The notes below the pieces were generated by a model. It did no database searches, was not told where the DNA came from, and saw only the letters and a list, made by a program, of their open reading frames with translations. Both the position numbers and the translations under genes were made by a program. Source: Prosthecobacter sp. (GTDB taxonomy: Bacteria > Verrucomicrobiota > Verrucomicrobiia > Verrucomicrobiales > Verrucomicrobiaceae). From it: DNA of 64,000 bases. Shown one piece after another: positions 1-64,000 of this stretch. Every line of letters starts with the position of its first letter. Position 1 is the first letter of the stretch. Location: the NCBI RefSeq assembly GCF_014879935.1, contig NZ_JACSRD010000123.1, forward strand, positions 1 through 64,000, given 5' to 3'.

Positions 1-189
1 TTCCTCCGGCGTCGGCAGCGGCACCTTCCCGTGCATGTCCGCGAAATCGATCATGATGCCAAACTTGTCGATGAAACGACGCCAGATCTCGGTGTGAGCG
101 AGTTCAGCCGCGGACGCGGCATCCGCGGCAACCAGAGGACGATGAGCAGCGACTGCGAGGGTGGATGCGATGAAGGCGCGGCGGTTCAT
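1..189 (-). CDS. Exported protein, N-terminal fragment (gene runs off the left edge)
   Basis: Only the first 63 codons are present; the frame is open to base 1. The protein starts MNRRAFIAS, a twin-arginine-like signal peptide with an Ala-rich core ending near AAD (residue about 23), followed by a mature start reading AELAHTEIWRRF. The start is the ATG at 189, the only one that yields a signal peptide. Export to the periplasm or surface is inferred from the signal; I do not recognise the catalytic family from so short a piece. A perfect palindrome lies 12 bp upstream of the start and may control it. Confidence 0.7.
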   Translation of the reverse strand, partial: MNRRAFIASTLAVAAHRPLVAADAASAAELAHTEIWRRFIDKFGIMIDFADMHGKVPLPTPEE

Positions 190-200
190 GCCGCTGAGTA

Positions 201-221
201 GATTCGATTGCCAATCGAATC
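201..221. promoter_or_regulatory. Perfect 21-bp palindrome upstream of the exported-protein gene
   Basis: Arms GATTCGATTG and CAATCGAATC are exact reverse complements separated by a single C. The site lies 12 bp upstream of the minus-strand start codon at 189, a normal place for an operator of a dimeric repressor. It also lies 37 bp before the broken end of the neighbouring pseudogene, so a role as a rearrangement scar cannot be excluded. The regulator is unknown. Confidence 0.5.
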
Positions 222-257
222 AAACCCGGACTCGGCTTCGATCGGTGATCGTCGAGT

Positions 258-706
258 TTGCGACGCGTGTATTTCACGGGCGGCGTCTCGGCAGTGCTCA
301 TGGGGTGGCGTGAGATGACCATCGATGTGGATTTGAAGGCCGAGCCCGAACCACAAGGGTTCTTTGAGTGCCTGCCGCGCTTGAAGGATGATCTCGACAT
401 CAACATCGAGCTAGCATCGCCGGACCAGTTCGTCCCCGCTCTTCCCGGCTGGCAGGATCGCAGCCGGTTCATCGCCCGGCATGGGAGGCTGGATTTTCAT
501 CACTACGACTTCTACGGGCAGGCGTTGTCGAAGGTGGAACGTGATCACCCTCGCGACCGGCACGACGTGGCCTGCATGATTCGATACGGGCTAACCCGGA
601 GCGGCTCCGCGAGCTGTTCGGGCAGATTGCGCCGCAGTTGATCCGTTACCCGGCCATTGATCCGGAATCGCTTCACCAACGTGTGATGGAAATCACCACG
701 CTTTGA
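258..706 (+). pseudogene. DUF6036-type nucleotidyltransferase-fold protein, broken
   Basis: Residues such as VYFTGGVSAVLMGWRE, TIDVDLK and RSRFIARHGRLDFHHYDFY are typical of DUF6036-like proteins with a nucleotidyltransferase fold, often found as the toxin-like half of two-gene modules. Two lesions are visible. The usual N-terminal helix before VYFTGG is missing: upstream is an in-frame stop at 246 and no good start. Near position 590 the frame shifts, and the expected C-terminus (NPERLRELFGQ ... YPAIDPESLHQ) continues in another frame to the stop at 704-706. A sequencing error could explain the frameshift but not the missing start. The 4-bp gap to the next gene suggests they were once one transcript. 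Confidence 0.72.
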
Positions 707-710
707 GCGT

Positions 711-1022
711 ATGCTGGGCGCCATGAATCTCGACGACCTTCCTGCCAACGACTGGATCCATCAGGGGCTCGACGATCTCACACATCATCGGGAAAGCATC
801 GCCGCCTGTCTGGTCAAGATCGCCAGCCCAAGGATGCAACGCTGCGGGATGGCGGTCGAGGTTGCTGATATCGACGCACTGGACGCCGATCATCAGCTTT
901 ATGCCCTGCTCGGCCGCGAACACGGCAATGAGGCGCATGGTCGATACAACGCCTTGATGCGGGAATTGGTGAGCTTCGAGAGAGCGCTCGAGGCAAGACA
1001 TCGGCGGATGCTCGCGGTTTGA
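711..1022 (+). CDS. Small conserved-looking protein of unknown function
   Basis: A 103-residue acidic soluble protein with no signal peptide or membrane segment. It starts 4 bp after the stop of the broken DUF6036 gene, so it is probably the second gene of that module. The start may be the ATG at 711 or the one at 723 (MNLDDLPANDW), which reads more naturally; neither has a Shine-Dalgarno sequence. The C-terminal third looks helical (RYNALMRELVSFERALEARHRR). I do not recognise the family; a partner or antitoxin role is inference from position only. Confidence 0.55.
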   Translation: MLGAMNLDDLPANDWIHQGLDDLTHHRESIAACLVKIASPRMQRCGMAVEVADIDALDADHQLYALLGREHGNEAHGRYNALMRELVSFERALEARHRRMLAV

Positions 1023-1104
1023 AGCTGGGACTGGTCACCCGAGGGACGTCGTACTTTGAATTCTCCTCAAAGAGGACCTACGACACCGGCATGACCGCCC
1101 TTCC

Positions 1105-1992
1105 CTACCCGCCCATTCGCGACCGGTGCTCGCTGGGCCGCCAGCCGATCCACTTTTTGAAGGTGTTGCTGAAAACGAAGGGGTTCTGGTAGCCGATCTC
1201 GTGGGAGATGGTCTCGATCTTCAGATTCGTGGTCGAAAGCAGTTCGGCGGCCTTCCGCATGCGCAGCCAGGTGACGTGATGCATCGGCGTGCGGCCGAGC
1301 GTTTTGCGACACAAACGACGCAGGTGCTCGGCGCTGACGTGCGCCTGCCGTGCGAGCTCATCCAGCGTCCAGTCAAAGCCGACATTCGCGGCGACTTTTT
1401 CCCAGATGCGGTGCAGGCGGTCATCCACCTGCCAGGGCTGGGCGAAGCGCTCGATGTAATGCTGCACCAACTCGACCCAGTGAAACATGGCAGCCGGTTT
1501 GGCCTCGCCGCCGGACTCCTCGATCAGACCTTCAATGGCATTCCACAGGGCTTTGCCATCGAACGGTGCCATCAGCGGCGAACTGCTGCTCAGAATCGGC
1601 TTCTGCTCGGGCTGCTGCTCGTAGCGCACCCAGCAGCAGCGCCAGACCTTGCCAGGGACGGCCTGAAAGGCGTTCACCATGAAAGGGGGCAGCGCCACGG
1701 CCATGCCGGCGCCACATTTCTTCCACGCGCCATCCACGAGCACCCTGCCCTCCCCTTCCAGGCAGGCGAGGAAATACAGACCGCCCTGGTGCATGCGGAC
1801 GATGCGATAGGGGGCGCGGGCCGTCATGATGCCGGCGTGGGCGACACGATGGGTGCCGAGGGTGGCGCACACCGGGGCGCCACGCATCCAGGGGCGCGTG
1901 TCCTTCTCCGAGGCACGAACCACCCGGAAGGTCGTGTCCGGCCCGTGCGTGTGCGTTTCGGATAGCTCTTGGATGGCGGCTTTGGCGTGCAT
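1105..1992 (-). CDS. AraC-family transcriptional regulator
   Basis: A 295-residue regulator. The N-terminal half (about residues 20-160) reads as a cupin-like effector domain (GGLYFLACLEGEGRVLVDG). The C-terminal 100 residues contain the two helix-turn-helix motifs of the AraC/XylS family: WTLDELARQAHVSAEHLRRLCRK and the second helix pair ending GYQNPFVFSNTFKKWIGWRPSEHR. It is divergent from a PEP-hydrolase-family gene with a 108-bp gap, so it probably controls that gene and perhaps itself. The gap is almost entirely occupied by an inverted heptad repeat, which may hold its binding sites. The ligand is not predictable. Confidence 0.9.
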   Translation of the reverse strand: MHAKAAIQELSETHTHGPDTTFRVVRASEKDTRPWMRGAPVCATLGTHRVAHAGIMTARAPYRIVRMHQGGLYFLACLEGEGRVLVDGAWKKCGAGMAVALPPFMVNAFQAVPGKVWRCCWVRYEQQPEQKPILSSSSPLMAPFDGKALWNAIEGLIEESGGEAKPAAMFHWVELVQHYIERFAQPWQVDDRLHRIWEKVAANVGFDWTLDELARQAHVSAEHLRRLCRKTLGRTPMHHVTWLRMRKAAELLSTTNLKIETISHEIGYQNPFVFSNTFKKWIGWRPSEHRSRMGG

Positions 1993-2000
1993 GGCGGCAG

Positions 2001-2096
2001 GATTTATGATTTATGACTTACGATTTGTGATTTCAATCATGACCCGGGTCCTCGCGACGAGGCCAAATCATAAATCAGAAATCGTAAATCATAAAT
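2001..2096. repeat. Inverted pair of heptad tandem repeats (AAATCNN) in a divergent promoter
   Basis: The left arm (2001-2035) is five direct heptads: GATTTAT, GATTTAT, GACTTAC, GATTTGT, GATTTCA. The right arm (2065-2096) is the same motif reversed: AAATCAT, AAATCAG, AAATCGT, AAATCAT, then AAAT. The 29-bp spacer holds a small hairpin (CCTCG-cga-CGAGG) including CGCGACGA. Start codons lie 8 bp to the left (AraC) and 4 bp to the right (PEP-hydrolase family), so the element fills the whole intergenic region. The arms could pair over about 30 bp in RNA. Confidence 0.85.
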
Positions 2097-2100
2097 TCGT

Positions 2101-2958
2101 ATGCCCAATCCCTGGACCGGAATCGGAAACCCCTACACGAAGCAGGAAGTCGTCGATCGCCTCAAAGCCACGCTGGCTAAGGGTGAACCCATCATCGCCG
2201 CCGGAGCGGGCACGGGCATCAGCGCGAAGTTCATCGAAAAGGGCGGCGCGGACCTGATCATCATCTACAACAGCGGCCGCTACCGCATGATGGGCCATGG
2301 ATCGACCTGTGGCCTCATGGCGTATGGCGACGCGAACGCCGTGGCGATGGAAATCGGCGAATTTGAGGTGCTCCCCGTCGTGAAGGAGATCCCGGTGGTC
2401 TGCGGCGTGCACGCCACGGACCCACGCCGCCGCATGTGGCACTGGCTGCAGCAGGTGAAGAACATGGGTTTCAGCGGTGTGAACAACTTCCCCACGCACT
2501 GCATCGTGGACGGCCATTTCCGCGGCGTGCTGGAGGAGACCGGCATGAGCGTGAAGAAGGAATTCGAAATGGTGGGCCTGGCCACGAAGATGGACCTGTT
2601 CAGCATCGTGTATGTGGCCACACCGGAAGAGGCGGTGGAGATGGTGAAAAACGGCGCGGACGCCGTGATCGCCCACGTCGGCACCACGGTCGGCGGCAGC
2701 ATCGGCGTGGTGAACGCCGTGGTGGACTGGGACTTCACGATCAAGCGCACGCAGGAGATCATCGACGCGGCACGGAGCGTGAAAAAGGACGTCTTCACCC
2801 TCACCCATGGCGGGCCGGTGAACACGCCGAAGGATGTCGAGTTCGTGCTCAGCAAGACCACCGCCGACGGCTTCGTGGGCGCGTCCAGCCTGGAGCGCAT
2901 GGGGGTGGAGGACTCGCTGACCAATCTCACACGCGAATTTAAGGCTGTGCGACGTTGA
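2101..2958 (+). CDS. Phosphoenolpyruvate hydrolase family TIM-barrel protein
   Basis: A 285-residue cytosolic protein of the PEP_hydrolase/TIM-barrel signal-transduction family (PF09370), related to the PEP mutase/isocitrate lyase barrels and found as the C-terminal half of Tm-1-like proteins in other lineages. Typical segments are IIAAGAGTGISAKFIEKGGAD, IIIYNSGRYRMMGHGS, NFPTHCIVDGHFR and the C-terminal GFVGASSLERM. Length matches the family and the start matches the conserved N-terminus. There is no Shine-Dalgarno sequence; the ATG is 4 bp from an inverted heptad repeat, so an RNA hairpin could hide the start. The divergent AraC gene is the likely regulator. The reaction in this organism is unproven. 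Confidence 0.88.
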   Translation: MPNPWTGIGNPYTKQEVVDRLKATLAKGEPIIAAGAGTGISAKFIEKGGADLIIIYNSGRYRMMGHGSTCGLMAYGDANAVAMEIGEFEVLPVVKEIPVVCGVHATDPRRRMWHWLQQVKNMGFSGVNNFPTHCIVDGHFRGVLEETGMSVKKEFEMVGLATKMDLFSIVYVATPEEAVEMVKNGADAVIAHVGTTVGGSIGVVNAVVDWDFTIKRTQEIIDAARSVKKDVFTLTHGGPVNTPKDVEFVLSKTTADGFVGASSLERMGVEDSLTNLTREFKAVRR

Positions 2959-2989
2959 AAAAGCACGCCCCCGTGCCCGGAAAGGCATT

Positions 2990-3017
2990 TTGCAAAAAAA
3001 ATACCGGCATGTATGCT
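2990..3017 (+). promoter_or_regulatory. Candidate sigma-70-type promoter of ftsH
   Basis: TTGCAA at 2990-2995 and TATGCT at 3012-3017 are separated by 16 bp within an A-rich stretch, and lie 37 bp before the ftsH ATG at 3054. This is a pattern match only; the promoter preferences of this phylum are not well known to me. Confidence 0.4.
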
Positions 3018-3053
3018 TGGGGCCGCGTTACTCTTTGGTAACCGTTTCCCCCC

Positions 3054-5180
3054 ATGTCAGACGACTCTTTCAACAACCGCCCCGACGGCCCCGGCCGCCG
3101 CAACCAGGATCCACAGTTCAACTGGCGGGGCTTCATGCTTTTCGCCCTGGCCATCACACTGCTGATCTCCGGCCTGATGATGAACAAGGGGCTTGTCTCC
3201 AGCCGCAAGGTCTTCGACTACGCCGAATTCAAGAAAACCGTCGAGGAAGGCCGCATCGATCCGACCAAGCCTCTGAAGCTGGTGAATTCGGACACGACGA
3301 CCGAGCAGATCATCAAAGGCTCCTACTTTGCCGAGAAGGCTGCCAACAAGACGCCCGATGCCGGGCCGCAGGATCTCAGCAAGCCACTGCCGGTGGAACC
3401 GAAGCAGGATGGCGAATCCCAGAAGCCGGCCATCACAACCGCCAAGAACGAGTCGAAGGACTTCTCCGTGGCGGTGAACATCGAGTTTCAGAAGGAGGAG
3501 CTGCGTGACCTGCTGAAGTCGCAGAACCTCACGCTCATCCCGGTGTATGAGAACGACGTGTGGGGCTCACTGATCGGCTTCCTGCTGCCGCTGCTCATCA
3601 TCCTGGCCTTCTTCTACTTCCTCGTGCGCCAGCAGATCCGCAGCGCCGGCCGTGGAGCGCTCAGCTTTGGCAAGAGCAAGGCCAAGATGCTCTCCCAGGA
3701 CCGCAACAAGGTCACCTTCAAGGACGTGGCCGGCGTGGAAGAGGCCAAGGAGGAGGTGCAGGAGCTCGTCGAGTTCCTCAAGGACCCGAAAAAATTCCAG
3801 CGCCTTGGAGGCAAGATTCCGAAGGGCGTTCTCATGGTCGGCCCTCCCGGAACTGGCAAGACATTGCTGGCCAAAGCCATCGCAGGCGAGGCCGATGTGC
3901 CGTTCTTCAGCATCAGCGGCTCTGATTTCGTCGAGATGTTTGTCGGCGTCGGTGCCAGCCGCGTGCGTGACATGTTCGAGCAGGGCCGCAAGAACGCACC
4001 GTGCCTCATCTTCATCGATGAAATCGACGCTGTGGGCCGCCATCGCGGTCACGGCATGGGCGGCGGTCACGACGAGCGCGAGCAGACGCTCAATGCCCTG
4101 CTCGTCGAGATGGACGGCTTCGACACCCAGGAAGGCATCATCATCATCGCCGCCACGAACCGTGCGGACGTGCTCGATCCCGCGCTTCTGCGCCCGGGCC
4201 GCTTTGACCGTCAGGTCACCGTGAATCTGCCGGACGTGAAGGGCCGCGAGGAAATCCTGCGCGTCCACGCCAAGAAGGTGAAGCTGTCGGACAGCGCCGA
4301 TCTCTCCAAAATCGCCCGTGGCACCCCTGGATTCTCCGGCGCAGAGCTGGCGAACCTCTTGAACGAAGCCGCCCTGCTGGCCGCCCGCAAGAACATGAAG
4401 GCCATCACCCAGCCGGAACTCGAAGAGGCACGCGACAAGGTGCGCTGGGGCCGCGAACGCCGCAGTCTGGCCCTGACCGAGAAGGAAAAGGAAAACACCG
4501 CCTATCACGAGGCCGGCCACGCCATCCTCATCGAGGTGCTGGAAAACACCGATCCCCTGCACAAGGTCACCATCATTCCGCGCGGCCCTTCGCTTGGCTC
4601 CACCATGTGGCTGCCGGAGGAGGACAAGCACAACGACCGCAAGAGCGAGCTGCTGGACGATCTCATCGTCGCGATGGGCGGCCGCGTGGCGGAGGAAATC
4701 CAGTTTGGCGACGTGACCAACGGTGCCAGCGGAGACATCCGCATGGCCTCCCGCATCGCCCGTAACATGGTGTGCTCCTGGGGCATGAGCAGTGAGCTCG
4801 GCATGATTGAATACGGCGAAAACGAAAGCGCCAGCTTCATGGGCCGTGGAACCAGCAATTACAGCCAGGACACCGCGCGCAAGATCGACCAGGAGGTCAA
4901 ACGCCTCATCGACGAGGCCTACGCGAAGGCGAAAGAGATCCTGCTGAAGTACAAGGACAAGCTCGATGCGATCGCGGTGGCCCTGCTCGAATACGAGACG
5001 CTCGACGGCTCCCACATCAAGGAGATCATGGAGCACGGCCGCCTGATCAATCCACCCGAGACCCGCAGCAAGCCCCCTCCCCCGCCGCCGCTGCCCAAAG
5101 CCACTGAACCGCGTCCAGCCAAGCAGGAGGACGAGGATGAGGGTGGCCTGGCTCCCGGTCTGACTGGTGTGCCAGCCTGA
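3054..5180 (+). CDS. ftsH: ATP-dependent zinc metalloprotease FtsH
   Basis: A 708-residue inner-membrane AAA+ protease that degrades damaged or regulatory membrane and cytosolic proteins as a hexamer. Visible parts: membrane segment 1 at about 27-43; a periplasmic domain longer than usual with a Lys/Pro-rich insert; membrane segment 2 at about 172-192; Walker A GPPGTGKT at 263-270; Walker B LIFIDEID at about 318-325; second region of homology with [19 protein letters not shown]; and the zinc site HEAGH at 485-489. The C-terminus is an unusual tail with seven consecutive prolines followed by an acidic stretch (about 672-708). It is transcribed alone, with a candidate promoter upstream and a strong terminator 25 bp after the stop. 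Confidence 0.98.
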
Positions 5181-5204
5181 GGTGCCAAACCCGCGAAGAA
5201 TCAC

Positions 5205-5233
5205 AGCCGGAGTCGCAAGACTCCGGCTTTTTT
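5205..5233 (+). terminator. Rho-independent terminator of ftsH
   Basis: A 10-bp perfect stem (AGCCGGAGTC / GACTCCGGCT) with a GCAA tetraloop, followed by five more Ts. It ends on the last base of the convergent RapA-type gene's stop codon, so the two genes are separated by the terminator alone. The minus-strand side lacks a T-run, so it serves mainly ftsH. Confidence 0.92.
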
Positions 5234-7968
5234 CATTTCAACCGCAGCACCAGCCGCACCGCATCCAGGCGCAACGTGGTCGATTCAATGGCTGCAGCGA
5301 GTGATTCGCGCTGCTGGCGCAAGGCATCGATTTCTTCCGGCCGCACGTGGGGATTCCGGACCTGCAAGTCCTCCAGTCGGGCGATCTCGGCATCCAACTG
5401 CCGCCCCATGGTGGCAAGACCACGCTGTCTGAACTGCTGCAACTGCCCTTCCGCGAGTCGCTGCGCCTTTGAAAGCATCGCAGGCAGCAGTTTATGCCGC
5501 ACGGCCTCATTCTGAACGGTTCGGGTGGGATCGCCTTTGGTGAGCCGGGCTCCGGCGAAGGCAGCATCCGCTGTCAAATCGCGTCCCTGATGATCCACGG
5601 CGACACGGATCGGCACCGCCGGCATGAATCGGGCCGCGTGCAAGGCAGGCGGGGCGATGCATTCGGCGATGAAGGTGGTTTGAAGCACCAATCCCTCCGC
5701 GCCCGATGCCTTCCAGAAGGCAAAACCGGCATTCCCTGTGTGCGAACCGAGCAGCACGTCCAGAGCACCGGTGACGAGCGGGTGATCCCACGTGAGAAAC
5801 GACTCATGATCGCGTGAGAGCGCCCGCTCGCGATCAAAGGTGATGGTGAGACCTTCCGCGGGCAGCGATGGCAGTGCGTCGGTGACGAGATTGTCCGGAC
5901 GGATGAACCAGGTGCGCCCGGACATCTCCTCCACATGCATGCCGAGGTGATCGAGCACGCGGATGAAGAAGCGCTCGAAATCACCATCGGCATCGATCTC
6001 GCGGATGCGCTCGATGATGCGTGCGGCGAGGCGTGGTTTGCAGGAATTGAGCTCAAGCAGGCGGTTGTGGCCGCGTTCGAGCTTCCGGCGCACCTCCTGG
6101 CGCAGTTCACGCGTGCGATGGATCAAATCATCCAGTTTGTCGCGATCAAACTGCGCACAGAGCGACTCCACATCGGCCGCGAAGGTCTGGAGCAACTGCG
6201 TGGCGCCCTGCAGGCTGTGTTCGAAGGCATCTAGCCCGTCGTGATACCAGCGGGCCAGCACCTCGCCCTCCGTGCCTTCCACAAACGGCACATGGATGTG
6301 AATGACGCCCTTCTGGCCGATGCGGTCGAGCCGGCCGATGCGTTGTTCGAGCAATTCGGGATCACGTGGCAGGTCAAACAGCACGAGATGCTGGGCGAAC
6401 TGGAAATTCCGCCCTTCACTGCCGATTTCAGAGCAGATGAGCAGCCGTGCTCCCTCAGGATCGGCAAACGTGGCCGCATGGCGGTCACGCTGCATCAGAT
6501 TGAGCCCCTCATGAAAGAGAACTGCGTGCACATTGATCTCGCGCAGCAGGCGTTCGTGGATGTCCTCGGCGAGTTTGCGTGTGCGGCAGATGAGGAGAAC
6601 CTTGTCGTCGCCCAATTCGCGCAATGTGGCCGCCAGCCAGCGGATGAGCGTGTCTTCCACGGTCGAATCTTGCTCCATGGCAAGCTGGCAGGTTTCGCAT
6701 TGTCGCGGCGGGAAGCCCTGTATGACGGCCCGGGTGTTGCGGAACATGACGCGGCCGGTGCCGAATTCATCGAGGAGATCGTTCACGAGACGCTGGCGGG
6801 CGGATTCGTCTCCTGAGTGGAGTTCGGCGGCATGTTTTTGCACGCGCGGTGAGTGCAATGAGAAGAGCTCGCGATCCTCGTCTGCCATGTCACCGCCTTG
6901 CAGAATGCGATCGACGATGCTTGCGACCTGCTCATAGCGGCTGGATTCAGCGAGGAAAGCGTCCAGGTCATCGTAGCGATCCGGGTCGAGCAGCCTGAGG
7001 CGCGCAAAATGGCCCTCCGCACCGAGTTGCTGCGGCGTCGCCGTGAGCAGCAGGACACCCGGCACCCGGCTGGCGATGGATTCGACAACTTGGTAGGCAA
7101 TGCCCGGTGCCTCGACTGTCCACTCCAAGTGATGAGCCTCATCGACGACGAGCAGATCCCAGCCAGCGTCGGCAGCCTGCCGCGCCCGCTTTTCCGACCC
7201 GCTGAGCAGCGAGAGGGGACAAAGGACGATCTGGCTGTCGAGGAATGGATTTCCCTCCGGGTCGCCAGCCTCGATCGCGGTGCAGCGTTCCTCATCGAAG
7301 AGGCTGAACATGAGATTGAAGCGACGCAGCAGCTCGATGAACCACTGGTGCGGCAGCGCATCGGGCACGAGAACGAGCACGCGTGAAGCCCGGCCGGTCA
7401 GGTGCAGCCGGTGGAGGACGAGGCCTGCCTCGATCGTTTTGCCAAGACCGACTTCATCTGCGAGGAGCACCCGCGGCAGCAGGCGGGTGGTGACATCTGC
7501 CGCGATGGACATCTGGTGCGGAATGGGATCGACCCGCCCTCCGATGAATCCACGCACTGGTGAGGCCTGCATGCGGGAGCGCCATTCGACAGCCTCGGCA
7601 CGCAAGGCGAAGGCCTGAAGATCGTCCACGCTGGCGGCGAGCAGGCGCTCCTGCGGTGCGCTGAGGGCGAGGGTGTCTGCCAGTTCGGCCTCCGGGAAGG
7701 CTGCGGAGCCACATTGATAGATCAGAACGCCGTTTTGCCCGGTGACGGCGTCGATGACGTGCTCCGAGCCGTCACGGAGCGTGATGGCATCGCCAGCACG
7801 GAAGCAGGCCCGCTGCAGCGGGGCGCTGTGGCGTGCATAACGGCGGGTCTCGCCAGCCGCTGGGAAATGGAGCTCGATGAATGAGCCTTCGAGCGTGCGA
7901 ATGATGCCGAGCCCAAGTTCGGGCTCGCTTTGACTGAGCCAGCGCTGGCCGGGTGCGGGGGATTCCAT
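5233..7968 (-). CDS. rapA: RapA-type SNF2/Swi2 helicase (RNA polymerase-associated ATPase)
   Basis: A 911-residue protein close in length and plan to E. coli RapA, which binds RNA polymerase and promotes recycling. An N-terminal beta-rich domain (about 1-120) is followed by the SNF2 ATPase: DEVGLGKT near 170 (Walker A), DEAH near 274 (Walker B), LLLTATP (motif III), then the helicase C domain with SEIGSEGRNFQFA near 515 and EQRIGRLDRIGQ near 540 (motif VI). The C-terminal third is the RapA-specific region with a helical, Gln/Arg-rich end. The gene starts 13 bp after a small exported-protein gene and is probably co-transcribed with it. RapA rather than a generic SNF2 helicase is inferred from overall organisation and length. 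Confidence 0.88.
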   Translation of the reverse strand: MESPAPGQRWLSQSEPELGLGIIRTLEGSFIELHFPAAGETRRYARHSAPLQRACFRAGDAITLRDGSEHVIDAVTGQNGVLIYQCGSAAFPEAELADTLALSAPQERLLAASVDDLQAFALRAEAVEWRSRMQASPVRGFIGGRVDPIPHQMSIAADVTTRLLPRVLLADEVGLGKTIEAGLVLHRLHLTGRASRVLVLVPDALPHQWFIELLRRFNLMFSLFDEERCTAIEAGDPEGNPFLDSQIVLCPLSLLSGSEKRARQAADAGWDLLVVDEAHHLEWTVEAPGIAYQVVESIASRVPGVLLLTATPQQLGAEGHFARLRLLDPDRYDDLDAFLAESSRYEQVASIVDRILQGGDMADEDRELFSLHSPRVQKHAAELHSGDESARQRLVNDLLDEFGTGRVMFRNTRAVIQGFPPRQCETCQLAMEQDSTVEDTLIRWLAATLRELGDDKVLLICRTRKLAEDIHERLLREINVHAVLFHEGLNLMQRDRHAATFADPEGARLLICSEIGSEGRNFQFAQHLVLFDLPRDPELLEQRIGRLDRIGQKGVIHIHVPFVEGTEGEVLARWYHDGLDAFEHSLQGATQLLQTFAADVESLCAQFDRDKLDDLIHRTRELRQEVRRKLERGHNRLLELNSCKPRLAARIIERIREIDADGDFERFFIRVLDHLGMHVEEMSGRTWFIRPDNLVTDALPSLPAEGLTITFDRERALSRDHESFLTWDHPLVTGALDVLLGSHTGNAGFAFWKASGAEGLVLQTTFIAECIAPPALHAARFMPAVPIRVAVDHQGRDLTADAAFAGARLTKGDPTRTVQNEAVRHKLLPAMLSKAQRLAEGQLQQFRQRGLATMGRQLDAEIARLEDLQVRNPHVRPEEIDALRQQRESLAAAIESTTLRLDAVRLVLRLK

Positions 7969-7980
7969 CCAGGCAGGGCG

Positions 7981-8577
7981 CTATTTCTTGTCTTTCCCGC
8001 CGAACAGACGGCCGAAGAAGGACTTCTTCTTGGGCGGTTCCGGTGCGGGCTGCACCTGCTGGGCAGCGCCCCCTTGCTGGGCCGCCGCCATGCCAGGTGC
8101 CGGGGTGCTTTGAGTGAAATCGATCACGCCGGGCTTGATCGAAGGCGCTGCACGAGGATCGACGTTGATGACCTTGGGCTGCTTGGCCTTGCCATCGGAT
8201 CCGTATTCATAAATGACCTGCTGATAACACTGGCCCTGGAGATTGAAGCTGCGCATTTCCTTGGCGCGGCCGTATTCATCGAAATAGACCTGGGAACGGG
8301 CAACGAGGTTTCCCCGGCCGTCGTAGATGTGGCCCTGGGTGGGCAGTCCGCGCTCGTTAAGGAGGTAATGCTTCTTGCTGACCAGGGCACCGGCGGAGTT
8401 GAAGGTGGACTCGGTCAGCTCGTTCGTGCTCTTGTCCACGACCGTCTCGGAGTGCGAGTTGTCCGGGTGGTAGGTGCTTTTGGCCACGATCGGCGTCGTG
8501 GGCGCAGCTGCGGTACGCTGCTGGCCGAGGGCAGGCATCACCCATAGAAGGACAAAAAAGGCAAAGCAGGATTTCAT
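7981..8577 (-). CDS. Exported protein with RHS/YD-like beta-strand segments
   Basis: A 198-residue protein. I chose the ATG at 8577 over an upstream in-frame start at 8667 because it gives a clean signal peptide (MKSCFAFFVLLWVMPALG) and does not overlap the divergent GAF gene. The middle has short strand repeats of the kind seen in RHS/YD antitoxin-repeat proteins (TFNSAGALVSKKHYLLNERG, YDGRGNLVARSQVYFDEYGR). A Pro/Ala/Gln-rich linker leads to a very basic end (FFGRLFGGKDKK). The function is unknown; it precedes the RapA-type gene by 12 bp, but a shared job is not evident. Confidence 0.8.
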   Translation of the reverse strand: MKSCFAFFVLLWVMPALGQQRTAAAPTTPIVAKSTYHPDNSHSETVVDKSTNELTESTFNSAGALVSKKHYLLNERGLPTQGHIYDGRGNLVARSQVYFDEYGRAKEMRSFNLQGQCYQQVIYEYGSDGKAKQPKVINVDPRAAPSIKPGVIDFTQSTPAPGMAAAQQGGAAQQVQPAPEPPKKKSFFGRLFGGKDKK

Positions 8578-8660
8578 GAGGCAGGCGAAGATGCGCAGAA
8601 TACCGTCTGCCCTCCTTCCCGCCAACGAATAATCCCGTCCCAACAACGCGTACACCCTCC

Positions 8661-9098
8661 ATGACAACGTCTTCAGACTTTCCCTGGGCCGACTTTCTCA
8701 CCCAGACCATCAGCGACTTTGGCTGCACGACGGGAACCTTGCACCGCCTGGACCCGGCCGACCAGCACCTGAAACTGGTGGCTCATCAGGGCATTCCAGA
8801 GGCCCTGATGCCCATCATCCAGTCGATTCCAATGGGAAAAGGCATCGCTGGTTCGGCCGCGCAGCGGCGGGAGCCCGTGGAAATGTGCAACTTGCAAACC
8901 GACACCTCCGGCGTGGCCAAACCAGGCGCCAAGCAGACGCAGGTGCAGGGCACCCTGGCGGTGCCAGTCCTCGATGGCTCGCGCCTTTGCGGCACTTTAG
9001 GGATTGGCAAACTGGAGCCCTATGAGTTTTCCGCCGAGGAAAAGGGCCGCCTGATCAGCATCGCCCAAGGCGTGGCGGAGCGCTTGCTACCGCGCTAA
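8661..9098 (+). CDS. Stand-alone GAF-domain protein
   Basis: A 145-residue cytosolic protein that is essentially one GAF domain: TLHRLDPADQHLKLVAHQGIP, IPMGKGIAGSAAQRREPV, VQGTLAVPVLDGSRLCGTLGIG and a terminal helix. GAF domains bind small ligands (cyclic nucleotides, haem, oxidised methionine); no output domain is attached, so it may act as a sensor subunit or a small enzyme. The Cys pattern of free-methionine-(R)-sulfoxide reductase is not evident. It is divergent from the exported protein at 8577 and has no Shine-Dalgarno sequence (leader ends ACACCCTCC). Confidence 0.85.
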   Translation: MTTSSDFPWADFLTQTISDFGCTTGTLHRLDPADQHLKLVAHQGIPEALMPIIQSIPMGKGIAGSAAQRREPVEMCNLQTDTSGVAKPGAKQTQVQGTLAVPVLDGSRLCGTLGIGKLEPYEFSAEEKGRLISIAQGVAERLLPR

Positions 9099-9330
9099 CT
9101 ATAACCCAAGTGCTTCCGCGACGGGCATGTGGCGAGGAATTCCGGTTCCGCGCGGGCACCGCTTCGGGATGGCTTTCCGAGCACCCACAAGCACCGGATC
9201 AGCATGTGCCGGCCATTAAAGACAGTGTGAGAATGCAGGACAAGCCCGGACAAGCCCCCGTTTGTCACCCAAGCATTGAGTTCGGCCGTTCAAGGTGACG
9301 GGTCCTGAACCTTTCAGCCAGGCAACAGAA

Positions 9331-9362
9331 AGCCCGGTCACGCCAGAACGCATGACCGGGCT
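9331..9362. terminator. Bidirectional terminator between the GAF and giant-adhesin genes
   Basis: A perfect 10-bp stem (AGCCCGGTCA / TGACCGGGCT) with a 12-nt loop lies between convergent genes. On the plus strand it is followed by CCATTTTT, on the minus strand by TTCTGTTG. The remaining 9099-9330 holds a direct repeat of GGACAAGCCC (two copies near 9239-9258) and no convincing gene. Confidence 0.8.
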
Positions 9363-9379
9363 CCATTTTTGAATCCAAA

Positions 9380-12300
9380 TCAGATGGAACGGCGGCGACG
9401 GCGGAAGAACAGCCCCAAGAGACCGAACATCAGAAGCAGCACACGAGAAGGCTCTGGGACGACCACCAAGATGCCGTAGGACTGGAAGAGGGCGGTGTTC
9501 CAGGCCAGAAGCGGGTCAAGAGAAGGCAACACAAGATCCCCAAGGACTCCGCCTGGACGATATTCACCACCAAGGTCAAACGAACCCAGTGTGACGGAAG
9601 ACCAGTCCATCAGCTTGAACACATCACCGTGGACGATCGTGGCACCGGAGTTGACAACTGCGATCGTGCTGCCGCTGGTGAGTGTGAGGCTGCCGGTGCC
9701 GTTGATGCGGTCATGAGAGCCAGTGCCGGACTCCCAGAGGGTGAGGTGCCCGTCGGTGTTGTCACCGAGCCATGCATCGAAGGTGTTGTTTCCGAGGCGG
9801 GTGGTGAACTCCGCGCTGGAGTTGGCGTCTGCGGCCAAGGTGGAGCCGAGCTGGAGTTCGAGGCGGGTAGCGCCGGAGGCGAGTGTGAGGTTCCCATTCA
9901 CGGTCAAAGTGCCGATCTGGTCACCAGCGTTCACCAGTACACCGCCGGTGCTGGCTCCAGGTTTGATGACACCAGTGGTATTGATGGCCCCCACGTTGCT
10001 GCCAATCGTGAGATCACCAGAGATCGCACCCGTTCCGGCAATCGTCGCGTCTGTGACATAGCCGCCGGGCGCTGCTCCGAAGGTGGCACCCGAATCGATC
10101 CGGACGAAGGAGGTGTCGTTGACCGACCCGCCAGCGCCAAGCTGCATGGTGCCTTCGGTGACGAGCGTGGACCCATGGTAGGTGTTTGCTCCGGTGAGTG
10201 TGACGGTTCCCGTCCCCGTCTTCTCGATGGAGAGGGTGTCATTGGCGGAATCAGCCTCGGAAATGACACCTGAGAAGGTGATGCCAGTCCCAGAACCGCT
10301 GGTGGCCGATGTCAGAGTGACCGTCTTGGTTTCGACGCCTGTGACGCCCGACTGCAGATTCTGAAGCACCACGTTCCCGCTGAAGGTCGAAGCACCTGAA
10401 GTCATGCCCTCATCACCCCCGATAGTGACACTGCCCGTGCCAGCAGTCGCGTTGACGTCGATCGCATTGGTCACATCCAGGGCGCCCGCCGTGACGACCA
10501 GGCCGACATTGTTGGTGACCAGTTCCTCCCGGAAGCGGACAGGATCCAGAACTGGCAGGCAGCACTCGTCGGCGTTGGTCTGCGTCATGAAGAAGAACTT
10601 CCCGGCGGCAGTGCCGTTCACGACAGCAAACTGGGTGCCGTAGGTCATCTCAGCCGGTGAATCGAACTCCGCATGACGGACGAGGCTCATCGTGCCACCG
10701 GAGACGCTGACGATGGTGTAGATACCGTTGCGAGTCGGATCTGCCTCCTCGTTCTTGACGAGGATGGTCTTGCCGACGTCACCAGCGACGTAGGTGTAGC
10801 CGTCCACAGTTGAAGACACGCCGGTGAACGAGCCAGACTGGGCACTGCCACCCGTGGCGTTGTAGGAACCGCCGGCAGATGCGATCCCCACGGTGGTGGC
10901 ACGATCGATGACAGTGGTCATCACGGTCCGGGTGTCACCCAGTTCGACATGCTTGGCTCCCAATGCGGAGCTGTGGCTGAGTTCAACCCGGCCGGAACGA
11001 ACAATCGTGCCGCCATCAATCAAAGCACCAGCCCCGGCACCAGCTCCGGTTCCGTAGTCATTGTTTCCGGACAGCAGAAGGTTGCCGCCGTCCACCATGG
11101 TGATGCGACCAGCGCCTGTCACCAAGCCAGCACCGCCGAGCGTCAATCCAGTGAGCGATTGCACGCCTACAAAGGTGTCTCTGTTGAGTGTGACATTCCC
11201 GCTGATGACGGAATCGAGCACCGTTGACTGGATGACGCTGACCCCTGCTGAGTTTGTGGCGTTCACAGTCACATCATTCGCAAGCGAGACTCCCTGGAGA
11301 TCCAACACGGTCATATCGTCAGCCTGCGTGGCAGACGCAATCCCCATGGTGATGGCCCCTGAGCCCAGCTTGGCGTCATTCGCCACGGACAACCTGCCAT
11401 TGGCGATCTCCGTGGACCAGGTCTGCGCCGAGTGATCGACAGTCGAGACAGTCTGTGCACCGTGGGTGCGCACCCGGAGCACTCCTGCCCCGTTGATCGC
11501 ACCTGCATACACAGCATCAGACGTGTCATCGCCACCTACCGTCAGCATTCCCGTGCCAAGCACAACACTGGCACTGCCCTGCGTCCCGCCCGTGCTCGCC
11601 AGAGAACCGACGGACTGATCGAAGCCGCCGAGATCCAGAGTACCCGAGGCCGTGTCCCCTGTGAGCACCACGCGGGACTGGGAGGACAGGGCGTTGGCCG
11701 CGCCACCCAGCAAGGTGCCGGCTGTGACATTGGTGTTGCCGGTGAGAGTGCTGCCTGATCCGGTGAATGAGAGGGTGCCCGTGTCCACTTTGGTAAGACT
11801 GCCTGCGCCGGTGATCGGAGAAGCGATGGTGAACGTGGTGCCTGCGGTCGTGGCGATTGTGCCACCGCCGGCATCCACGGAAACGCCGCTGCTTGCGCCC
11901 AAGGTGGTGCTGGAAGTAACTTCGAGCGCACCACCAAGGAACCGCAAGGCATTGGCACGAAACTCATTGGAGACGTAACCAAGGCTGGATGCCTGGGCGA
12001 TGGACAGCGTGCCACCTTCGAGTTCTGTGCCGCCGCGATGACTGTTCACAGCGGTGAAGACCAGTTTTCCAGCACCCTTCTTCCGGAACGTGACGTTGCC
12101 ATTGACCTGTCCGCCGTAAGTGGTGTCCGTCGCCTGGTTCACTGTCAGGGTGTTGTCCGCAAAGGCACCGTTGTTGACGGAGCCACCGTCACCCGCAAGA
12201 GCGGCCACCTCCTGGTTGTAGCCATTGAGGTCAAACATGCCGGTAAATTTGGTGGTCAATGTGCCGCCGACAGGGAGCACGTTGTTGGCCCCGATCTGAA

Positions 12301-15300
12301 GCACCCCGTTCTCAACCGTCGTGCTGGCATAGGTGTTGCCAGTGCCGGAGAGCTTGATGAGATCCTGGCCGACTTTGGTGAGGTTGAATCCCACACCGGT
12401 GATGTTGCCATCGATCTGCAAATATGAGCCACGCAGACCGACATCGTTCGGATTGAGGTTGGTGGTGGTGTTAAGCGTGCCCATGTCATAGAAGATGGAG
12501 TTCGCACCGTTGGAGACACCGGCGGGATAGATCTGGCCCAAGAAGGAATCCGCTGTGAGATTGATCGTCACGCCGCTGCGAATCGTCTGGATCACGGCCA
12601 CTTTGTCGTAGTCCAGGGGCAGGTAACCCATGATGGAGCCGCCAGCGAGATTGATGGTGCGGGAGGAAGGCGTGGTGACATCAGTGAACACCTGGAGATG
12701 CACTCCGTCCGGCAGCGTGTAAGCACCCGTATTACCACGAGCATCGCTGACCGCCCAGCGCTCGATCGATCCCCACGCCTGGGTGAGGGTCGCGGTCGGC
12801 AGCCAGTTGGAGACGGCAATTTCCAAGGCAGCCGTGGGGTTGATCACCGCACTGATGGTGTTGTCACCAAACGCTCCGTTGCTGTTCACGCGCACGCCGC
12901 CCTCGCCCGCCACGAAACTGCGGCTGCCAGTGAAGGAGGTGCTGTTGTCACCAAGAATCAAGATGCCGTCACCGACCTTGCGGAAGTCATAGAGCCCCTG
13001 GTTGTTCAACCCGCCGACTCCGGTGTCCGCGCCGAGCTGGACGCCAGTGGTCGCCCCTGGGCCGTAGCTGCCAGACTCCACATGAATAAGGTAATGGTCA
13101 TGGAGTGTGACCGTCCCCGTGCGGACGGTGCTACGGGCATTGTCAACCTGGAAGAAGAAGGTTCCTTCCTGTCCCGACCCCGGAATCGTGTTCGTGGTCA
13201 GCAGGTCAATGTCCGGGATCTGTTGCAAGCGGTCCGTGGCGGTGGGCACATAGACACGATTGATGTCGTAGGCGCTGATCTTCCCGCCATTCCAGACAAA
13301 CAGATCCGGTGTGCCGCTGTTGAAGTTGTAGCGGACTTCGGTCAGGTTCCAGACATTGTCGTTGTCAGCCATGTGGCTGCCATTGAGGATGACTTCTCCG
13401 GTGCTGGGAGCGCCCGGAGTCAGGAATTGAATGCCGCCCCCGTTGATCACCCAGTTGCCGGCAAACTGCGGCTGGTCAGCGCGGACATTGAGAATCGCCA
13501 CTCCAGATTTGACCACCTCGCTGGCATAAATCAGTCCGTTGATCTGCAAGGTGTTGTTGTTCGCCCAGATCAATGCCTGGCCGTCACCAAGCCCCGAAGC
13601 CCCGAAGAGAAGATTCGCATTGATCGTCGGAGTGTTAGCGGCCTGCATAAGGCCTCCACTGCGCAGAATGATGTTGGTAAACTGCCCATCCGCGCTGACG
13701 TTGATGTCCCGGTCGAGACGCAGCGCATGAAGATCAAGGTTTGCCCCGAGGGTCGCTGTGGCAGTGATCAGATTGAGGATCTGCGTGCCGTCATTGGTGG
13801 CCACGGTAAGCGTGCCGCCCGCGGAGGTGATGTAGTTGGACGGAGAGGATCCAAACGTGATGATCTGGAAACCGTTGGTGGCGTCGTATTTGAGGAACTG
13901 GTTCTCCGAGCGGCTGACAATCCATGGGTCAACCATGTTATTGGTCACCTGCACCTGTCCTGAGGCAGGGCCGACCCCTGAATTGACAATGAAACGCTCG
14001 ACGCCACCGCCAGTGCCCCCGGTGCCAGAACCGCTGTTGATGCCGAGCTCATTGGGATCATGGCGCAGCATGAGAGTGGTCGTGGTCGTGTTACGGATGA
14101 GGTTGGCGACCTGAAGTTCCGCTCCAAACCGTGCATTATTGTCCACGTGGCGAACCACCACTTCCGTTCCCCTCACGAGGGTGAGGTCACCAATGATCTC
14201 ACGGTTGGCAGCGTGATCCGTGTTGTCGCCCACCATCTCCAGGACCGCCGCGTCCAATGTGATGCCGATGGCATCCGCCCAGCGACCGCCACCGCCCAGG
14301 ACACCCGTCGCGAGGTTACCAGTGGTGCCGCTGCCGGTGAATGGCGTGCCGTTGTCAAAGCGCAGGCGGGAGCCTGGATGCAGCACCCAATTGTTGGCGT
14401 TCGTCAGCCCACCTGTCGTTACTGCGGTGCCAGAAGCACCTTCGATGCGAATTTCACCAAAGACATCCACGGCTTCAGAACCAAGTGGAGTGCGGAAGTT
14501 CGTCGTGACACCATCCGCGCCGCCTTGCAAGGACAGGCCAAAGCCTCGATAGCTGCCATCATAGTTGCGGCTCCGTGCCACGAACGTACCACCTGAATAG
14601 GTGTTGTTTGAATTGGCTCCGAAAGTCACAAAACCGTAGGAGTTAAGATTCGTGCCCGCCCCCAGAATCATGCGATTGACGCCCGCAAACTGGGCACCGG
14701 CGGTGGCCGGATTCACAGTGAGTGTGCCTTGACCTCCACCCAGACGGAACTCCGCTCCCCCTTCGCCCCATGGAGCGACGCTGTTCGCAGAAAGAGTTCC
14801 GTTGCCGTTGCCACCTCCGAGGAACGAGAGGTTGAAGAAACCGCCGTCGCGAGTGGCCATCGCGAGATCAGAGGCGACTGTCGCACCGGCATCAATGGTC
14901 AGAAGGCCTGCACCATTCCCCTTGAATACTCCCGGCGCCGTAATGGCCGCTGTCAGTGCATTATAATTGGCGAGGGTGCCAGAACGCACACCCACCTGGG
15001 TCAGGGCGGTGCTGCTGCTGACCATGAGGGTCAATCCCGTGGTGCCAAAATTGGCGGTGCTGATGGCGGAGACATAAGACCCGGAGAAGAACCTGGCACG
15101 TCCGGTGCCAAGAGTGGCGTTTGTCGCACCGAGCAGGGTCACCCCCTGGTAAGAGTCGTAACCGCCGGAGAAGGTGTTGGCAGCATTGTTGTCCAAGACA
15201 AGATAATTGCCCATCTTCACAATGCGACCGGTCCCCTGGATGATATCGCGGATGTAGGTCGTGGTATCCGTGCGGAGATTGAGGATGTCGTTCATCAGGA

Positions 15301-18300
15301 CGCCGGCCTCGATGATCAGACTGTCACTGCCGTTGATGACAAGGAAGGGGCTGTTGCTCGTGACGATCATCTGGCCGTCGTTGTTGTCACCCCAGTATTT
15401 GTTGGTGGCGCCACCGCCGTTACGGTCCAGCGTGATCGTGGTGAGGCCGTTGACAAACAGTGTCTGACCAGTCTGGACGAAGAAGTCGTGATCCGCCACC
15501 GCACTCGCGAGCCGGATGGTTCCAAAGTTCGAGATCAGGTTGCCCGTACCGACAGCGATGTTTGGAACCGTGCCGGTACCCGTGCCTTGAAGGCGAAGTT
15601 CGCCACGATCCAAGGTGATAGCACCCGTCAGGCCCGTGTTGTTGGCGTTCAGCCGCAGGACACCGTTGCCGGTCTTGGTCAGGCCGACCGAACTGGTAAC
15701 CGCACCGTTGAGTTCAACGGTGCCGGTGTTCACATGGATGCCCACCTGGCTGCTGCCACCGATGGTCGTCGTTCCGGTCACAATCAGATTGTAGCTGTTG
15801 TTGTTCTGGATCTGCAACAAAGTGCCGGCCGGACCCGAGGTACCCTCGATGGTGAGATTCTGGATGGTGATGTTGCCGGAAGCGCTGCCGGTGTAGCGAT
15901 TGGTGTCGATACGAGCGAGCGGCACATTCTCGGAAATGATGACACTGTTGTTGAAGGTGCGGCTCGCAGAGTCCGTGCGCAGCGCCAGAACGGGCATCTG
16001 ACCGCCATTGTTGTTGTTCAGATGGTCCGCATGCAGTCGGATGGTTGCGCTACCGACAGGGCCAGCTCCTGTGCCTGCCCAATCGAGGTAAAGGGTTCCG
16101 CTGTTCACCTGCACCGTGCCCGTGATGCCGCTGTTGTTCTGGCTGGCAAATTGCACTGCGCCCGGCCCGGACATGGTGAGATTTGTGGCCGTGACGGAAC
16201 CCTGGAAGCGCAGAATGTTTTCGTCAACGTAGATGATGCCTTCCGTCGGAGTGCTTCCATTGCCAAAGTACACCGCCGCACCAGTGCCGAAATCAACGCG
16301 GGCATTGTCACGGTTGTCAATGAACAGGCCGCCGCTGTGAATGTTGATCTGGCCGGTACCACCGAGGACGGTATCATTGCTGGCCGCCTCATGGTTGATA
16401 CGCAGGGCATACACGTTGTAAGTCGCCGCGAGAGTCGCATCACCCGCCGTGTATTGGGCGATGGAGGTGCTGGTGAGTCCGGCCAGGAATGCCGCCCCGG
16501 TGCCGGTGCCTGTAAAGAGAGCGTTGGTGATGCCCGTCAGTTCATTGTAGGCGAGGAAAGTGCCGCGGGTGGCATTGACCATCCACGGAGCCAAGATGCC
16601 ATTGGCGGAGTTGGCGGTGATCCAGGCGGGATTATTGATGTAGAACCGCTGGCTTTGGAACTGGTTCAGCCCGAGTTCGTCCGCGTTCTCACGGATGGCC
16701 AACGTAGCCTGGCCGACACGGTTGATGCCAGCGTTCGTGACCAGGACGATCCCCCCATTGGTGCCGTTGCGTTCCAGGTAGATTCCAGCGCCACCTTTGA
16801 CGGTGATCTGGCCGATGGTTTCCTGGGTGAAGTTCTGCGAGTCTGCGACGAGATTGAGGCCCGCACCATCAAGGACCATGGCCGTGTTGTCTCCCCACTT
16901 GTTAGATAGGGCAAGATTGCTGTTATTGAGACGGCTGACCACGAACTGGTCGTTCACATCATAGCTGTAATCGAGGCGGAGGGCGCTGCCTGGACGGAGG
17001 TTGACCGTGTTCACATTGGTCAGACCATCGTCAGTCACTGTGCCCGCTCCGCGGAGGGCGAGACGCCCATAGACGTCAATCACAGGGGACGAGATGCGAT
17101 TGGTCACTTCAAGATAGTTACCGGTGGACCCAAAATCAGCGCCACGGTAAATGGTGGTGTTCCCGCTGTAGTCCTGGGTGCCGTACAACCTGATCACTGC
17201 CAGAGTTCCCTGAGGGGTGCCACTTCCGTAATCCAACGGACTGCGACCCACGTCCAGTGAAGCTGAACCCGTCAGAACGCGGTCCCTTACGATGCTCAAG
17301 GTTGCCGCATTGCTGCCACCGAACCGGTAAACATTTCCCTGACCGACACCAAGCGTGTCGGCCATGTAGAATGTGTTGGCATAAGCGGAAAGGCTGCCTT
17401 TGCCACTGCCCATCCGAGCCTGGTCGAGTGCCTGGGTGTAAAGACCCGCGTCACCGATTCCCAGAGCAAGAGCGCTGTTGGTGGTGGACTTCAGGTTGTA
17501 GCTGGTGAGCGGGGCGTCAGTCCCCAGATCGACCCGGGTTGTCCAGTTGCGTTCCGTCCCGAAGAGCAGAACATCCTGGCCGGACACGACATTCCCTGGT
17601 GCATTGAGACGCAGCGCCGTGGCCGCTCCGGTGGCGCTAAAGCCCTGATTCTGCACAATGTCTCCTGTGCCAGCGTTCGCGGTGCTGCTCGGAACGAATG
17701 TCGTCCCTGGATAGAGAATGTCATCTGCACCTCGGGTGCCAAACAGCACCGTGCCACCACTGATGATCAAGCCTCCACTCCAAGTGGCTGTATTGTCTCC
17801 CGCGATGGTCATATCTGACGCCCCAGTCTTGGTGAGGGTGTACCCCATGCCATTGTCAGTGATGCCGCCAGCCAGGACGACTTGGGTGTCCGTATGGATC
17901 CGAACATGGTTCGTCAACGTGGTCAAACCATCGAAGCGAGGGATGTAGGTGTTGCCGGCGGTGATGCCGAAGAACTGAACTCCCAGCGAAAGGCTGCCAA
18001 AAGTAAGCAATTTGCTGCTGCCAGAAGCCCACGCTGGACGGTTCACATCCAGATAGCTGCCGCCGCCACCGTGGATGATGTTGTTACCAATGTTGATGCG
18101 TTGAGCGTCGCCTGTGTTATCTCCAATGGCGCGCACTTCCCACTCGCCACCGCGCAGATAAACCGTGGTAGTCGAAGGGATGGCCGAGGCAAACCCAGTG
18201 GGGGTTGCCCAAGACTGGTCGTTGACCCAGGACTCGACAAAGCCCTGCGCCACATCGAGCACGGCAAGAGAGTTCGGCATGGCCGTGTCCCAGTTGTCCA

Positions 18301-21300
18301 AGGTGAGCCGTCCACCACCGATCTTGGTGATCTTCGAACCCGCGCCACCAATGATCTGGCCTGAGAAGGTCTGGTTTGAGCCATCCCGGCCGACAACCAG
18401 AGTCGCGGTGCCCAGATCGAGCACACCGCCCGTGTTCTGAACCGCATTCACCACGCTGGTGCCGGAAAGATTGCCAAACTCCTGGTTATTGCCATTCAGC
18501 AACACGCTGGCCCCAGGCCGTATGGTGACTACTGAACCCGTCACAGCATTGAGGTTGGCGAAGGTCGGAATCACATTCGGTGTCATGAGGCTCAGAGTGC
18601 CCTGATTGACCTGAACGTTGCCCTGGAAGGCGTTGGTTCCAGAAAGTTCCAGGGTTCCTGGCCCGAATTTCACCAAGACCGTGCTGAGGGTGTTGTTGGT
18701 GTTGGCACGGAAGTGGGTCAGCGGTGCGCTGATGCTCGATTCCGCCGCGTCATCGACATAAACCGACAGGGCATTCGTCCCGAAATTCAACGATGATCCC
18801 GCCACTCCGCCAATGTCGGCACCGTTGTTCAAGATGATGCCAGCCTGACCAAGTGTGCCGGCATTTGGAGCTCCTACGTTGAGGCTGAAGCCACCCAGGT
18901 CGATGCTTGCGTCCGTGCGGAAGGCGTACACGCTCCGGTTGCTGGTCAGAATACCGCCTGTGGCACCGGCATTGAACAACTGGGTCGCGCCCGCAGCGGT
19001 GTCCAGGTCGCCCGAGCCACCATAAGTCGCAGTGATGATGTTGCCGCTGCCGACCGAGGCATAATCGCCCGCGTTGCCAGCGCTCTGAATCACCGCCCAG
19101 GTGCCAATCGTGCCGTTGAGCAGGGATGGGGCGGTGCTGAAGGTGATCTTCTCATTCCCCGCCGTGCCCAAGTTTGTGGTCAGTCCCTTAAGCGTCAGCG
19201 TGGCAGCATTGCTACGTGCAAGCGAGCCGAAGGTAAATTGCGTTCCCACACCGCCGCCATCATTCACGATAAGCGCGGCGTTGCCCGTGTTGATCGTCAA
19301 CGCACCGGAAGTGGTGGTATTGGTCGCCCCTACGGCACCGTTGAGACCCAGCGTTCCATTGGTGACGGTGAACGCTGTCGCAGCACCGCCAAACGGACTT
19401 CCGCTGGTCGCCTGGGCCTGGCCCACGAGCGCACCATTGGTCACCGTCACGCCACCAGTGAAGGTGTTGCCAGTGCCAGAAGCGGGGCTCAGAAACACGG
19501 TGCCATTGCCCACCTTCGTCAAACCGGTGGTGCCTGCACCGCTGATGGTGCCGCTGAAGGTCACGTCGCCGCCATCGACCGCAGCGAAGTTCATGCCACG
19601 GCCGGTGAAAATGACATTGCCGGTGAAGCTCTTGATGCCTGAGTCCAGACCACCAAGGGTCTGTGTGCTGCCGCTGCCCGTGTTTTCAATATTGCGGGCA
19701 ATGGTGCGTGTCCCGGAAGCCAGCAACTGCGAGATCGAACCGCTACGGAACGTGACATTCGTGGAAGCGGAGCCCAGCGCATTGTCATGAGCGGCGACGA
19801 GGAAGCCATTGGAGATGTAGGTCATGCCTGCGTAGGTGTTGTTGCCACTCAGCCAAAGCGTGCCCAGCTCCTGTTTGTTCAGATCATTGGCCGCATCACC
19901 GGAAACCACCCCGCTAACGGTCACCAAGGCTCCACGGGTGCGGAGATTGATGTCTCGATTGAGCACGATCCCGCCAGTGACGTCGAGCTTGTAGCCATTG
20001 TAGCCGTCGAAGTAGATGGAACTGCTGGCACCGCTGTCCAGGCCAAAGGTGCCACCGTGACCGACCGTCAAAGTGGAGATTTTCACCGTTTTGTTTTCCG
20101 AACCGACACCGACAGGTCCGACCTTGATGACGCGAGTGCTATTATCATTCCCACCTGTGGTGGCGAGGACGTTGTCGAGCACGAACGGCCCGGCGTCATT
20201 GAACCGGATTTCGAGGTCGGATCGGCGGTCGCTATTGGTGTTGAAATTAATCGTCGAACCGGAATCACCGGCGGCACCCCCATGGGTCAGGACGAGGCGG
20301 CCTTGCTGGATGTTTGTGCTGCCATCGTAAGTATTGTCGCTGTTGAGGATGAGCACCCCGCCCTGACGTTTCTGCAGGTTGACAGGATAACTTCCTGTCT
20401 GGCTGATCACCCCATTCACCGTAAGGATGCCAGCACCAGTCTGGAAGCTGTTGTCCACGCCGACATCAAGATACTGATTGATGGCCGTGGCGGCGTTGTT
20501 GTTGAAAACGATGTTGTTCACCGCCACCTCGTTGAAGACCGTTCCCACAGTGCCAACGGTGAGCACACGCTCGCTGTCATACATGTTGATGTTGTTCAGC
20601 GTCACGCGGCTGAAGCTGCCCCCAGTGAGGGACGTGGCACGCAGGATGGAATTGCCCGCAACGACTTCGAGATTACGGGATGCATACTGGCTGTCGGCCT
20701 GATTCCAGGATCCAGCAGCCGTGTCGAGACGGATTTCACCGCCCATGAGGTAGAGCGTGTTGTTCCCAGTGCTGAGAGCCGCATTGGAACCCACCTGCAA
20801 GACGCCGCCTGAGCCGATGGTCACAGTGCCGCTGTAATTCTGGGCCTGCGGCAGATAAACGATGCCCCCAAGATTGGCGCGGCCGCTCTGATCCGTGGCA
20901 CCCACAACCAACGGCACGTTTCCAGTGAGCACATTGGCGTTTTTGACGGTCAACGTGCCACCGCCAGCGCCAAGGCGCAGAGCGCCATTGGTGGCTGAGA
21001 ATGTGTTGCCAGTGAAGACGCCATTGCCAAGATTGGCCCCCAGCCAGACCTGTGTGTTGGGAGAGATGGCCGCAATCTCTGCCGCAATGTCAGTGGAGAA
21101 GTCGTAATTTCCACTGAGGTGGATGGCCATGCGACCCGCAAGACCCGTGACCGAACTGACAAGATAGATGTCCTCGCCACCCAGCGCGGAGCTGTTGCTT
21201 TCCTCAAGGCTGTGGAAACGAAGGCTGCTGCCGTCTCCATACCCAGGACCGACGCCCAAGGCGACGGCAAGGTTCAAATCCCCCAAAGGAGCAAGGCCAA

Positions 21301-24300
21301 GTGTGACGCGCTGATCGCTGCCTACGACAGAAGGGGAGTTCAGGGTCAACGCACCAGCCGTGCTGTTGGCACCACTGATGAAAATGTCATTTCCCGCAAC
21401 ATTGGATCCCAAGACGCCAGGCACCCGGGCGATCAGAGTGCCGCCAGTCACAACCGTTCCACCGGTGTAGTTGTTGCTGCCGTTGCCAAGCACCGTGGTG
21501 CCGTTGCCAAGCTTCAGCAGGGCACCCGAACCAGTGATCTGGCCCGCGACCATCGCATACGACCCACTGCTGATCTGAGCGTCATTGACCAGCGTGATCG
21601 TCCCGGTGACAATCGAGTTGTCGAGGCGAAGGCCGCCCAGGCCCGCACCTTCTGTGGTGGCCGCGCTGGAGAGAAGGAAATTGTTGGCGAGAAGAGTGTC
21701 TTGAGCGAAAACCTGTCCGCCAGCCTTGACGGTGACATCACCCGTGCCAAACGCGCTGGAATTCGTGCGGACATAGACGCGACCGAGGTCGATCACTGTC
21801 CCGCCAGTGTAGGTGTTGCGGCCGAAGACATGCTTCTGCCCCCAGCCAGAATAGGTCACCGACACCGCTCCGCTGCCGTTGTCCACGATCGGTGCATTGA
21901 TCGTGAGCACCTGCGAACTCGACGCACTTGGAGTGGAGTTGATGAAAATCAGCTCGCCACTGGTGTTGGCAGCGCCGCCAGCAGTGATGCTGCCGGTGTT
22001 TGCCACGACATACTCCGTGCCCACCGTGCCCACATAGGTGGTGGTGGTGGCAGCTCCAATCGCCGTGCCGATCGTGGCGGATCCTGCGCCGCTCGCAAGA
22101 AGCACGCCACCCACAGAACCAAGGCGGAGGGTGTTGTTGGCACCGATGTTGATCGTGGCGGCAGCGGTGTTTGCGGCTGCAAAGAGGAGGGAGTTGATGT
22201 CCGTCGTGCCAGCCGCCAGGTTGGTGGTGGTGGCTGTGGCTCCGGCGTTGATGCGGACATTGCTGGCGGCGTTGTTCGTCATCGTCGCCCCCGTGGTCGT
22301 GATGTCGGAGTATCCGGAATAGGCCACGACGTTTCCTCCGGAGATGGTGGCCCAGTTGGCCGCAGCACCCGCCGTGGCAGGAGCACTGACGGTGGCCCAT
22401 GCGCCCAAAATTCCATTGGTCAGAGTTCCGGAGGCCGAGACTGTGCCGGCAGCAGGCAACGCGATGTCCAGTGTGGCACCTGGATTACGAGTGATGGCAC
22501 CGAGCGCAAGACTGAGCGACGTGGCCGTGCCCTGGTTCATGTAAATGAAGGATGAGCCTTGATCGACGAGCGTGCTGGCAAAGGTCTGGCTGTTCGCTGT
22601 GGAAGCCTTGCCATTCAGTTGCAACGTGCCGCCATTGTTCTGACCCGAACCACCAAACACGAGCGCGGAAGCGCTGGAGATGAGGTTGGATGCAGGAGCA
22701 GCCGCATTGGCAAAATCCAGGATCAACGCATTCGCTGCATTGCCGGAACCCACGGGAGCGGTGACCGATCCGGCCAGCGTTGTCGCTCCTGTATAAGTCT
22801 GCGCCGCACCAATCGTGAAGTTGGTGTTGGTGATGACCGTCGGATTGAGGGTGCTGTTCTGACCGATCTTGGTGAGTCCACCGGAGCCCGACAGCACTCC
22901 AGTGTAGGTCGAGCCATTGCCCACCACCTCCAAGGTGATTGGCGCTGATGCCGAGTCTTCCAGCACCATGCCGGAAGAGCCGGCAAGGCCGCCGAGGGTG
23001 AATGTGCCGCCGACGGCGCTTGCGAATGTGACATTAGCACTGGAGTTCAGTGTGCTGAACTGCAAAGCATCACGGTGACCGAGGATCAGGCCACCAGCTC
23101 CGCTGATGGTGGTGGTTCCTGTGTACAAGGTCGCGCCTGAGAGAGTGAGATCTCCGGCACCCGTCTTGGTGAGATTGGCAGCACCGAAGAGTTGCCCGGT
23201 CAAGGTGACTCCAGCGGGGTTGGCAATGTCCAAAGTGCCGTTGGCGGTCATCAGGATGTTCTTGTCGAAGACGACCGGGCTCGTCCCAGTGATTTGCAAG
23301 GTTGCCCCCAAGTTGACCGAGGCTGCTGCCCCGAGATTCGCCATGCTGGCGATGGAGAGGACCCCACCATGCACAGAAACCGGTGCCGTGAATGCGTTGT
23401 CACCGGACAGCACCAAAGTTCCATTGCCCAGTTTCACAAGGCCCGCCGGAGCGCCGCCATCGGTGATCCTGGCGTCTATGACCAGATCCACCGCCGCCCT
23501 GGACGAGTCCTCAACGAAGACCTGACGGGTCGCGCCGCCGAGACTCAAGGCACAATCCGAGACTGCCGCGGTGATCGTGGCACCCAGCGGGTTGTTGTCC
23601 GCCGAGTAAGTGATGTTGCCGCCAAGAGTCAGCAAACTGGAACCGATGTTGACCGCGGCGGTCGATCCAGACTCGCCGCCCCCCAGCAGGAGACCTTCCA
23701 GCCGGAGATCGAAGCCATTAAGGTCGAGAGTGCCTCCCACAACAACCACTCCACCCGCGCCAAAGATCGAGTTGTCATCGGAACCCGCCTTCAAGGTGCC
23801 CTCGTAAATGATTGTCGGGCCGGCATGGGTGCTGTTTCCGCTCAGAACCAGGGTTCCAGACCCCGTTTTGAGCACTGGCACGGTTCCGGTGATGCTCTGG
23901 GCATAGGTGAACTCGTTAGCAGCCGTGACATCGAATCCGATGCCCCCTGAGTTGTTGAACGTCGTCAGACCAATGACAGTTGCGATATCGGACGAGGACC
24001 ATTCACCGACACCACCTGCTCTGAAGGAGAGGAACGCCCCGTCGGCCACGTCGATGACCGCCGAAGCTGGGAAGGCAGGCAAGGCGGCCGTCGATCCCAG
24101 AACCAGCACACCTTGCTGGACGATGGTCGAGCCGGTGTAGGTGTTGCTTCCACTGACGACCACAAGACCATCAGTAGTCTTGGTGATTCCGACAGCGCCA
24201 TCCAGTCCAGCACCAATGGATCCATCCTGGAGTTCATACGAACTGGCGTTCAGCGTGCCATTGATGACACTGCCACCTTTCAGCACAAACGCTCCCCCAG

Positions 24301-27300
24301 TCTGAGTGCTCGCACCGAGATCCAGCACGCCATTCTCAACAGTGATGCCTCCACTGAACGTGCTGGCTCCTGACAGGACAAAAGTGCCAGCGGTTGTCTT
24401 GGTGAGCCCGGCTGGTCCGGCAAGAATGGCAGAGACCGTGCCGCTTTGCGCTTCGTAGGCGCTGCCAGTGAGAGTTCCGTTGCTAATGGTGCCTCCGGCG
24501 ATCGTCACGACGCCCACGGTCTGGCTGGTGCCGCCCAGATCGAGAGTCCCCCCCGTGGAGGTGAGCGTTCCATTCGCCCACCCCAAAGTTCCGCCGGCTC
24601 CAACAGCCAGGATACCGCCGGCCACCGTGGTGCCGCCTCGGTGGGAGTTTGCACCTGCCAACGTCAAGGTACCGCTTCCAGATTTCGTCAGACTCACATT
24701 TCCGTCCAAAGTACCACCGTAGGTAGTATTTGATGACTGGTTCACGTTCAGGGTGTTGAAGTCAAAACCACCGTTATTGACACTGCCAGCAGCGCCGCTC
24801 AAAGCGCTGACTTCCTGATTGTAACCGTTGAGATCAAACTGTCCGGCGCTTCCCTCCATCACGAGTGAAGTGGCGGGGTTCAACGCATTGTGACGCCCGA
24901 TCTGCAAGATGCCATTCTTGATCGTTGTGGCTCCGGTATAAGTGTTCGCGCCATTGAGAAGAATGACATCCTGACCGACTTTGGTAAGACCAAAGTTTCC
25001 GGAAATGACACCGTCAATTTGGAGGTAGGAACCACGCAATGCCAAGTCGGTGGGGTTGCCTCCCATGATGCTGTTCTGCTTGCCCATGTCATAAATGACG
25101 GTCTCAGACGCTGGGAATGGCTGGCCAAGGAACGAATTCGCCTGCAAGTCGATCGAAACATTGCTTCCGAGGCTGTGAATGACTCCAACATGGTCATAAT
25201 CGGATGGAAGGTAACCCATGATCGAGCCGCCGGATAGATTGATGGTCATCGTTCCGGTCTGATTGCGGAAAATCTGCAGATGCACGCCAACCCCCATGTT
25301 GACCGTGCCAGTCCTGGCACCGTCCACCGCCCAACGCTCAATTGAGCCAGGACGCTGGTCCAGCGTCGCAAGCGGGTCGAAATCGGCCACGGCAATCTCC
25401 AACGCACCGCCCTGGCTGATGACAGCGGTGTTTCCGGCCGCGCCAAACGCGCCGTCATGAAGAACCCGGACAGCCCCCTCATCCACATAGAAGAAGCGAT
25501 TGCCATCGAAGGTGGCGCTGTTGTCCGTCAGCGACAGGACGCCATCACCTGCTTTGTAAACATCGAAGAGACCTCCGTTGATGAGGGAGCCAATCTGGAC
25601 ACCCGTCGTGCTGCCTGTGCCGTAACTGGTGGCGTCAACGTTGATGTTGTAATGATCGTAGAGCGTCACTGCACCGGTGAAAAGCGTGCTTCGGGCACCA
25701 TCGACCTGGAAACGGATGAGGCCGGGATGCAAGGCACCAGGTGTGACGGCAGTGGTCTTCAGGTCAATGTCGGGAATCTGCTGATTTCGATCACTTGCTG
25801 TGACGGTGCGAATCAGGTTGCTGTCCCAGGAGGTGATTTTGCCGTGGTTCCAAACGAAAAGATCAGGTGAACCGCTGTTAAAGTTGTATCGGACCTCGGT
25901 GAACAGGATGCTGGCACCACCGTCCTGGCGGTCATCGTCGTCACTCATCACTGAACCATTGAGCACGATCTCATTGGTTCCGCCTCCAACGCTTCCCGGA
26001 GTCAGGAACTGGATGCCGCCCTCGTTAATGATCCAGGGGCCGGAGAATTGTGGCTGATCGTTGCGGATATTGAGGAATCCCGAGCCGAACTTGGTGACTT
26101 GGCTCGCTGAAATACGGCCATTGATCTGCCCGGTACTCTGACGGGCAAAGATCAAGGCTTCTCCCGCGCCACCAGCTCCAAACGAAAGATTGGCATTGAT
26201 CGTGGGATTGTTGGCCAGGAAAATCAGTCCCCCGCTTTGGACGGCGATGTCGTTGAAGTTGCCATCAGCCGCGACGTTGATGTCACGAGCCACACGCAGG
26301 GCGTGGACGTTGAGGTTTGCGCCCAACGTCTGCGCGGCAGTCGCGGCACCCAGGTCGAGAATTTCGGTTCCATCATTCAAAGGAACCACAGTGCCGTTAA
26401 GTGTTGTCGTGGCAGCGGCCGGGTTCAGGTAATTGGCCGGCGCCGTCCCCTGAGTGATCAATTGCAGACCGTTTGTGGTGTCATACTTGAGGAACTGGTC
26501 AGCATTTCGGCTGACAATCCACGGATCGACCATGTTGTTGGTCATGGTCATGGTGCCCGGCCCGGCCGCCGTCAGCCACACGACTTCCGTATTGTTGACC
26601 CCGCCCGCTGCCGTGTTTGCCCCCAACAGACCGGTGTTATGGTTGATCGTCAGCGTGCCGAAACGATTGTCCGCCGTGCCGCGAACGATGTCACGCACGC
26701 CGAGACCCGCATACCCGGTGCCCTCACGGTCCAGGCGAATTTGCGATCCGCCGTAAATCACCAGATCTTTGATGATCTCCAAATTGGTGACGCTGGTATT
26801 GACGTTGTTGGTGCCACGGACCTGCAAGTGCGCGGAGTTAAGGGTAAGGTCTGCCTCATTGTCATAACGGCCCTCGCTGCCGGAGTTGATCGAAGCAGTG
26901 CGGTTGTCAAAGGTGATACGGCTGCCAGCGTGAGTCACCAAGGTGGTGTAGTTGTCGTTGGTGAAATTGAGCAGACTGCCATTGGCACCCTGGAAACGCA
27001 GATGGCCCCACACATCGACCCGACCCGTTCCCAGCGGTGTTCTAAACGTAGTGCTGCCCTGATCGCCACCATCCACCCGGAGAGCGGACTGATACCAGCC
27101 CCCACCGATGTCACGAGCACGGGTGATCGTAGTGCCACCGCCGTAGGTGTTGTTCAGGTTGGTGCCAAAGACCACAGGGGTCGCATTATAACCCGAGCCG
27201 TGCCAGGCATCCGGCCGTCCTATCAGCACCTGACTTGAGCCCGAAAGCACAGCGGCTCCAGCGGTGCTCGGCTGGAGGGTCAGAGTGGATCCGCCCCCCC

Positions 27301-30300
27301 CCAGACGATACACATCCTCAGCACCAGCAATGATGCTTCCGGCTCCTCCATTGAAGGTCGAGCCGCCAAGCGATGTTCCCAGAGTCCAATAGCCATCCTG
27401 GAAGGTCGAGAGATCAATCGTTGTGCCCGAGGTGATGGCATCCAGGCCAAGAATACCCCCCGCTCCAACTCGACTGGTATTGTTCGCATAAGGAAAGAGC
27501 GCGGCAAGATTGCCGGTGGTAAACAACGAATTTTGAGAAACGGCGAGAACCACGGGGGTTGTGTAGCCACTGCTGAAGTTGCTCACGGCTCCGCCGGCGA
27601 TATTCGTGAGGGAATTGAGAGAAAGGTTGCCCGTGGGGCCCACATTGACGGCACCGCTGCCAAAAGTGAAGCTGGTGGCAGACTGAGTCACACGACTGTA
27701 GCCTTGCAATGTGGTAAAGCCTCCCGTCCAGCCGGTGTTGGCCGCGTTGTTGTTGAAGTTGATCAAATATGAATCGCCCTTTGTGAGGGTGCCGGCTCCA
27801 CGAATGATGTTGTTGATGATCAAAGTGGGGTCGAGCGTCCTAAAGAAAGGCTGATCATTGATCACCAACTCGCTGTTGATGCGCAGGTGGTCACCAAAGC
27901 TGGCCTGGTCAAATATGATGACCGGGCTGTTCTCAGTGCGGAATTCGAGGCCTGAGGCACCGATGGTGACACCGTTGGAACCTGAGGCAGGCGTCCCACC
28001 GTTGCGGTCATAAATAATCGTGGTGCGACCGGCAATGGTGACATCTTGATCTGGACTGTCGAAGAATGTGGTCGTGGAATTCGTTGTGCCAGTGTTCTGA
28101 GCAGCAAGACGCAGCGTGCCGAAATTGACTCGCAGCGCCCCCGTCCCTTCAGCCTGCGAGGAAGTGCCGGCCACATTGGATGCAGTGACACGAAGTTCAC
28201 CACGATTGAGTGTGATGGCACTGGAGAGAGTGGCGTCGTTATTGCCATCAAGGCGCAGGACCCCATCCCCCCATTTGGAAATAGCCGCAGTCGCGGTGAG
28301 CGTGTCCACCAACCGCCAGGTGTTGCCATTGACATTGATGGCGAAGGGGCTGCTACCGCCCAGGGTGGTGGTGCCGAGCACGTCCACATTGGAGTTGCTG
28401 TTGAAAAGGTTCAGTAACGTCCCGGCTGGCCCGGAGGTACCCACGACGTTCAGTGTCTGGAACTGCACCGCATTGGTGGTGCCGGTGCCGGAATAGCGCT
28501 CGCCCTGAATGGTGGCCACCGGGACATTCTCGGCCACCGTCACGGTCAAGCCGGTGTAGGTGGTTGTTGCGCTGTTGTGGCGCAGGCGCAGGCTGGGCAC
28601 CTGTCCGGCATTGGTGTTGTTGAAATAATCGGCATGGAGGATGATTTCATCCGCGCTGCCACGGGTGCCGTTTCCATCCAGGTACAAGATGCCGCCGTTC
28701 ATCTGGATTTTGCCAGTGATTGCGTTGGCGTTGTTGGTCAACTGTAGTGCGCCGGGGCCGTTCAACGTAAGATTCGCCGCCGTCACAACACCACCCATGC
28801 GTGTGACGTTTTCATCCACATAGACGATGCCCTCCACGGCATTCGCTCCATCGCCGAAGTAAACATTCGTGGTGTCCAGGTTGACACGGGCATTGTCGCG
28901 GTTGTCGGTGATCAGACCTCCGCTGTGAATGTTGATCTGCCCGCCCGTCCAGGTGGTGTCATTGCTCGCGGCCTCATGATTGACACGAAGGGCGTAAACA
29001 TTGCGCGTCCCGCCCAGAGTTGCGTCTCCTGCCGTGTACTGCCCGATGGAAGTGGCTGTCAGACCGGACAGGAACGAGTCACCAGTGCCTGTGCCCGTGT
29101 AAACCGCATCAAGGAAGCCGTTTTCGGCGCTATAGTTCAGGAATTGCTGGCTCGTGTAGTCGATCATCCATGGTGCCACCATGCCATTGGTGACGGTGGG
29201 AGCCGTGCCAGTGACGTAAAGCTTGCTGGATTGAAGATTGACCGAGCCAAGTTCCGCCGCCGAACTCGTGGGACGGACCGCCAGCGTGGCCTGACCAGAC
29301 CGGACGATGGCCGGGGTCTTGAGAATGATCTGACCGGAGCCGCCATTCCGCTCAAGCGTGATGCCGGCACCGCCTTTGATGGTGATCTGGCCGACAGTTT
29401 CTGAGTTCACGCGGCCACTGCTGTTGATCAGGTTCAAGCCTGCGCCGTCGAGAATCATCTCCTGGCTGTCGCTCCATTTGTTCTCATCGCTGCCGAGGCC
29501 GAGATTGCTGTTGTCCAGACGTGAGACAAAATAGGTGTCAAAGACGTCCATGCTGTAATCGAGCCGCAGGTTGCCACCGGGCATCAGATTGACCGTGTTC
29601 ACCTGCGCGCCCGCATCATCGGTCACACGCCCATCTCCACGCAGAGTCAGGCGACCATAAACATTGAACACGGAGGATGCACTGTTTCCGGTGAGCTCAA
29701 GAATCGCTCCGATGGATCCCGCATCAGCCTCACGGTAGATGTTGGTCACCCCTGTATAGGCCTGGTTGCCATAGAAACGGACAACGCCTTCGGTGTAACC
29801 AGGATTTTGTCCTGCCAGGACATGCGAACGGCCCACGTCAACGGAGGCCGAACCAGAAAGGGCTCCGGTGCGGGTGATCGAAAGAGTCGCGGCGTTGCTG
29901 CCACCGAAACGGTAAACGTTGTCAATACCTGCCCCAAGAGTGGCGGCATCATAATATGTGTTGGTAATGGCGGACACACCCCACTTGCCATTGCCCATCT
30001 TCGACTGGTCGATTGCGTTGGTCCAAAGGCCCTCATTAAGATTGAGGGCGAGACTTCCATTGGTGGTGGAACGGAGAGCATAGTCGGTCAGGGATGCATC
30101 CATGCCAAGTTCAACTCGGGAACTATTCACGGTCTCGTTGGCAAAAATCTGCACTCGCTGTCCTTGGGCGGAGAGCACGTTGGAGGGGGCGTTAAGCCTG
30201 ATCGCAGTGGATCGATTGATGACAATGTCCCCCGTGCCTGCATTCGCCGCGAGGCTTGGCGCAAAGAGGTTGGTTCCCGCCATATACCGTGCTGCATCTT

Positions 30301-33300
30301 CCGGAGCACGTGTGCCGAAGAGGATGGTTCCGTCAGTCGCCACGATGCCACCATTCCAGGAACTGTTGTCACCGCCGATCTCCAGGTTGCTGCCACCCCG
30401 CTTTTCCAAGGAGAAGTTGCCTGAGATGGTGCCTTTCAACATCAGCACCGCATCCGTCTGGATGCGCGCATTCGCCGTGAGAGTGATCGCACCGTCAAAG
30501 CGTGGATAATTGGCATTGTCGCCCGTCGCCAGGAACCGTTGCTTGTCGAGGGTCAAGTTGTTGAAGACGAGGATCTTGTTCGAGGCAACGCCCTGGTCAC
30601 GCACCGTGCTCAATGTCGAATCCCCGCCTTGATGCACAATGTCGTTGCCCAAAACGATCAACTGGAAGTTGGTGGTGCTGTCACCGATGGTCCGGACCTG
30701 CCACGTGCCGCCGCGCAGATAGACATCGGTCGTTGAAGGCAGTCCCGATGCATACGCCGTGGGCGTGGCCCAGGACTGGTCATTGTTTCGGGTCGAAACT
30801 GTACCCTGATCCACTCGCAGAATGTCGAGGGAGTTTGGCATGTTACCGTTGTAGTTGCTCAACGTCAGCGTTCCTGTTCCCACCTTCTGGATGACAGAAC
30901 CGGCCCCACCAATGATCTGACCGCCGAACGTCTGATTGCTGCTCTCGCGGCCAACCACCAGCGTGGCTGTGCCGAGATCGACCACGCCTCCGGAGAATTG
31001 GAATTCGGCTCCAGGATTGATGCCGGCGAGGTTGCCGAACTCCTGGTTGTTGTTATTGAGCAAAATTGTCGCCCCGGGTTGAACCGTCACAACGGACCCA
31101 GTCACCGCATTGAGGTTTCCAAACGTTGGGATTACGTTCGGGGCAGTCAGGCTCAGCGTTCCTTGATTTACCTGCACATTGCCCTGGAACGTGTTTGCCT
31201 CCGAGAGTTCAAGCGTCCCAGGCCCGAATTTCACCAACACAGTGCTCAAGGTGTTGTTCGTGTTCGCACGGAAGTTCGTCAGGGGAGCACTGATGCTGGA
31301 TGTGCCGTCATCAGTGTAAACCGACAGGACATTTGTGCCAAAATGCAGCGCGGACCCGGCCACTCCACCCACGTCTGCACCTGCGTTCAAGATCAAACCT
31401 GCCTGACCGAGCGTTGCCGAGTTCGCAGCACCAAGGCTCAGTCTGTACCCGCCAAGGTCAACAAGTGAGTTGGAACGCAGGGCGTAAACACTTTGGTTGC
31501 CGGCCAACAAGCTCGCGGTGCCACCGGCGTCATGGGTGGTGGTCGCTGCGGTCACCGCAACGCCCAGATCACCGGTTGTGTCATAGACATGCGTGATGAG
31601 ATTTCCGCTGCTGACGGTGGCGTAGTGCGCACTGTTGTCAGCGCCCATTCCCTGAAGCACCGCCCAGGTGCCGATCATGTCATTGGTTTGCGAGGGAGCG
31701 CTCGAGAAGTTCACTTTCTCCTGCCCTGCGGTGCCTATTTCCGTGCTCACGCCTTTGACGGTCAGCGTTGCCGCGTTGCTGCGCGCAAGAGAACCGAATC
31801 CAAGCGTGGTGACGCCTGCGCCTGCTCCACTCCCGTCCACAACCAGGGCTGCGTTGCCTGTGTTGAGGGTCAGGGCTCCGGTGGTCACGGCCGAGGCCGT
31901 TGCAGCAGTGTCGTTGTTCAGACGAAGGGTTCCGTTGGTCACCGTGAATGCGTTGTTGGCACCGAATGGGTTGCCGCTGGCGAGCGCCATGCCAACCAGC
32001 GTGCCGCTGCTCACAGTCACTCCGCCAGTGAAGGTGTTGCCTGTGGCAGGACTGAGGATGACCGTTCCGTTGCCCACCTTATTGATGCCGCCTGCGCCAG
32101 CTCCGCTGATCACGCCCGTGAATGTGACATCGCCGCCGGTGATCGCCGTCAGGGTGAGGCCCCGTGCCGAGAGGTTGACGTTGCCAGTGAAGCTCTTGGC
32201 CCCTGCGTCCAGCCCTCCCAGAGTTTGGGTGCTGCCGGTGGCGGTGTTGTTGAAATTGCGGCTGATCGTGCGGATTCCAGAAGCAAGAATCTGGGAGAAC
32301 ACAGTGCCGCGGAAGGTCACGTCGGAGGTAGCCGACCCGAAAGCGTTGTCGTGGGCGGCGACAAGGTAACCGTTGGAGATGATGGTGCCACCCAAGTAGG
32401 TGTTGTTTCCGCTCAGCCACAATGTCCCCTGCTCGGACTTCTCCAAATCATTCCCCGCAGCCCCTGCCACCACACCGCTGAGAGTGGTGAGCGCTCCACG
32501 CGTGCGGAAGACAATATCCCGATTCAAATTGGTCGTGCCTGTGACATCAAAGCGATAGCCATTGAAGCCATCGAAGTAGATCGCATTGCTGCCAGTGCCA
32601 TCAACCGTGTGTGCTCCTCCGTGACCGATGGTCAGGCTGCCATTCAATTGAACCACCTGGTTGGACGATGCTCCGCTGAACGAACCGACCGTAATCACAC
32701 GAGTTTCACCACCATCATTTCCCGAGGTGACGATGCTGTTGTCAAAGATGAAGGGGCCGACACCATCCATGCGGAACTCGAGATCGCCCCGGCGGTCGTT
32801 CTGCATCTCCATGCGAATGGTCGAACCTGCGGCACCGGCCGCACCAAGGTTGTTGAGAACGAGGCGCCCTTGTTCCACCCAGGTCTCGCCCGCATAGGTA
32901 TTGTCACTGGTCAGAATCAGCGCACCGCCCTGGCGTTTGCGCAAATTCACAGCGGCCGAGCCGGTCTGGCTGATCACGTTGTTCAACGTCAGGACACCAA
33001 TGCCCGACTGGAAGCTGTTGTCGCTGCCAACCTCAAAGAACGCATTTCTCAACGTGCTGCCGTTCTGCAACTCAATGGTGCCGTTGAAGATGGTGTTGAT
33101 GTAAGTGGTGCCTGCGCTGTTGACTGCAAATGTCCGGTCGCCGTCGTCCATGCGCATCGTAAAATTGTTGAGCGTCACGTTGCCGAAACTGCCGCCACTG
33201 AGCGCCCACGGACGATAGATCCCGGTCGCGGTGCGAATGTCAAGATTCCGAGCCGCATACTGCGTGTCTGTCTGTCCAAAATGGGCAAGATTTGGATTGA

Positions 33301-36300
33301 GAACGGTGCGCAATTCACCACCACGGAAGAGAATGGTGTTGTCGGCGGCATTAAGGGATCCGTTTTGCCCCACAATGAGGATGCCGCTGTTACCAAGCAG
33401 GGTTCCATACGTCACGGAGGTGCCGATCGTGGTGGTGAGAGTGCCGGTGTAGTTCTGTGCTTTCGGCAGGTACAGCGCGCCGCCAATATAGGTGCGGGCC
33501 GTCTGATCCTCAGCGCCCACGATGAGTGGAACGGCTGCATTAAGCACGTTGGCATTGCTGACCGTAAGAGTTCCGGTGCCGGAGCCGAATCGATAGGCTT
33601 CCACACTGCCCGTCTTATTGCGCCCAGTGGGGGTCAGGAACGAACCAATGTAAGTGCCGTTTCCAGTATCCGCCCCGAACCACGCCTGCACGTCTGGAGC
33701 AACAGCCTTGAGACTGGCAAAAACGTCCGTCGAAAACTCATGATTCCCGGTGAGTTGCACAGCCACACGATTGCGCCGGTCATTACCCGTCTGCTGATTC
33801 CCGATCATGATGTTGTACGGCCCCGTCTGCAAGATCCCGCCGTTGTTGACCAGACTGTTGAAGGTGATGCCCTCACCGGACCCATAACCGCGACCAAATG
33901 CGATGGCCGCGGCGCTATTGTCGTCTGCGTTCTGCAGCATGATCATCTGGTTCGATCCAATGTTGGCAGGGCCCTCGATTTGCAGACGCCCACCCGCCGG
34001 GATCTGGAGATCGTTACCCATCACATTGGCTCCCGCAGTGCCGCTACCCGTCAGCCACACTTCTCCTTCGTGAATAAGAGTGCCCCCTTGATAGGATTTA
34101 GGGCTGTCAATGAGCAGGATACCCCCGCCACGTTTGACGATGCCTCCGTTCAGAATGTCACCGGAAATCACACCGATCACCGCCCGGTTTCCGGCCGATG
34201 CGTTGCCATCAAGGCGAATATAGCGCTGCTCACCACCCAGGTTGAGATCATTGACGAGGGTGACGACATGTGTGGCATTGCCCCCATTCAGGGTGAACAC
34301 GCCGGGGTTGAAGGTTGCACTGCCCCATGTGACCGCAGCACCGCTTCCGCCAAAGTTAACGTTGATCGGAGCACCGTAGGCTGAAAAGCCGGACCCCGTG
34401 CCGCCAGTCAGTTGCACCTGCCCGACTCCAGTGCCTAGAGCGCGTGTGAAATCCCGATCGGTTTCGTAAACGCCTTGGCCGATTGGAGAACCAACGATGT
34501 TCAAATTCCCAGATCCCAAGGCTACGCGGTTGGAGCCAATCACATCTCGGAACTGGCCCTCAAGGAGGTAGGTCGTACCGGTGTAGGTATTGCCCCCGAA
34601 GAACGAGGTTGTACCACCACCATCTTTGATCAAGGAAACCGCGTTGGCACCGTTGTCTTTGATGACGGAACTAATCGTGTTGCTGCTCCACGCAATGTCA
34701 TACAGTTCGTAGTTGCTGCCTGCCCCTGCGGTGAGGAAGGGAACCGAAATCACGTGCCCCCCGCCACTCGTCAAAAGCCCCCCCGATTCGATGGTAAGCG
34801 TTGTCCCAGCGTTCCCGGTCAAGGTACGGGCGGTGGCATCAAGCATGTTCAATGACTGAATCGTCCGATCAGCGGTCAGCGTCGTCGTGGCGGTCGTAGT
34901 GATCTTGATGTTCTGGGTGCTGGTCCAGCCAGTTTCAGCGCTGTTTATCTGATAATCTGCAGCTTCCAGAGCCCGATAACCGAAACCACCGAGGCTGGGA
35001 TCATTGTATTTGAGGAATTCGGCGTTGTAGTAAGCCCAGCCGCCAACAAATGGAACGTTCCCCCCCCCTGTGAGGGCGTTGTTGAGAATCCGGTATCGCG
35101 TTGCCGTGCCGATTTCCGTGGCCACACCGCCTTCACCGCCAAGTCTGAGCGTGGTTCCCGGTGCCCGGGTAAGACTGCCCAACGTGATGGCATGCTCGCC
35201 CGTTGCGTTGTTCGTATCACGCATGTCGATGTATGCTTTGCCGGAGGCGATGGTCACCGGTCCCAACACTTCGTTCCAAGCAATGGCGTTGACATTGGTG
35301 AATGCGGCATTTTCGAGCCGGATACGGCCTGATTGCAGCGTGATGGGAATGTCATCGTCGATGCGATTCTGCACCGCAGTCGCGCTGGTGTTGGCAGTCA
35401 GTTGCAGCAGGCCGTTCTTGATCGTGAAGCTCGAAACATTGGCATAGGGATTGAAGCCCGTGGCTGCGTCGTTGGTGTCCGCACGGATTTCGCCCAATTC
35501 GGACACAATCGCTCCTGAGAACGTCTGCCCCGCTGTGACGTTCTGCATGCGGAATCCGCTCAAACCGTAGTGCGTGATGGTTCCCGAACCCGAAACAGCC
35601 CCAGTGAGCGAAATAAATCCAGCACCGCCGACACGCAGGTCGTAGTTGTTGGTGATGACGGTTCCGCTCAAGGTCAGGGTGCCCCAGTCTGATTGCACCC
35701 GGGACGCGTCATTCAAGGTCACAGTCCCAGTGAATGTGCTATCTTCACGACCAAGCAGTTTACGCAGCGCACCTTGATTTTGATATCCTTGCCCTGTGAG
35801 GAAGAGGGGCTCCGAATTGAAACTGGTGCCTCCTGTGGTGTCACCCGCCACGTTGGACGCATCATTATTGAGGGCCAGTGTTGCCCCGTTGTTGACATAG
35901 GTCCCTTGCAGAAAGTTGGACGGGCCAAACACGGCCAAGTCATTATTGGCTGGAGCGATCACCGTGATGCCGCCGTTTAGAATCGTCCGGCCAGTGTAGT
36001 TGTTGGCGCGGCGCACGATGAGTGTGCCGTCGCCATTCTTCGTCAGGCCGTTGATGCCATCAATGGTACCGTCCAGCACCACAATGCCTTGGTCCACATT
36101 GACCTCGAGCTGGTCTTGCAGACCCAGGTTTGCCTGTATGAACAGAGTGTTTGCACCAGTCTTGTTGATCTCAGCCGATCCCCCATTGTTGAAGGCCAGC
36201 GTTCCCCCGACACCGGCGGTCAGTGCTATATTGGAGCCGCCAGAAGTGTTGCCGACATTGAGGACTCCGATGGCGAGAGTGTCATTCAGACTGATGGTTT

Positions 36301-36523
36301 GGGCACCGAGAAAGCCCAGACTGAAGTTTGCGACATCACCAGCAGCGAAACCAGGGATGGTGCCATCATGCCAGTTCACAAACGTCTGCCAGGATGACGT
36401 GCCCCCATCTTTTTCAATCCAGATTCCAGAGGCCGCTGTGGCAGCAGGGCCCGGAAGCCAGACAGCCATGAGGCATGTCATGAACCAGCCGAGCAGTTTG
36501 CGGTGTTGGCGGAGTGTCTTCAT
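9380..36523 (-). CDS. Giant PEP-CTERM autotransporter-associated beta-strand repeat protein (about 9,047 residues)
   Basis: One uninterrupted 27-kb frame. I start it at the ATG at 36523 because this gives a signal peptide (MKTLRQHRKLLGWFMTCLMAV ... ATAASG); an in-frame start 84 bp upstream would bury it. Nearly the whole chain is Gly/Thr/Asn/Ser-rich parallel-beta-helix sequence with dozens of copies of the passenger motif of the form TKxGxGTLxLSGxNTYTGxTxVxxG (autotransporter-associated beta-strand repeat). The end has the PEP-CTERM signal: VPEPS, a hydrophobic helix (VLLLMFGLLGLFF) and RRRRR, so it is expected to be sorted by an exosortase and not by an autotransporter barrel, which is absent. 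Cysteines are nearly missing: I found only one in the signal, one in SDCALS and a CC pair. Likely a surface filament, adhesin or matrix protein. No Shine-Dalgarno sequence; transcribed alone. Confidence 0.95.
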   Translation of the reverse strand: MKTLRQHRKLLGWFMTCLMAVWLPGPAATAASGIWIEKDGGTSSWQTFVNWHDGTIPGFAAGDVANFSLGFLGAQTISLNDTLAIGVLNVGNTSGGSNIALTAGVGGTLAFNNGGSAEINKTGANTLFIQANLGLQDQLEVNVDQGIVVLDGTIDGINGLTKNGDGTLIVRRANNYTGRTILNGGITVIAPANNDLAVFGPSNFLQGTYVNNGATLALNNDASNVAGDTTGGTSFNSEPLFLTGQGYQNQGALRKLLGREDSTFTGTVTLNDASRVQSDWGTLTLSGTVITNNYDLRVGGAGFISLTGAVSGSGTITHYGLSGFRMQNVTAGQTFSGAIVSELGEIRADTNDAATGFNPYANVSSFTIKNGLLQLTANTSATAVQNRIDDDIPITLQSGRIRLENAAFTNVNAIAWNEVLGPVTIASGKAYIDMRDTNNATGEHAITLGSLTRAPGTTLRLGGEGGVATEIGTATRYRILNNALTGGGNVPFVGGWAYYNAEFLKYNDPSLGGFGYRALEAADYQINSAETGWTSTQNIKITTTATTTLTADRTIQSLNMLDATARTLTGNAGTTLTIESGGLLTSGGGHVISVPFLTAGAGSNYELYDIAWSSNTISSVIKDNGANAVSLIKDGGGTTSFFGGNTYTGTTYLLEGQFRDVIGSNRVALGSGNLNIVGSPIGQGVYETDRDFTRALGTGVGQVQLTGGTGSGFSAYGAPINVNFGGSGAAVTWGSATFNPGVFTLNGGNATHVVTLVNDLNLGGEQRYIRLDGNASAGNRAVIGVISGDILNGGIVKRGGGILLIDSPKSYQGGTLIHEGEVWLTGSGTAGANVMGNDLQIPAGGRLQIEGPANIGSNQMIMLQNADDNSAAAIAFGRGYGSGEGITFNSLVNNGGILQTGPYNIMIGNQQTGNDRRNRVAVQLTGNHEFSTDVFASLKAVAPDVQAWFGADTGNGTYIGSFLTPTGRNKTGSVEAYRFGSGTGTLTVSNANVLNAAVPLIVGAEDQTARTYIGGALYLPKAQNYTGTLTTTIGTSVTYGTLLGNSGILIVGQNGSLNAADNTILFRGGELRTVLNPNLAHFGQTDTQYAARNLDIRTATGIYRPWALSGGSFGNVTLNNFTMRMDDGDRTFAVNSAGTTYINTIFNGTIELQNGSTLRNAFFEVGSDNSFQSGIGVLTLNNVISQTGSAAVNLRKRQGGALILTSDNTYAGETWVEQGRLVLNNLGAAGAAGSTIRMEMQNDRRGDLEFRMDGVGPFIFDNSIVTSGNDGGETRVITVGSFSGASSNQVVQLNGSLTIGHGGAHTVDGTGSNAIYFDGFNGYRFDVTGTTNLNRDIVFRTRGALTTLSGVVAGAAGNDLEKSEQGTLWLSGNNTYLGGTIISNGYLVAAHDNAFGSATSDVTFRGTVFSQILASGIRTISRNFNNTATGSTQTLGGLDAGAKSFTGNVNLSARGLTLTAITGGDVTFTGVISGAGAGGINKVGNGTVILSPATGNTFTGGVTVSSGTLVGMALASGNPFGANNAFTVTNGTLRLNNDTAATASAVTTGALTLNTGNAALVVDGSGAGAGVTTLGFGSLARSNAATLTVKGVSTEIGTAGQEKVNFSSAPSQTNDMIGTWAVLQGMGADNSAHYATVSSGNLITHVYDTTGDLGVAVTAATTTHDAGGTASLLAGNQSVYALRSNSLVDLGGYRLSLGAANSATLGQAGLILNAGADVGGVAGSALHFGTNVLSVYTDDGTSSISAPLTNFRANTNNTLSTVLVKFGPGTLELSEANTFQGNVQVNQGTLSLTAPNVIPTFGNLNAVTGSVVTVQPGATILLNNNNQEFGNLAGINPGAEFQFSGGVVDLGTATLVVGRESSNQTFGGQIIGGAGSVIQKVGTGTLTLSNYNGNMPNSLDILRVDQGTVSTRNNDQSWATPTAYASGLPSTTDVYLRGGTWQVRTIGDSTTNFQLIVLGNDIVHQGGDSTLSTVRDQGVASNKILVFNNLTLDKQRFLATGDNANYPRFDGAITLTANARIQTDAVLMLKGTISGNFSLEKRGGSNLEIGGDNSSWNGGIVATDGTILFGTRAPEDAARYMAGTNLFAPSLAANAGTGDIVINRSTAIRLNAPSNVLSAQGQRVQIFANETVNSSRVELGMDASLTDYALRSTTNGSLALNLNEGLWTNAIDQSKMGNGKWGVSAITNTYYDAATLGAGIDNVYRFGGSNAATLSITRTGALSGSASVDVGRSHVLAGQNPGYTEGVVRFYGNQAYTGVTNIYREADAGSIGAILELTGNSASSVFNVYGRLTLRGDGRVTDDAGAQVNTVNLMPGGNLRLDYSMDVFDTYFVSRLDNSNLGLGSDENKWSDSQEMILDGAGLNLINSSGRVNSETVGQITIKGGAGITLERNGGSGQIILKTPAIVRSGQATLAVRPTSSAAELGSVNLQSSKLYVTGTAPTVTNGMVAPWMIDYTSQQFLNYSAENGFLDAVYTGTGTGDSFLSGLTATSIGQYTAGDATLGGTRNVYALRVNHEAASNDTTWTGGQINIHSGGLITDNRDNARVNLDTTNVYFGDGANAVEGIVYVDENVTRMGGVVTAANLTLNGPGALQLTNNANAITGKIQMNGGILYLDGNGTRGSADEIILHADYFNNTNAGQVPSLRLRHNSATTTYTGLTVTVAENVPVATIQGERYSGTGTTNAVQFQTLNVVGTSGPAGTLLNLFNSNSNVDVLGTTTLGGSSPFAINVNGNTWRLVDTLTATAAISKWGDGVLRLDGNNDATLSSAITLNRGELRVTASNVAGTSSQAEGTGALRVNFGTLRLAAQNTGTTNSTTTFFDSPDQDVTIAGRTTIIYDRNGGTPASGSNGVTIGASGLEFRTENSPVIIFDQASFGDHLRINSELVINDQPFFRTLDPTLIINNIIRGAGTLTKGDSYLINFNNNAANTGWTGGFTTLQGYSRVTQSATSFTFGSGAVNVGPTGNLSLNSLTNIAGGAVSNFSSGYTTPVVLAVSQNSLFTTGNLAALFPYANNTSRVGAGGILGLDAITSGTTIDLSTFQDGYWTLGTSLGGSTFNGGAGSIIAGAEDVYRLGGGGSTLTLQPSTAGAAVLSGSSQVLIGRPDAWHGSGYNATPVVFGTNLNNTYGGGTTITRARDIGGGWYQSALRVDGGDQGSTTFRTPLGTGRVDVWGHLRFQGANGSLLNFTNDNYTTLVTHAGSRITFDNRTASINSGSEGRYDNEADLTLNSAHLQVRGTNNVNTSVTNLEIIKDLVIYGGSQIRLDREGTGYAGLGVRDIVRGTADNRFGTLTINHNTGLLGANTAAGGVNNTEVVWLTAAGPGTMTMTNNMVDPWIVSRNADQFLKYDTTNGLQLITQGTAPANYLNPAAATTTLNGTVVPLNDGTEILDLGAATAAQTLGANLNVHALRVARDINVAADGNFNDIAVQSGGLIFLANNPTINANLSFGAGGAGEALIFARQSTGQINGRISASQVTKFGSGFLNIRNDQPQFSGPWIINEGGIQFLTPGSVGGGTNEIVLNGSVMSDDDDRQDGGASILFTEVRYNFNSGSPDLFVWNHGKITSWDSNLIRTVTASDRNQQIPDIDLKTTAVTPGALHPGLIRFQVDGARSTLFTGAVTLYDHYNINVDATSYGTGSTTGVQIGSLINGGLFDVYKAGDGVLSLTDNSATFDGNRFFYVDEGAVRVLHDGAFGAAGNTAVISQGGALEIAVADFDPLATLDQRPGSIERWAVDGARTGTVNMGVGVHLQIFRNQTGTMTINLSGGSIMGYLPSDYDHVGVIHSLGSNVSIDLQANSFLGQPFPASETVIYDMGKQNSIMGGNPTDLALRGSYLQIDGVISGNFGLTKVGQDVILLNGANTYTGATTIKNGILQIGRHNALNPATSLVMEGSAGQFDLNGYNQEVSALSGAAGSVNNGGFDFNTLNVNQSSNTTYGGTLDGNVSLTKSGSGTLTLAGANSHRGGTTVAGGILAVGAGGTLGWANGTLTSTGGTLDLGGTSQTVGVVTIAGGTISNGTLTGSAYEAQSGTVSAILAGPAGLTKTTAGTFVLSGASTFSGGITVENGVLDLGASTQTGGAFVLKGGSVINGTLNASSYELQDGSIGAGLDGAVGITKTTDGLVVVSGSNTYTGSTIVQQGVLVLGSTAALPAFPASAVIDVADGAFLSFRAGGVGEWSSSDIATVIGLTTFNNSGGIGFDVTAANEFTYAQSITGTVPVLKTGSGTLVLSGNSTHAGPTIIYEGTLKAGSDDNSIFGAGGVVVVGGTLDLNGFDLRLEGLLLGGGESGSTAAVNIGSSLLTLGGNITYSADNNPLGATITAAVSDCALSLGGATRQVFVEDSSRAAVDLVIDARITDGGAPAGLVKLGNGTLVLSGDNAFTAPVSVHGGVLSIASMANLGAAASVNLGATLQITGTSPVVFDKNILMTANGTLDIANPAGVTLTGQLFGAANLTKTGAGDLTLSGATLYTGTTTISGAGGLILGHRDALQFSTLNSSANVTFASAVGGTFTLGGLAGSSGMVLEDSASAPITLEVVGNGSTYTGVLSGSGGLTKIGQNSTLNPTVITNTNFTIGAAQTYTGATTLAGSVTAPVGSGNAANALILDFANAAAPASNLISSASALVFGGSGQNNGGTLQLNGKASTANSQTFASTLVDQGSSFIYMNQGTATSLSLALGAITRNPGATLDIALPAAGTVSASGTLTNGILGAWATVSAPATAGAAANWATISGGNVVAYSGYSDITTTGATMTNNAASNVRINAGATATTTNLAAGTTDINSLLFAAANTAAATINIGANNTLRLGSVGGVLLASGAGSATIGTAIGAATTTTYVGTVGTEYVVANTGSITAGGAANTSGELIFINSTPSASSSQVLTINAPIVDNGSGAVSVTYSGWGQKHVFGRNTYTGGTVIDLGRVYVRTNSSAFGTGDVTVKAGGQVFAQDTLLANNFLLSSAATTEGAGLGGLRLDNSIVTGTITLVNDAQISSGSYAMVAGQITGSGALLKLGNGTTVLGNGSNNYTGGTVVTGGTLIARVPGVLGSNVAGNDIFISGANSTAGALTLNSPSVVGSDQRVTLGLAPLGDLNLAVALGVGPGYGDGSSLRFHSLEESNSSALGGEDIYLVSSVTGLAGRMAIHLSGNYDFSTDIAAEIAAISPNTQVWLGANLGNGVFTGNTFSATNGALRLGAGGGTLTVKNANVLTGNVPLVVGATDQSGRANLGGIVYLPQAQNYSGTVTIGSGGVLQVGSNAALSTGNNTLYLMGGEIRLDTAAGSWNQADSQYASRNLEVVAGNSILRATSLTGGSFSRVTLNNINMYDSERVLTVGTVGTVFNEVAVNNIVFNNNAATAINQYLDVGVDNSFQTGAGILTVNGVISQTGSYPVNLQKRQGGVLILNSDNTYDGSTNIQQGRLVLTHGGAAGDSGSTINFNTNSDRRSDLEIRFNDAGPFVLDNVLATTGGNDNSTRVIKVGPVGVGSENKTVKISTLTVGHGGTFGLDSGASSSIYFDGYNGYKLDVTGGIVLNRDINLRTRGALVTVSGVVSGDAANDLNKQELGTLWLSGNNTYAGMTYISNGFLVAAHDNALGSASTNVTFRSGSISQLLASGTRTIARNIENTGSGSTQTLGGLDSGIKSFTGNVIFTGRGMNFAAVDGGDVTFSGTISGAGTTGLTKVGNGTVFLSPASGTGNTFTGGVTVTNGALVGQAQATSGSPFGGAATAFTVTNGTLGLNGAVGATNTTTSGALTINTGNAALIVNDGGGVGTQFTFGSLARSNAATLTLKGLTTNLGTAGNEKITFSTAPSLLNGTIGTWAVIQSAGNAGDYASVGSGNIITATYGGSGDLDTAAGATQLFNAGATGGILTSNRSVYAFRTDASIDLGGFSLNVGAPNAGTLGQAGIILNNGADIGGVAGSSLNFGTNALSVYVDDAAESSISAPLTHFRANTNNTLSTVLVKFGPGTLELSGTNAFQGNVQVNQGTLSLMTPNVIPTFANLNAVTGSVVTIRPGASVLLNGNNQEFGNLSGTSVVNAVQNTGGVLDLGTATLVVGRDGSNQTFSGQIIGGAGSKITKIGGGRLTLDNWDTAMPNSLAVLDVAQGFVESWVNDQSWATPTGFASAIPSTTTVYLRGGEWEVRAIGDNTGDAQRINIGNNIIHGGGGSYLDVNRPAWASGSSKLLTFGSLSLGVQFFGITAGNTYIPRFDGLTTLTNHVRIHTDTQVVLAGGITDNGMGYTLTKTGASDMTIAGDNTATWSGGLIISGGTVLFGTRGADDILYPGTTFVPSSTANAGTGDIVQNQGFSATGAATALRLNAPGNVVSGQDVLLFGTERNWTTRVDLGTDAPLTSYNLKSTTNSALALGIGDAGLYTQALDQARMGSGKGSLSAYANTFYMADTLGVGQGNVYRFGGSNAATLSIVRDRVLTGSASLDVGRSPLDYGSGTPQGTLAVIRLYGTQDYSGNTTIYRGADFGSTGNYLEVTNRISSPVIDVYGRLALRGAGTVTDDGLTNVNTVNLRPGSALRLDYSYDVNDQFVVSRLNNSNLALSNKWGDNTAMVLDGAGLNLVADSQNFTQETIGQITVKGGAGIYLERNGTNGGIVLVTNAGINRVGQATLAIRENADELGLNQFQSQRFYINNPAWITANSANGILAPWMVNATRGTFLAYNELTGITNALFTGTGTGAAFLAGLTSTSIAQYTAGDATLAATYNVYALRINHEAASNDTVLGGTGQINIHSGGLFIDNRDNARVDFGTGAAVYFGNGSTPTEGIIYVDENILRFQGSVTATNLTMSGPGAVQFASQNNSGITGTVQVNSGTLYLDWAGTGAGPVGSATIRLHADHLNNNNGGQMPVLALRTDSASRTFNNSVIISENVPLARIDTNRYTGSASGNITIQNLTIEGTSGPAGTLLQIQNNNSYNLIVTGTTTIGGSSQVGIHVNTGTVELNGAVTSSVGLTKTGNGVLRLNANNTGLTGAITLDRGELRLQGTGTGTVPNIAVGTGNLISNFGTIRLASAVADHDFFVQTGQTLFVNGLTTITLDRNGGGATNKYWGDNNDGQMIVTSNSPFLVINGSDSLIIEAGVLMNDILNLRTDTTTYIRDIIQGTGRIVKMGNYLVLDNNAANTFSGGYDSYQGVTLLGATNATLGTGRARFFSGSYVSAISTANFGTTGLTLMVSSSTALTQVGVRSGTLANYNALTAAITAPGVFKGNGAGLLTIDAGATVASDLAMATRDGGFFNLSFLGGGNGNGTLSANSVAPWGEGGAEFRLGGGQGTLTVNPATAGAQFAGVNRMILGAGTNLNSYGFVTFGANSNNTYSGGTFVARSRNYDGSYRGFGLSLQGGADGVTTNFRTPLGSEAVDVFGEIRIEGASGTAVTTGGLTNANNWVLHPGSRLRFDNGTPFTGSGTTGNLATGVLGGGGRWADAIGITLDAAVLEMVGDNTDHAANREIIGDLTLVRGTEVVVRHVDNNARFGAELQVANLIRNTTTTTLMLRHDPNELGINSGSGTGGTGGGVERFIVNSGVGPASGQVQVTNNMVDPWIVSRSENQFLKYDATNGFQIITFGSSPSNYITSAGGTLTVATNDGTQILNLITATATLGANLDLHALRLDRDINVSADGQFTNIILRSGGLMQAANTPTINANLLFGASGLGDGQALIWANNNTLQINGLIYASEVVKSGVAILNVRADQPQFAGNWVINGGGIQFLTPGAPSTGEVILNGSHMADNDNVWNLTEVRYNFNSGTPDLFVWNGGKISAYDINRVYVPTATDRLQQIPDIDLLTTNTIPGSGQEGTFFFQVDNARSTVRTGTVTLHDHYLIHVESGSYGPGATTGVQLGADTGVGGLNNQGLYDFRKVGDGILILGDNSTSFTGSRSFVAGEGGVRVNSNGAFGDNTISAVINPTAALEIAVSNWLPTATLTQAWGSIERWAVSDARGNTGAYTLPDGVHLQVFTDVTTPSSRTINLAGGSIMGYLPLDYDKVAVIQTIRSGVTINLTADSFLGQIYPAGVSNGANSIFYDMGTLNTTTNLNPNDVGLRGSYLQIDGNITGVGFNLTKVGQDLIKLSGTGNTYASTTVENGVLQIGANNVLPVGGTLTTKFTGMFDLNGYNQEVAALAGDGGSVNNGAFADNTLTVNQATDTTYGGQVNGNVTFRKKGAGKLVFTAVNSHRGGTELEGGTLSIAQASSLGYVSNEFRANALRFLGGALEVTSSTTLGASSGVSVDAGGGTIATTAGTTFTIASPITGAGSLTKVDTGTLSFTGSGSTLTGNTNVTAGTLLGGAANALSSQSRVVLTGDTASGTLDLGGFDQSVGSLASTGGTQGSASVVLGTGMLTVGGDDTSDAVYAGAINGAGVLRVRTHGAQTVSTVDHSAQTWSTEIANGRLSVANDAKLGSGAITMGIASATQADDMTVLDLQGVSLANDVTVNATNSAGVSVIQSTVLDSVISGNVTLNRDTFVGVQSLTGLTLGGAGLVTGAGRITMVDGGNLLLSGNNDYGTGAGAGAGALIDGGTIVRSGRVELSHSSALGAKHVELGDTRTVMTTVIDRATTVGIASAGGSYNATGGSAQSGSFTGVSSTVDGYTYVAGDVGKTILVKNEEADPTRNGIYTIVSVSGGTMSLVRHAEFDSPAEMTYGTQFAVVNGTAAGKFFFMTQTNADECCLPVLDPVRFREELVTNNVGLVVTAGALDVTNAIDVNATAGTGSVTIGGDEGMTSGASTFSGNVVLQNLQSGVTGVETKTVTLTSATSGSGTGITFSGVISEADSANDTLSIEKTGTGTVTLTGANTYHGSTLVTEGTMQLGAGGSVNDTSFVRIDSGATFGAAPGGYVTDATIAGTGAISGDLTIGSNVGAINTTGVIKPGASTGGVLVNAGDQIGTLTVNGNLTLASGATRLELQLGSTLAADANSSAEFTTRLGNNTFDAWLGDNTDGHLTLWESGTGSHDRINGTGSLTLTSGSTIAVVNSGATIVHGDVFKLMDWSSVTLGSFDLGGEYRPGGVLGDLVLPSLDPLLAWNTALFQSYGILVVVPEPSRVLLLMFGLLGLFFRRRRRSI
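12000..21600 (-). repeat. Giant protein internal duplication, copy B (residues about 4975-8175)
   Basis: Second copy of the block at 24580-34260, in the same orientation. Landmarks: GGLDSGIKSFTGNV, STVLVKFGPGTLELS, YLRGGEWEVRAIGD, NVYALRINHEAASND, HYLIHVESGSYG and NSHRGGT. The roughly 3 kb between the copies (21.6-24.6 kb) and the 2.6 kb after copy B consist of ordinary short strand repeats without this long-range match. Confidence 0.85.
24580..34260 (-). repeat. Giant protein internal duplication, copy A (residues about 755-3980)
   Basis: This segment aligns in order, with small indels, to the segment at 12000-21600, at an almost constant offset of about 12.56-12.6 kb. Matching landmarks include GGLDAGAKSFTGNV, STVLVKFGPGTLELS, YLRGGTWQVRTIGD, YNVYALR/NVYALRVNHEAASND, HYNINVDATSYG and NSHRGGT. 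In the best stretch (around 31100-31240) about 80% of residues are identical by eye; elsewhere much less. Boundaries are approximate. Confidence 0.85.
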
Positions 36524-36974
36524 ATCAGTTAGGTAGGTTGGCAAAGGGCCTTCGCGGCCCCCATCGGTTGGGAAAATCCGGTCTCTGACACCCTGGACAC
36601 GACACAACTAAAGCCGCCACACAGACAGTGGAGGCTTGTATTGCTTGGTGAAATCCAGCAAATGGTCGGCATTCAGGTTGGGATATTACTTTATAGAATC
36701 ATAAGCAACGGTTCCTCCACAACCATTTTTTCCGACTCAGAAAAAAAAGATATGTCATTCATAATGAACGAGTTACAACAAATTAGCCTCGTTTAAAGGA
36801 ATACACCTATTGTTCCTAGATCCAAAACCCCCAGCCTGATTCTTTAGAATCTAAACTGTGCCCGAAACCGATTTCGTCTCTCCCAAGAAACCCGAAAACG
36901 ATAAGCCCCTGACTCGCAATTAAATTGCAACAGCTATCGCCAGCCACTATTTGTTACGCCTCCAGCCACCGCCC
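36524..36974. other. AT-rich divergent control region between the giant gene and the zinc operon
   Basis: No gene. The part from about 36680 to 36930 is far richer in A and T than its surroundings and contains three short palindromes: TCATT-CAT-AATGA (36755-36767), GATTCT-TT-AGAATC (36838-36851) and GCAAT-TAA-ATTGC (36916-36928). Two divergent promoters must lie here. For the giant gene I could not pick a confident promoter; TATA-like words occur on the minus strand near 36690-36700. Confidence 0.6.
36916..36953 (+). promoter_or_regulatory. Candidate promoter and metal-responsive operator of the zinc uptake operon
   Basis: TTGCAA (36925-36930) and TATTTG (36948-36953) are 17 bp apart, 21 bp before the first gene. 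The 13-bp palindrome GCAATTAAATTGC overlaps the -35 element, where a Fur/Zur- or DtxR-type repressor would act. The regulator itself is not in the window, so this assignment is inference from position and symmetry. Confidence 0.35.
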
Positions 36975-37880
36975 ATGAAAACCTTCCTCGCCGTCTTTGC
37001 GCTGTCTCTTGTCGTGGGTCAGGCCGCCCCGCTCAAAGTCGCCTCCCTGCACCCGCTCGTGTCGGATCTGGCCAGGCAGGTCGGCGGCGACAACATCGAA
37101 CTCATCGAAATCCTGAAGCCTGGTGGTGACATTCATCACTTCGAACCGGCACCCAAGGACATCGCGGCCATGCGCGGGTCGAAATTGCTGCTGACCTCGG
37201 GCAAAGAACTCGAAACCTACCTCGGCAAACTGCGCGACAGCCTCGGCAGCAACGTGAAACTCGTCGAAGTCGGCGAAAAGGTGCCTTCCATCCCCTACAT
37301 CTGTGACCACGACCACGAACATGGTGGCAACCATGATCATCATCACGGCCAGCTTGACCCTCACTGGTGGCACAGCGCGGAAAACATGAAGCGCGCTGCC
37401 CGAATCGTCGCGGAGGTGTTTTCGGAGGCCGATCCAGCCAACGAAGCCGCTTATGAAGCCAACGCGAAAGCCGCCTCGAAGCGCTTCGACGAGTTGAAGA
37501 AGTGGGCGCAGAAGGAGATCGCCAAAGTGTCGCGCAAAGATCGCAAGCTGGTCACCGCCCACTCCGCCTTCGGTTACTTCTGCAAAGAATACGGTTTCGA
37601 GCCCATCTCCCTCCTCGGCGTCGGCCGCAATGACGATGCCGACTCGAAGCATGTGGCTGAAACCATCGCGGAAATCCGCGAGCATGGCATCAAGGCCGTC
37701 TTTCCCGAGGATCAGGCGAATCCCAAGGTTCTGGCCGAGATCGCCCGCAGCACGGGGGTGAAAATTGGCGACACGCTCGTCGCCGACGGCACCGCGAAGA
37801 ACGCGCACACCTTTGAGACGATGCTCGCGCACAACGTCCGCGCCATCGTCGCCGCGCTGGCTCCCGCTCCCGCGAACTGA
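36975..37880 (+). CDS. znuA: Zinc/manganese ABC transporter substrate-binding protein (ZnuA/TroA type)
   Basis: A 301-residue periplasmic metal-binding protein. The ATG at 36975 gives a signal peptide (MKTFLAVFALSLVVGQAA). Cluster A-I features are clear: GGDIHHFEPAPKDI around residues 51-64 with the likely ligand His, a His/Asp-rich loop at 111-124 (DHDHEHGGNHDHHH) typical of zinc-specific ZnuA, DPHWW at 128-132, TAHSAFGYF, and a late acidic ligand region (FPEDQANPK). Zinc is favoured over manganese because of the His loop. It heads a four-gene operon with 2 bp to the next gene. Confidence 0.92.
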   Translation: MKTFLAVFALSLVVGQAAPLKVASLHPLVSDLARQVGGDNIELIEILKPGGDIHHFEPAPKDIAAMRGSKLLLTSGKELETYLGKLRDSLGSNVKLVEVGEKVPSIPYICDHDHEHGGNHDHHHGQLDPHWWHSAENMKRAARIVAEVFSEADPANEAAYEANAKAASKRFDELKKWAQKEIAKVSRKDRKLVTAHSAFGYFCKEYGFEPISLLGVGRNDDADSKHVAETIAEIREHGIKAVFPEDQANPKVLAEIARSTGVKIGDTLVADGTAKNAHTFETMLAHNVRAIVAALAPAPAN

Positions 37881-37882
37881 CC

Positions 37883-38304
37883 ATGCGCGGCTTTCCTCCC
37901 ATCCAGCTCGCCTTGCTCATCATCGCGTTCATCGTGCTGGCGATTCCGCTCAGCCATCTCACGGGCAATGCGCAGGACAAGCCGCTCGCGAAGGCCGGAA
38001 CGAAGGAGGAAAAGCACGTGAAAGCCCTCGTGCGCCTGCGCTACGCGCACAAACCGGCCACGCTGAGCCTGAAAATTGGCGACCAGTCACTCGTGACCGC
38101 GGCAGACGAGTCGCCCATTGAAGTCGATGCCAATCTGATCGAGCCCAAAATCGGCATCGATGTCCTCCTGGCAGCCACTTGGCCTGAAAACACGCCCGAC
38201 ACTGCCCTCACCGTCGAAATCGAGCCCGATGGCCTCGACACACAAAGCCAGACGCGCTGGTCTTCTTCCGGCAGTCTCGACGAAGCGATCACTTTCACCT
38301 GGAA

Positions 38305-38308
<4 letters not shown>
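37883..38308 (+). CDS. Membrane-anchored protein of the zinc uptake operon, unknown function
   Basis: A 141-residue protein starting 2 bp after znuA and overlapping the ATPase gene by 4 bp (ATGA), so it is translationally tied to the transporter. One N-terminal membrane segment (about residues 8-24, IQLALLIIAFIVLAIPL) is followed by a roughly 110-residue periplasmic domain that looks like a beta sandwich. It has few His and no Cys, so it is not an obvious metal carrier. I do not recognise the family; a periplasmic accessory to the transporter is inferred from gene order. Confidence 0.8.
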
Positions 38309-39099
<791 letters not shown>

Positions 39100-39113
39100 G
39101 CACTTCATCAGTC

Positions 39114-39962
39114 ATGCCCACGATCACCGACTTCCTCGCCGAACCCATCGCCAAACGGGCGCTGCTCGCGTGTTTGATGATCGGTTTCGCCAATGGATTC
39201 GTCAGTGCCTTCGTCGTGTTGCGCAAATCGGCGCTGAAAATCGGCACCATATCGCACTCGCTGCTGCCAGGGCTCGCCGTGGCCGTGCTCATCGCCGGTC
39301 TGTCACAATGGAGCGCGCTTGCTGGCGCGATCTTCGCCGCTCTCATCGTCGGCCTCGGTTCCATCTTCCTTTCCCGCACGTCGCGTCTCGATCAGGACAC
39401 CTCGATGGGCGTGCTTTACACCACCGCCTTCGCCGCCGGTCTGCTTATCCTGAAAAACCTCGATGTACGGCAAAAACTCGATGAATGGCTCTTCGGCAGC
39501 ATCATTGGCATGGCCGACTCCGACCTGTGGATCGCCTTTGGCATCAGTGCGATCGCCGTCATCACGCTCACCGCGTTGCAACGACCGCTGCTCATCTATC
39601 TCTTCGAGCCCAACATCGCGGCCAGTCTCGGTGTGCCGGTGCGTCTGCTCAACTACGCCACCTTCGCCGTCACCATTCTCGTTCTCGTCTCTTCCCTCCA
39701 AGCGGTGGGGTGCATTCTCAGCGTCGGCCTCCTGGTGGCGCCTGCGGCGACGATCTACCTGCTCACCAACAACGCCCGCACCCTGTTCTGGGGTGGTGGC
39801 ATTCTCGGCGCGCTCGGTTCCTTGATCGCCTTTTTCCTCTCGTATCCGCTCGGCTGGAGCGTCAGCGCCACCATCATCGTCGTCCTCGGCTCCTTCTTCT
39901 TCCTCGCCTACATCTTCAGCCCGAAATACGGGCTGTTCAGCAGACGCAGAGGCGTCGCGTAG
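39114..39962 (+). CDS. znuB: Zinc/manganese ABC transporter permease (ZnuB type)
   Basis: A 282-residue ABC-3 family permease with about eight hydrophobic segments. The family marker SALKIGTISHSLLPGLAVAVL occupies about residues 38-58 and the cytoplasmic coupling region follows in LFGSIIGMADSDLW. The segment GCILSVGLLVAPAATIYLL near 203-221 is typical of ZnuB/MntB. It is the last gene of the operon. There is no classical terminator behind it, only a pair of competing hairpins before the convergent oxidoreductase gene. Confidence 0.93.
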   Translation: MPTITDFLAEPIAKRALLACLMIGFANGFVSAFVVLRKSALKIGTISHSLLPGLAVAVLIAGLSQWSALAGAIFAALIVGLGSIFLSRTSRLDQDTSMGVLYTTAFAAGLLILKNLDVRQKLDEWLFGSIIGMADSDLWIAFGISAIAVITLTALQRPLLIYLFEPNIAASLGVPVRLLNYATFAVTILVLVSSLQAVGCILSVGLLVAPAATIYLLTNNARTLFWGGGILGALGSLIAFFLSYPLGWSVSATIIVVLGSFFFLAYIFSPKYGLFSRRRGVA

Positions 39963-39965
39963 TTG

Positions 39966-40005
39966 CCTTGTTGCTGTGCAACAAGGTTCTCCAGCTGCAC
40001 AGCAA
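39966..40005. other. Two overlapping, mutually exclusive hairpins between convergent genes
   Basis: Hairpin 1: CCTTGTTG (39966-39973), loop CTGTG, CAACAAGG (39979-39986). Hairpin 2: TTGCTGTGCA (39971-39980) with TGCACAGCAA (39996-40005). Both stems are perfect and share bases, so only one can form at a time. There is no T-run, so this is not a standard terminator; 3'-end protection or a Rho-dependent end for znuB and the oxidoreductase gene is possible. Confidence 0.6.
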
Positions 40006-40015
40006 CCGGACTACC

Positions 40016-42334
40016 TCACTTCGCCGGCAGCACCTGCACGGCATCGAGGTGGACGTTTCCTTTGGCACCTTCGGTGCGGAAGATGACGGCGGCTTCCTCA
40101 CCGGCGGTGAAACTGAACACGCCGAGGCTGTGGGCACCTTGGGGGAGAGCGGGCTTCTTCGTCTGATCGACGCTGACGGTCTTTTCGCCTTCGCTGCTCA
40201 GGACCGTCACCGGCACGCTCTTGCCACGATTTTCATGCGGCTGGAAGAAAATGCGCACCTCGTAGCTGCCACTCTGCTTCACGCTGAACGCGAAACGAGC
40301 GCTGGCCCCCTTCTCGCTGCCGTAACTGTAGTATTCGCCCACAAAAGGCTTCAATCCTTCCCCGTGCGCCCACTTGCCGTTCAACTCGGCTTCCTTGTCA
40401 TCAATGACAATGCCTTCGAGTTTCTTCGGATCGATGCTGTCCATGGCCACTTCAGGCAGCTTTTTTGCATTCGCCGGCAGGTAGAGACTGCCTTCGAGCG
40501 TGTCACGACGCATCGCGCCGGGCTGGCTCATGAGTTCCTTCAAGATGTCGAGGTATTGCTCATACACACCGCGCGGCGTGGTGTGATGGCGCACGCAGAT
40601 CCAGGCTGCTTTACCGACGACTTCGCCCATCATGCCGCAGGTGCGCATGACGCGGGTGGATCCCAGCGCGTGGCGTTCGACGCTGATGGTCCGGCCGGCC
40701 ATGAAGAGGTTGCCGATGTCTTTGCTGTAGAAGCAGCGGTAGGGCACCGGGTAGCCGTTCTTGCGGTCGGTGTGCTTGCCGAACTCGGCGCGGCTGATGA
40801 AGGGATTGGTGGGGAATTTGGCCATGTACTGCTCTTTCGGATAATGCAGGTCCTGGTCCCAGGTGGTGGGCACGCAGCCATCGGGATGGATGATGCCTTT
40901 GACCATGTCCTCGCCATTCAAGACCAGATCACCGACGATACGGCGGCTTTCACGAGGTCCGCCGATGTAGGCGAGCCAGCTAAGGTCATAAGTGCCGTAT
41001 TTTTCGGCCTTCAGCGTTTTCAGCGCGGAGACAGCGCCATAAACGGCGCGGAAGTTGTGATCGCGGATGAGTTCGAGGTCGTTGATGGGATGTTTGTCGA
41101 AACCGCTCTCCCAGAACCACTCGCCATGCACGTAGAGCTCGGGATTCGCCACCGGTGTGTAGCCGAGGTCATAACCAGCCTGGTTCGCGGCATTCTTTTT
41201 GCCGACGGGGGCGAGTTCACGCGGCTCGGGAAAGTCTTCCAGCTCCAAAGGCAGCGCCCAGGGCGTCTGCGGCCACGACACGGGCTTTTGCAGGTTCTTC
41301 ATGACCCACATGTTGCTCATGCCCATGCGGCCTTTCTCCTCCATCATAAACTCCGCGCCAGCCAGCGCACCCACGCTGCCGTGGCCGGTGCAATCGACGA
41401 AGAACCTGCCGACGAAGCGGGTTTCCTTGCCGCTCTTGGTGTCGAGACCGGTGACGCTGCGGATGTTTTTGCCGTCCTTGCCCATCTCGACGCCATAGAC
41501 ATGCGTGTTGAGGAAGAGGTCGATGGTCTTCTCCGCCTTCACTGTGTCCTCCTTGAGCTTGTCATTGAACTCCTGCGGATCGGCCGCGGGGCTGTTGCTG
41601 GCGCGGTCGGCGAATTCTTCAATGATCTCACCCAGATGCGGATACAGGCCGCGACGTGTGCCGCCCATGGCCCAGACCTGGATTTCGCTGGAGCCATTGC
41701 CGCCGAGCACCGGGCGGTTTTGGATGAAGGCCACCTTCAAACCCTGACGCGCACCGGAAATGGCCGCGCCCATGCCCGAGTAGCCACCACCGACGACGAC
41801 GAGATCGTATTCACTCGTCTCAGGAGCCTTCTCCGGCAGACCGAGCATCTTTTTGCGCATGCTGACGTCCGGCGTGAAGCTGGTGTCGTCGCTCAGCACG
41901 ATGGCATCGACGCGACCATCGAAACCGGTGAGGTCTTTGAGCGTGATCTTGGCCTTGCCGCCAATTTTGACCGGTCCCGCCTTCTCCCACTGCCAATCCT
42001 TGCCCGTGGCACCGAATTCGTGCTTCAGGGTCTCGCCATTCACGGCAATCTGAAAACGTCCCGGAGCACCTGGAGCATCCCACGGGCCGACCCAGTTCTT
42101 CGTGCGGGCCCAGAGCGTGTATTCGCCCGCGGGCACTTCGACCTCGGTCTCGGCGTCTTTGACGACCTTGCCCATGCCGTGCGCCATAAGGTAGGGCGAG
42201 CCCATGATGTCGATGAACTGCGTTTCGAGCACCCAGCCGCCTGGATTGGCGAAGGATTCGGCTTCGATCCACTTGGGCTGCGCATGCGCGACCGAGACGA
42301 GAGCAACAAGTGAGGCAAACAGGGTGGTTTTCAT
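40016..42334 (-). CDS. Secreted FAD-dependent oxidoreductase (FAD_oxidored family)
   Basis: A 772-residue exported flavoprotein. I start it at 42334 because this gives a signal peptide (MKTTLFASLVALVSVAHA). Residues about 20-150 form a beta-sandwich, carbohydrate-binding-like domain (WIEAESF ... LWARTKNWVGPW). The flavin domain follows with the dinucleotide motif VVVGGGYSGMGAA near 177-190 and VFCT-type closing segments (FFVDCTGHGSVGALAGAEF, IGNLFMAGRTISVERHALGSTRVMRT) as in PF12831 proteins. A second beta-sandwich closes the chain. Planctomycete and verrucomicrobial relatives sit in polysaccharide-degradation loci; the substrate is unknown. It is divergent from a LacI regulator with an operator in the 69-bp gap. 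Confidence 0.88.
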   Translation of the reverse strand: MKTTLFASLVALVSVAHAQPKWIEAESFANPGGWVLETQFIDIMGSPYLMAHGMGKVVKDAETEVEVPAGEYTLWARTKNWVGPWDAPGAPGRFQIAVNGETLKHEFGATGKDWQWEKAGPVKIGGKAKITLKDLTGFDGRVDAIVLSDDTSFTPDVSMRKKMLGLPEKAPETSEYDLVVVGGGYSGMGAAISGARQGLKVAFIQNRPVLGGNGSSEIQVWAMGGTRRGLYPHLGEIIEEFADRASNSPAADPQEFNDKLKEDTVKAEKTIDLFLNTHVYGVEMGKDGKNIRSVTGLDTKSGKETRFVGRFFVDCTGHGSVGALAGAEFMMEEKGRMGMSNMWVMKNLQKPVSWPQTPWALPLELEDFPEPRELAPVGKKNAANQAGYDLGYTPVANPELYVHGEWFWESGFDKHPINDLELIRDHNFRAVYGAVSALKTLKAEKYGTYDLSWLAYIGGPRESRRIVGDLVLNGEDMVKGIIHPDGCVPTTWDQDLHYPKEQYMAKFPTNPFISRAEFGKHTDRKNGYPVPYRCFYSKDIGNLFMAGRTISVERHALGSTRVMRTCGMMGEVVGKAAWICVRHHTTPRGVYEQYLDILKELMSQPGAMRRDTLEGSLYLPANAKKLPEVAMDSIDPKKLEGIVIDDKEAELNGKWAHGEGLKPFVGEYYSYGSEKGASARFAFSVKQSGSYEVRIFFQPHENRGKSVPVTVLSSEGEKTVSVDQTKKPALPQGAHSLGVFSFTAGEEAAVIFRTEGAKGNVHLDAVQVLPAK

Positions 42335-42386
42335 GGTTGGGGGCTGTTTTAAACGAGAAGATGCCCGGAAAGCAATCACGGGTTAT

Positions 42387-42401
42387 CTGTTACGGTAACA
42401 G
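42387..42401. promoter_or_regulatory. LacI-type operator, perfect palindrome
   Basis: CTGTTAC-G-GTAACAG is exactly symmetric around one central base. It ends 2 bp before the LacI gene's ATG and lies 52 bp upstream of the oxidoreductase start. The core TGTTAC...GTAACA is close to known LacI/GntR-type operators. Position predicts strong autorepression and control of the divergent oxidoreductase. Confidence 0.8.
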
Positions 42402-42403
42402 TC

Positions 42404-43402
42404 ATGCCCGGCCCCACCCTGAACGACATCGCCCGCGAGCTGGGCGTCTCCAAAATGACCGTCTCACGCGCCCTGCGCGGCGGACGTCATGTGGCGGGGG
42501 ATTTGCACGAGAAGATCCTGCGAACCGCGGCTGCGCTTGGCTACCAACCCGACCCGGAGATCGCCAAACTGATGACGCACATGCGTCGGCGGCGCCAAAC
42601 CGCCTCGACGCGCTCGCTCGCGTTCATTTGGGCCGAACGCTCTTCGCAGGAGATCGAGCAATCCTCGTGGTCTCAGCAACTGGTGCTCGGCGCACGTCAG
42701 CAGGCCCAACGGCTGGGCTTTGAGTTGGAGGAGTTCCATCTCGCCGCTCGTGGGATGAGCGGTCGCCGGCTTTCCGGCATTCTGGAGGCTCGTGGCATTC
42801 CCGGTTTCGTCCTTTCGCCGCTCATTTCACGCAGCCGCGGTCATGTGTCGATGCAGTGGGAGAAGTTTTGCAGCGTGGTCATCGGCCTCGGCTATGCACG
42901 ACCGGCTCTGCACCGTGTGCATCATCACCACTACCTCGGCATGATGACCGCCCTGCGCATGCTGCGGAAGCGAGGGGTCAAGCGCATCGGCTTCTACTGC
43001 GGCAGCACCATCAACGAGCGCATGTTCCGCGCGTGGTCCGCCAGTTTTCTGGCGCATCATCCGCTGGCCCGGCCAGGAGGATTGCTGGCACTGCGGAAGA
43101 CGCCCTCTCGCACGGATTTTCTGGGCTGGCTCGACAAGGAGAGGCCCGAAGTCGTGATCGACAGCGGCCATGTGGTGCTTCCGTGGCTGGAATCCCTCCA
43201 GCAGGCACAACGGCCGCGGCATATCACGCTCGCCTGGCGGTCCGATCTCCCAGCAAGCGCCGGAATCGACCAACAAGCCGCCGTTTTGGGTGCGGCAGCG
43301 GTCGATCTGCTCGTGGCCCAGTATCAGCAGAACGAACGCGGTGTTCCGGCCACGCCCAAAATCGTCATGACCGAAGGCGTCTGGCGTCCGGCGCAGGATT
43401 GA
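42404..43402 (+). CDS. LacI-family transcriptional regulator
   Basis: A 332-residue repressor. The N-terminal helix-turn-helix and hinge are canonical: TLNDIARELGVSKMTVSRAL at about 5-24, then AAALGYQPDPEIAKLM. The rest is a periplasmic-binding-protein-like effector domain (FVLSPLISRSR, VVIGLGYARPALHRVHHHHY, RIGFYCGSTINERM) ending at LVAQYQQNERGVP. It is likely an autoregulated repressor of the divergent secreted oxidoreductase, sensing a sugar or sugar-acid product. The start codon sits 2 bp behind the operator, leaving almost no leader and no Shine-Dalgarno sequence, so the mRNA may be near-leaderless. Confidence 0.93.
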   Translation: MPGPTLNDIARELGVSKMTVSRALRGGRHVAGDLHEKILRTAAALGYQPDPEIAKLMTHMRRRRQTASTRSLAFIWAERSSQEIEQSSWSQQLVLGARQQAQRLGFELEEFHLAARGMSGRRLSGILEARGIPGFVLSPLISRSRGHVSMQWEKFCSVVIGLGYARPALHRVHHHHYLGMMTALRMLRKRGVKRIGFYCGSTINERMFRAWSASFLAHHPLARPGGLLALRKTPSRTDFLGWLDKERPEVVIDSGHVVLPWLESLQQAQRPRHITLAWRSDLPASAGIDQQAAVLGAAAVDLLVAQYQQNERGVPATPKIVMTEGVWRPAQD

Positions 43403-43406
43403 GCCG

Positions 43407-43796
43407 TCACGTCACCTTCTTCGAGTTCGTCTCCAGCCAAGCGGCGTAGGCAGACTCGGTCATCTCACCGGCAGCCAGGGCCAGCGTGCGAATGGCGGCG
43501 TCCGCCTCGGTGGCGAAAAACTCGAAGCCGTTTCGCTCAAGAAAACCGGCCCCCATCATGAAACCGGTCCGCATGTTGCCATCCAGGAACGGATGGTTCT
43601 TTACGATGCCCATCGTGTAACTCGCCGCGAGATCGGCCATCGTTGGGTTTCCGTAAGCGAACACGTTCTGGGGCTTTGCCAGAGCTGACTCCAGAAGGGT
43701 CTCGTCACGGAGGCCCAGTGTGCCGCCATGCAGCGCCACCATGAGTTCGTGCAACGCGAGACATTCCTCCCGGGTGAGCCAGTAGGGTTCGTTCAT
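43407..43796 (-). CDS. doc: Doc-type toxin (Fic/DOC family)
   Basis: A 129-residue type II toxin of the death-on-curing family; P1 Doc phosphorylates EF-Tu and halts translation. The Fic/Doc core is HPFLDGNMRT at 68-77, with catalytic His68, Asp72, Asn74 and Arg76. Most Doc proteins have Lys before the Arg (GNKRT); here it is Met75, which might alter activity. The N-terminus WLTREECLALHELMVALHGG and the segment LRDETLLESALAKPQN are standard for the family. Its start overlaps the antitoxin stop by 4 bp (ATGA), so translation is coupled. Confidence 0.9.
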   Translation of the reverse strand: MNEPYWLTREECLALHELMVALHGGTLGLRDETLLESALAKPQNVFAYGNPTMADLAASYTMGIVKNHPFLDGNMRTGFMMGAGFLERNGFEFFATEADAAIRTLALAAGEMTESAYAAWLETNSKKVT

Positions 43797-44014
43797 TTGG
43801 CCAGTTCTCGAAGCGTGTTCCGGTAGCGTTCGGAAAGGCTCTTCATCACGGCCATCGTCTTGGCGAATTCCGACTGGGCTGCGGACACACGGTAGCCATC
43901 AGGAGTTTCCGTCAGTTCGAGAGTATCACCCTCAGTTGCATTAAGGCGTGCCAGCGCCTCCTTCGGTAACACAACGCCGACGGAGTTGCCGATTTTGCGC
44001 AGTTTGAGTTCCAT
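43793..44014 (-). CDS. AbrB/MazE-type antitoxin of the Doc toxin
   Basis: A 73-residue protein. A longer upstream frame exists, but the ATG at 44014 matches the family start (MELKLRKIGNSVGVVLPKEALARLNATEGDTLELTET), a SpoVT/AbrB swapped-hairpin DNA-binding fold. The C-terminal tail (FAKTMAVMKSLSERYRNTLRELAK) is a helix likely to wrap and neutralise Doc. Doc partners are often Phd-type; an AbrB-type partner is also well known. A perfect 14-bp palindrome 20 bp upstream is the expected autoregulatory site. Confidence 0.88.
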   Translation of the reverse strand: MELKLRKIGNSVGVVLPKEALARLNATEGDTLELTETPDGYRVSAAQSEFAKTMAVMKSLSERYRNTLRELAK

Positions 44015-44033
44015 GGGGAGAAGCGTATCCACG

Positions 44034-44047
44034 GATGTTATAACATC
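44034..44047. promoter_or_regulatory. Toxin-antitoxin operator, perfect 14-bp palindrome
   Basis: GATGTTATAACATC is fully self-complementary. It lies 20 bp upstream of the antitoxin start. On the minus strand, TTGATG just overlaps it and TACGCT follows 16 bp later, a plausible promoter that antitoxin binding would block. The divergent DUF1080 gene starts 50 bp to the right and might also be affected. Confidence 0.75.
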
Positions 44048-44097
44048 AAGCACAGCCTTGTCTCGAAGCCTAAACCTGCCACTTTCGGCGTCCCACC

Positions 44098-44733
44098 ATG
44101 AAAAAACTCGCTCTCTTCGCCTCGACCGCCTTTGCCATCGCACTCTCCGCCTTCGCCGCCGACGAATGGGTGTCGTTGTTTGATGGCAAGACGATGACCG
44201 GATGGACGAATCCGTATGACTGGGGGAAGATCGAGGTCGTGAACGGCGAGATCCACCTCACGGGCGACAAGAAGTTCTTCGTGGTCACCGAAAAGCGCTA
44301 CAGCGACTTCATTTTCGAAGGCGACATCCTGCTGCCGGAAGGCCAGGCGAACAGCGGCTTCATGTTCCGCGCCCATGTGGAGAAAAACAAAGTCTTTGGC
44401 TACCAGGCCGAAGTGGACGGCGATGCCAACCGCAAGTGGAGCGGCGGTTTGTATGATGAAGGCCGCCGAATGTGGTTCATCAGCCCGATCAAAGGAAACA
44501 AGGAGAGCGAGGCCGCCTTCCGCGCTCGCGCCGGCGACTGCTTCAATCGCAACGGCTGGAACACCTACCGCATCGAGTGCCGCGGCAAGAGCCTGAAGAT
44601 CTTCGTGAACGGTGTTCTCACCACTGATGTGGACGATGACAAGGACGCCAGCGGCGTGATCGCCATCCAGCATCACGGCGAGAAGGGCCAGACCTACAAG
44701 TTCCGCAATTTGCGCATCCAGGAGCTGAAATAA
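44098..44733 (+). CDS. Secreted DUF1080 (3-keto-disaccharide hydrolase-like) protein
   Basis: A 211-residue protein with signal peptide MKKLALFASTAFAIALSAFAA and a single DUF1080 jelly-roll domain. Typical marks are WVSLFDGKTMTGWTNP at the start, IHLTGDKKFFVVTEKRYSDFIFEGD, ANSGFMFRAHVEKNKVFGYQAEVDG, and the C-terminal GVIAIQHHGEKGQTYKFRNLRIQEL. The family is hugely expanded in Verrucomicrobiota and Planctomycetota; some members cleave 3-keto-glycosides made by Gfo/Idh/MocA oxidoreductases, of which two are encoded nearby. Substrate unknown. It converges on the dacB-type gene with 4 bp between stops. Confidence 0.9.
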   Translation: MKKLALFASTAFAIALSAFAADEWVSLFDGKTMTGWTNPYDWGKIEVVNGEIHLTGDKKFFVVTEKRYSDFIFEGDILLPEGQANSGFMFRAHVEKNKVFGYQAEVDGDANRKWSGGLYDEGRRMWFISPIKGNKESEAAFRARAGDCFNRNGWNTYRIECRGKSLKIFVNGVLTTDVDDDKDASGVIAIQHHGEKGQTYKFRNLRIQELK

Positions 44734-44737
44734 GGCC

Positions 44738-46147
44738 TCACAGCCCCAAGATCGCATCCATCACCTTCTGGCTCAGTTCGGAAACTGCTTTGCCATCGGC
44801 GTAGTGGTTGATCATGAAAGCGAAGCAGAACTCATCGCCCGACTTGGTTTTGGCAAACCCGGTGTAGGTACGCACCCCGGACATCGCGCCGCCTTTCCAG
44901 CGCAGGCCGTCTTTGGAAAGCAGCGAGTCCTTGTAATTCGTGCCTTGCGGGCCGGAACCCGCGAGGAACTGCAAACGTGCGAGATCAAGCGGCCGGATGA
45001 AATCGGCGCGAGCCAGGCCGCAGCCGTCCTCCATGCGCAGGCCGATGAAATCGAGCCCGCGTGTCTTCCAGTGCTCGCGAATCACGACCTCCGGCGCTTT
45101 CCCGGCCTTCACACCCAGCATGCGGAACACACACTCCGTCTCGTGATTGTCGGAGGTGGCATGAATGCTTTTCACGATTTCGAGCAGCGGCGGCGAGTCA
45201 TGTTTCAGCAGTTCATGCCCGGCTTTCGCGGTTCCGCCTGCAGATTCATCGATCTGAATGCCTGCAGCCGCCAGCACCCGGCTGAAATGGTGCACGATGA
45301 AGGCCTCGGGATCAGGGACGGCACCACTGACCTGGAACTTCGCCGCGCCGAGAGGCACCGTGCCGCGCAAGTGAACCTTCGTGGTGCTTTCGCCACCATG
45401 AATGACCACGCCATCTCCAGAACCTTCAGGACCGGTCATCACCTCGTTCTTCCAGGCGATGTCAGGCAACGCTGTGCTGATCCCCAGCAAGTCCGCAGGA
45501 GCACCCACAGCGGCTCCGGCACGAAACACCAGCGTGTAGCGGTTGTGATTGAGGTTCAGACCTGAAACTCCGCTGCCATAGCCGTTCCCGATGTCGCCCC
45601 AGTTCCAAAAGTCGCCGTAAAGACTGCCTGAGAAAAAGGTTGAATCCGCCCTGACCCGTCCGGTGATGCGTCGCAGGCCCCGGCTTTTCAAATCGTCCGC
45701 CCAGGCCTTCAAATCGGCCATTGCCAGCATCGGATCTCCCCCGCCAACGATCACGAGGTCGCCTGCGATGCCCCCGTCCTTCATCGGCACGGTGGATTTG
45801 ACCGTGGTCGTGAAGCGAAAGTCAGGACCGAGCAGCTCCAGCGCCGTCGCTGTCGTCAGCGTCTTGAGGCTGGAGGCTGGGATGAAGGCGGTCTGCGCGT
45901 TGTCTTCCATCACGACTCCCCCCTTCGGATCGATGAGGCAGAAACCCATCGCCGCGCCCGAGAACGCAGGATTCTTGCGAGCCTCGTCCAGCAATGAGAA
46001 AAGGGTCGGAAAACTTGGCTGCGGAGGCTCCACGACCGGAGCCGTCTCATGGATAACGACTGGCGGCAGCGGTTGAGGTTCCTTTCGCAGGACAAGAAGG
46101 GCCGCCAGCGCCGAGGCGAGCAGCAGGATGACGATGTTTTTCACCAT
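44738..46147 (-). CDS. dacB: D-alanyl-D-alanine carboxypeptidase/endopeptidase (PBP4, peptidase S13)
   Basis: A 469-residue periplasmic penicillin-binding protein that trims or cleaves peptidoglycan peptides. The start at 46147 gives an uncleaved or signal-like N-terminal hydrophobic segment (MVKNIVILLLASALAALLVL); a longer upstream frame lacks one. Active-site motifs: SSLK with Ser92 and Lys95, SDN at 332-334, and KGG at 418-420 in place of the usual KTG, a common S13 variant. The long insert between motifs 1 and 2 is typical of PBP4. It is divergent from a VOC gene. Confidence 0.93.
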   Translation of the reverse strand: MVKNIVILLLASALAALLVLRKEPQPLPPVVIHETAPVVEPPQPSFPTLFSLLDEARKNPAFSGAAMGFCLIDPKGGVVMEDNAQTAFIPASSLKTLTTATALELLGPDFRFTTTVKSTVPMKDGGIAGDLVIVGGGDPMLAMADLKAWADDLKSRGLRRITGRVRADSTFFSGSLYGDFWNWGDIGNGYGSGVSGLNLNHNRYTLVFRAGAAVGAPADLLGISTALPDIAWKNEVMTGPEGSGDGVVIHGGESTTKVHLRGTVPLGAAKFQVSGAVPDPEAFIVHHFSRVLAAAGIQIDESAGGTAKAGHELLKHDSPPLLEIVKSIHATSDNHETECVFRMLGVKAGKAPEVVIREHWKTRGLDFIGLRMEDGCGLARADFIRPLDLARLQFLAGSGPQGTNYKDSLLSKDGLRWKGGAMSGVRTYTGFAKTKSGDEFCFAFMINHYADGKAVSELSQKVMDAILGL

Positions 46148-46165
46148 GGTGCCGATGCTAACCCG

Positions 46166-46200
46166 AAACCGCCTCCCGCCAAGCGAGCCGCTTGCGGTTT
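46166..46200. promoter_or_regulatory. Nested inverted repeat in the dacB/VOC divergent promoter
   Basis: Outer arms AAACCGC (46166-46172) and GCGGTTT (46194-46200) enclose inner arms AAGCG (46181-46185) and CGCTT (46189-46193). The site is in the 79-bp gap between divergent starts. It may be an operator; symmetry is the only evidence. Confidence 0.3.
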
Positions 46201-46226
46201 TGCCTCGCGCGGGCAGTTTCAACGCC

Positions 46227-46574
46227 ATGAAGCCCGAAAAAGTGAAGTTCATGCTCATGGCGGTCGATATGAAACGCGCCGTCAGCTTTTACCGCGATGT
46301 GATCGGCCTGGAGGAGGTGTTCGTGAGTGATTTCTGGACCGAACTGCGGCATGGCGACGCAATCATCGCGCTGCACGGCGGTCACGACGGCTCGCGCAAT
46401 CCCACAGGCCTCAGTTTTCAGTATGAGGACGTGCTGACGATGGCTGACAAGATCGCCAGTGCAGGCGCGAAGATTCTGCAATCTCCCCAGCAACGCGAAG
46501 GCGAGCCGATCCTGCTCGGCATTTATCGTGACGCGGAGGGGAACGAGGTGTTCATCACGCAGTATGTCGGGTGA
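46227..46574 (+). CDS. VOC (glyoxalase/bleomycin resistance) superfamily protein
   Basis: A 115-residue single-domain vicinal-oxygen-chelate protein. The ATG at 46227 is chosen because the fold starts at once (VKFMLMAVDMKRAVSFYRDVIGLEEVF). The metal-site pattern is only partly conserved: the closing strand carries YRDAEGNEVFITQ, where a Glu ligand is expected (GNEVF), and an His lies in IIALHGG. The enzyme reaction cannot be predicted; relatives include dioxygenases, isomerases and antibiotic-binding proteins. It stands between dacB and a toxin-antitoxin pair with its own divergent promoter. Confidence 0.85.
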   Translation: MKPEKVKFMLMAVDMKRAVSFYRDVIGLEEVFVSDFWTELRHGDAIIALHGGHDGSRNPTGLSFQYEDVLTMADKIASAGAKILQSPQQREGEPILLGIYRDAEGNEVFITQYVG

Positions 46575-46619
46575 AGCCTGCGGGCTTGCTTCTGCGGCTG
46601 GAACACATAGTTTGAGCCT

Positions 46620-46775
46620 ATGAAAGCCAAGCGCGCCCCAGCCAAAGCAAAGACAGCGCCAGCAGTCGTGACGCGACCTCGGATGACGTGTGCGCTCGCG
46701 GAGAAGCGTGCGGTGGGAGACAGTCGCCTGCCGAAGTTTGACGGGGTGAAGTTCATCCAAAGCTTGAAAAAATGA
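46620..46775 (+). CDS. Small basic protein, probable antitoxin of the PIN toxin
   Basis: A 51-residue frame, easily missed because of its size. It begins MKAKRAPAKAKTAPAVVTRP and ends FDGVKFIQSLKK, with the stop overlapping the PIN gene's start by 4 bp (ATGA). The N-terminal half is rich in Lys, Ala and Pro and probably unstructured. The C-terminus (LPKFDGVKFIQSLKK) resembles the toxin-wrapping peptide of VapB-type partners. There is no obvious DNA-binding motif, unlike usual VapB proteins. The assignment rests on size, coupling and order. Confidence 0.68.
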   Translation: MKAKRAPAKAKTAPAVVTRPRMTCALAEKRAVGDSRLPKFDGVKFIQSLKK

Positions 46776-47209
46776 GGGTCTATGCGGACACTTCGTGGTG
46801 GCTCGCCTACAAATGCCGACGTGACCGCCATCACTTGAAGGCCGTGAGCATTTTCGACCGCATGGACGAACCGGAGTTTATTTGGACCCCGTGGCATCGG
46901 GTGGAGGTCTTTAACCTGCTGCGTCAGGCGGAACGAGCACATCTGGTGAATTCAGGCGATGCCCGCCGGATGATTCGATTGTTGGAGCAGGAAGTCCGGC
47001 TCGGCTACTGGCCGCATGTCGAATTTGAATGGCGGGATGCAGTTCGAACGGCCTGTGAACTCAGTGCTAGTCATGGTCTGAACATGCTCATTCGTGGCAT
47101 GGATTTGTTTCATGTCGCCATTGCCATCGAAACAAGCGTGGACGGATTCCTGAGCTTTGACGCGGACCAAAAGGCTCTCGCAGATCAGGCTGGCCTGACG
47201 GTTCTGTGA
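46772..47209 (+). CDS. PIN-domain toxin, VapC-like ribonuclease
   Basis: A 145-residue PIN-domain protein. The acidic cluster that binds magnesium is present: Asp6 in RVYADTSWW, Glu45 in WHRVEVFN, Asp111 in RGMDLFHVAIA and Asp130 in FLSFDADQKALADQAGL. This is the VapC layout of type II toxins, which cut tRNA or rRNA. Translation is coupled to the 51-residue upstream gene. It is followed within 11 bp by a heptad-repeat array and then thiH. Confidence 0.88.
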   Translation: MRVYADTSWWLAYKCRRDRHHLKAVSIFDRMDEPEFIWTPWHRVEVFNLLRQAERAHLVNSGDARRMIRLLEQEVRLGYWPHVEFEWRDAVRTACELSASHGLNMLIRGMDLFHVAIAIETSVDGFLSFDADQKALADQAGLTVL

Positions 47210-47219
47210 TCTGCGTGGT

Positions 47220-47254
47220 GCATTGAGGATTGCAGACGCCGGATTGCGGATTAT
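47220..47254. repeat. GGATTGC heptad array between the PIN toxin and thiH
   Basis: Five in-phase heptads: GCATTGA, GGATTGC, AGACGCC, GGATTGC, GGATTAT. The array starts 10 bp after the toxin stop and ends 14 bp before the chosen thiH start. A spurious ThiH start (ATT/TTG) would lie within it. Confidence 0.65.
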
Positions 47255-47268
47255 CCAAAGCAGTCCCG

Positions 47269-48399
47269 ATGCAAACCTCCTTCATTCCCACGCTCGATGC
47301 CCTCCCGGCGCGCAAGACGCCGCTGATGGAGCGGTTTGCGGCGTTGCTGGAGCCGAAGGGGCCGGCGCAGATCGAGGCGATGGCCCGTGAGTCGCAGATC
47401 ATCACGCGGCGGAACTTTGGGAAGACGATGCGGCTGTTTGCGCCGCTGTATGTTTCCAATGAGTGCGTGAACAACTGCAGCTACTGCGGCTTCTCGCGCG
47501 ACAACAACGCGATCCTGCGCGTGACGCTCACAGTGGAGCAAGTCGTGGCCGAGGCGAAGCATCTGGTGGCGCAGGGCTTTCGGAACATCCTGCTGGTCGC
47601 GGGTGAGCATCCGCGTTTTGTGAGCGAGGGCTACTTGGAGGAGTGCATCCGGGCGTTGCGTGATTTCGTGCCGACGATTGGCATCGAGGTCGGGCCGATG
47701 GAGGCGCCGGAGTATGAGCGCATGGTCAAGGCGGGCGCGGAAGGTCTCGTGGTGTATCAGGAGACGTATGATCGCGTCGTGTATGAGCAGATGCACACAG
47801 CGGGGCCGAAGAAGGATTTCGACTGGCGGCTGGCGTGCCCGGAACGCGGTTACGAGGGTGGATTTCGACGCATCGGCATCGGAGCGCTGTTTGGACTGAG
47901 CGACTGGCGTTTGGAGGCGCTGCGACTCGCGGCGCATTTGGAGCATCTCTACAAGCACTGCTGGAAATCGACCTTCACCGTGGCGTTTCCGCGTCTGCGG
48001 CCGGCGGCGGGCGGATTCACGCCGATGACGGATTTTCCGGATTGGGCGCTGGTGCAGACGATCTGTGCGTTTCGCATCACGTTCCCGGAGGTGGGCATCA
48101 TTTTGAGCACGCGTGAGTCAGCACCGCTGCGCGATGCGCTGGCACCGCTGGGCATCACGGTGATGAGCGCGGGCAGTCACACCGAGCCCGGTGGTTACAC
48201 CGGCGCTGGCAACGACGATCTGCATCTCACGGTGCGCGGCCGTCGCGTGGAAATTGAGTCCAAGGACGAAACGAAGCGTGCCGAAGGCCAGTTTGGCATC
48301 GCGGATGAACGCTCGGCCCAAGGCGTGGCGGAAATGCTCAGCCGACGCGGGCTTGATCCTGTTTGGAAGGACTGGGATCCGGCGATCCTGGCCGCTTGA
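47269..48399 (+). CDS. thiH: 2-iminoacetate synthase ThiH (tyrosine lyase)
   Basis: A 376-residue radical-SAM enzyme that splits tyrosine to 2-iminoacetate (dehydroglycine) and p-cresol for the thiazole ring of thiamine. The [4Fe-4S] motif is CVNNCSYC with Cys66, Cys70 and Cys73. Other ThiH marks are GFRNILLVAGEHPRF, VVYQETYDRVVYEQMH, GFRRIGIGALFGLSDWR, SFPRLRPAAG-like FTVAFPRLRPAAGGF, and the end MSAGSHTEPGGY. The ATG at 47269 is preferred over an upstream frame that would run through the heptad array. It is followed 15 bp later by thiS, so both act in anaerobic-type thiazole synthesis; thiG and thiF are not in the window. Confidence 0.95.
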   Translation: MQTSFIPTLDALPARKTPLMERFAALLEPKGPAQIEAMARESQIITRRNFGKTMRLFAPLYVSNECVNNCSYCGFSRDNNAILRVTLTVEQVVAEAKHLVAQGFRNILLVAGEHPRFVSEGYLEECIRALRDFVPTIGIEVGPMEAPEYERMVKAGAEGLVVYQETYDRVVYEQMHTAGPKKDFDWRLACPERGYEGGFRRIGIGALFGLSDWRLEALRLAAHLEHLYKHCWKSTFTVAFPRLRPAAGGFTPMTDFPDWALVQTICAFRITFPEVGIILSTRESAPLRDALAPLGITVMSAGSHTEPGGYTGAGNDDLHLTVRGRRVEIESKDETKRAEGQFGIADERSAQGVAEMLSRRGLDPVWKDWDPAILAA

Positions 48400-48414
48400 A
48401 CCCTTTTTCCAGCC

Positions 48415-48615
48415 ATGAAAATCACTTTGAACGGAGAGAAACGTGAATTCGACACGCCGATGACCGTGGGCGCGCTGCTCGATGTCGTCGGCCTCGGCGG
48501 CAAACCGGTGGTGGTGGAGCAAAATCAGATGGCGCTTCTGCCACGTGAGATTGAAACGGCCACGGTAAGTGATGGCGACGTGATCGAGATCGTTCAGATC
48601 ACGGCGGGAGGGTAG
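48415..48615 (+). CDS. thiS: Sulfur carrier protein ThiS
   Basis: A 66-residue ubiquitin-fold protein ending in the required Gly-Gly (ITAGG), which is adenylated by ThiF and thiocarboxylated to give sulfur to the thiazole. The body has the ThiS pattern MKITLNGEKREFDTPMTVGALLD and KPVVVEQNQMALLPRE. It lies 15 bp after thiH and is probably co-transcribed. Leader ends TTTTTCCAGCC with no Shine-Dalgarno sequence. Confidence 0.95.
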   Translation: MKITLNGEKREFDTPMTVGALLDVVGLGGKPVVVEQNQMALLPREIETATVSDGDVIEIVQITAGG

Positions 48616-48631
48616 GCGGTGGACGGTGAGC

Positions 48632-48714
48632 CAGTTGATCAGTAGGTCAGTGCATCCGTGGGACAGTTGGTCGGGGGAGCGCGGAGTGATGGAGATGTGG
48701 AGTATTGGAGTCAT
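48632..48714. repeat. Two adjacent octamer tandem-repeat arrays after thiS
   Basis: Array 1 (48632-48671): CAGTTGAT, CAGTAGGT, CAGTGCAT, CCGTGGGA, CAGTTGGT. Array 2 (48683-48714): GGAGTGAT, GGAGATGT, GGAGTATT, GGAGTCAT. The arrays are 11 bp apart. Array 1 begins 16 bp behind the thiS stop. They share the degenerate, gap-filling style of the heptad arrays but with 8-bp units. Confidence 0.72.
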
Positions 48715-48770
48715 GAACGTCGAGCGCGTGGAGTTGACGCGATGGCCACGGCCACCGATTCACCGAAGAT

Positions 48771-48789
48771 CGCGCTCTGAAGGAGCGCG
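48771..48789. repeat. REP-like hairpin next to a dead REP-associated transposase
   Basis: CGCGCTC (48771-48777), loop TGAAG, GAGCGCG (48783-48789) is a perfect 7-bp stem. It lies 12 bp past the 3' end of the transposase remnant. Such transposases typically move or maintain REP palindromes near themselves, so this could be a relic of one; a single copy in the window proves nothing. Confidence 0.4.
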
Positions 48790-48801
48790 GGAGAGCGTGA
48801 T

Positions 48802-49166
48802 TCAATCCCACACATATCGCTCGTCGAACTCGATGCCGTGTTTGGCGAGGAATTTGCGGTATTCTCTCCCTGGAAGGTCATTACGCGATGATGCTCGCGC
48901 TGGCGGCGGATGTAATCGCGCACGTCCTCGACGCCGGACTGGCTGACGGAGAAGGCCCCGTAACCGTTCTGCTAATGGAAATGGTGCAACTCAGGCCGTT
49001 GCTCCGGGAGCCAGAGGTTGGAGCCGGTTCTGAGCTGGCACACGACATCGCTCAACGTCTCCGTGCGTGAGGCGAGGAACAGGAGATGTGCGTGATCCGG
49101 TTCGGAGTTGATCTCGACCGCCGTGCAGCCGAGATCGCGCAGGATGCCGCCGAGCGATGGAGCAAC
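48802..49166 (-). pseudogene. REP-associated tyrosine transposase (IS200-like Y1), remnant
   Basis: Reading the minus strand, the fragment contains the HUH motif in NSEPDHAHLLFLAS and the catalytic-Tyr helix in VRDYIRRQREHH, both diagnostic of RAYT/IS200-like Y1 transposases. Further along FQGE, the frame shifts and ends YRKFLAKHGIEFDERYVWD. Lesions: the N-terminal third is missing (homology begins at 49166, directly against the neighbouring gene's stop), a TAG stop replaces a codon after LHHFH (probably Trp) near 48973, and a frameshift lies near 48868. It is clearly inactive. Confidence 0.85.
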
Positions 49167-49168
49167 TT

Positions 49169-49791
49169 CTAATCGGGAAGTTCGGCTTTCTGAGGTTGCG
49201 TTGGCTTTTTTTGGAAGCGGCCTTTCACATGCGCTTTCAACAACTGATCCCGCGATCTGGGTTCAACCCAGAAATGCATCTCATATTGACCGTCACTGGC
49301 CAATTCAACCATGGACAAGCTGTTGCCTGGTTCGACTTCGCGAGTGTTCTCGAATCCATAGAATCGTGTGTTCACGTTGCCGTCCAGAGTGAGAGCTTGG
49401 CAATCAACTTTAAATACAACAACCTCCTCTCCATCACCGCGCTTTTCGATAGTCGGGATTAATTTCGTGCAAACAAACTCTCCTGGCATTGCCTCATAAA
49501 CTTCGGCGATGATTGTCTCGCCTGTTGGAACAAAGGTAAGCTCAAAGCCACCTGGCGATTTCGCCGCGCCAAAGTGATCTGAAAGTGAGTGCAGGTCGCT
49601 TTTGGAGAGCTTGTCCCAATCAAAGTCGCTTGGGACCACAACAGCCGTTTTTTCTCTTGGGGAAGTTTCAGCACCTGACTGGTTTTACTCCCGAGTCTTG
49701 TGCTCGCCTGGGACTGCCAAAGCCAAACGATTGCCAGCAGCATCAGCAGAAGCGTGACAGCCAGGGCAGCATGGTAACAATGACGCCTCAT
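49169..49791 (-). pseudogene. Frameshifted gene for a membrane-anchored protein of unknown function
   Basis: The N-terminal part starts at the ATG at 49791 with a membrane segment (MRRHCYHAALAVTLLLMLLA). Near 49683-49690, at an AAAA run, the sensible frame changes; the rest reads NQSGAETSPREKTAVVVPSDFDWDKLSK and continues for about 160 residues to AELPD. The second frame alone has only a GTG start at 49639 in mid-protein, so the two parts were probably one gene of about 207 residues. It could be a sequencing error, a true lesion or programmed slippage. The globular part (ELTFVPTGETIIAEVYE) is beta-rich and not recognised. Its stop directly abuts the transposase remnant. Confidence 0.6.
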
Positions 49792-49862
49792 GTGTTTGTG
49801 CGAATACGGCTTTGAAGTTGATTGGATAGGCCGACTGGGCAATGGGGCATCGTTTCGCCTCC

Positions 49863-51263
49863 TCAGACCGCCACGCCCGAATACCCGTGCCCGCTTGAGC
49901 AGAGACGGAAGAGGTGATTGCAGACTTCGTGGGCGGCGAGGGTGCCGGTGCGGGGGAGCTGGTCGAAGTCGCCAATGAGGACGGGCCAGTCGGCGCGGTC
50001 TTCGGGAACGCGGCCGTGGGAGCCTTTGACGAGCGTGGCGTCGAGCGGGATGACGTCCATGAGCATGCGCTGGCCGATGGCTTTCTTCGCGAGCTTGGTG
50101 GCGACTTTGAGCTTCGGCCACTTGATGTTGGGATCGAGGAAGAGCTCGGCGGGGTCGTAGCCGCATTTGCGGTGGATATCGACGCAGCGGGCAAAGTCGG
50201 GCGCTTTGCGGTCGTCCTGCCAGTAATAGTAAGTAAACCAGCTTTTGGCGTCGGCGATGGCGATGAGATCGCCGCTGCGCTCGTGATTGAGGCCGAAGAG
50301 GTGTTTTTCCATCTTGCCGAGCACCTGGGCGACGCCGGGCGTGGCCTCCAGAGCACCACGCACGTTGGCGAGGAGGCTTTGATCGTTCACATAGACGTGG
50401 GCGATCTGATGGTCGGCGATGGCGAAGACCTTGGAGCCGCCGAGGTCGAGTGTTTCGCGGCCGAGTTCGTCTTTGATGCTGAGCCAGCCGCGTTCGCGAA
50501 AGACGCGGTTCAGGTGGACGGGCTGTTCGACGTCGGTGATGCCGTATTCGGAGAGGAGGACGACCTTGATGTTACGCGTCTCGTAGAAGCGGATGAGATC
50601 GCCAACGACGTTGTCGATCTGGCGGAGGTCGAAACGGATTTTCTCCATGTCGAGGCCGACGCGCTGGAGATTGTAGTCGAGATGCGGCAGGTAAACGAGC
50701 GAGAGGCCGGGCCAGTGCTTTTCCTCGATCCATTTGGCACTCTCGGCGATCCAGATGGAGGATTTGATGTCGGAACCAGGGCCCCAGAAATGGCGGAAGG
50801 GAAACGGGCCGAGGTCCTTTTTGATGCGCTCCCGCAGCGGCATGGGCTGCGTGTGGATGTCGAACACCTTGCGACCATCGGCAGGATAAAGCGGTCGCGG
50901 CGTGATGGCGATGTCGGCGGTGGAATACATGTTGAACCACCAAAAGAGCTTCGCGCAGGTGAACTGCGGATCGACGCGGCGCAGCGCCTCCCAGAGTTTT
51001 TCGCCGTGCATGAGCTGCTCGGGTTGTTTCCAGAAGCGATGCTCGGCGTAATCGCGATCATACCAGCCGTTGGCGACGACGCCGTGGTCGCGCGGCAATC
51101 TGCCGGTCAGATAAGCGGCCTGGGCGGTGCAGGTGACGGCGGGAACGGCGGGCTCGATGAGCGCGGAACGATTACGCTCAACGAAAGCGCGGATGGCGGG
51201 TGTGTGCTCGCCAATGAGCCGGGAGGTGAGACCGACGACGTTCAGGATCGCTGTGCGCTGCAT
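49863..51263 (-). CDS. Alkaline-phosphatase-superfamily phosphodiesterase/nucleotide pyrophosphatase
   Basis: A 466-residue protein without a clear signal peptide. The nucleophile region PAVTCTAQAAYLTGRLPRDHGVVANGWYD matches type I phosphodiesterase/nucleotide pyrophosphatases, with Thr44 as probable nucleophile. Metal-site segments VYLPHLDYNLQRVG, VVLLSEYGITDVEQPVHLN and VKGSHGRVP follow at expected distances. Close relatives occur in the ebo cluster that exports metabolites in cyanobacteria, algae and several bacteria, but no other ebo gene is here. The substrate is unknown. A heptad inverted repeat fills the gap upstream. Confidence 0.85.
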   Translation of the reverse strand: MQRTAILNVVGLTSRLIGEHTPAIRAFVERNRSALIEPAVPAVTCTAQAAYLTGRLPRDHGVVANGWYDRDYAEHRFWKQPEQLMHGEKLWEALRRVDPQFTCAKLFWWFNMYSTADIAITPRPLYPADGRKVFDIHTQPMPLRERIKKDLGPFPFRHFWGPGSDIKSSIWIAESAKWIEEKHWPGLSLVYLPHLDYNLQRVGLDMEKIRFDLRQIDNVVGDLIRFYETRNIKVVLLSEYGITDVEQPVHLNRVFRERGWLSIKDELGRETLDLGGSKVFAIADHQIAHVYVNDQSLLANVRGALEATPGVAQVLGKMEKHLFGLNHERSGDLIAIADAKSWFTYYYWQDDRKAPDFARCVDIHRKCGYDPAELFLDPNIKWPKLKVATKLAKKAIGQRMLMDVIPLDATLVKGSHGRVPEDRADWPVLIGDFDQLPRTGTLAAHEVCNHLFRLCSSGHGYSGVAV

Positions 51264-51272
51264 GAAATCAGA

Positions 51273-51363
51273 GTTTCAAGTTTCGGGTTCAAAGTTTCAA
51301 CGTGTGACGAGGATGCATCGTCGCGCGGAAGCAACTTGAAACCTGAAACTTCAAGCTTGAAAC
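51273..51363. repeat. Inverted pair of heptad tandem repeats (TTGAAAC) between two genes
   Basis: Left arm (51273-51300): GTTTCAA, GTTTCGG, GTTCAAA, GTTTCAA. Right arm (51336-51363): TTGAAAC, CTGAAAC, TTCAAGC, TTGAAAC. Each arm is exactly four heptads, and the arms are reverse complements apart from scattered changes. The 35-bp loop contains TCGTCGCG (51318-51325), the complement of CGCGACGA in the loop at 2053-2060. It begins 9 bp upstream of the phosphodiesterase start and ends 4 bp before the DUF3307 stop codon. Confidence 0.88.
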
Positions 51364-51367
51364 CACC

Positions 51368-51751
51368 TCACCAGAGCATCGCCGCGATGACGTAGGCGAT
51401 CTTGCAGAGGTAATGCAGCGCCTGATCCTGATTGAAGGTGGTCAGGTTCTCACATTTGGCGAAGTCGATGATCCAATGAAGGACGAACTCGACCAAGGAG
51501 GTGATGAAACAGCCGGTGATGACCCACACCGCGACGGCATGGATCAAACAATGGGCCGTCATGCACCAGGGCCAGATGGACCGGGGCCGCGAGGGGTCCT
51601 GCAGCTTGTGGAGGAGGTGCCGGTTTTTGCAGGTCGAAAGGAACTCGCCCTGCAGGGGGTAATCCATCACCGCATGGCCTGCGAAGAGCAGGAAAAGTAC
51701 CTGGATGGCCTCGTAAGAGGTGGCGGGAGGGAATGGCAGCAGGCCGGACAT
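51368..51751 (-). CDS. DUF3307 membrane protein
   Basis: A 127-residue integral membrane protein. The start at 51751 (MSGLLPFPPATSYEAIQ) is chosen over an upstream frame that overlaps the cyclic-nucleotide-binding gene. DUF3307 marks are LLFAGHAVMDYPLQGEFLS, the AHCLIHAVAVWVI segment and the end FVLHWIIDFAKCENLTTFNQDQALHYLCKIAYV. About four hydrophobic segments. The conserved His and Asp residues in the membrane suggest an enzyme or metal site, but the function is not known. It follows the cyclic-nucleotide-binding gene by 82 bp. Confidence 0.85.
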   Translation of the reverse strand: MSGLLPFPPATSYEAIQVLFLLFAGHAVMDYPLQGEFLSTCKNRHLLHKLQDPSRPRSIWPWCMTAHCLIHAVAVWVITGCFITSLVEFVLHWIIDFAKCENLTTFNQDQALHYLCKIAYVIAAMLW

Positions 51752-51833
51752 GCGGGAGGTTTCGGCGCGAACAAAGGGCCGTTGCAGACGCACTGAAGCA
51801 CGCACCGGGCCGGATTGCCACGTTGCAGAGAAA

Positions 51834-52289
51834 TTAAGCGCTGTAGAAGGCGGCGATCTTCTCATTCACCGCACGGAGGCGATGCGCGATGGTGCGACCG
51901 ACACCAATGAGCAGCCAGGCGGCGGCACGCGGGTACTCGTTGATGTAGCCTTCGAGGCTGTCGCCATCGATGCGCCAGACCTGGGAGAATTCGACAGCGG
52001 TGACCGTGGCGCTGGCCACGTTCGGGTCGAGGAGGTTGATCTCGCCCACCGTTTCACCGCGCTGGATGGAGCCGAGGAGGACCTTGTGCCCGCCGCGCAT
52101 GGCCGTGGCGTGGAATTTGCCGGAGACGACAAAGAAGAGGCTGTTCTGCTGCTGACCTTCCTCAATGAGGTGCTGGCCGGGCTGGACAGGCAGGAATTCG
52201 CCGTATCCGCTGAGGATGTCGCGATCCTCATCGCCGAGGGGTTCGAGGATGCCTTGGGCAGGGAGCTTGGGAGTTGAGAGGTCGCTCAT
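51834..52289 (-). CDS. Cyclic-nucleotide-binding-domain protein without DNA-binding domain
   Basis: A 151-residue protein that is one cNMP-binding domain: LSGYGEFLPVQPGQHLIEEGQQQNSLFFVVSGKF at about 20-55, the phosphate-binding-cassette region RGETVGEINLLDPNVASATVTAVEFSQVWRI, and a C-terminal helix. The consensus G-E-x-A of cAMP binders appears as GEINL, with no Arg at the usual place (NVASATV), so it may bind another nucleotide or none. There is no helix-turn-helix, so it is a sensor or regulatory subunit, not a Crp-type regulator. The ATG at 52289 fits the family start. Confidence 0.85.
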   Translation of the reverse strand: MSDLSTPKLPAQGILEPLGDEDRDILSGYGEFLPVQPGQHLIEEGQQQNSLFFVVSGKFHATAMRGGHKVLLGSIQRGETVGEINLLDPNVASATVTAVEFSQVWRIDGDSLEGYINEYPRAAAWLLIGVGRTIAHRLRAVNEKIAAFYSA

Positions 52290-52520
52290 GATTCGGGAAG
52301 ATAGATGAATTAAGCGGCTTTTTTTAAGCGGGAACGGCCGGAATGGCAAGCACGGCCAGCAGGCAACCGGCCAATCCGCTGCTTTTGTCACACGGCTGCC
52401 CCGGCGTTTAGCTGCGGGGGTCGTTCAGCTTTACGAAGTATTGACCGCCCAAATTCCGCTGGATTTCCCGGGCTGCGAGGCCACTGTCGCGGCCCTATTT
52501 CAACCAGCAACCCGACCACC

Positions 52521-53009
52521 ATGTCCGACTCCTCCTCCTCCCAATGCTGCGGCAGCCTGAATTACGCCTTTGCCCACCTCCTGCTGCGCCTGTGGGTCGG
52601 CATGCGCCTGTTCATGGCCGGTCTTGACAAATTCCGCTGGGGCAACGGTCCGGAGACCACTTTCAGCATCGCCAACTACACCGACAAGAAAGGCCCGCCG
52701 ATCTCGAAGCTCATGGCGACGAACAGCTTCCTGCCCGAGTCCATGTGTACGGCGTTTGGCGGCACGATCGGCTACATCCTGATCCCCGTCGGCATCTGGG
52801 TGGCACTGGGCATTTTCACCGAATTCGGCCTCCTGGCCGCCGGCCTCGTGTTCCTGATGCTCGGATTCGGCCTCGCCGCCCTACCTGACGACACCGAAGT
52901 CGTGTCCAACATCGGCCTCTCGGTTCTCATCGTGGCGGCCGCCCTTGTGACCGCGAAGGCAAAGGCCTTCTCCCTCGACGGCATTTTGTTCCGCAAGAAG
53001 GACGCATAA
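52521..53009 (+). CDS. DoxX-like membrane protein
   Basis: A 162-residue protein with four predicted membrane segments (AFAHLLLRLWVGMRLFMAGLDK; GYILIPVGIWVALGIF; FGLLAAGLVFLMLGFGLAAL; NIGLSVLIVAAALVTA). The start LLRLWVGMRLFMAGLDKFRWG has the DoxX/SURF4 pattern, in which the family associates with quinone or thiol redox chemistry. A CC pair sits near the N-terminus (SQCCGS). The leader ends ACCCGACCACC, with no Shine-Dalgarno sequence. It lies 49 bp before a Gfo/Idh/MocA gene on the same strand and may be co-transcribed. Confidence 0.75.
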   Translation: MSDSSSSQCCGSLNYAFAHLLLRLWVGMRLFMAGLDKFRWGNGPETTFSIANYTDKKGPPISKLMATNSFLPESMCTAFGGTIGYILIPVGIWVALGIFTEFGLLAAGLVFLMLGFGLAALPDDTEVVSNIGLSVLIVAAALVTAKAKAFSLDGILFRKKDA

Positions 53010-53058
53010 TGGCCGCCGCGGTTCGTTATGGTTATGAAACCCAGCGAGTGATCGCCCC

Positions 53059-54519
53059 ATGAATTCCCAACCTTCCCCTTCCCCAGCGCCGCTGTCCCGC
53101 TTCATGGACCGCCGCGGATTCCTCCGCACCAGCGCCCTGACCAGCAGCGGCCTTTACCTTGCCACCAGCAAGAGCGCCATCGCCCAGCAGACCGCCCCAG
53201 GCCGCACCGTCAAATGCGCCCTCGTCGGCTGCGGAGCCCAGGGCAATGCCCTGCGCGTCGCCTCCAAGGACGTCCCCGGCATCCAGTGGGTCGCCATGTG
53301 CGACATCTGGGAGTTCTCCATCCGCAAGACCCGGGGCGGCTTCATCGGTGAAAACAAGCACCAAGTCGAAGGCGAGGTGAAGACCTACTACGACATCCAC
53401 GAGATGCTCGACAAGGAGCCCTCGATCGAGGCTGTCTTCGTCGCCACGCCCGACTTCCTCCACGCTCCATATTCCCGCATCTGCCTCGAAAAGGGCAAAA
53501 ACGTGTATTGCGAGAAGATGATGAGCAACACGCTCGAAGGCGCGCGTGACATGGTCCGTGCCGGAAAGCAATTCGGCACCCAGATCTTCCAAATCGGCCA
53601 CCAGCGTCACTCCAATCCGCGTTACCTCAACCTGCGCGACAACGTCATCAAGCCCGGCAAGATGCTCGGCCGCATCACCCATGCCTACGCTCAGTGGAAC
53701 CGTGGTGTCTCCGGCAGCGCCCCCCAGGGAGCGGTGAAAGGCTACGACATCCCGCAGGATGTCCTAGTGAAGAACGGCTACGCCAACATCGAGGAGTTCC
53801 GCAACTGGCGCTTCTTCTCCAAATACGGCGGCGGCCCGCTTTCCGACCTCGGCGCCCACCAGATTGACATGTTCAACTGGATGTACGAGTCCACGCCTGT
53901 CTCCGTCATCGCCTCCGGCGGCGTCGATTACTTCGATGGCAATGAAGGCCGCCCGAAGTTCGAACTGCCTGACAACGTGATGTGCATCTACGAATTCAAG
54001 ACGAAGGACGGTGCCCTCCGCTGCTACTACCAGGTGCTCACCACCACCGGGTCCCAGGGCGCTTATGAAAAGCACATGGGCACCGGCGGCACCGCCCTCA
54101 TCTCCGAACTCGACACCAACGGCAACCAGCTCTACGCCGAACCCGGCCAGGACTGGGAAGCCTTCGCCCTTGGCGACGACGCCCCCATTGCCAAAGCCGC
54201 CGACAAGGCCAAGAACAAGTTCTGGGAGCACCCACGTGACTGGGAAAAGCCCAAGCCCCCCTCCTACGGCAAGGTCAGCATGGCCGATGTCCGCGAGAGC
54301 AAGGCGCTGTCCCAGTGGGAGTTGAACCGCAAGCTCGACCGCAAGCCGCATTCCCCCCACGTGCAGAACTTCATCGAGGCCGTGCAGACGAAAAATCCCG
54401 CGCACCTCACCTGCAACGTCGAGATGGCCTTCCGCTCCTGTGTCACCGTGCTCAAGGCCTACGAATCCATCAAGACCGGCAGCAAATACGTCTTCACCCC
54501 CGAGGACTTCCAGGCCTGA
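53059..54519 (+). CDS. Tat-exported Gfo/Idh/MocA-family oxidoreductase
   Basis: A 486-residue enzyme. The Tat signal has DRRGFLR at 17-23 and ends near AIAQQ (about 45). The NAD(P) Rossmann motif ALVGCGAQGNAL follows near 54-65. The usual catalytic EKP is EKM here (VYCEKMMSN), a deviation. The C-terminal barrel domain includes GGGPLSDLGAHQIDMFNWM, typical of verrucomicrobial members. Such exported enzymes are thought to oxidise sugars of polysaccharides, with cofactor bound before export. The next gene, a lipoprotein, starts 71 bp later, probably in the same transcript. Confidence 0.92.
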   Translation: MNSQPSPSPAPLSRFMDRRGFLRTSALTSSGLYLATSKSAIAQQTAPGRTVKCALVGCGAQGNALRVASKDVPGIQWVAMCDIWEFSIRKTRGGFIGENKHQVEGEVKTYYDIHEMLDKEPSIEAVFVATPDFLHAPYSRICLEKGKNVYCEKMMSNTLEGARDMVRAGKQFGTQIFQIGHQRHSNPRYLNLRDNVIKPGKMLGRITHAYAQWNRGVSGSAPQGAVKGYDIPQDVLVKNGYANIEEFRNWRFFSKYGGGPLSDLGAHQIDMFNWMYESTPVSVIASGGVDYFDGNEGRPKFELPDNVMCIYEFKTKDGALRCYYQVLTTTGSQGAYEKHMGTGGTALISELDTNGNQLYAEPGQDWEAFALGDDAPIAKAADKAKNKFWEHPRDWEKPKPPSYGKVSMADVRESKALSQWELNRKLDRKPHSPHVQNFIEAVQTKNPAHLTCNVEMAFRSCVTVLKAYESIKTGSKYVFTPEDFQA

Positions 54520-54590
54520 GCCAGCGCCACCAAGTCAAAACGCGGCTGCCGCGGCATTTTCAATTCGAAACCCAAATCGACCTGCTCCCC

Positions 54591-55322
54591 ATGAAAAACA
54601 CCATCCACACCCTCGCGGGCCTCACGCTCGCCCTCACCCTTGCCTCCTGCGGCAAGACGGAAGACAAGAAAGCCGAAGGCTCCTCCGCAGCCGCCCCGGC
54701 AGCCGCCTCTGTTCCGGCTGGCGACCTCGAAGAAATCAAGCTCGAGTTCCCGAAGCCCATGTTCATCGGCACCCCGGTGCCTGCTGAGCTGCCGAACCTC
54801 GAAAAGCCCGGCTCCTACAAGCCGATCCTTTCCATCCAGGTTCCCAAAGGCAGTGTGAACCTCGCCAAAGGCAAGAAAGTCACCAGTTCTGACTCCGCCC
54901 CGATCATCGGCGACCTCAACCTCATCACCGACGGCGACGCCGACGGCGCTGACGGTTCCTTCGTCGAACTCATGCCCGGCAAACAGTGGGTGCAGATCGA
55001 CCTCGAAGCCCCGGCCAACATCTACAAGGTCGCCATGTGGCATTACCACAAGCAGGCCCAGGCCTACATCGACGTCGTCGTCCAGGTTTCTGATGATCCT
55101 GAGTTCAAGACCGGCGTCACCACCCTCTGGAACTCCGATCACGACGACACCTCCGCCATGGGCAAGGGCGGCGATCCGGCCTATGTCGAAACCAACCACG
55201 GCCGCATCATCGACGCCAAAGGTGTCAAAGGCCGCTACGTCCGTCTCTGGAGCAACGGCAACACCAGCAACGACATGAACCACTACTGCGAGGTTCAGGT
55301 CTATGGCACGCCAGCCAAATAA
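54591..55322 (+). CDS. Lipoprotein with discoidin (F5/8 type C)-like domain
   Basis: A 243-residue lipoprotein: signal peptide with lipobox LASC, Cys20, then an Ala/Lys/Glu-rich linker. From about residue 90 the sequence reads as a galactose-binding-like discoidin fold: SVNLAKGKKVTSSDS, LITDGDADGADGSFVEL, KQWVQIDLEAPANIYKVAMWHYH, DVVVQVSDDPEF and GRYVRLWSNGN. Carbohydrate binding on the outer membrane is likely. It pairs with the upstream oxidoreductase, suggesting joint action on a surface-bound glycan; this is inference. A strong terminator follows 28 bp downstream. Confidence 0.88.
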   Translation: MKNTIHTLAGLTLALTLASCGKTEDKKAEGSSAAAPAAASVPAGDLEEIKLEFPKPMFIGTPVPAELPNLEKPGSYKPILSIQVPKGSVNLAKGKKVTSSDSAPIIGDLNLITDGDADGADGSFVELMPGKQWVQIDLEAPANIYKVAMWHYHKQAQAYIDVVVQVSDDPEFKTGVTTLWNSDHDDTSAMGKGGDPAYVETNHGRIIDAKGVKGRYVRLWSNGNTSNDMNHYCEVQVYGTPAK

Positions 55323-55350
55323 GCCTGACTGAGGACAGTCCTTCCTTCAT

Positions 55351-55387
55351 CCGCCGTGCAGACTCCCTGCACGGCGGTTTTGTTTTT
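55351..55387 (+). terminator. Rho-independent terminator of the oxidoreductase-lipoprotein unit
   Basis: Perfect 11-bp stem (CCGCCGTGCAG / CTGCACGGCGG), loop ACTCC, followed by TTTTGTTTTT. Confidence 0.95.
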
Positions 55388-55402
55388 GCACTTCCCGCCA
55401 AC

Positions 55403-55433
55403 AACCGAGAACCGAGAACCGAGAACTGCGAAC
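55403..55433. repeat. AACCGAG heptad array between convergent genes
   Basis: Three identical heptads AACCGAG, then AACTGCG and AAC, all in phase. It begins 15 bp after a terminator and ends 3 bp before the YkvA gene's stop codon. AACCGAG and AACTGCG words also build the array at the end of znuC (39073-39100), 16 kb away. Confidence 0.8.
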
Positions 55434-55436
55434 AAG

Positions 55437-55814
55437 TCACACATCCACCACCGGGCCGCTGCCACTTTGCTTCTGCGCAGCCGACCACTGCTGGTATTTC
55501 TCCAGCTCCTTCTGCACCAGCTTCAGGCAGAACGCCACCACCGTGGCATCGTCCAGATAACCGATGCCCGGCACCACATCCATGATGATGTCCACCGGGT
55601 TCAGCACATAAAGCAGCGCCAGCGCCACCGCCGCGATCGCCCAGTAAGGAACCTCGCGGTAATTCCCCTTCCAGTAGTCCTGCACCATGCCCAGCATGAT
55701 CTTTCCCTGCTCGAACAGCGTCTTGAGCTTTGGCAGCTTGCCTTCGATGTCCTGTGCCCGCTGGTTCACCTTTTCGATGCTCAGGTCGTGTTCGCCGCTG
55801 GTCGTGTTGTTCAT
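55437..55814 (-). CDS. YkvA-family (DUF1232) membrane protein
   Basis: A 125-residue protein with the DUF1232 signature YVLNPVDIIMDVVPGIGYLDDATVVAFCLKLV, preceded by a hydrophobic segment (WAIAAVALALLYVL). The N-terminal 50 residues are helical and charged. The family is widespread and small; its function is unknown. The leader is C-rich (CTTCCCTCCC before ATG). The final codons end 3 bp from an AACCGAG heptad array. Confidence 0.9.
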   Translation of the reverse strand: MNNTTSGEHDLSIEKVNQRAQDIEGKLPKLKTLFEQGKIMLGMVQDYWKGNYREVPYWAIAAVALALLYVLNPVDIIMDVVPGIGYLDDATVVAFCLKLVQKELEKYQQWSAAQKQSGSGPVVDV

Positions 55815-55977
55815 GGGAGGGAAGAATTTCGCCGGAAATAAACTGGAAAAGCCGCCGGAAGTCCACCCGCCACCTCACAAACCACCCCGGGAAACGCAAA
55901 AACCGCACAGCCGCCCCGCCGCGGCATCGCGTATTGGCTTCAGACGGGCCGCGAACCACGGTTTCACGTCACATCCA

Positions 55978-56418
55978 ATGAAAATCACACCCATCCTCCT
56001 GATCGGGATGCTCGCAGGCGGCGTCACAGCCTGCAAAAAGACACCGGAGGCTGCCAAAGCCTCGGAAGACAACCGAAAAGCGGCTGAGGCCATCAAAGAA
56101 GCGGCCAAATCCAACCTGGACGCCGCTGCCAGGCAGTTGGAAGAGGCCAAGGTCGCCGCTGAGAAGAAAGCGGCGGAATTGAAGGCTGCGGCCGAAAGAG
56201 AAGCGCCTGCGCTCAAAGCAGCGACCGAGAAGAAAGCTGCTGAAGTCGCGAAAGCCGTCGAGGCAGCAGCAGCCAAGGCCAAGGAGGCACTCACGCCTGC
56301 GCCAGCAGCGCCAGCAGCGCCAGCAGCGCCAGCAGCGCCAGCAGCGCCACCTGCGACTCCGCCGGCGACTCCCGCGACCCCACCGGCACCCGCAACGCCT
56401 CCTGCGCCACCAAAGTAA
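55978..56418 (+). CDS. Lipoprotein with Ala/Lys/Glu coiled coil and Pro-Ala tail
   Basis: A 146-residue low-complexity protein. Signal peptide with lipobox VTAC, Cys19. Residues about 25-105 form a long Ala-rich helix with heptad-like spacing (AAEKKAAELKAAAEREA ...), similar to Lpp-type alanine-zipper lipoproteins. The last 40 residues are Ala/Pro/Thr repeats, encoded in part by a tandem array of GCGCCAGCA 9-mers (about 56300-56345). It may span or anchor the periplasm, with the Pro-rich end reaching the peptidoglycan; this is inference. Repeat number may vary between strains. Confidence 0.82.
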   Translation: MKITPILLIGMLAGGVTACKKTPEAAKASEDNRKAAEAIKEAAKSNLDAAARQLEEAKVAAEKKAAELKAAAEREAPALKAATEKKAAEVAKAVEAAAAKAKEALTPAPAAPAAPAAPAAPAAPPATPPATPATPPAPATPPAPPK

Positions 56419-56447
56419 CCGAATTCGACGCTCGGCCGCCCGACGAA

Positions 56448-56476
56448 AAGAGCGCCAGGTCACCCCTGGCGCTCTT
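56448..56476. terminator. Bidirectional terminator between the lipoprotein and Gfo/Idh/MocA genes
   Basis: A 12-bp perfect stem (AAGAGCGCCAGG / CCTGGCGCTCTT) with loop TCACC. The minus-strand reading is followed by a TTTT run and so serves the gene at 56486; the plus side has a weaker T-tract (GGTGTTT). Confidence 0.88.
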
Positions 56477-56485
56477 GGTGTTTAA

Positions 56486-57919
56486 TCAGACTTCCTTCGG
56501 AACCTCGTAGCCCTTCCGATACTCGCGGGTGAGCAGCGCCAGCGCCTCCGGCGTGGCGGTTTCACCAATGAAGGTCTCCTTCGCCACATCCAGCTCCAGC
56601 ATCGGCCCCATCTTGATGTCGAGCGTGGAGGCATCGAGCTCGTTTTTGACCAGATGCTCGTGGAAATCGGCGATCACGTCGTTCCACGGCTGGAAGCCCT
56701 TCACCGCCGCCTCCGCCTGCTCGCGGACATACTTCTGGCCGAGGCGGAAGCTGTTGTTCGCCAGATGGCACCACGCGCTGGAGTAGTGGATCTGCTCGAT
56801 CTCCGCCTTCAAGTCGCTCGATTTGCGGCTGCGCACCGCCTCGATGAAGTTTGCCGCGTGCGTCTTGCCGCCGTCTCCTTTGAAGGTGTGCAGCTTTTTG
56901 CCCTCGGCATCATAGGCCGTGCCGCCGCCACGGCTGCCGGTGTAGTAGCCACCTTCGCATTCGATGATCAGGAAGGCGCCGGTGCGGCGGCGCAGATACA
57001 CATCCGGCGCCTTCATGCCCTTCTGGCGTGGCAGGTTGTGGAAATCGACAATCACCGGGATCTCACCCGTGTCCATGTAGGCGAAGTGCGTGTTCGGCGT
57101 CTCGCCCGCGTCATTCCATGCGAAACGTCCGCCACCGGCGATCACACGCTTTGGCAGCGGCACCTTGTCGCGGAAAACGACGTTGCGCAGGTCATCAAGG
57201 ATGTGTGGGCCCCAGTTCCCCATCTCGCCGTTGCCGGTGTTCCAGTTCCAATGCCAGTCATAATGCAGCTTCTCGCGGTAGATCGGCTCGTCCTTCGCCG
57301 GGCCAAGCCACAAATCGTAGTTCACCGTCTCCGGCGGCGTGAGCGGCTTCTCCACCTTCCCGATGGTGTTGCGCAGGCTGTAGTGGTTGCAGCGCACATA
57401 TTTGATCTTGCCGAGCGTTCCGGCGTCCAGGAACGCCTTGATCTCGTCCTGCAGCGGATCGCTGCGCTGCTGCGTGCCACCCTGGACGATGCGGTTGTAC
57501 TTCCGCGCAGCTTCCACCAGCTTGCGGCCTTCCCAGATGTTGTGGGAGATGGGTTTCTCGACGTAAACGTCCTTCCCGGCCTGGATCGCCCAGATGGAGG
57601 CGAGCACGTGCCAGTGATTGCAGGTGGACACCACCACGGCATCCACATCCTTGTCCTCCATGACCTTGCGCAGGTCCTGCGTGGTCTTCGCATTCGGAAA
57701 CACCTTCTTCGCCTTCTCCAGCGCCTTCGTGTCCGGATCGCAAAGATAAACGATCTCCACGCCTGGCACCTTCGCCATGCGTCCCGCGTTGCCATTCCCC
57801 TGCCCTCCAAGGCCGATGGAGGCGATGCGGATCTTTTCATTGGCACCCATCACGCGGCTGGCGGAAAGCGCGGTGAAGGCGAGGGCGGACTGGGTGATGA
57901 ACGTGCGGCGTGAGGTCAT
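56486..57919 (-). CDS. Exported Gfo/Idh/MocA-family oxidoreductase
   Basis: A 477-residue enzyme. The signal peptide begins MTSRRTFITQSALAFTALSASRVMG, Tat-like with RR at 4-5. Rossmann motif ASIGLGGQGNGNAGR near 33-47, catalytic EKP in DVYVEKPISHN near 118-128, and the C-terminal domain with the NWNTGNGEMGNWGPHILDDLR segment common in this planctomycete/verrucomicrobial subfamily. It differs clearly from the member at 53059 (which has EKM), so the two likely act on different sugars. The reaction is probably NAD(P)-dependent oxidation of a sugar hydroxyl, outside the cytoplasm. It is a single-gene unit with a C-rich leader. Confidence 0.92.
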   Translation of the reverse strand: MTSRRTFITQSALAFTALSASRVMGANEKIRIASIGLGGQGNGNAGRMAKVPGVEIVYLCDPDTKALEKAKKVFPNAKTTQDLRKVMEDKDVDAVVVSTCNHWHVLASIWAIQAGKDVYVEKPISHNIWEGRKLVEAARKYNRIVQGGTQQRSDPLQDEIKAFLDAGTLGKIKYVRCNHYSLRNTIGKVEKPLTPPETVNYDLWLGPAKDEPIYREKLHYDWHWNWNTGNGEMGNWGPHILDDLRNVVFRDKVPLPKRVIAGGGRFAWNDAGETPNTHFAYMDTGEIPVIVDFHNLPRQKGMKAPDVYLRRRTGAFLIIECEGGYYTGSRGGGTAYDAEGKKLHTFKGDGGKTHAANFIEAVRSRKSSDLKAEIEQIHYSSAWCHLANNSFRLGQKYVREQAEAAVKGFQPWNDVIADFHEHLVKNELDASTLDIKMGPMLELDVAKETFIGETATPEALALLTREYRKGYEVPKEV

Positions 57920-58077
57920 GGCGGGTTCGGGTTGGATGAATGACAGACGTTTTCTCAGAACAAGCCTCCGATGGCAATCACTTCCTCCATGTGATCAGAA
58001 TTCCTGTTCTGTCATCGGAAGCCGCACGCACATGCTTCGAGCAGTTTTGGATGAACCGAACGACTGCGCCAAATAAA

Positions 58078-58105
58078 AAGAGGCCGCTCGGTGGAGCGGC
58101 CTCTT
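58078..58105 (-). terminator. Terminator of pnp
   Basis: A 12-bp perfect stem (AAGAGGCCGCTC / GAGCGGCCTCTT) with loop GGTG; on the minus strand it is followed by a TTTTTATTT tract. It lies 33 bp behind the pnp stop. Confidence 0.93.
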
Positions 58106-58137
58106 CGTGGTTATTGAGTTGCTTTCGTCCCGGATGA

Positions 58138-60285
58138 TCAGGCAGCCGGAGATTCAGCGGCGCCTTCAGCGGCGGCGGCGGCGTCCTTCTCCTTCATGGC
58201 GGCTTTGCGGCTCATCTTGATGCGGCCTTTCTCGTCGATGCCGATGCACTTGGCGGTGACGATGTCGCCGGTCTTGACGACGTCTTCGGTCTTGTTGACG
58301 CGGAAGTCGGCGAGCTCGCTGATGTGGATCAGGCCGTCTTTCTTGCCACCGAGGTTCATGAAGGCACCAAAGTTCGTCGTGCTGACGACGCGGCCCGTGT
58401 AGAGCTTGCCGACTTCGATCTCCTGGAACTGGCCGCTGACCATTTCGACGGCGCGCTCGAGGCTTTCCTTGCGGGAGGCATAGATGAAGACGGTGCCGTC
58501 GTCCTCGATGCTGATCTCCGCGCCGGATTCGGCCTGGATGGCTTTGATGTTCTTGCCGCCAGGGCCGATGAGCTCGCCGATCTTGTCGGGGTTGATCTTG
58601 ATGATCTCGATGCGCGGGGCGTAGGGGCTGAGGGGCTTCACTTCGGCGATGGCCTGGGCCATGGCGCTGAGCACCTGGGTGCGGCCGGCCTTGGCCTTGG
58701 CGATGGCTTCCTCGAGGATGCTGAGCGGGATGCCGGGGAGCTTGAGGTCAAGCTGGTAGCCGGTGACGCCTTCGCTGGTGCCGCAGAGTTTGAAGTCCAT
58801 GTCGCCGAAGTGGTCTTCGCTGCCAATGATGTCGAGCATCGTGAGGTAGCGCTTCATGTTGTCGCCTTCGAACTCGGTGACGAGGCCGACGCTGATGCCG
58901 CCGACGGGGCGCTTGATGGGCACGCCTGCGTCGAGGAGGGCCATGACGCCGGAGCAGACGGAGGCCATCGAGGTGGAGCCGTTGGACTCCATGACTTCGC
59001 TGCTCACGCGGATGGCGTAGGGGAAGGTGGCCTTGTCAGGGATGACAGGCTCGATGGAGCGCTCGGCGAGAGCACCGTGACCGATTTCACGACGGTTCTG
59101 ACCACCGAAGCGGCCGGTTTCACCGACGGAGAACGGAGGGAAGTTGTAGTGAAGGATGAAGCGCTTCGTGTCGGGGCCACCGGCGTAGGTGTCCATTTCC
59201 TGGGCTTCATCAGCAGGGGCGAGCGTGGCGATGGAAAGAGCCATCGTTTCGCCGCGGGTGAAGCTGGCGGAACCGTGCGTGCGAGGAAGCACGGAGGCCT
59301 CGCCGGAGAGCGGGCGGAGCTGGTCGATGCCACGGCCGTCGCAACGGTTCTTCTTGTCGAGGATGGAGATGCGGAAGGCTTTCTTCTGGAGGTAGTCGAA
59401 GGCCTGGCTGATCTCGAAGGGCGTGGCCTCGGGGAACTTGGCCTTGATGGCCTCAGCGACTTCGTCCTTCAAAGCGCCGACGGCTTTGCCACGGGCGACT
59501 TTGGACGGCGTGTAGAGAGCGCCTTCGATGCGGTCGCCCGCGACGGCGTAGGCGATTTCGAGGAGCTCATCTTTGACGAGCATGAGGGGCACTTCGCGCT
59601 TGGCTTTGCCAGCGAGCTTGGTGAGCTCTTCCTGGGCGGCGACGATCTTGGTGACTTCGCCTTGGGCGAAATGCAGCGCTTTGACGAACTCAGCTTCGGG
59701 AAGCTCGTTGGCGGCACCTTCGATCATGATGACGTCGGTCTTGTTGCCGACGTAAACGAGGTCGAGGTCGCTATCGAGACGCTGGGACTGCGTTGGGTTG
59801 ATGATGAACTCACCATTGATGCGGCCGATGCGCACGGCACCGACAGGGCCCGCGAAGGGAATGTCGGAGACGCAAAGAGCGGCGGAGGCACCGTTCATGG
59901 CGCAAATGTCCGGGTCGTTCTCGCCGTCGGCGCTGAGGAGGATGGCGACGACCTGGGTGTCGTAGTAGTAGCCTTTCGGGAAGAGCGGACGCAGCGGGCG
60001 GTCCGTCATGCGGCAGGTGAGGATTTCCTTTTCCGTGGGGCGGCCTTCGCGCTTGAAGTAACCGCCGGGGAAGCGGCCTGCGGCGGAGGCTTTCTCTTTG
60101 TATTCGACGGAGAGGGGGAAGAAGTCCTGGCCGTCCTTCACTTTCGTGGCGGAGACAGCGGTGACGAGGACGATGGTGTCACCGAGACGCACGGTGACGG
60201 CGCCGTCGGCGAGTTTGGCGAATTTGCCGGTTTCGATCTGGAGGGTTCCAGCACCGAGCTGGATGTTTTGTGTGTGGATGGCCAT
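58138..60285 (-). CDS. pnp: Polyribonucleotide nucleotidyltransferase (PNPase)
   Basis: A 715-residue phosphorolytic 3'-5' exoribonuclease. The start at 60285 (MAIHTQNIQLGAGTLQIETGKFAKLADGAV) matches the family; an upstream in-frame extension is not conserved-looking. Two RNase PH domains (about 1-145, with FPGGYFKREGRPTE; and about 320-540, with RTHGSASFTRGET and the catalytic region DIIGSEDHFGDMDFK), a KH domain with IGPGGKNIKAIQ near 569-580, and an S1 domain with FGAFMNLGGKKDGLIHISELAD near 624-690. The Ala/Glu-rich tail follows. It is downstream of rpsO as in most bacteria. Its leader is strikingly A/C-rich and unstructured. Confidence 0.97.
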   Translation of the reverse strand: MAIHTQNIQLGAGTLQIETGKFAKLADGAVTVRLGDTIVLVTAVSATKVKDGQDFFPLSVEYKEKASAAGRFPGGYFKREGRPTEKEILTCRMTDRPLRPLFPKGYYYDTQVVAILLSADGENDPDICAMNGASAALCVSDIPFAGPVGAVRIGRINGEFIINPTQSQRLDSDLDLVYVGNKTDVIMIEGAANELPEAEFVKALHFAQGEVTKIVAAQEELTKLAGKAKREVPLMLVKDELLEIAYAVAGDRIEGALYTPSKVARGKAVGALKDEVAEAIKAKFPEATPFEISQAFDYLQKKAFRISILDKKNRCDGRGIDQLRPLSGEASVLPRTHGSASFTRGETMALSIATLAPADEAQEMDTYAGGPDTKRFILHYNFPPFSVGETGRFGGQNRREIGHGALAERSIEPVIPDKATFPYAIRVSSEVMESNGSTSMASVCSGVMALLDAGVPIKRPVGGISVGLVTEFEGDNMKRYLTMLDIIGSEDHFGDMDFKLCGTSEGVTGYQLDLKLPGIPLSILEEAIAKAKAGRTQVLSAMAQAIAEVKPLSPYAPRIEIIKINPDKIGELIGPGGKNIKAIQAESGAEISIEDDGTVFIYASRKESLERAVEMVSGQFQEIEVGKLYTGRVVSTTNFGAFMNLGGKKDGLIHISELADFRVNKTEDVVKTGDIVTAKCIGIDEKGRIKMSRKAAMKEKDAAAAAEGAAESPAA

Positions 60286-60481
60286 AGGTTGGCTGTGTGT
60301 TTGGTTGTGTTGTGGGTGAAAAAGAGGCATCGCCGGCGAATGCCGGGCGGGAAAGCTGAGAGGCCGACTCCGGTGCGCGGGAGGGCGGAATGAACGATGC
60401 GACTGCGCCAAGATTCGTGGACGATCATGCGTCCTGAATATGACGGTCTGCACTCCGACCTCGGCTTTACGCGCAGAAACA

Positions 60482-60511
60482 CGAAGGGCGATGCTTTAGC
60501 ATCACCCTTCG
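60482..60511 (-). terminator. Hairpin between rpsO and pnp
   Basis: CGAAGGGCGATGC (60482-60494), loop TTTA, GCATCACCCTTCG (60499-60511). One pair is a mismatch on the plus strand but a G-U wobble in minus-strand RNA, which supports a selected minus-strand structure. A short T-tract (TGTTTC) follows, so it is likely a partial terminator or processing site, in the same place as the rpsO terminator of E. coli. Confidence 0.7.
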
Positions 60512-60525
60512 GCAAATTTGGCGGA

Positions 60526-60786
60526 TTAGCGGCGGAGACCGAGGCTCTTCAGCAAGGCCTGATAGCGCTCGTTGGCCGTCAGCTTGAGGTAGTCGAGCAG
60601 TTTGCGGCGGCGGGCGACCATCTGAAGGAGGCCGCGACGCGTGGAATGATCCTTCTCATGCGCGGCGAGGTGCTGCGTGAGTGCGTTGATTCGCTTCGTC
60701 AAGAGGGCCACCTGGACGTCGGCGCTGCCGGTGTCCTTTTCGTGGAGCTTGAAAGAAGGGGAATCGATGGTGGTTGCTTCGCTCAT
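60526..60786 (-). CDS. rpsO: 30S ribosomal protein S15
   Basis: An 86-residue protein matching S15 in length and sequence: [51 protein letters not shown] and the end [12 protein letters not shown]. It binds the central domain of 16S rRNA early in 30S assembly. Upstream of pnp on the same strand, the classic rpsO-pnp arrangement. The leader ends CATCCCCCAAACACC without a Shine-Dalgarno sequence. Confidence 0.98.
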
Positions 60787-60919
60787 GGTGTTTGGGGGAT
60801 GCCGGACAACTTGTCAGGCGGTGTGTGTCAGTATGGGATGAAGGGCCGCGAAGGAACCATAGAAGACCTTTTTGGCAAGGGGAACTTTGGGGACTTGTGA
60901 ACCCGCCCGCCCCCCGATC

Positions 60920-63900
60920 TCAGGGCAAAATCCAGCCGTGGTCGGCCGTGGCGGGCTGCGCCTTCAGGAAAAACGCCCAGCCTGACCGCAATGGCAGCGT
61001 CGCGCTCACATCCTTGAGACTGGCGCTGCCTTTGGCAGTCCAGATGAGCGTGCTTCCGCGTTTCAGCAGCCACCACCCATCGTAAGTCGCGGCGCCCGGC
61101 GTGGCATCCCCCTTCCAAAGCTGGATCTGGTCGGCCGTGGCCATGCTCGTGGAAGCCGTCAAGCCATTCCCAGCGGTCAAACCGAGGGTCTGCGGGGTGC
61201 CATCCACCGGCCAGGGTGAGGCGAGCAAATTCTGGCCGGTGAGGAGCGACGCACGCCACGGCGTGGTCCGGACGTGTCCCGTGTGGGTCACCGATTTGGC
61301 CAACGCGCCCGTCTTGACCATCAAACCGGTGCCTGGAGCAATGATTTTCGCGTTTTGCGAGGTTCCCGCTGGGTCAGCAGCGGAAACCCACTGCCGGCTG
61401 CCGTTCAGCCAGCAGGTGGTCCAGGTTCCGTTTTCGTGGAACAGCACCTGATCAGCCGCCGCCGTGGTCGCACCCGGTTGAAACACGTCCGCGGGGAAAA
61501 CCTGGGCCAGTGTGATGTGCCGCCGCACCACCACACGCGCACCGGCGAGATCCACGGGCAGCGTCTGGAGCGTGCTCAGAGGCGAACTGAGCGCCACCTG
61601 CGCCGTTCCGGCGGCCAGCGACGAAATCTCAAGGCGGTCGCCCGCATGCGCACCATCGAGCACTTCGAGATAAGCCGCCACCGCCGCCGCAAGGCTGAGT
61701 TCATCGGCCTTTTCGAGCACCACCGCGCCTTCCGCCGTCTGCGCGATGCGTCCGGCATAAAGCGGGGCATTCACCAAGCTCACGCCGAGGGTGCGCGTGC
61801 CATTTTCAAAGCCATAGCGCTGCCAGCCCTGCGGAGAAGTGACCGCGCTCGTGCCATTGCTCAGCGTGACCCGCATGCGGACGATGCCGCGCTCCAGTGT
61901 CTGCCCGCCAAGGCTGGTGATGCCGCTCCAGGTGAGCTGCCTGGTCCCCTGCCCCAGATCTGTGGTCAGTGGTGCCAGAGCGAGCAGCTGCCACGTTTTC
62001 AGATCAGCCGACGATTCAAGCTGGAAGGTCACGCCAGCGATGCCGGACGACTGCACCAGATGGGCATCGACACGACCGGCGCTGTTGGCGGTCAGCCACC
62101 AGCCGCCATCAAAGCGATCACCTGCCCCGAGCACCTGCTCGATGAGATCACTGACGCCATCTCCATCGAAATCGACGTCGATGAGAGCCTTGTCCGCGAC
62201 CGAACCTTCCGCCGGAGCCGACGACAGCACGTTTGTCGCCGTGAACGAGCCTGCGGGAACCGCCGCAGCCTGCACGATCTGCACGTTGTCAAACGTGGCC
62301 GTGGCGAGATCAAAGGGCGACGACGACGTGACCGCGAGGCCCATGTAAACCGAATTGGCGAGGCCGGAGATCGTCACCGTGTCGATCAAAGTCCACGCGT
62401 TGCCATTGGCCGAGGTGTAGGCGGTGATCGAATCGCCGCTGCGCACGAGTCGCACCCAGTTGTTCGGCGGCGTGCTCACCGCCGGTCCGCCGGCGTAGTT
62501 CGTGGCTGCATTGGCGGTGGCACGCCAGACCAGGCCGAAACCGTTGTTCTCACCGGCCGGGGTGGTGAAGACCGTCGCGTGACGTGCGCCTCCTGCGAGT
62601 GTCTCACGAATCATCACGCCCGTTTTGGCCCACGGATTGGTGTTGGTCTGGCTGGTGACACGCGCGCGGATTTCGCCATCGCCTGTGAGCTGCATGTGGG
62701 CAAAGCGGAAGCCGTCGGCACTGAAAAAGATGTCATCACCGGAGCCTTGGAGCGTGTAAACGCCCGACGCGCTGTTGAAGGCCATGCTGCCTGCGACCTG
62801 CACGGTGCCGACGTCCTGCGACTGCAGCGTGACCGTCGCCGGTGGTGCGTAAGTGACCGAAACTGTGTTCGAGGCCGTGCTGCCGACCGCGCCCGCGTTT
62901 TGGGCCGCACTGGCAGGAAGCTGGATCGTGACGGCACCGGCGACGGTGGGCGTGATGGTGACCCCGTAGCTCGTGCCGGAGCCGGTCACATTCGAGGCAG
63001 CGCCGTTCGTCACGACAAAATCACTGGCGGTCAAGCCGGTCACCGACTGGCTGAACTGCGCCTGCACGGTGAACGCGCCGGTTTCAATGGCCGAAGCGGC
63101 GCTGAGCGTCACGGAAGGTGCCACGACGGCCTGCGAGCCGACAATTTGAACGTTGTCGAAGGTCGAAGTCGCCAGCGCCGCGGGTGAAGACGCGGTAACA
63201 GCCAGTCCGACATACACGGTGCCGGGCAAACCGCTGAGTGTGGCCGTGCCGACGAGCGTCCAGGCGCTGCCGTTGGCGGAGGCGTAGGCATTGATGGCAG
63301 TGCCTGAGCGGACGAGGCGCACCCAGTTGTTCGGCGCGGCGTTCAAAGCCGGTCCAGGAGCATAACTGGTGGCAGTATTGACCGTGGGACGCCAGACCAT
63401 GCCGAAGCCGTTGTTCTCGCCCGCCGGCGTGGTGAACATCATCGCGTGGCGAGCGCCAGCGGTGAGTGATTCACGGATCATCACGCCCGTTTTGGCCCAC
63501 GGATTGGTGTTCGACTGGCTGGTGATGCGTGCGCGGATTTCGCCGTCCCCGGTGAGTTGGGTGAGGGCGAACTGGAAGCCGTCGGTCGTGGAGAAAATGT
63601 CGCTGCCGGAACCTTTGACCGTGTAAACGCCGCCGCTGAAAACGGTGCTGCCCGCGACCAGTGGAGCGCCGACATCCTGCCCCACCAGCGAAACCGCCAC
63701 GGGGGGCGTGTAAGTGACTGAAACCGTGTTGGAAGCCAAGCTGGCCGTGTTGGCGGCATTTTGCGCCGCCGCCGCAGGCAAACTGGCGGTGACGAGGCCT
63801 GGACTGACCGGCGTGAGAGTCACGCTGTAGCTGGTGCCGCTGCCGGTGAGATTGCTGGCGGTGGCATTGGTCAAAACGAAGTCGCTCGCGGTCAATCCGG

Positions 63901-64000
63901 TCACGGACTGGCTGAACTGCGCCTGAATCGTGAACGGGCCGGTTTCGATCGCTGACGCCGCCGTCAGAGAGACCGTCGGAGCCACCACGGCCTGCGTTCC
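60920..64000 (-). CDS. Multi-module exported protein with Ig-like and lectin-like repeats and a TIGR02597-type C-terminus (partial)
   Basis: The frame is open to the right edge; 1,027 codons of the C-terminal part are present and the gene's start is outside. Two tandem modules are visible, each an Ig-like domain (VSLTAASAIETGPFTIQAQFS...) followed by a DUF1349/concanavalin-like beta sandwich (DGFQFALTQLTGDGEIRARI... NPWAKTGVMIRESL). The first bases at the edge (GTQAVVAPTV, as GSQAVVAPSV between modules) imply at least one more module upstream. After a Ca-binding-like FDGDGVSDLIEQ linker comes a discoidin-free C-terminal domain resembling TIGR02597 proteins of Verrucomicrobiota (ADQIQLWKGD, GTGLMVKTG, SGWAFFLK). 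It is probably a large secreted carbohydrate-binding or adhesive protein; no PEP-CTERM tail. Confidence 0.85.
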   Translation of the reverse strand, partial: GTQAVVAPTVSLTAASAIETGPFTIQAQFSQSVTGLTASDFVLTNATASNLTGSGTSYSVTLTPVSPGLVTASLPAAAAQNAANTASLASNTVSVTYTPPVAVSLVGQDVGAPLVAGSTVFSGGVYTVKGSGSDIFSTTDGFQFALTQLTGDGEIRARITSQSNTNPWAKTGVMIRESLTAGARHAMMFTTPAGENNGFGMVWRPTVNTATSYAPGPALNAAPNNWVRLVRSGTAINAYASANGSAWTLVGTATLSGLPGTVYVGLAVTASSPAALATSTFDNVQIVGSQAVVAPSVTLSAASAIETGAFTVQAQFSQSVTGLTASDFVVTNGAASNVTGSGTSYGVTITPTVAGAVTIQLPASAAQNAGAVGSTASNTVSVTYAPPATVTLQSQDVGTVQVAGSMAFNSASGVYTLQGSGDDIFFSADGFRFAHMQLTGDGEIRARVTSQTNTNPWAKTGVMIRETLAGGARHATVFTTPAGENNGFGLVWRATANAATNYAGGPAVSTPPNNWVRLVRSGDSITAYTSANGNAWTLIDTVTISGLANSVYMGLAVTSSSPFDLATATFDNVQIVQAAAVPAGSFTATNVLSSAPAEGSVADKALIDVDFDGDGVSDLIEQVLGAGDRFDGGWWLTANSAGRVDAHLVQSSGIAGVTFQLESSADLKTWQLLALAPLTTDLGQGTRQLTWSGITSLGGQTLERGIVRMRVTLSNGTSAVTSPQGWQRYGFENGTRTLGVSLVNAPLYAGRIAQTAEGAVVLEKADELSLAAAVAAYLEVLDGAHAGDRLEISSLAAGTAQVALSSPLSTLQTLPVDLAGARVVVRRHITLAQVFPADVFQPGATTAAADQVLFHENGTWTTCWLNGSRQWVSAADPAGTSQNAKIIAPGTGLMVKTGALAKSVTHTGHVRTTPWRASLLTGQNLLASPWPVDGTPQTLGLTAGNGLTASTSMATADQIQLWKGDATPGAATYDGWWLLKRGSTLIWTAKGSASLKDVSATLPLRSGWAFFLKAQPATADHGWILP
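62270..63990 (-). repeat. Two tandem 867-bp module repeats inside the exported protein
   Basis: The segments at about 62270-63135 and 63136-63990 align at an offset of 867 bp (289 residues) and are very similar in DNA and protein; both encode one Ig-like domain plus one lectin-like domain. Similar DNA suggests recent duplication or gene conversion. Confidence 0.85.

Follow-up and report, generated by a model that had tools for sequence, protein, structure and literature searches.

Two inverted heptad elements and their setting

The window, which is the whole 64,000-nucleotide stretch of DNA analysed here, carries at positions 51273-51363 an element in which a 35-nt loop separates four GTTTCAA-type heptads from four heptads of the TTGAAAC type. 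It occupies the gap between two minus-strand genes. A sister element made of other heptads is located between two divergent genes, and two more arrays are present in the window. The features are as follows.

1105..1992, minus strand: AraC-type regulator, start adjacent to the left end of the sister element
2001..2096, no strand: sister element of ATTTATG/AAATCAT heptads, flanked by divergent genes
2101..2958, plus strand: PEP-hydrolase-like gene, start adjacent to the right end of the sister element
39073..39104, plus strand: weak heptad array, AACNNNG type
49863..51263, minus strand: type I phosphodiesterase / nucleotide pyrophosphatase family gene (PF01663), start codon just after the element
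51264..51367, no strand: intergenic gap occupied by the element, flanked by two minus-strand genes
51273..51300, minus strand: left arm, four GTTTCAA-type heptads (GTTTCAA GTTTCGG GTTCAAA GTTTCAA)
51301..51335, no strand: loop, 35 nt, contains TCGTCGCG
51336..51363, plus strand: right arm, four TTGAAAC-type heptads (TTGAAAC CTGAAAC TTCAAGC TTGAAAC)
51368..51865, minus strand: DUF3307 gene, end just before the element
55394..55436, plus strand: lone heptad array (AACCGAG x 3.4) between genes roughly called as convergent, outside the set of inverted elements

The arrangement of four heptads, 35-nt loop and four reverse heptads at 51273-51363 had been described in a first-pass annotation and is exact on the sequence. 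In straight register the arms are complementary at 21 of 28 positions; the middle two heptads of each arm are not mirror images. Compared with 200 dinucleotide shuffles, the region 51260-51380 folds with a z of −4.5 on the plus strand and −1.7 on the minus strand, and the region of the sister element (1990-2105) folds strongly on both strands. No Rfam matches were found in the window.

The annotation had also reported a loop 8-mer present in both elements in opposite orientation, which is confirmed (TCGTCGCG at 51318-51325 and CGCGACGA at 2053-2060). Its suggestion that this 8-mer is the conserved core of a class did not hold when loops were compared: CGCGACGA is present in two of the 19 loops of the same genome and in 7/24 and 2/31 rows at the orthologous sites, with own and duplicate rows counted. 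Random windows of 31 and 36 nt have some 8-mer in common in 717 of 20,000 draws (3.6%).

Two other features were observed in the window. A Y1 transposase match (PF01797) with an internal TAG is located at 48900-49157 on the minus strand, approximately 2 kb from the 51273-51363 element. Between about 12000 and 32000 there are imperfect repeats spaced near 12.57 kb, which perhaps belong to very long repeat-rich genes.

Number, period and context of the elements in the genome

A scan for paired heptad arrays, as proposed in the first-pass annotation, covered 1,399,170 bp of the genome and identified 19 inverted heptad elements; each of five local shuffles contained none. Inverted heptad elements at this density are thus not due to chance, and the annotation's reservation that base composition might account for them does not apply. 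Seven is the preferred period at a threshold of 16 matches in 21: 44 period-7 arrays were found in 999,170 bp, compared with 0-4 arrays each for periods 4, 5, 8, 10, 11, 13, 16, 17, 19, 20 and 22, 16-27 for the codon periods 6, 9, 12, 15, 18 and 21, and 26 for period 14, which is twice seven. This preference depends on the threshold, since at the laxer 15/21 the codon periods outnumber period 7 (for example, 118 arrays of period 6 vs 55). Altogether, 59 period-7 arrays are present in the 1,399,170 bp. An inverted partner within 110 bp was found for 26 of them, a solely direct partner for none and no partner for 33; shuffled flanks provided no inverted partners. Loop length, which the annotation had found to agree in its two elements, is not a fixed property of the class: in a set of 31 elements it ranges from 4 to 60 nt.

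Many heptad words coexist in this genome, and a weight matrix fitted to the 44 arrays gave the loose unit grammar RRRYNNN. Neighbouring units differ at four steadier positions with a mismatch of 0.08-0.16 and at three variable ones with 0.32-0.38. The words GAATGAC, GAACNNN and TTGAAAC recur across many loci of one genome, and some long perfect heptad arrays are also present. In the genome studied here the pattern GARYNNN x3 GARY occurs at 251 places (overlapping) vs 15 for the reversed control. At least one place was found in 58 of 59 genomes of the family and in 98 of 145 genomes of a phylum sample; the control is not clean, as it outnumbers the pattern in five of the 59 family genomes (G002, G008, G013, G022 and G024) and in 22 of the 145 phylum genomes.

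Gene context was determined with a home-made gene caller, which places starts only roughly. Called gaps contain 36 of the 56 arrays that could be placed (three at stretch ends were excluded), and approximately 13% of the sequence is located outside called genes. The 20 of 59 arrays inside called open reading frames include some that reflect gene-start errors. Intergenic arrays are distributed 21:8:7 over codirectional, divergent and convergent gaps, and gap length predicts 56:27:17%. A terminator or promoter role was considered and rejected, with no clear context bias and no Rfam match in the window; the elements also differ from intrinsic terminators and known RNA families in having no clear bias towards gene ends. 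The loops of the 19 elements are unrelated. Any common 8-mer was found in two of 171 loop pairs, one of which is the pair of 51273-51363 and 2001-2096, and a family of whole elements with a common loop was not found among these loops.

Other repeats were noted along the way. The stretch L004:6997-7966 has two copies of a different inverted element, with TTTGGTAGAAAGATTAG arms, approximately 0.9 kb apart. At L003:9753-10648 a Y1 match (10309-10551) is located between palindromes of the form GGCGACGA.TCGTCGCC. This repeat of the genome is REP-like, and the 51273-51363 loop looks by eye like a decayed copy of it. In viral contigs two exact array patterns were found in 12 and 22 stretches.

Orthologous sites and elements inside genes

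The genus is probably Prosthecobacter, to judge from locus L151 (Prosthecobacter sp., 95% identity); the labels of other close loci are broader or odd, Akkermansia in one case. At the start of the phosphodiesterase gene, 22 of 30 loci of the genus (own locus included) have an inverted period-7 element and eight do not; the count requires an arm periodicity 7 of at least 0.6, and two of the 22 pair weakly. The words at this site are GTTTCAA, GTTAAAA, GTTCNNN or TTCAGTG. Eleven further named loci comprise six that duplicate genus loci and have the element and five without it. At the start of the PEP-hydrolase gene, 7/30 loci have heptads (GATTTAT, GATTCCT), 18/30 have ten-base units (AACCACCGTC, AACAACCGCA; periodicity 0.55 or more) and 5/30 have none or too weak a signal. 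The switch between heptads and tens does not track the identity of the flanking protein (91-98% for heptads, 89-97% for tens). In one locus (L100) an assembly gap lies within the loop. Unit length in relatives is therefore not always seven; units of 8, 10 and 11 bases also occur, the latter in inverted arrays of the ACGCTGATNNG type at L237:6263-6337 and L233:13063-13146.

Arrays are also found inside conserved genes, namely those for leucyl-tRNA synthetase (LeuRS), a UvrA-like protein and a protein kinase; the kinase insert (L052) is without a clean empty ortholog. The LeuRS gene is filled at one codon position in 8 of 42 genomes and not filled there in the other 34; one further row, the second copy of G040, is left out of this count. 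The fillings are 81-114 nt long and all in frame, and seven of the eight contain inverted arrays; no inverted array was found in the filling of G039. Their words are GTTCTCA in the genome studied here, GTTTCAA in G047 and G063 and AGTGCTC in G040, and those of G030, G029 and G050 are AGACAATC octads. The inserts of our genome, G047 and G063 are of equal length (84 nt) and alike by eye in heptad phase, and the word of the first differs from that of the other two. The 22 empty rows listed have WMGGGKPGGVDLY with small changes. Flanking changes common to the filled genes (YWMTG, with R mostly in place of K) suggest a single origin or exchange of the segment. The filled genes are located at seven places of the LeuRS tree, each next to empty relatives, although some nodes are weak. 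Scatter and common flanks together point to frequent gain, loss or exchange, in addition to change of the word.

Other splits in the LeuRS alignment (at about amino acids 173, 280, 309 and 400-420) contained no periodic inverted array and were interpreted as variable regions of the ordinary kind. A genome-wide family built on the LeuRS octad word was considered and rejected, with few copies in 9 of 48 genomes. In one assembly a LeuRS contig has the octad insert (G053:C227:12593-12624) and seemingly another one does not (L291), which could be a strain mixture or two alleles.

The two arms of an insert match within a genome. For the seven distinct LeuRS inserts, untrimmed halves match with 15.6 within vs 7.0 between genomes, and among the 5040 possible pairings of halves only the true one reaches the observed match. 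For the intergenic sites, fixed 50-nt halves selected by periodicity alone were compared. The match was 18.5 with the own vs 16.5 with a foreign arm at the phosphodiesterase site (n = 15; 23/5000 permutations, p 0.005), 20.9 vs 17.7 for the heptads of the PEP site (n = 7; 215/5000, p 0.04) and 18.4 vs 16.7 for the tens of the same site (n = 12; 256/5000, p 0.05). The three tests combined give a p of 0.0008. The best-matching arm is the own one in 2/15, 2/7 and 1/12 rows, respectively. Arms at intergenic sites thus match within species to a modest degree, and the power of this test is low because the words at these sites are much alike across species. An earlier version with trimmed arms, in which the own-arm score exceeded the foreign one in 207/306 and 368/462 cells (permutation p 0, 0.002 and 0; 5000 each), was rejected as biased, since cutting the arms to the best inverted repeat of each species favours the own pair. 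Unit-by-unit mirroring was 17.5 vs 14.9 for permuted unit order (n = 27, elements with fewer than three units dropped), and six of the 27 elements reached p ≤ 0.05.

The class is accordingly wider than the annotation had supposed, as it includes orthologous sites, ten-base units and in-frame elements inside genes. The view that it is one class with a free word and with phase and pairing kept stands as far as unit length and pairing are largely kept and words differ at orthologous places; it has to be amended in that the word mostly follows RRRYNNN and units of 8, 10 and 11 bases occur.

Relation to known repeats and possible origin

The heptanucleotide repeats of cyanobacteria are known as STRR. 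Published excerpts report three heptanucleotides from the cyanobacterium Calothrix (cited in PMC4692102) and further heptamer repeats, GGGAATC of Xanthomonas and TAACTGA of Beggiatoaceae (PMC4679880, PMC4692102); for the Xanthomonas repeats, inverted pairs are noted (PMC4692102). The arrays described here resemble these repeats in their seven-base tandem units, their many loci and their mainly intergenic location (59 arrays in 1.40 Mb). They differ from the reported cases, which read as one or few fixed words per genome, in the many words used, in degenerate units within an array, in variation of word and unit length at orthologous sites and in lying within conserved genes. In 25 cyanobacterial loci around phosphodiesterase homologs (104,852 bp) we found 15 period-7 arrays and at most four for other periods from 4 to 13. 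One of these loci (L208) contains a heptad element whose inverted arms are 44 nt long; inverted arrays are also present in L195 and L213, with 8-base units, and in L197, with 10-base units.

Rickettsia palindromic elements (RPEs) of the groups RPE-4, -6 and -7 are 84-192 bp long and located inside old genes including one for a tRNA synthetase, according to the excerpt available of PMC3767692. According to the same source, orthologs have elements from different RPE groups at a given locus or close to it, which is explained there by a hotspot or by divergence from one insertion. By description, the elements studied here are like RPEs in being palindromic, in frame inside genes and absent from some orthologs (8/42 filled in LeuRS), and unlike them in their tandem heptads, of which that excerpt makes no mention for RPEs. 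REPINs, or REP doublets, are hairpin-forming pairs of short inverted repeats separated by a variable spacer (PMC3116915, in part). They have the inverted doublet with spacer in common with our elements, the arms of which are periodic arrays instead. The type had been called undescribed, which is partly true: heptamer arrays of cyanobacteria, Xanthomonas and Beggiatoaceae and the palindromic elements of Rickettsia are in print, and the excerpts of open-access literature covered (PMC4679880, PMC4692102, PMC3116915, PMC3733652, PMC5088731, PMC4060949, PMC3767692) gave no description of degenerate inverted heptad arrays in Verrucomicrobiota. The best reading is that the elements are palindromic, akin to those of Rickettsia, and built from heptamer repeats of the cyanobacterial kind.

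How such elements are kept is best explained, tentatively and with slightly less than even confidence, by a palindromic hairpin whose arms are kept alike by copying each other, while slippage of units keeps the period and the word turns over. An element with about four seven-base units in each of its two inverted arrays, on either side of an unrelated spacer, would enter or arise at permissive places such as intergenic gaps and protein loops, and could persist at one place across a genus. A stalled polymerase would most likely switch template within the folded-back strand, so that one arm is copied from the other, and slippage by whole units would keep the period. A change in one unit could then spread along its arm and across to the opposite arm, so that the word would turn over while period and pairing stay. 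The unit length might reflect the DNA stretch held by the polymerase, a proposal published for heptamers (PMC4679880 and PMC4692102, as excerpted). We infer both the copying and that the host needs no function from the elements; the genome-wide period-7 class, word differences at orthologous sites, arms that match within a genome, the lack of a gap-context bias, the unrelated loops of this genome and mirroring slightly beyond the common word are consistent with this reading. The modest arm match at the intergenic sites and the small number of elements with significant mirroring (6/27) count against it. Two observations call for more than drift in place: one insertion does not account for the scatter on the LeuRS tree without losses or allele exchange, and drift alone would not predict the recurrence of words across many loci within a genome. 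A broader version, in which a pan-bacterial class of self-templating hairpins is defined by architecture and not by sequence, with units of 7 (also 8, 10 and 11) and with words and at times unit length rewritten in place across a genus by hairpin-directed copying, seems doubtful to us.

These recurring words would be expected if the elements were non-autonomous REPIN- or REP-like palindromes, mobilised by a transposase, Y1 (HUH) or another, that recognises the heptads of the arms, with the words as families and the filled sites as separate insertions. Such an origin is possible, though rather unlikely. The genome has 27 Y1 transposase matches, 26 of them above the Pfam cut-off; the variable spacer of the inverted doublets recalls REPINs (PMC3116915, in part), and the LeuRS fillings are scattered on the tree with arms matching inside each insert. 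Separate insertions of ready-made palindromes would equally yield matching LeuRS arms. However, inverted heptad elements flank none of the nine Y1 genes examined. The arrays closest to these genes are a lone array at approximately 0.7 kb (L346) and the LeuRS element at approximately 1.4 kb (L003), and one Y1 gene is flanked by another palindrome, the GGCGACGA.TCGTCGCC repeat at L003:9753-10648. In addition, the elements of this genome have no loops in common, and the LeuRS inserts of our genome, G047 and G063 hold length and phase despite their different words.

Pairing might instead be kept by selection through compensatory change, with the element acting as an mRNA leader hairpin or as a cruciform read by a factor. 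Arms that match within species, elements that fill gaps right up to start codons and the strong folds (one strand of 51260-51380, both strands of 1990-2105) would fit such a structure. We consider it improbable, as the elements occur in all three gap contexts without clear bias and also in coding regions, 8/30 orthologous loci are without a period-7 element, the window has no Rfam match and the minus strand of 51260-51380, on which both flanking genes are encoded, folds only slightly better than shuffles (z −1.7). Ordinary heptanucleotide repeats arising by polymerase slippage, inverted in pairs by chance, would account for the 33/59 arrays without inverted partner and for the long perfect arrays; heptamers are over-represented or commonest among the longer simple repeats of many bacterial genomes, as excerpts citing a 2007 survey state (PMC4679880, PMC4692102). 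Plain slippage is nevertheless disfavoured and very improbable, as 26/59 arrays have inverted partners and none a direct one only, 19 inverted elements contrast with none in shuffles, and the LeuRS arms match.

Verrucomicrobiota would be a second lineage of bacteria, next to Rickettsia, whose essential proteins, for example LeuRS, gain peptides from palindromic elements. If arms indeed copy each other within a hairpin, mutation itself rather than selection would maintain many of the small hairpins between genes in Verrucomicrobiota and cyanobacteria, and matching changes in the arms of a hairpin could not be taken to prove that the RNA has a function. A series of orthologous words at one place would then make it possible to test why the unit has seven bases.
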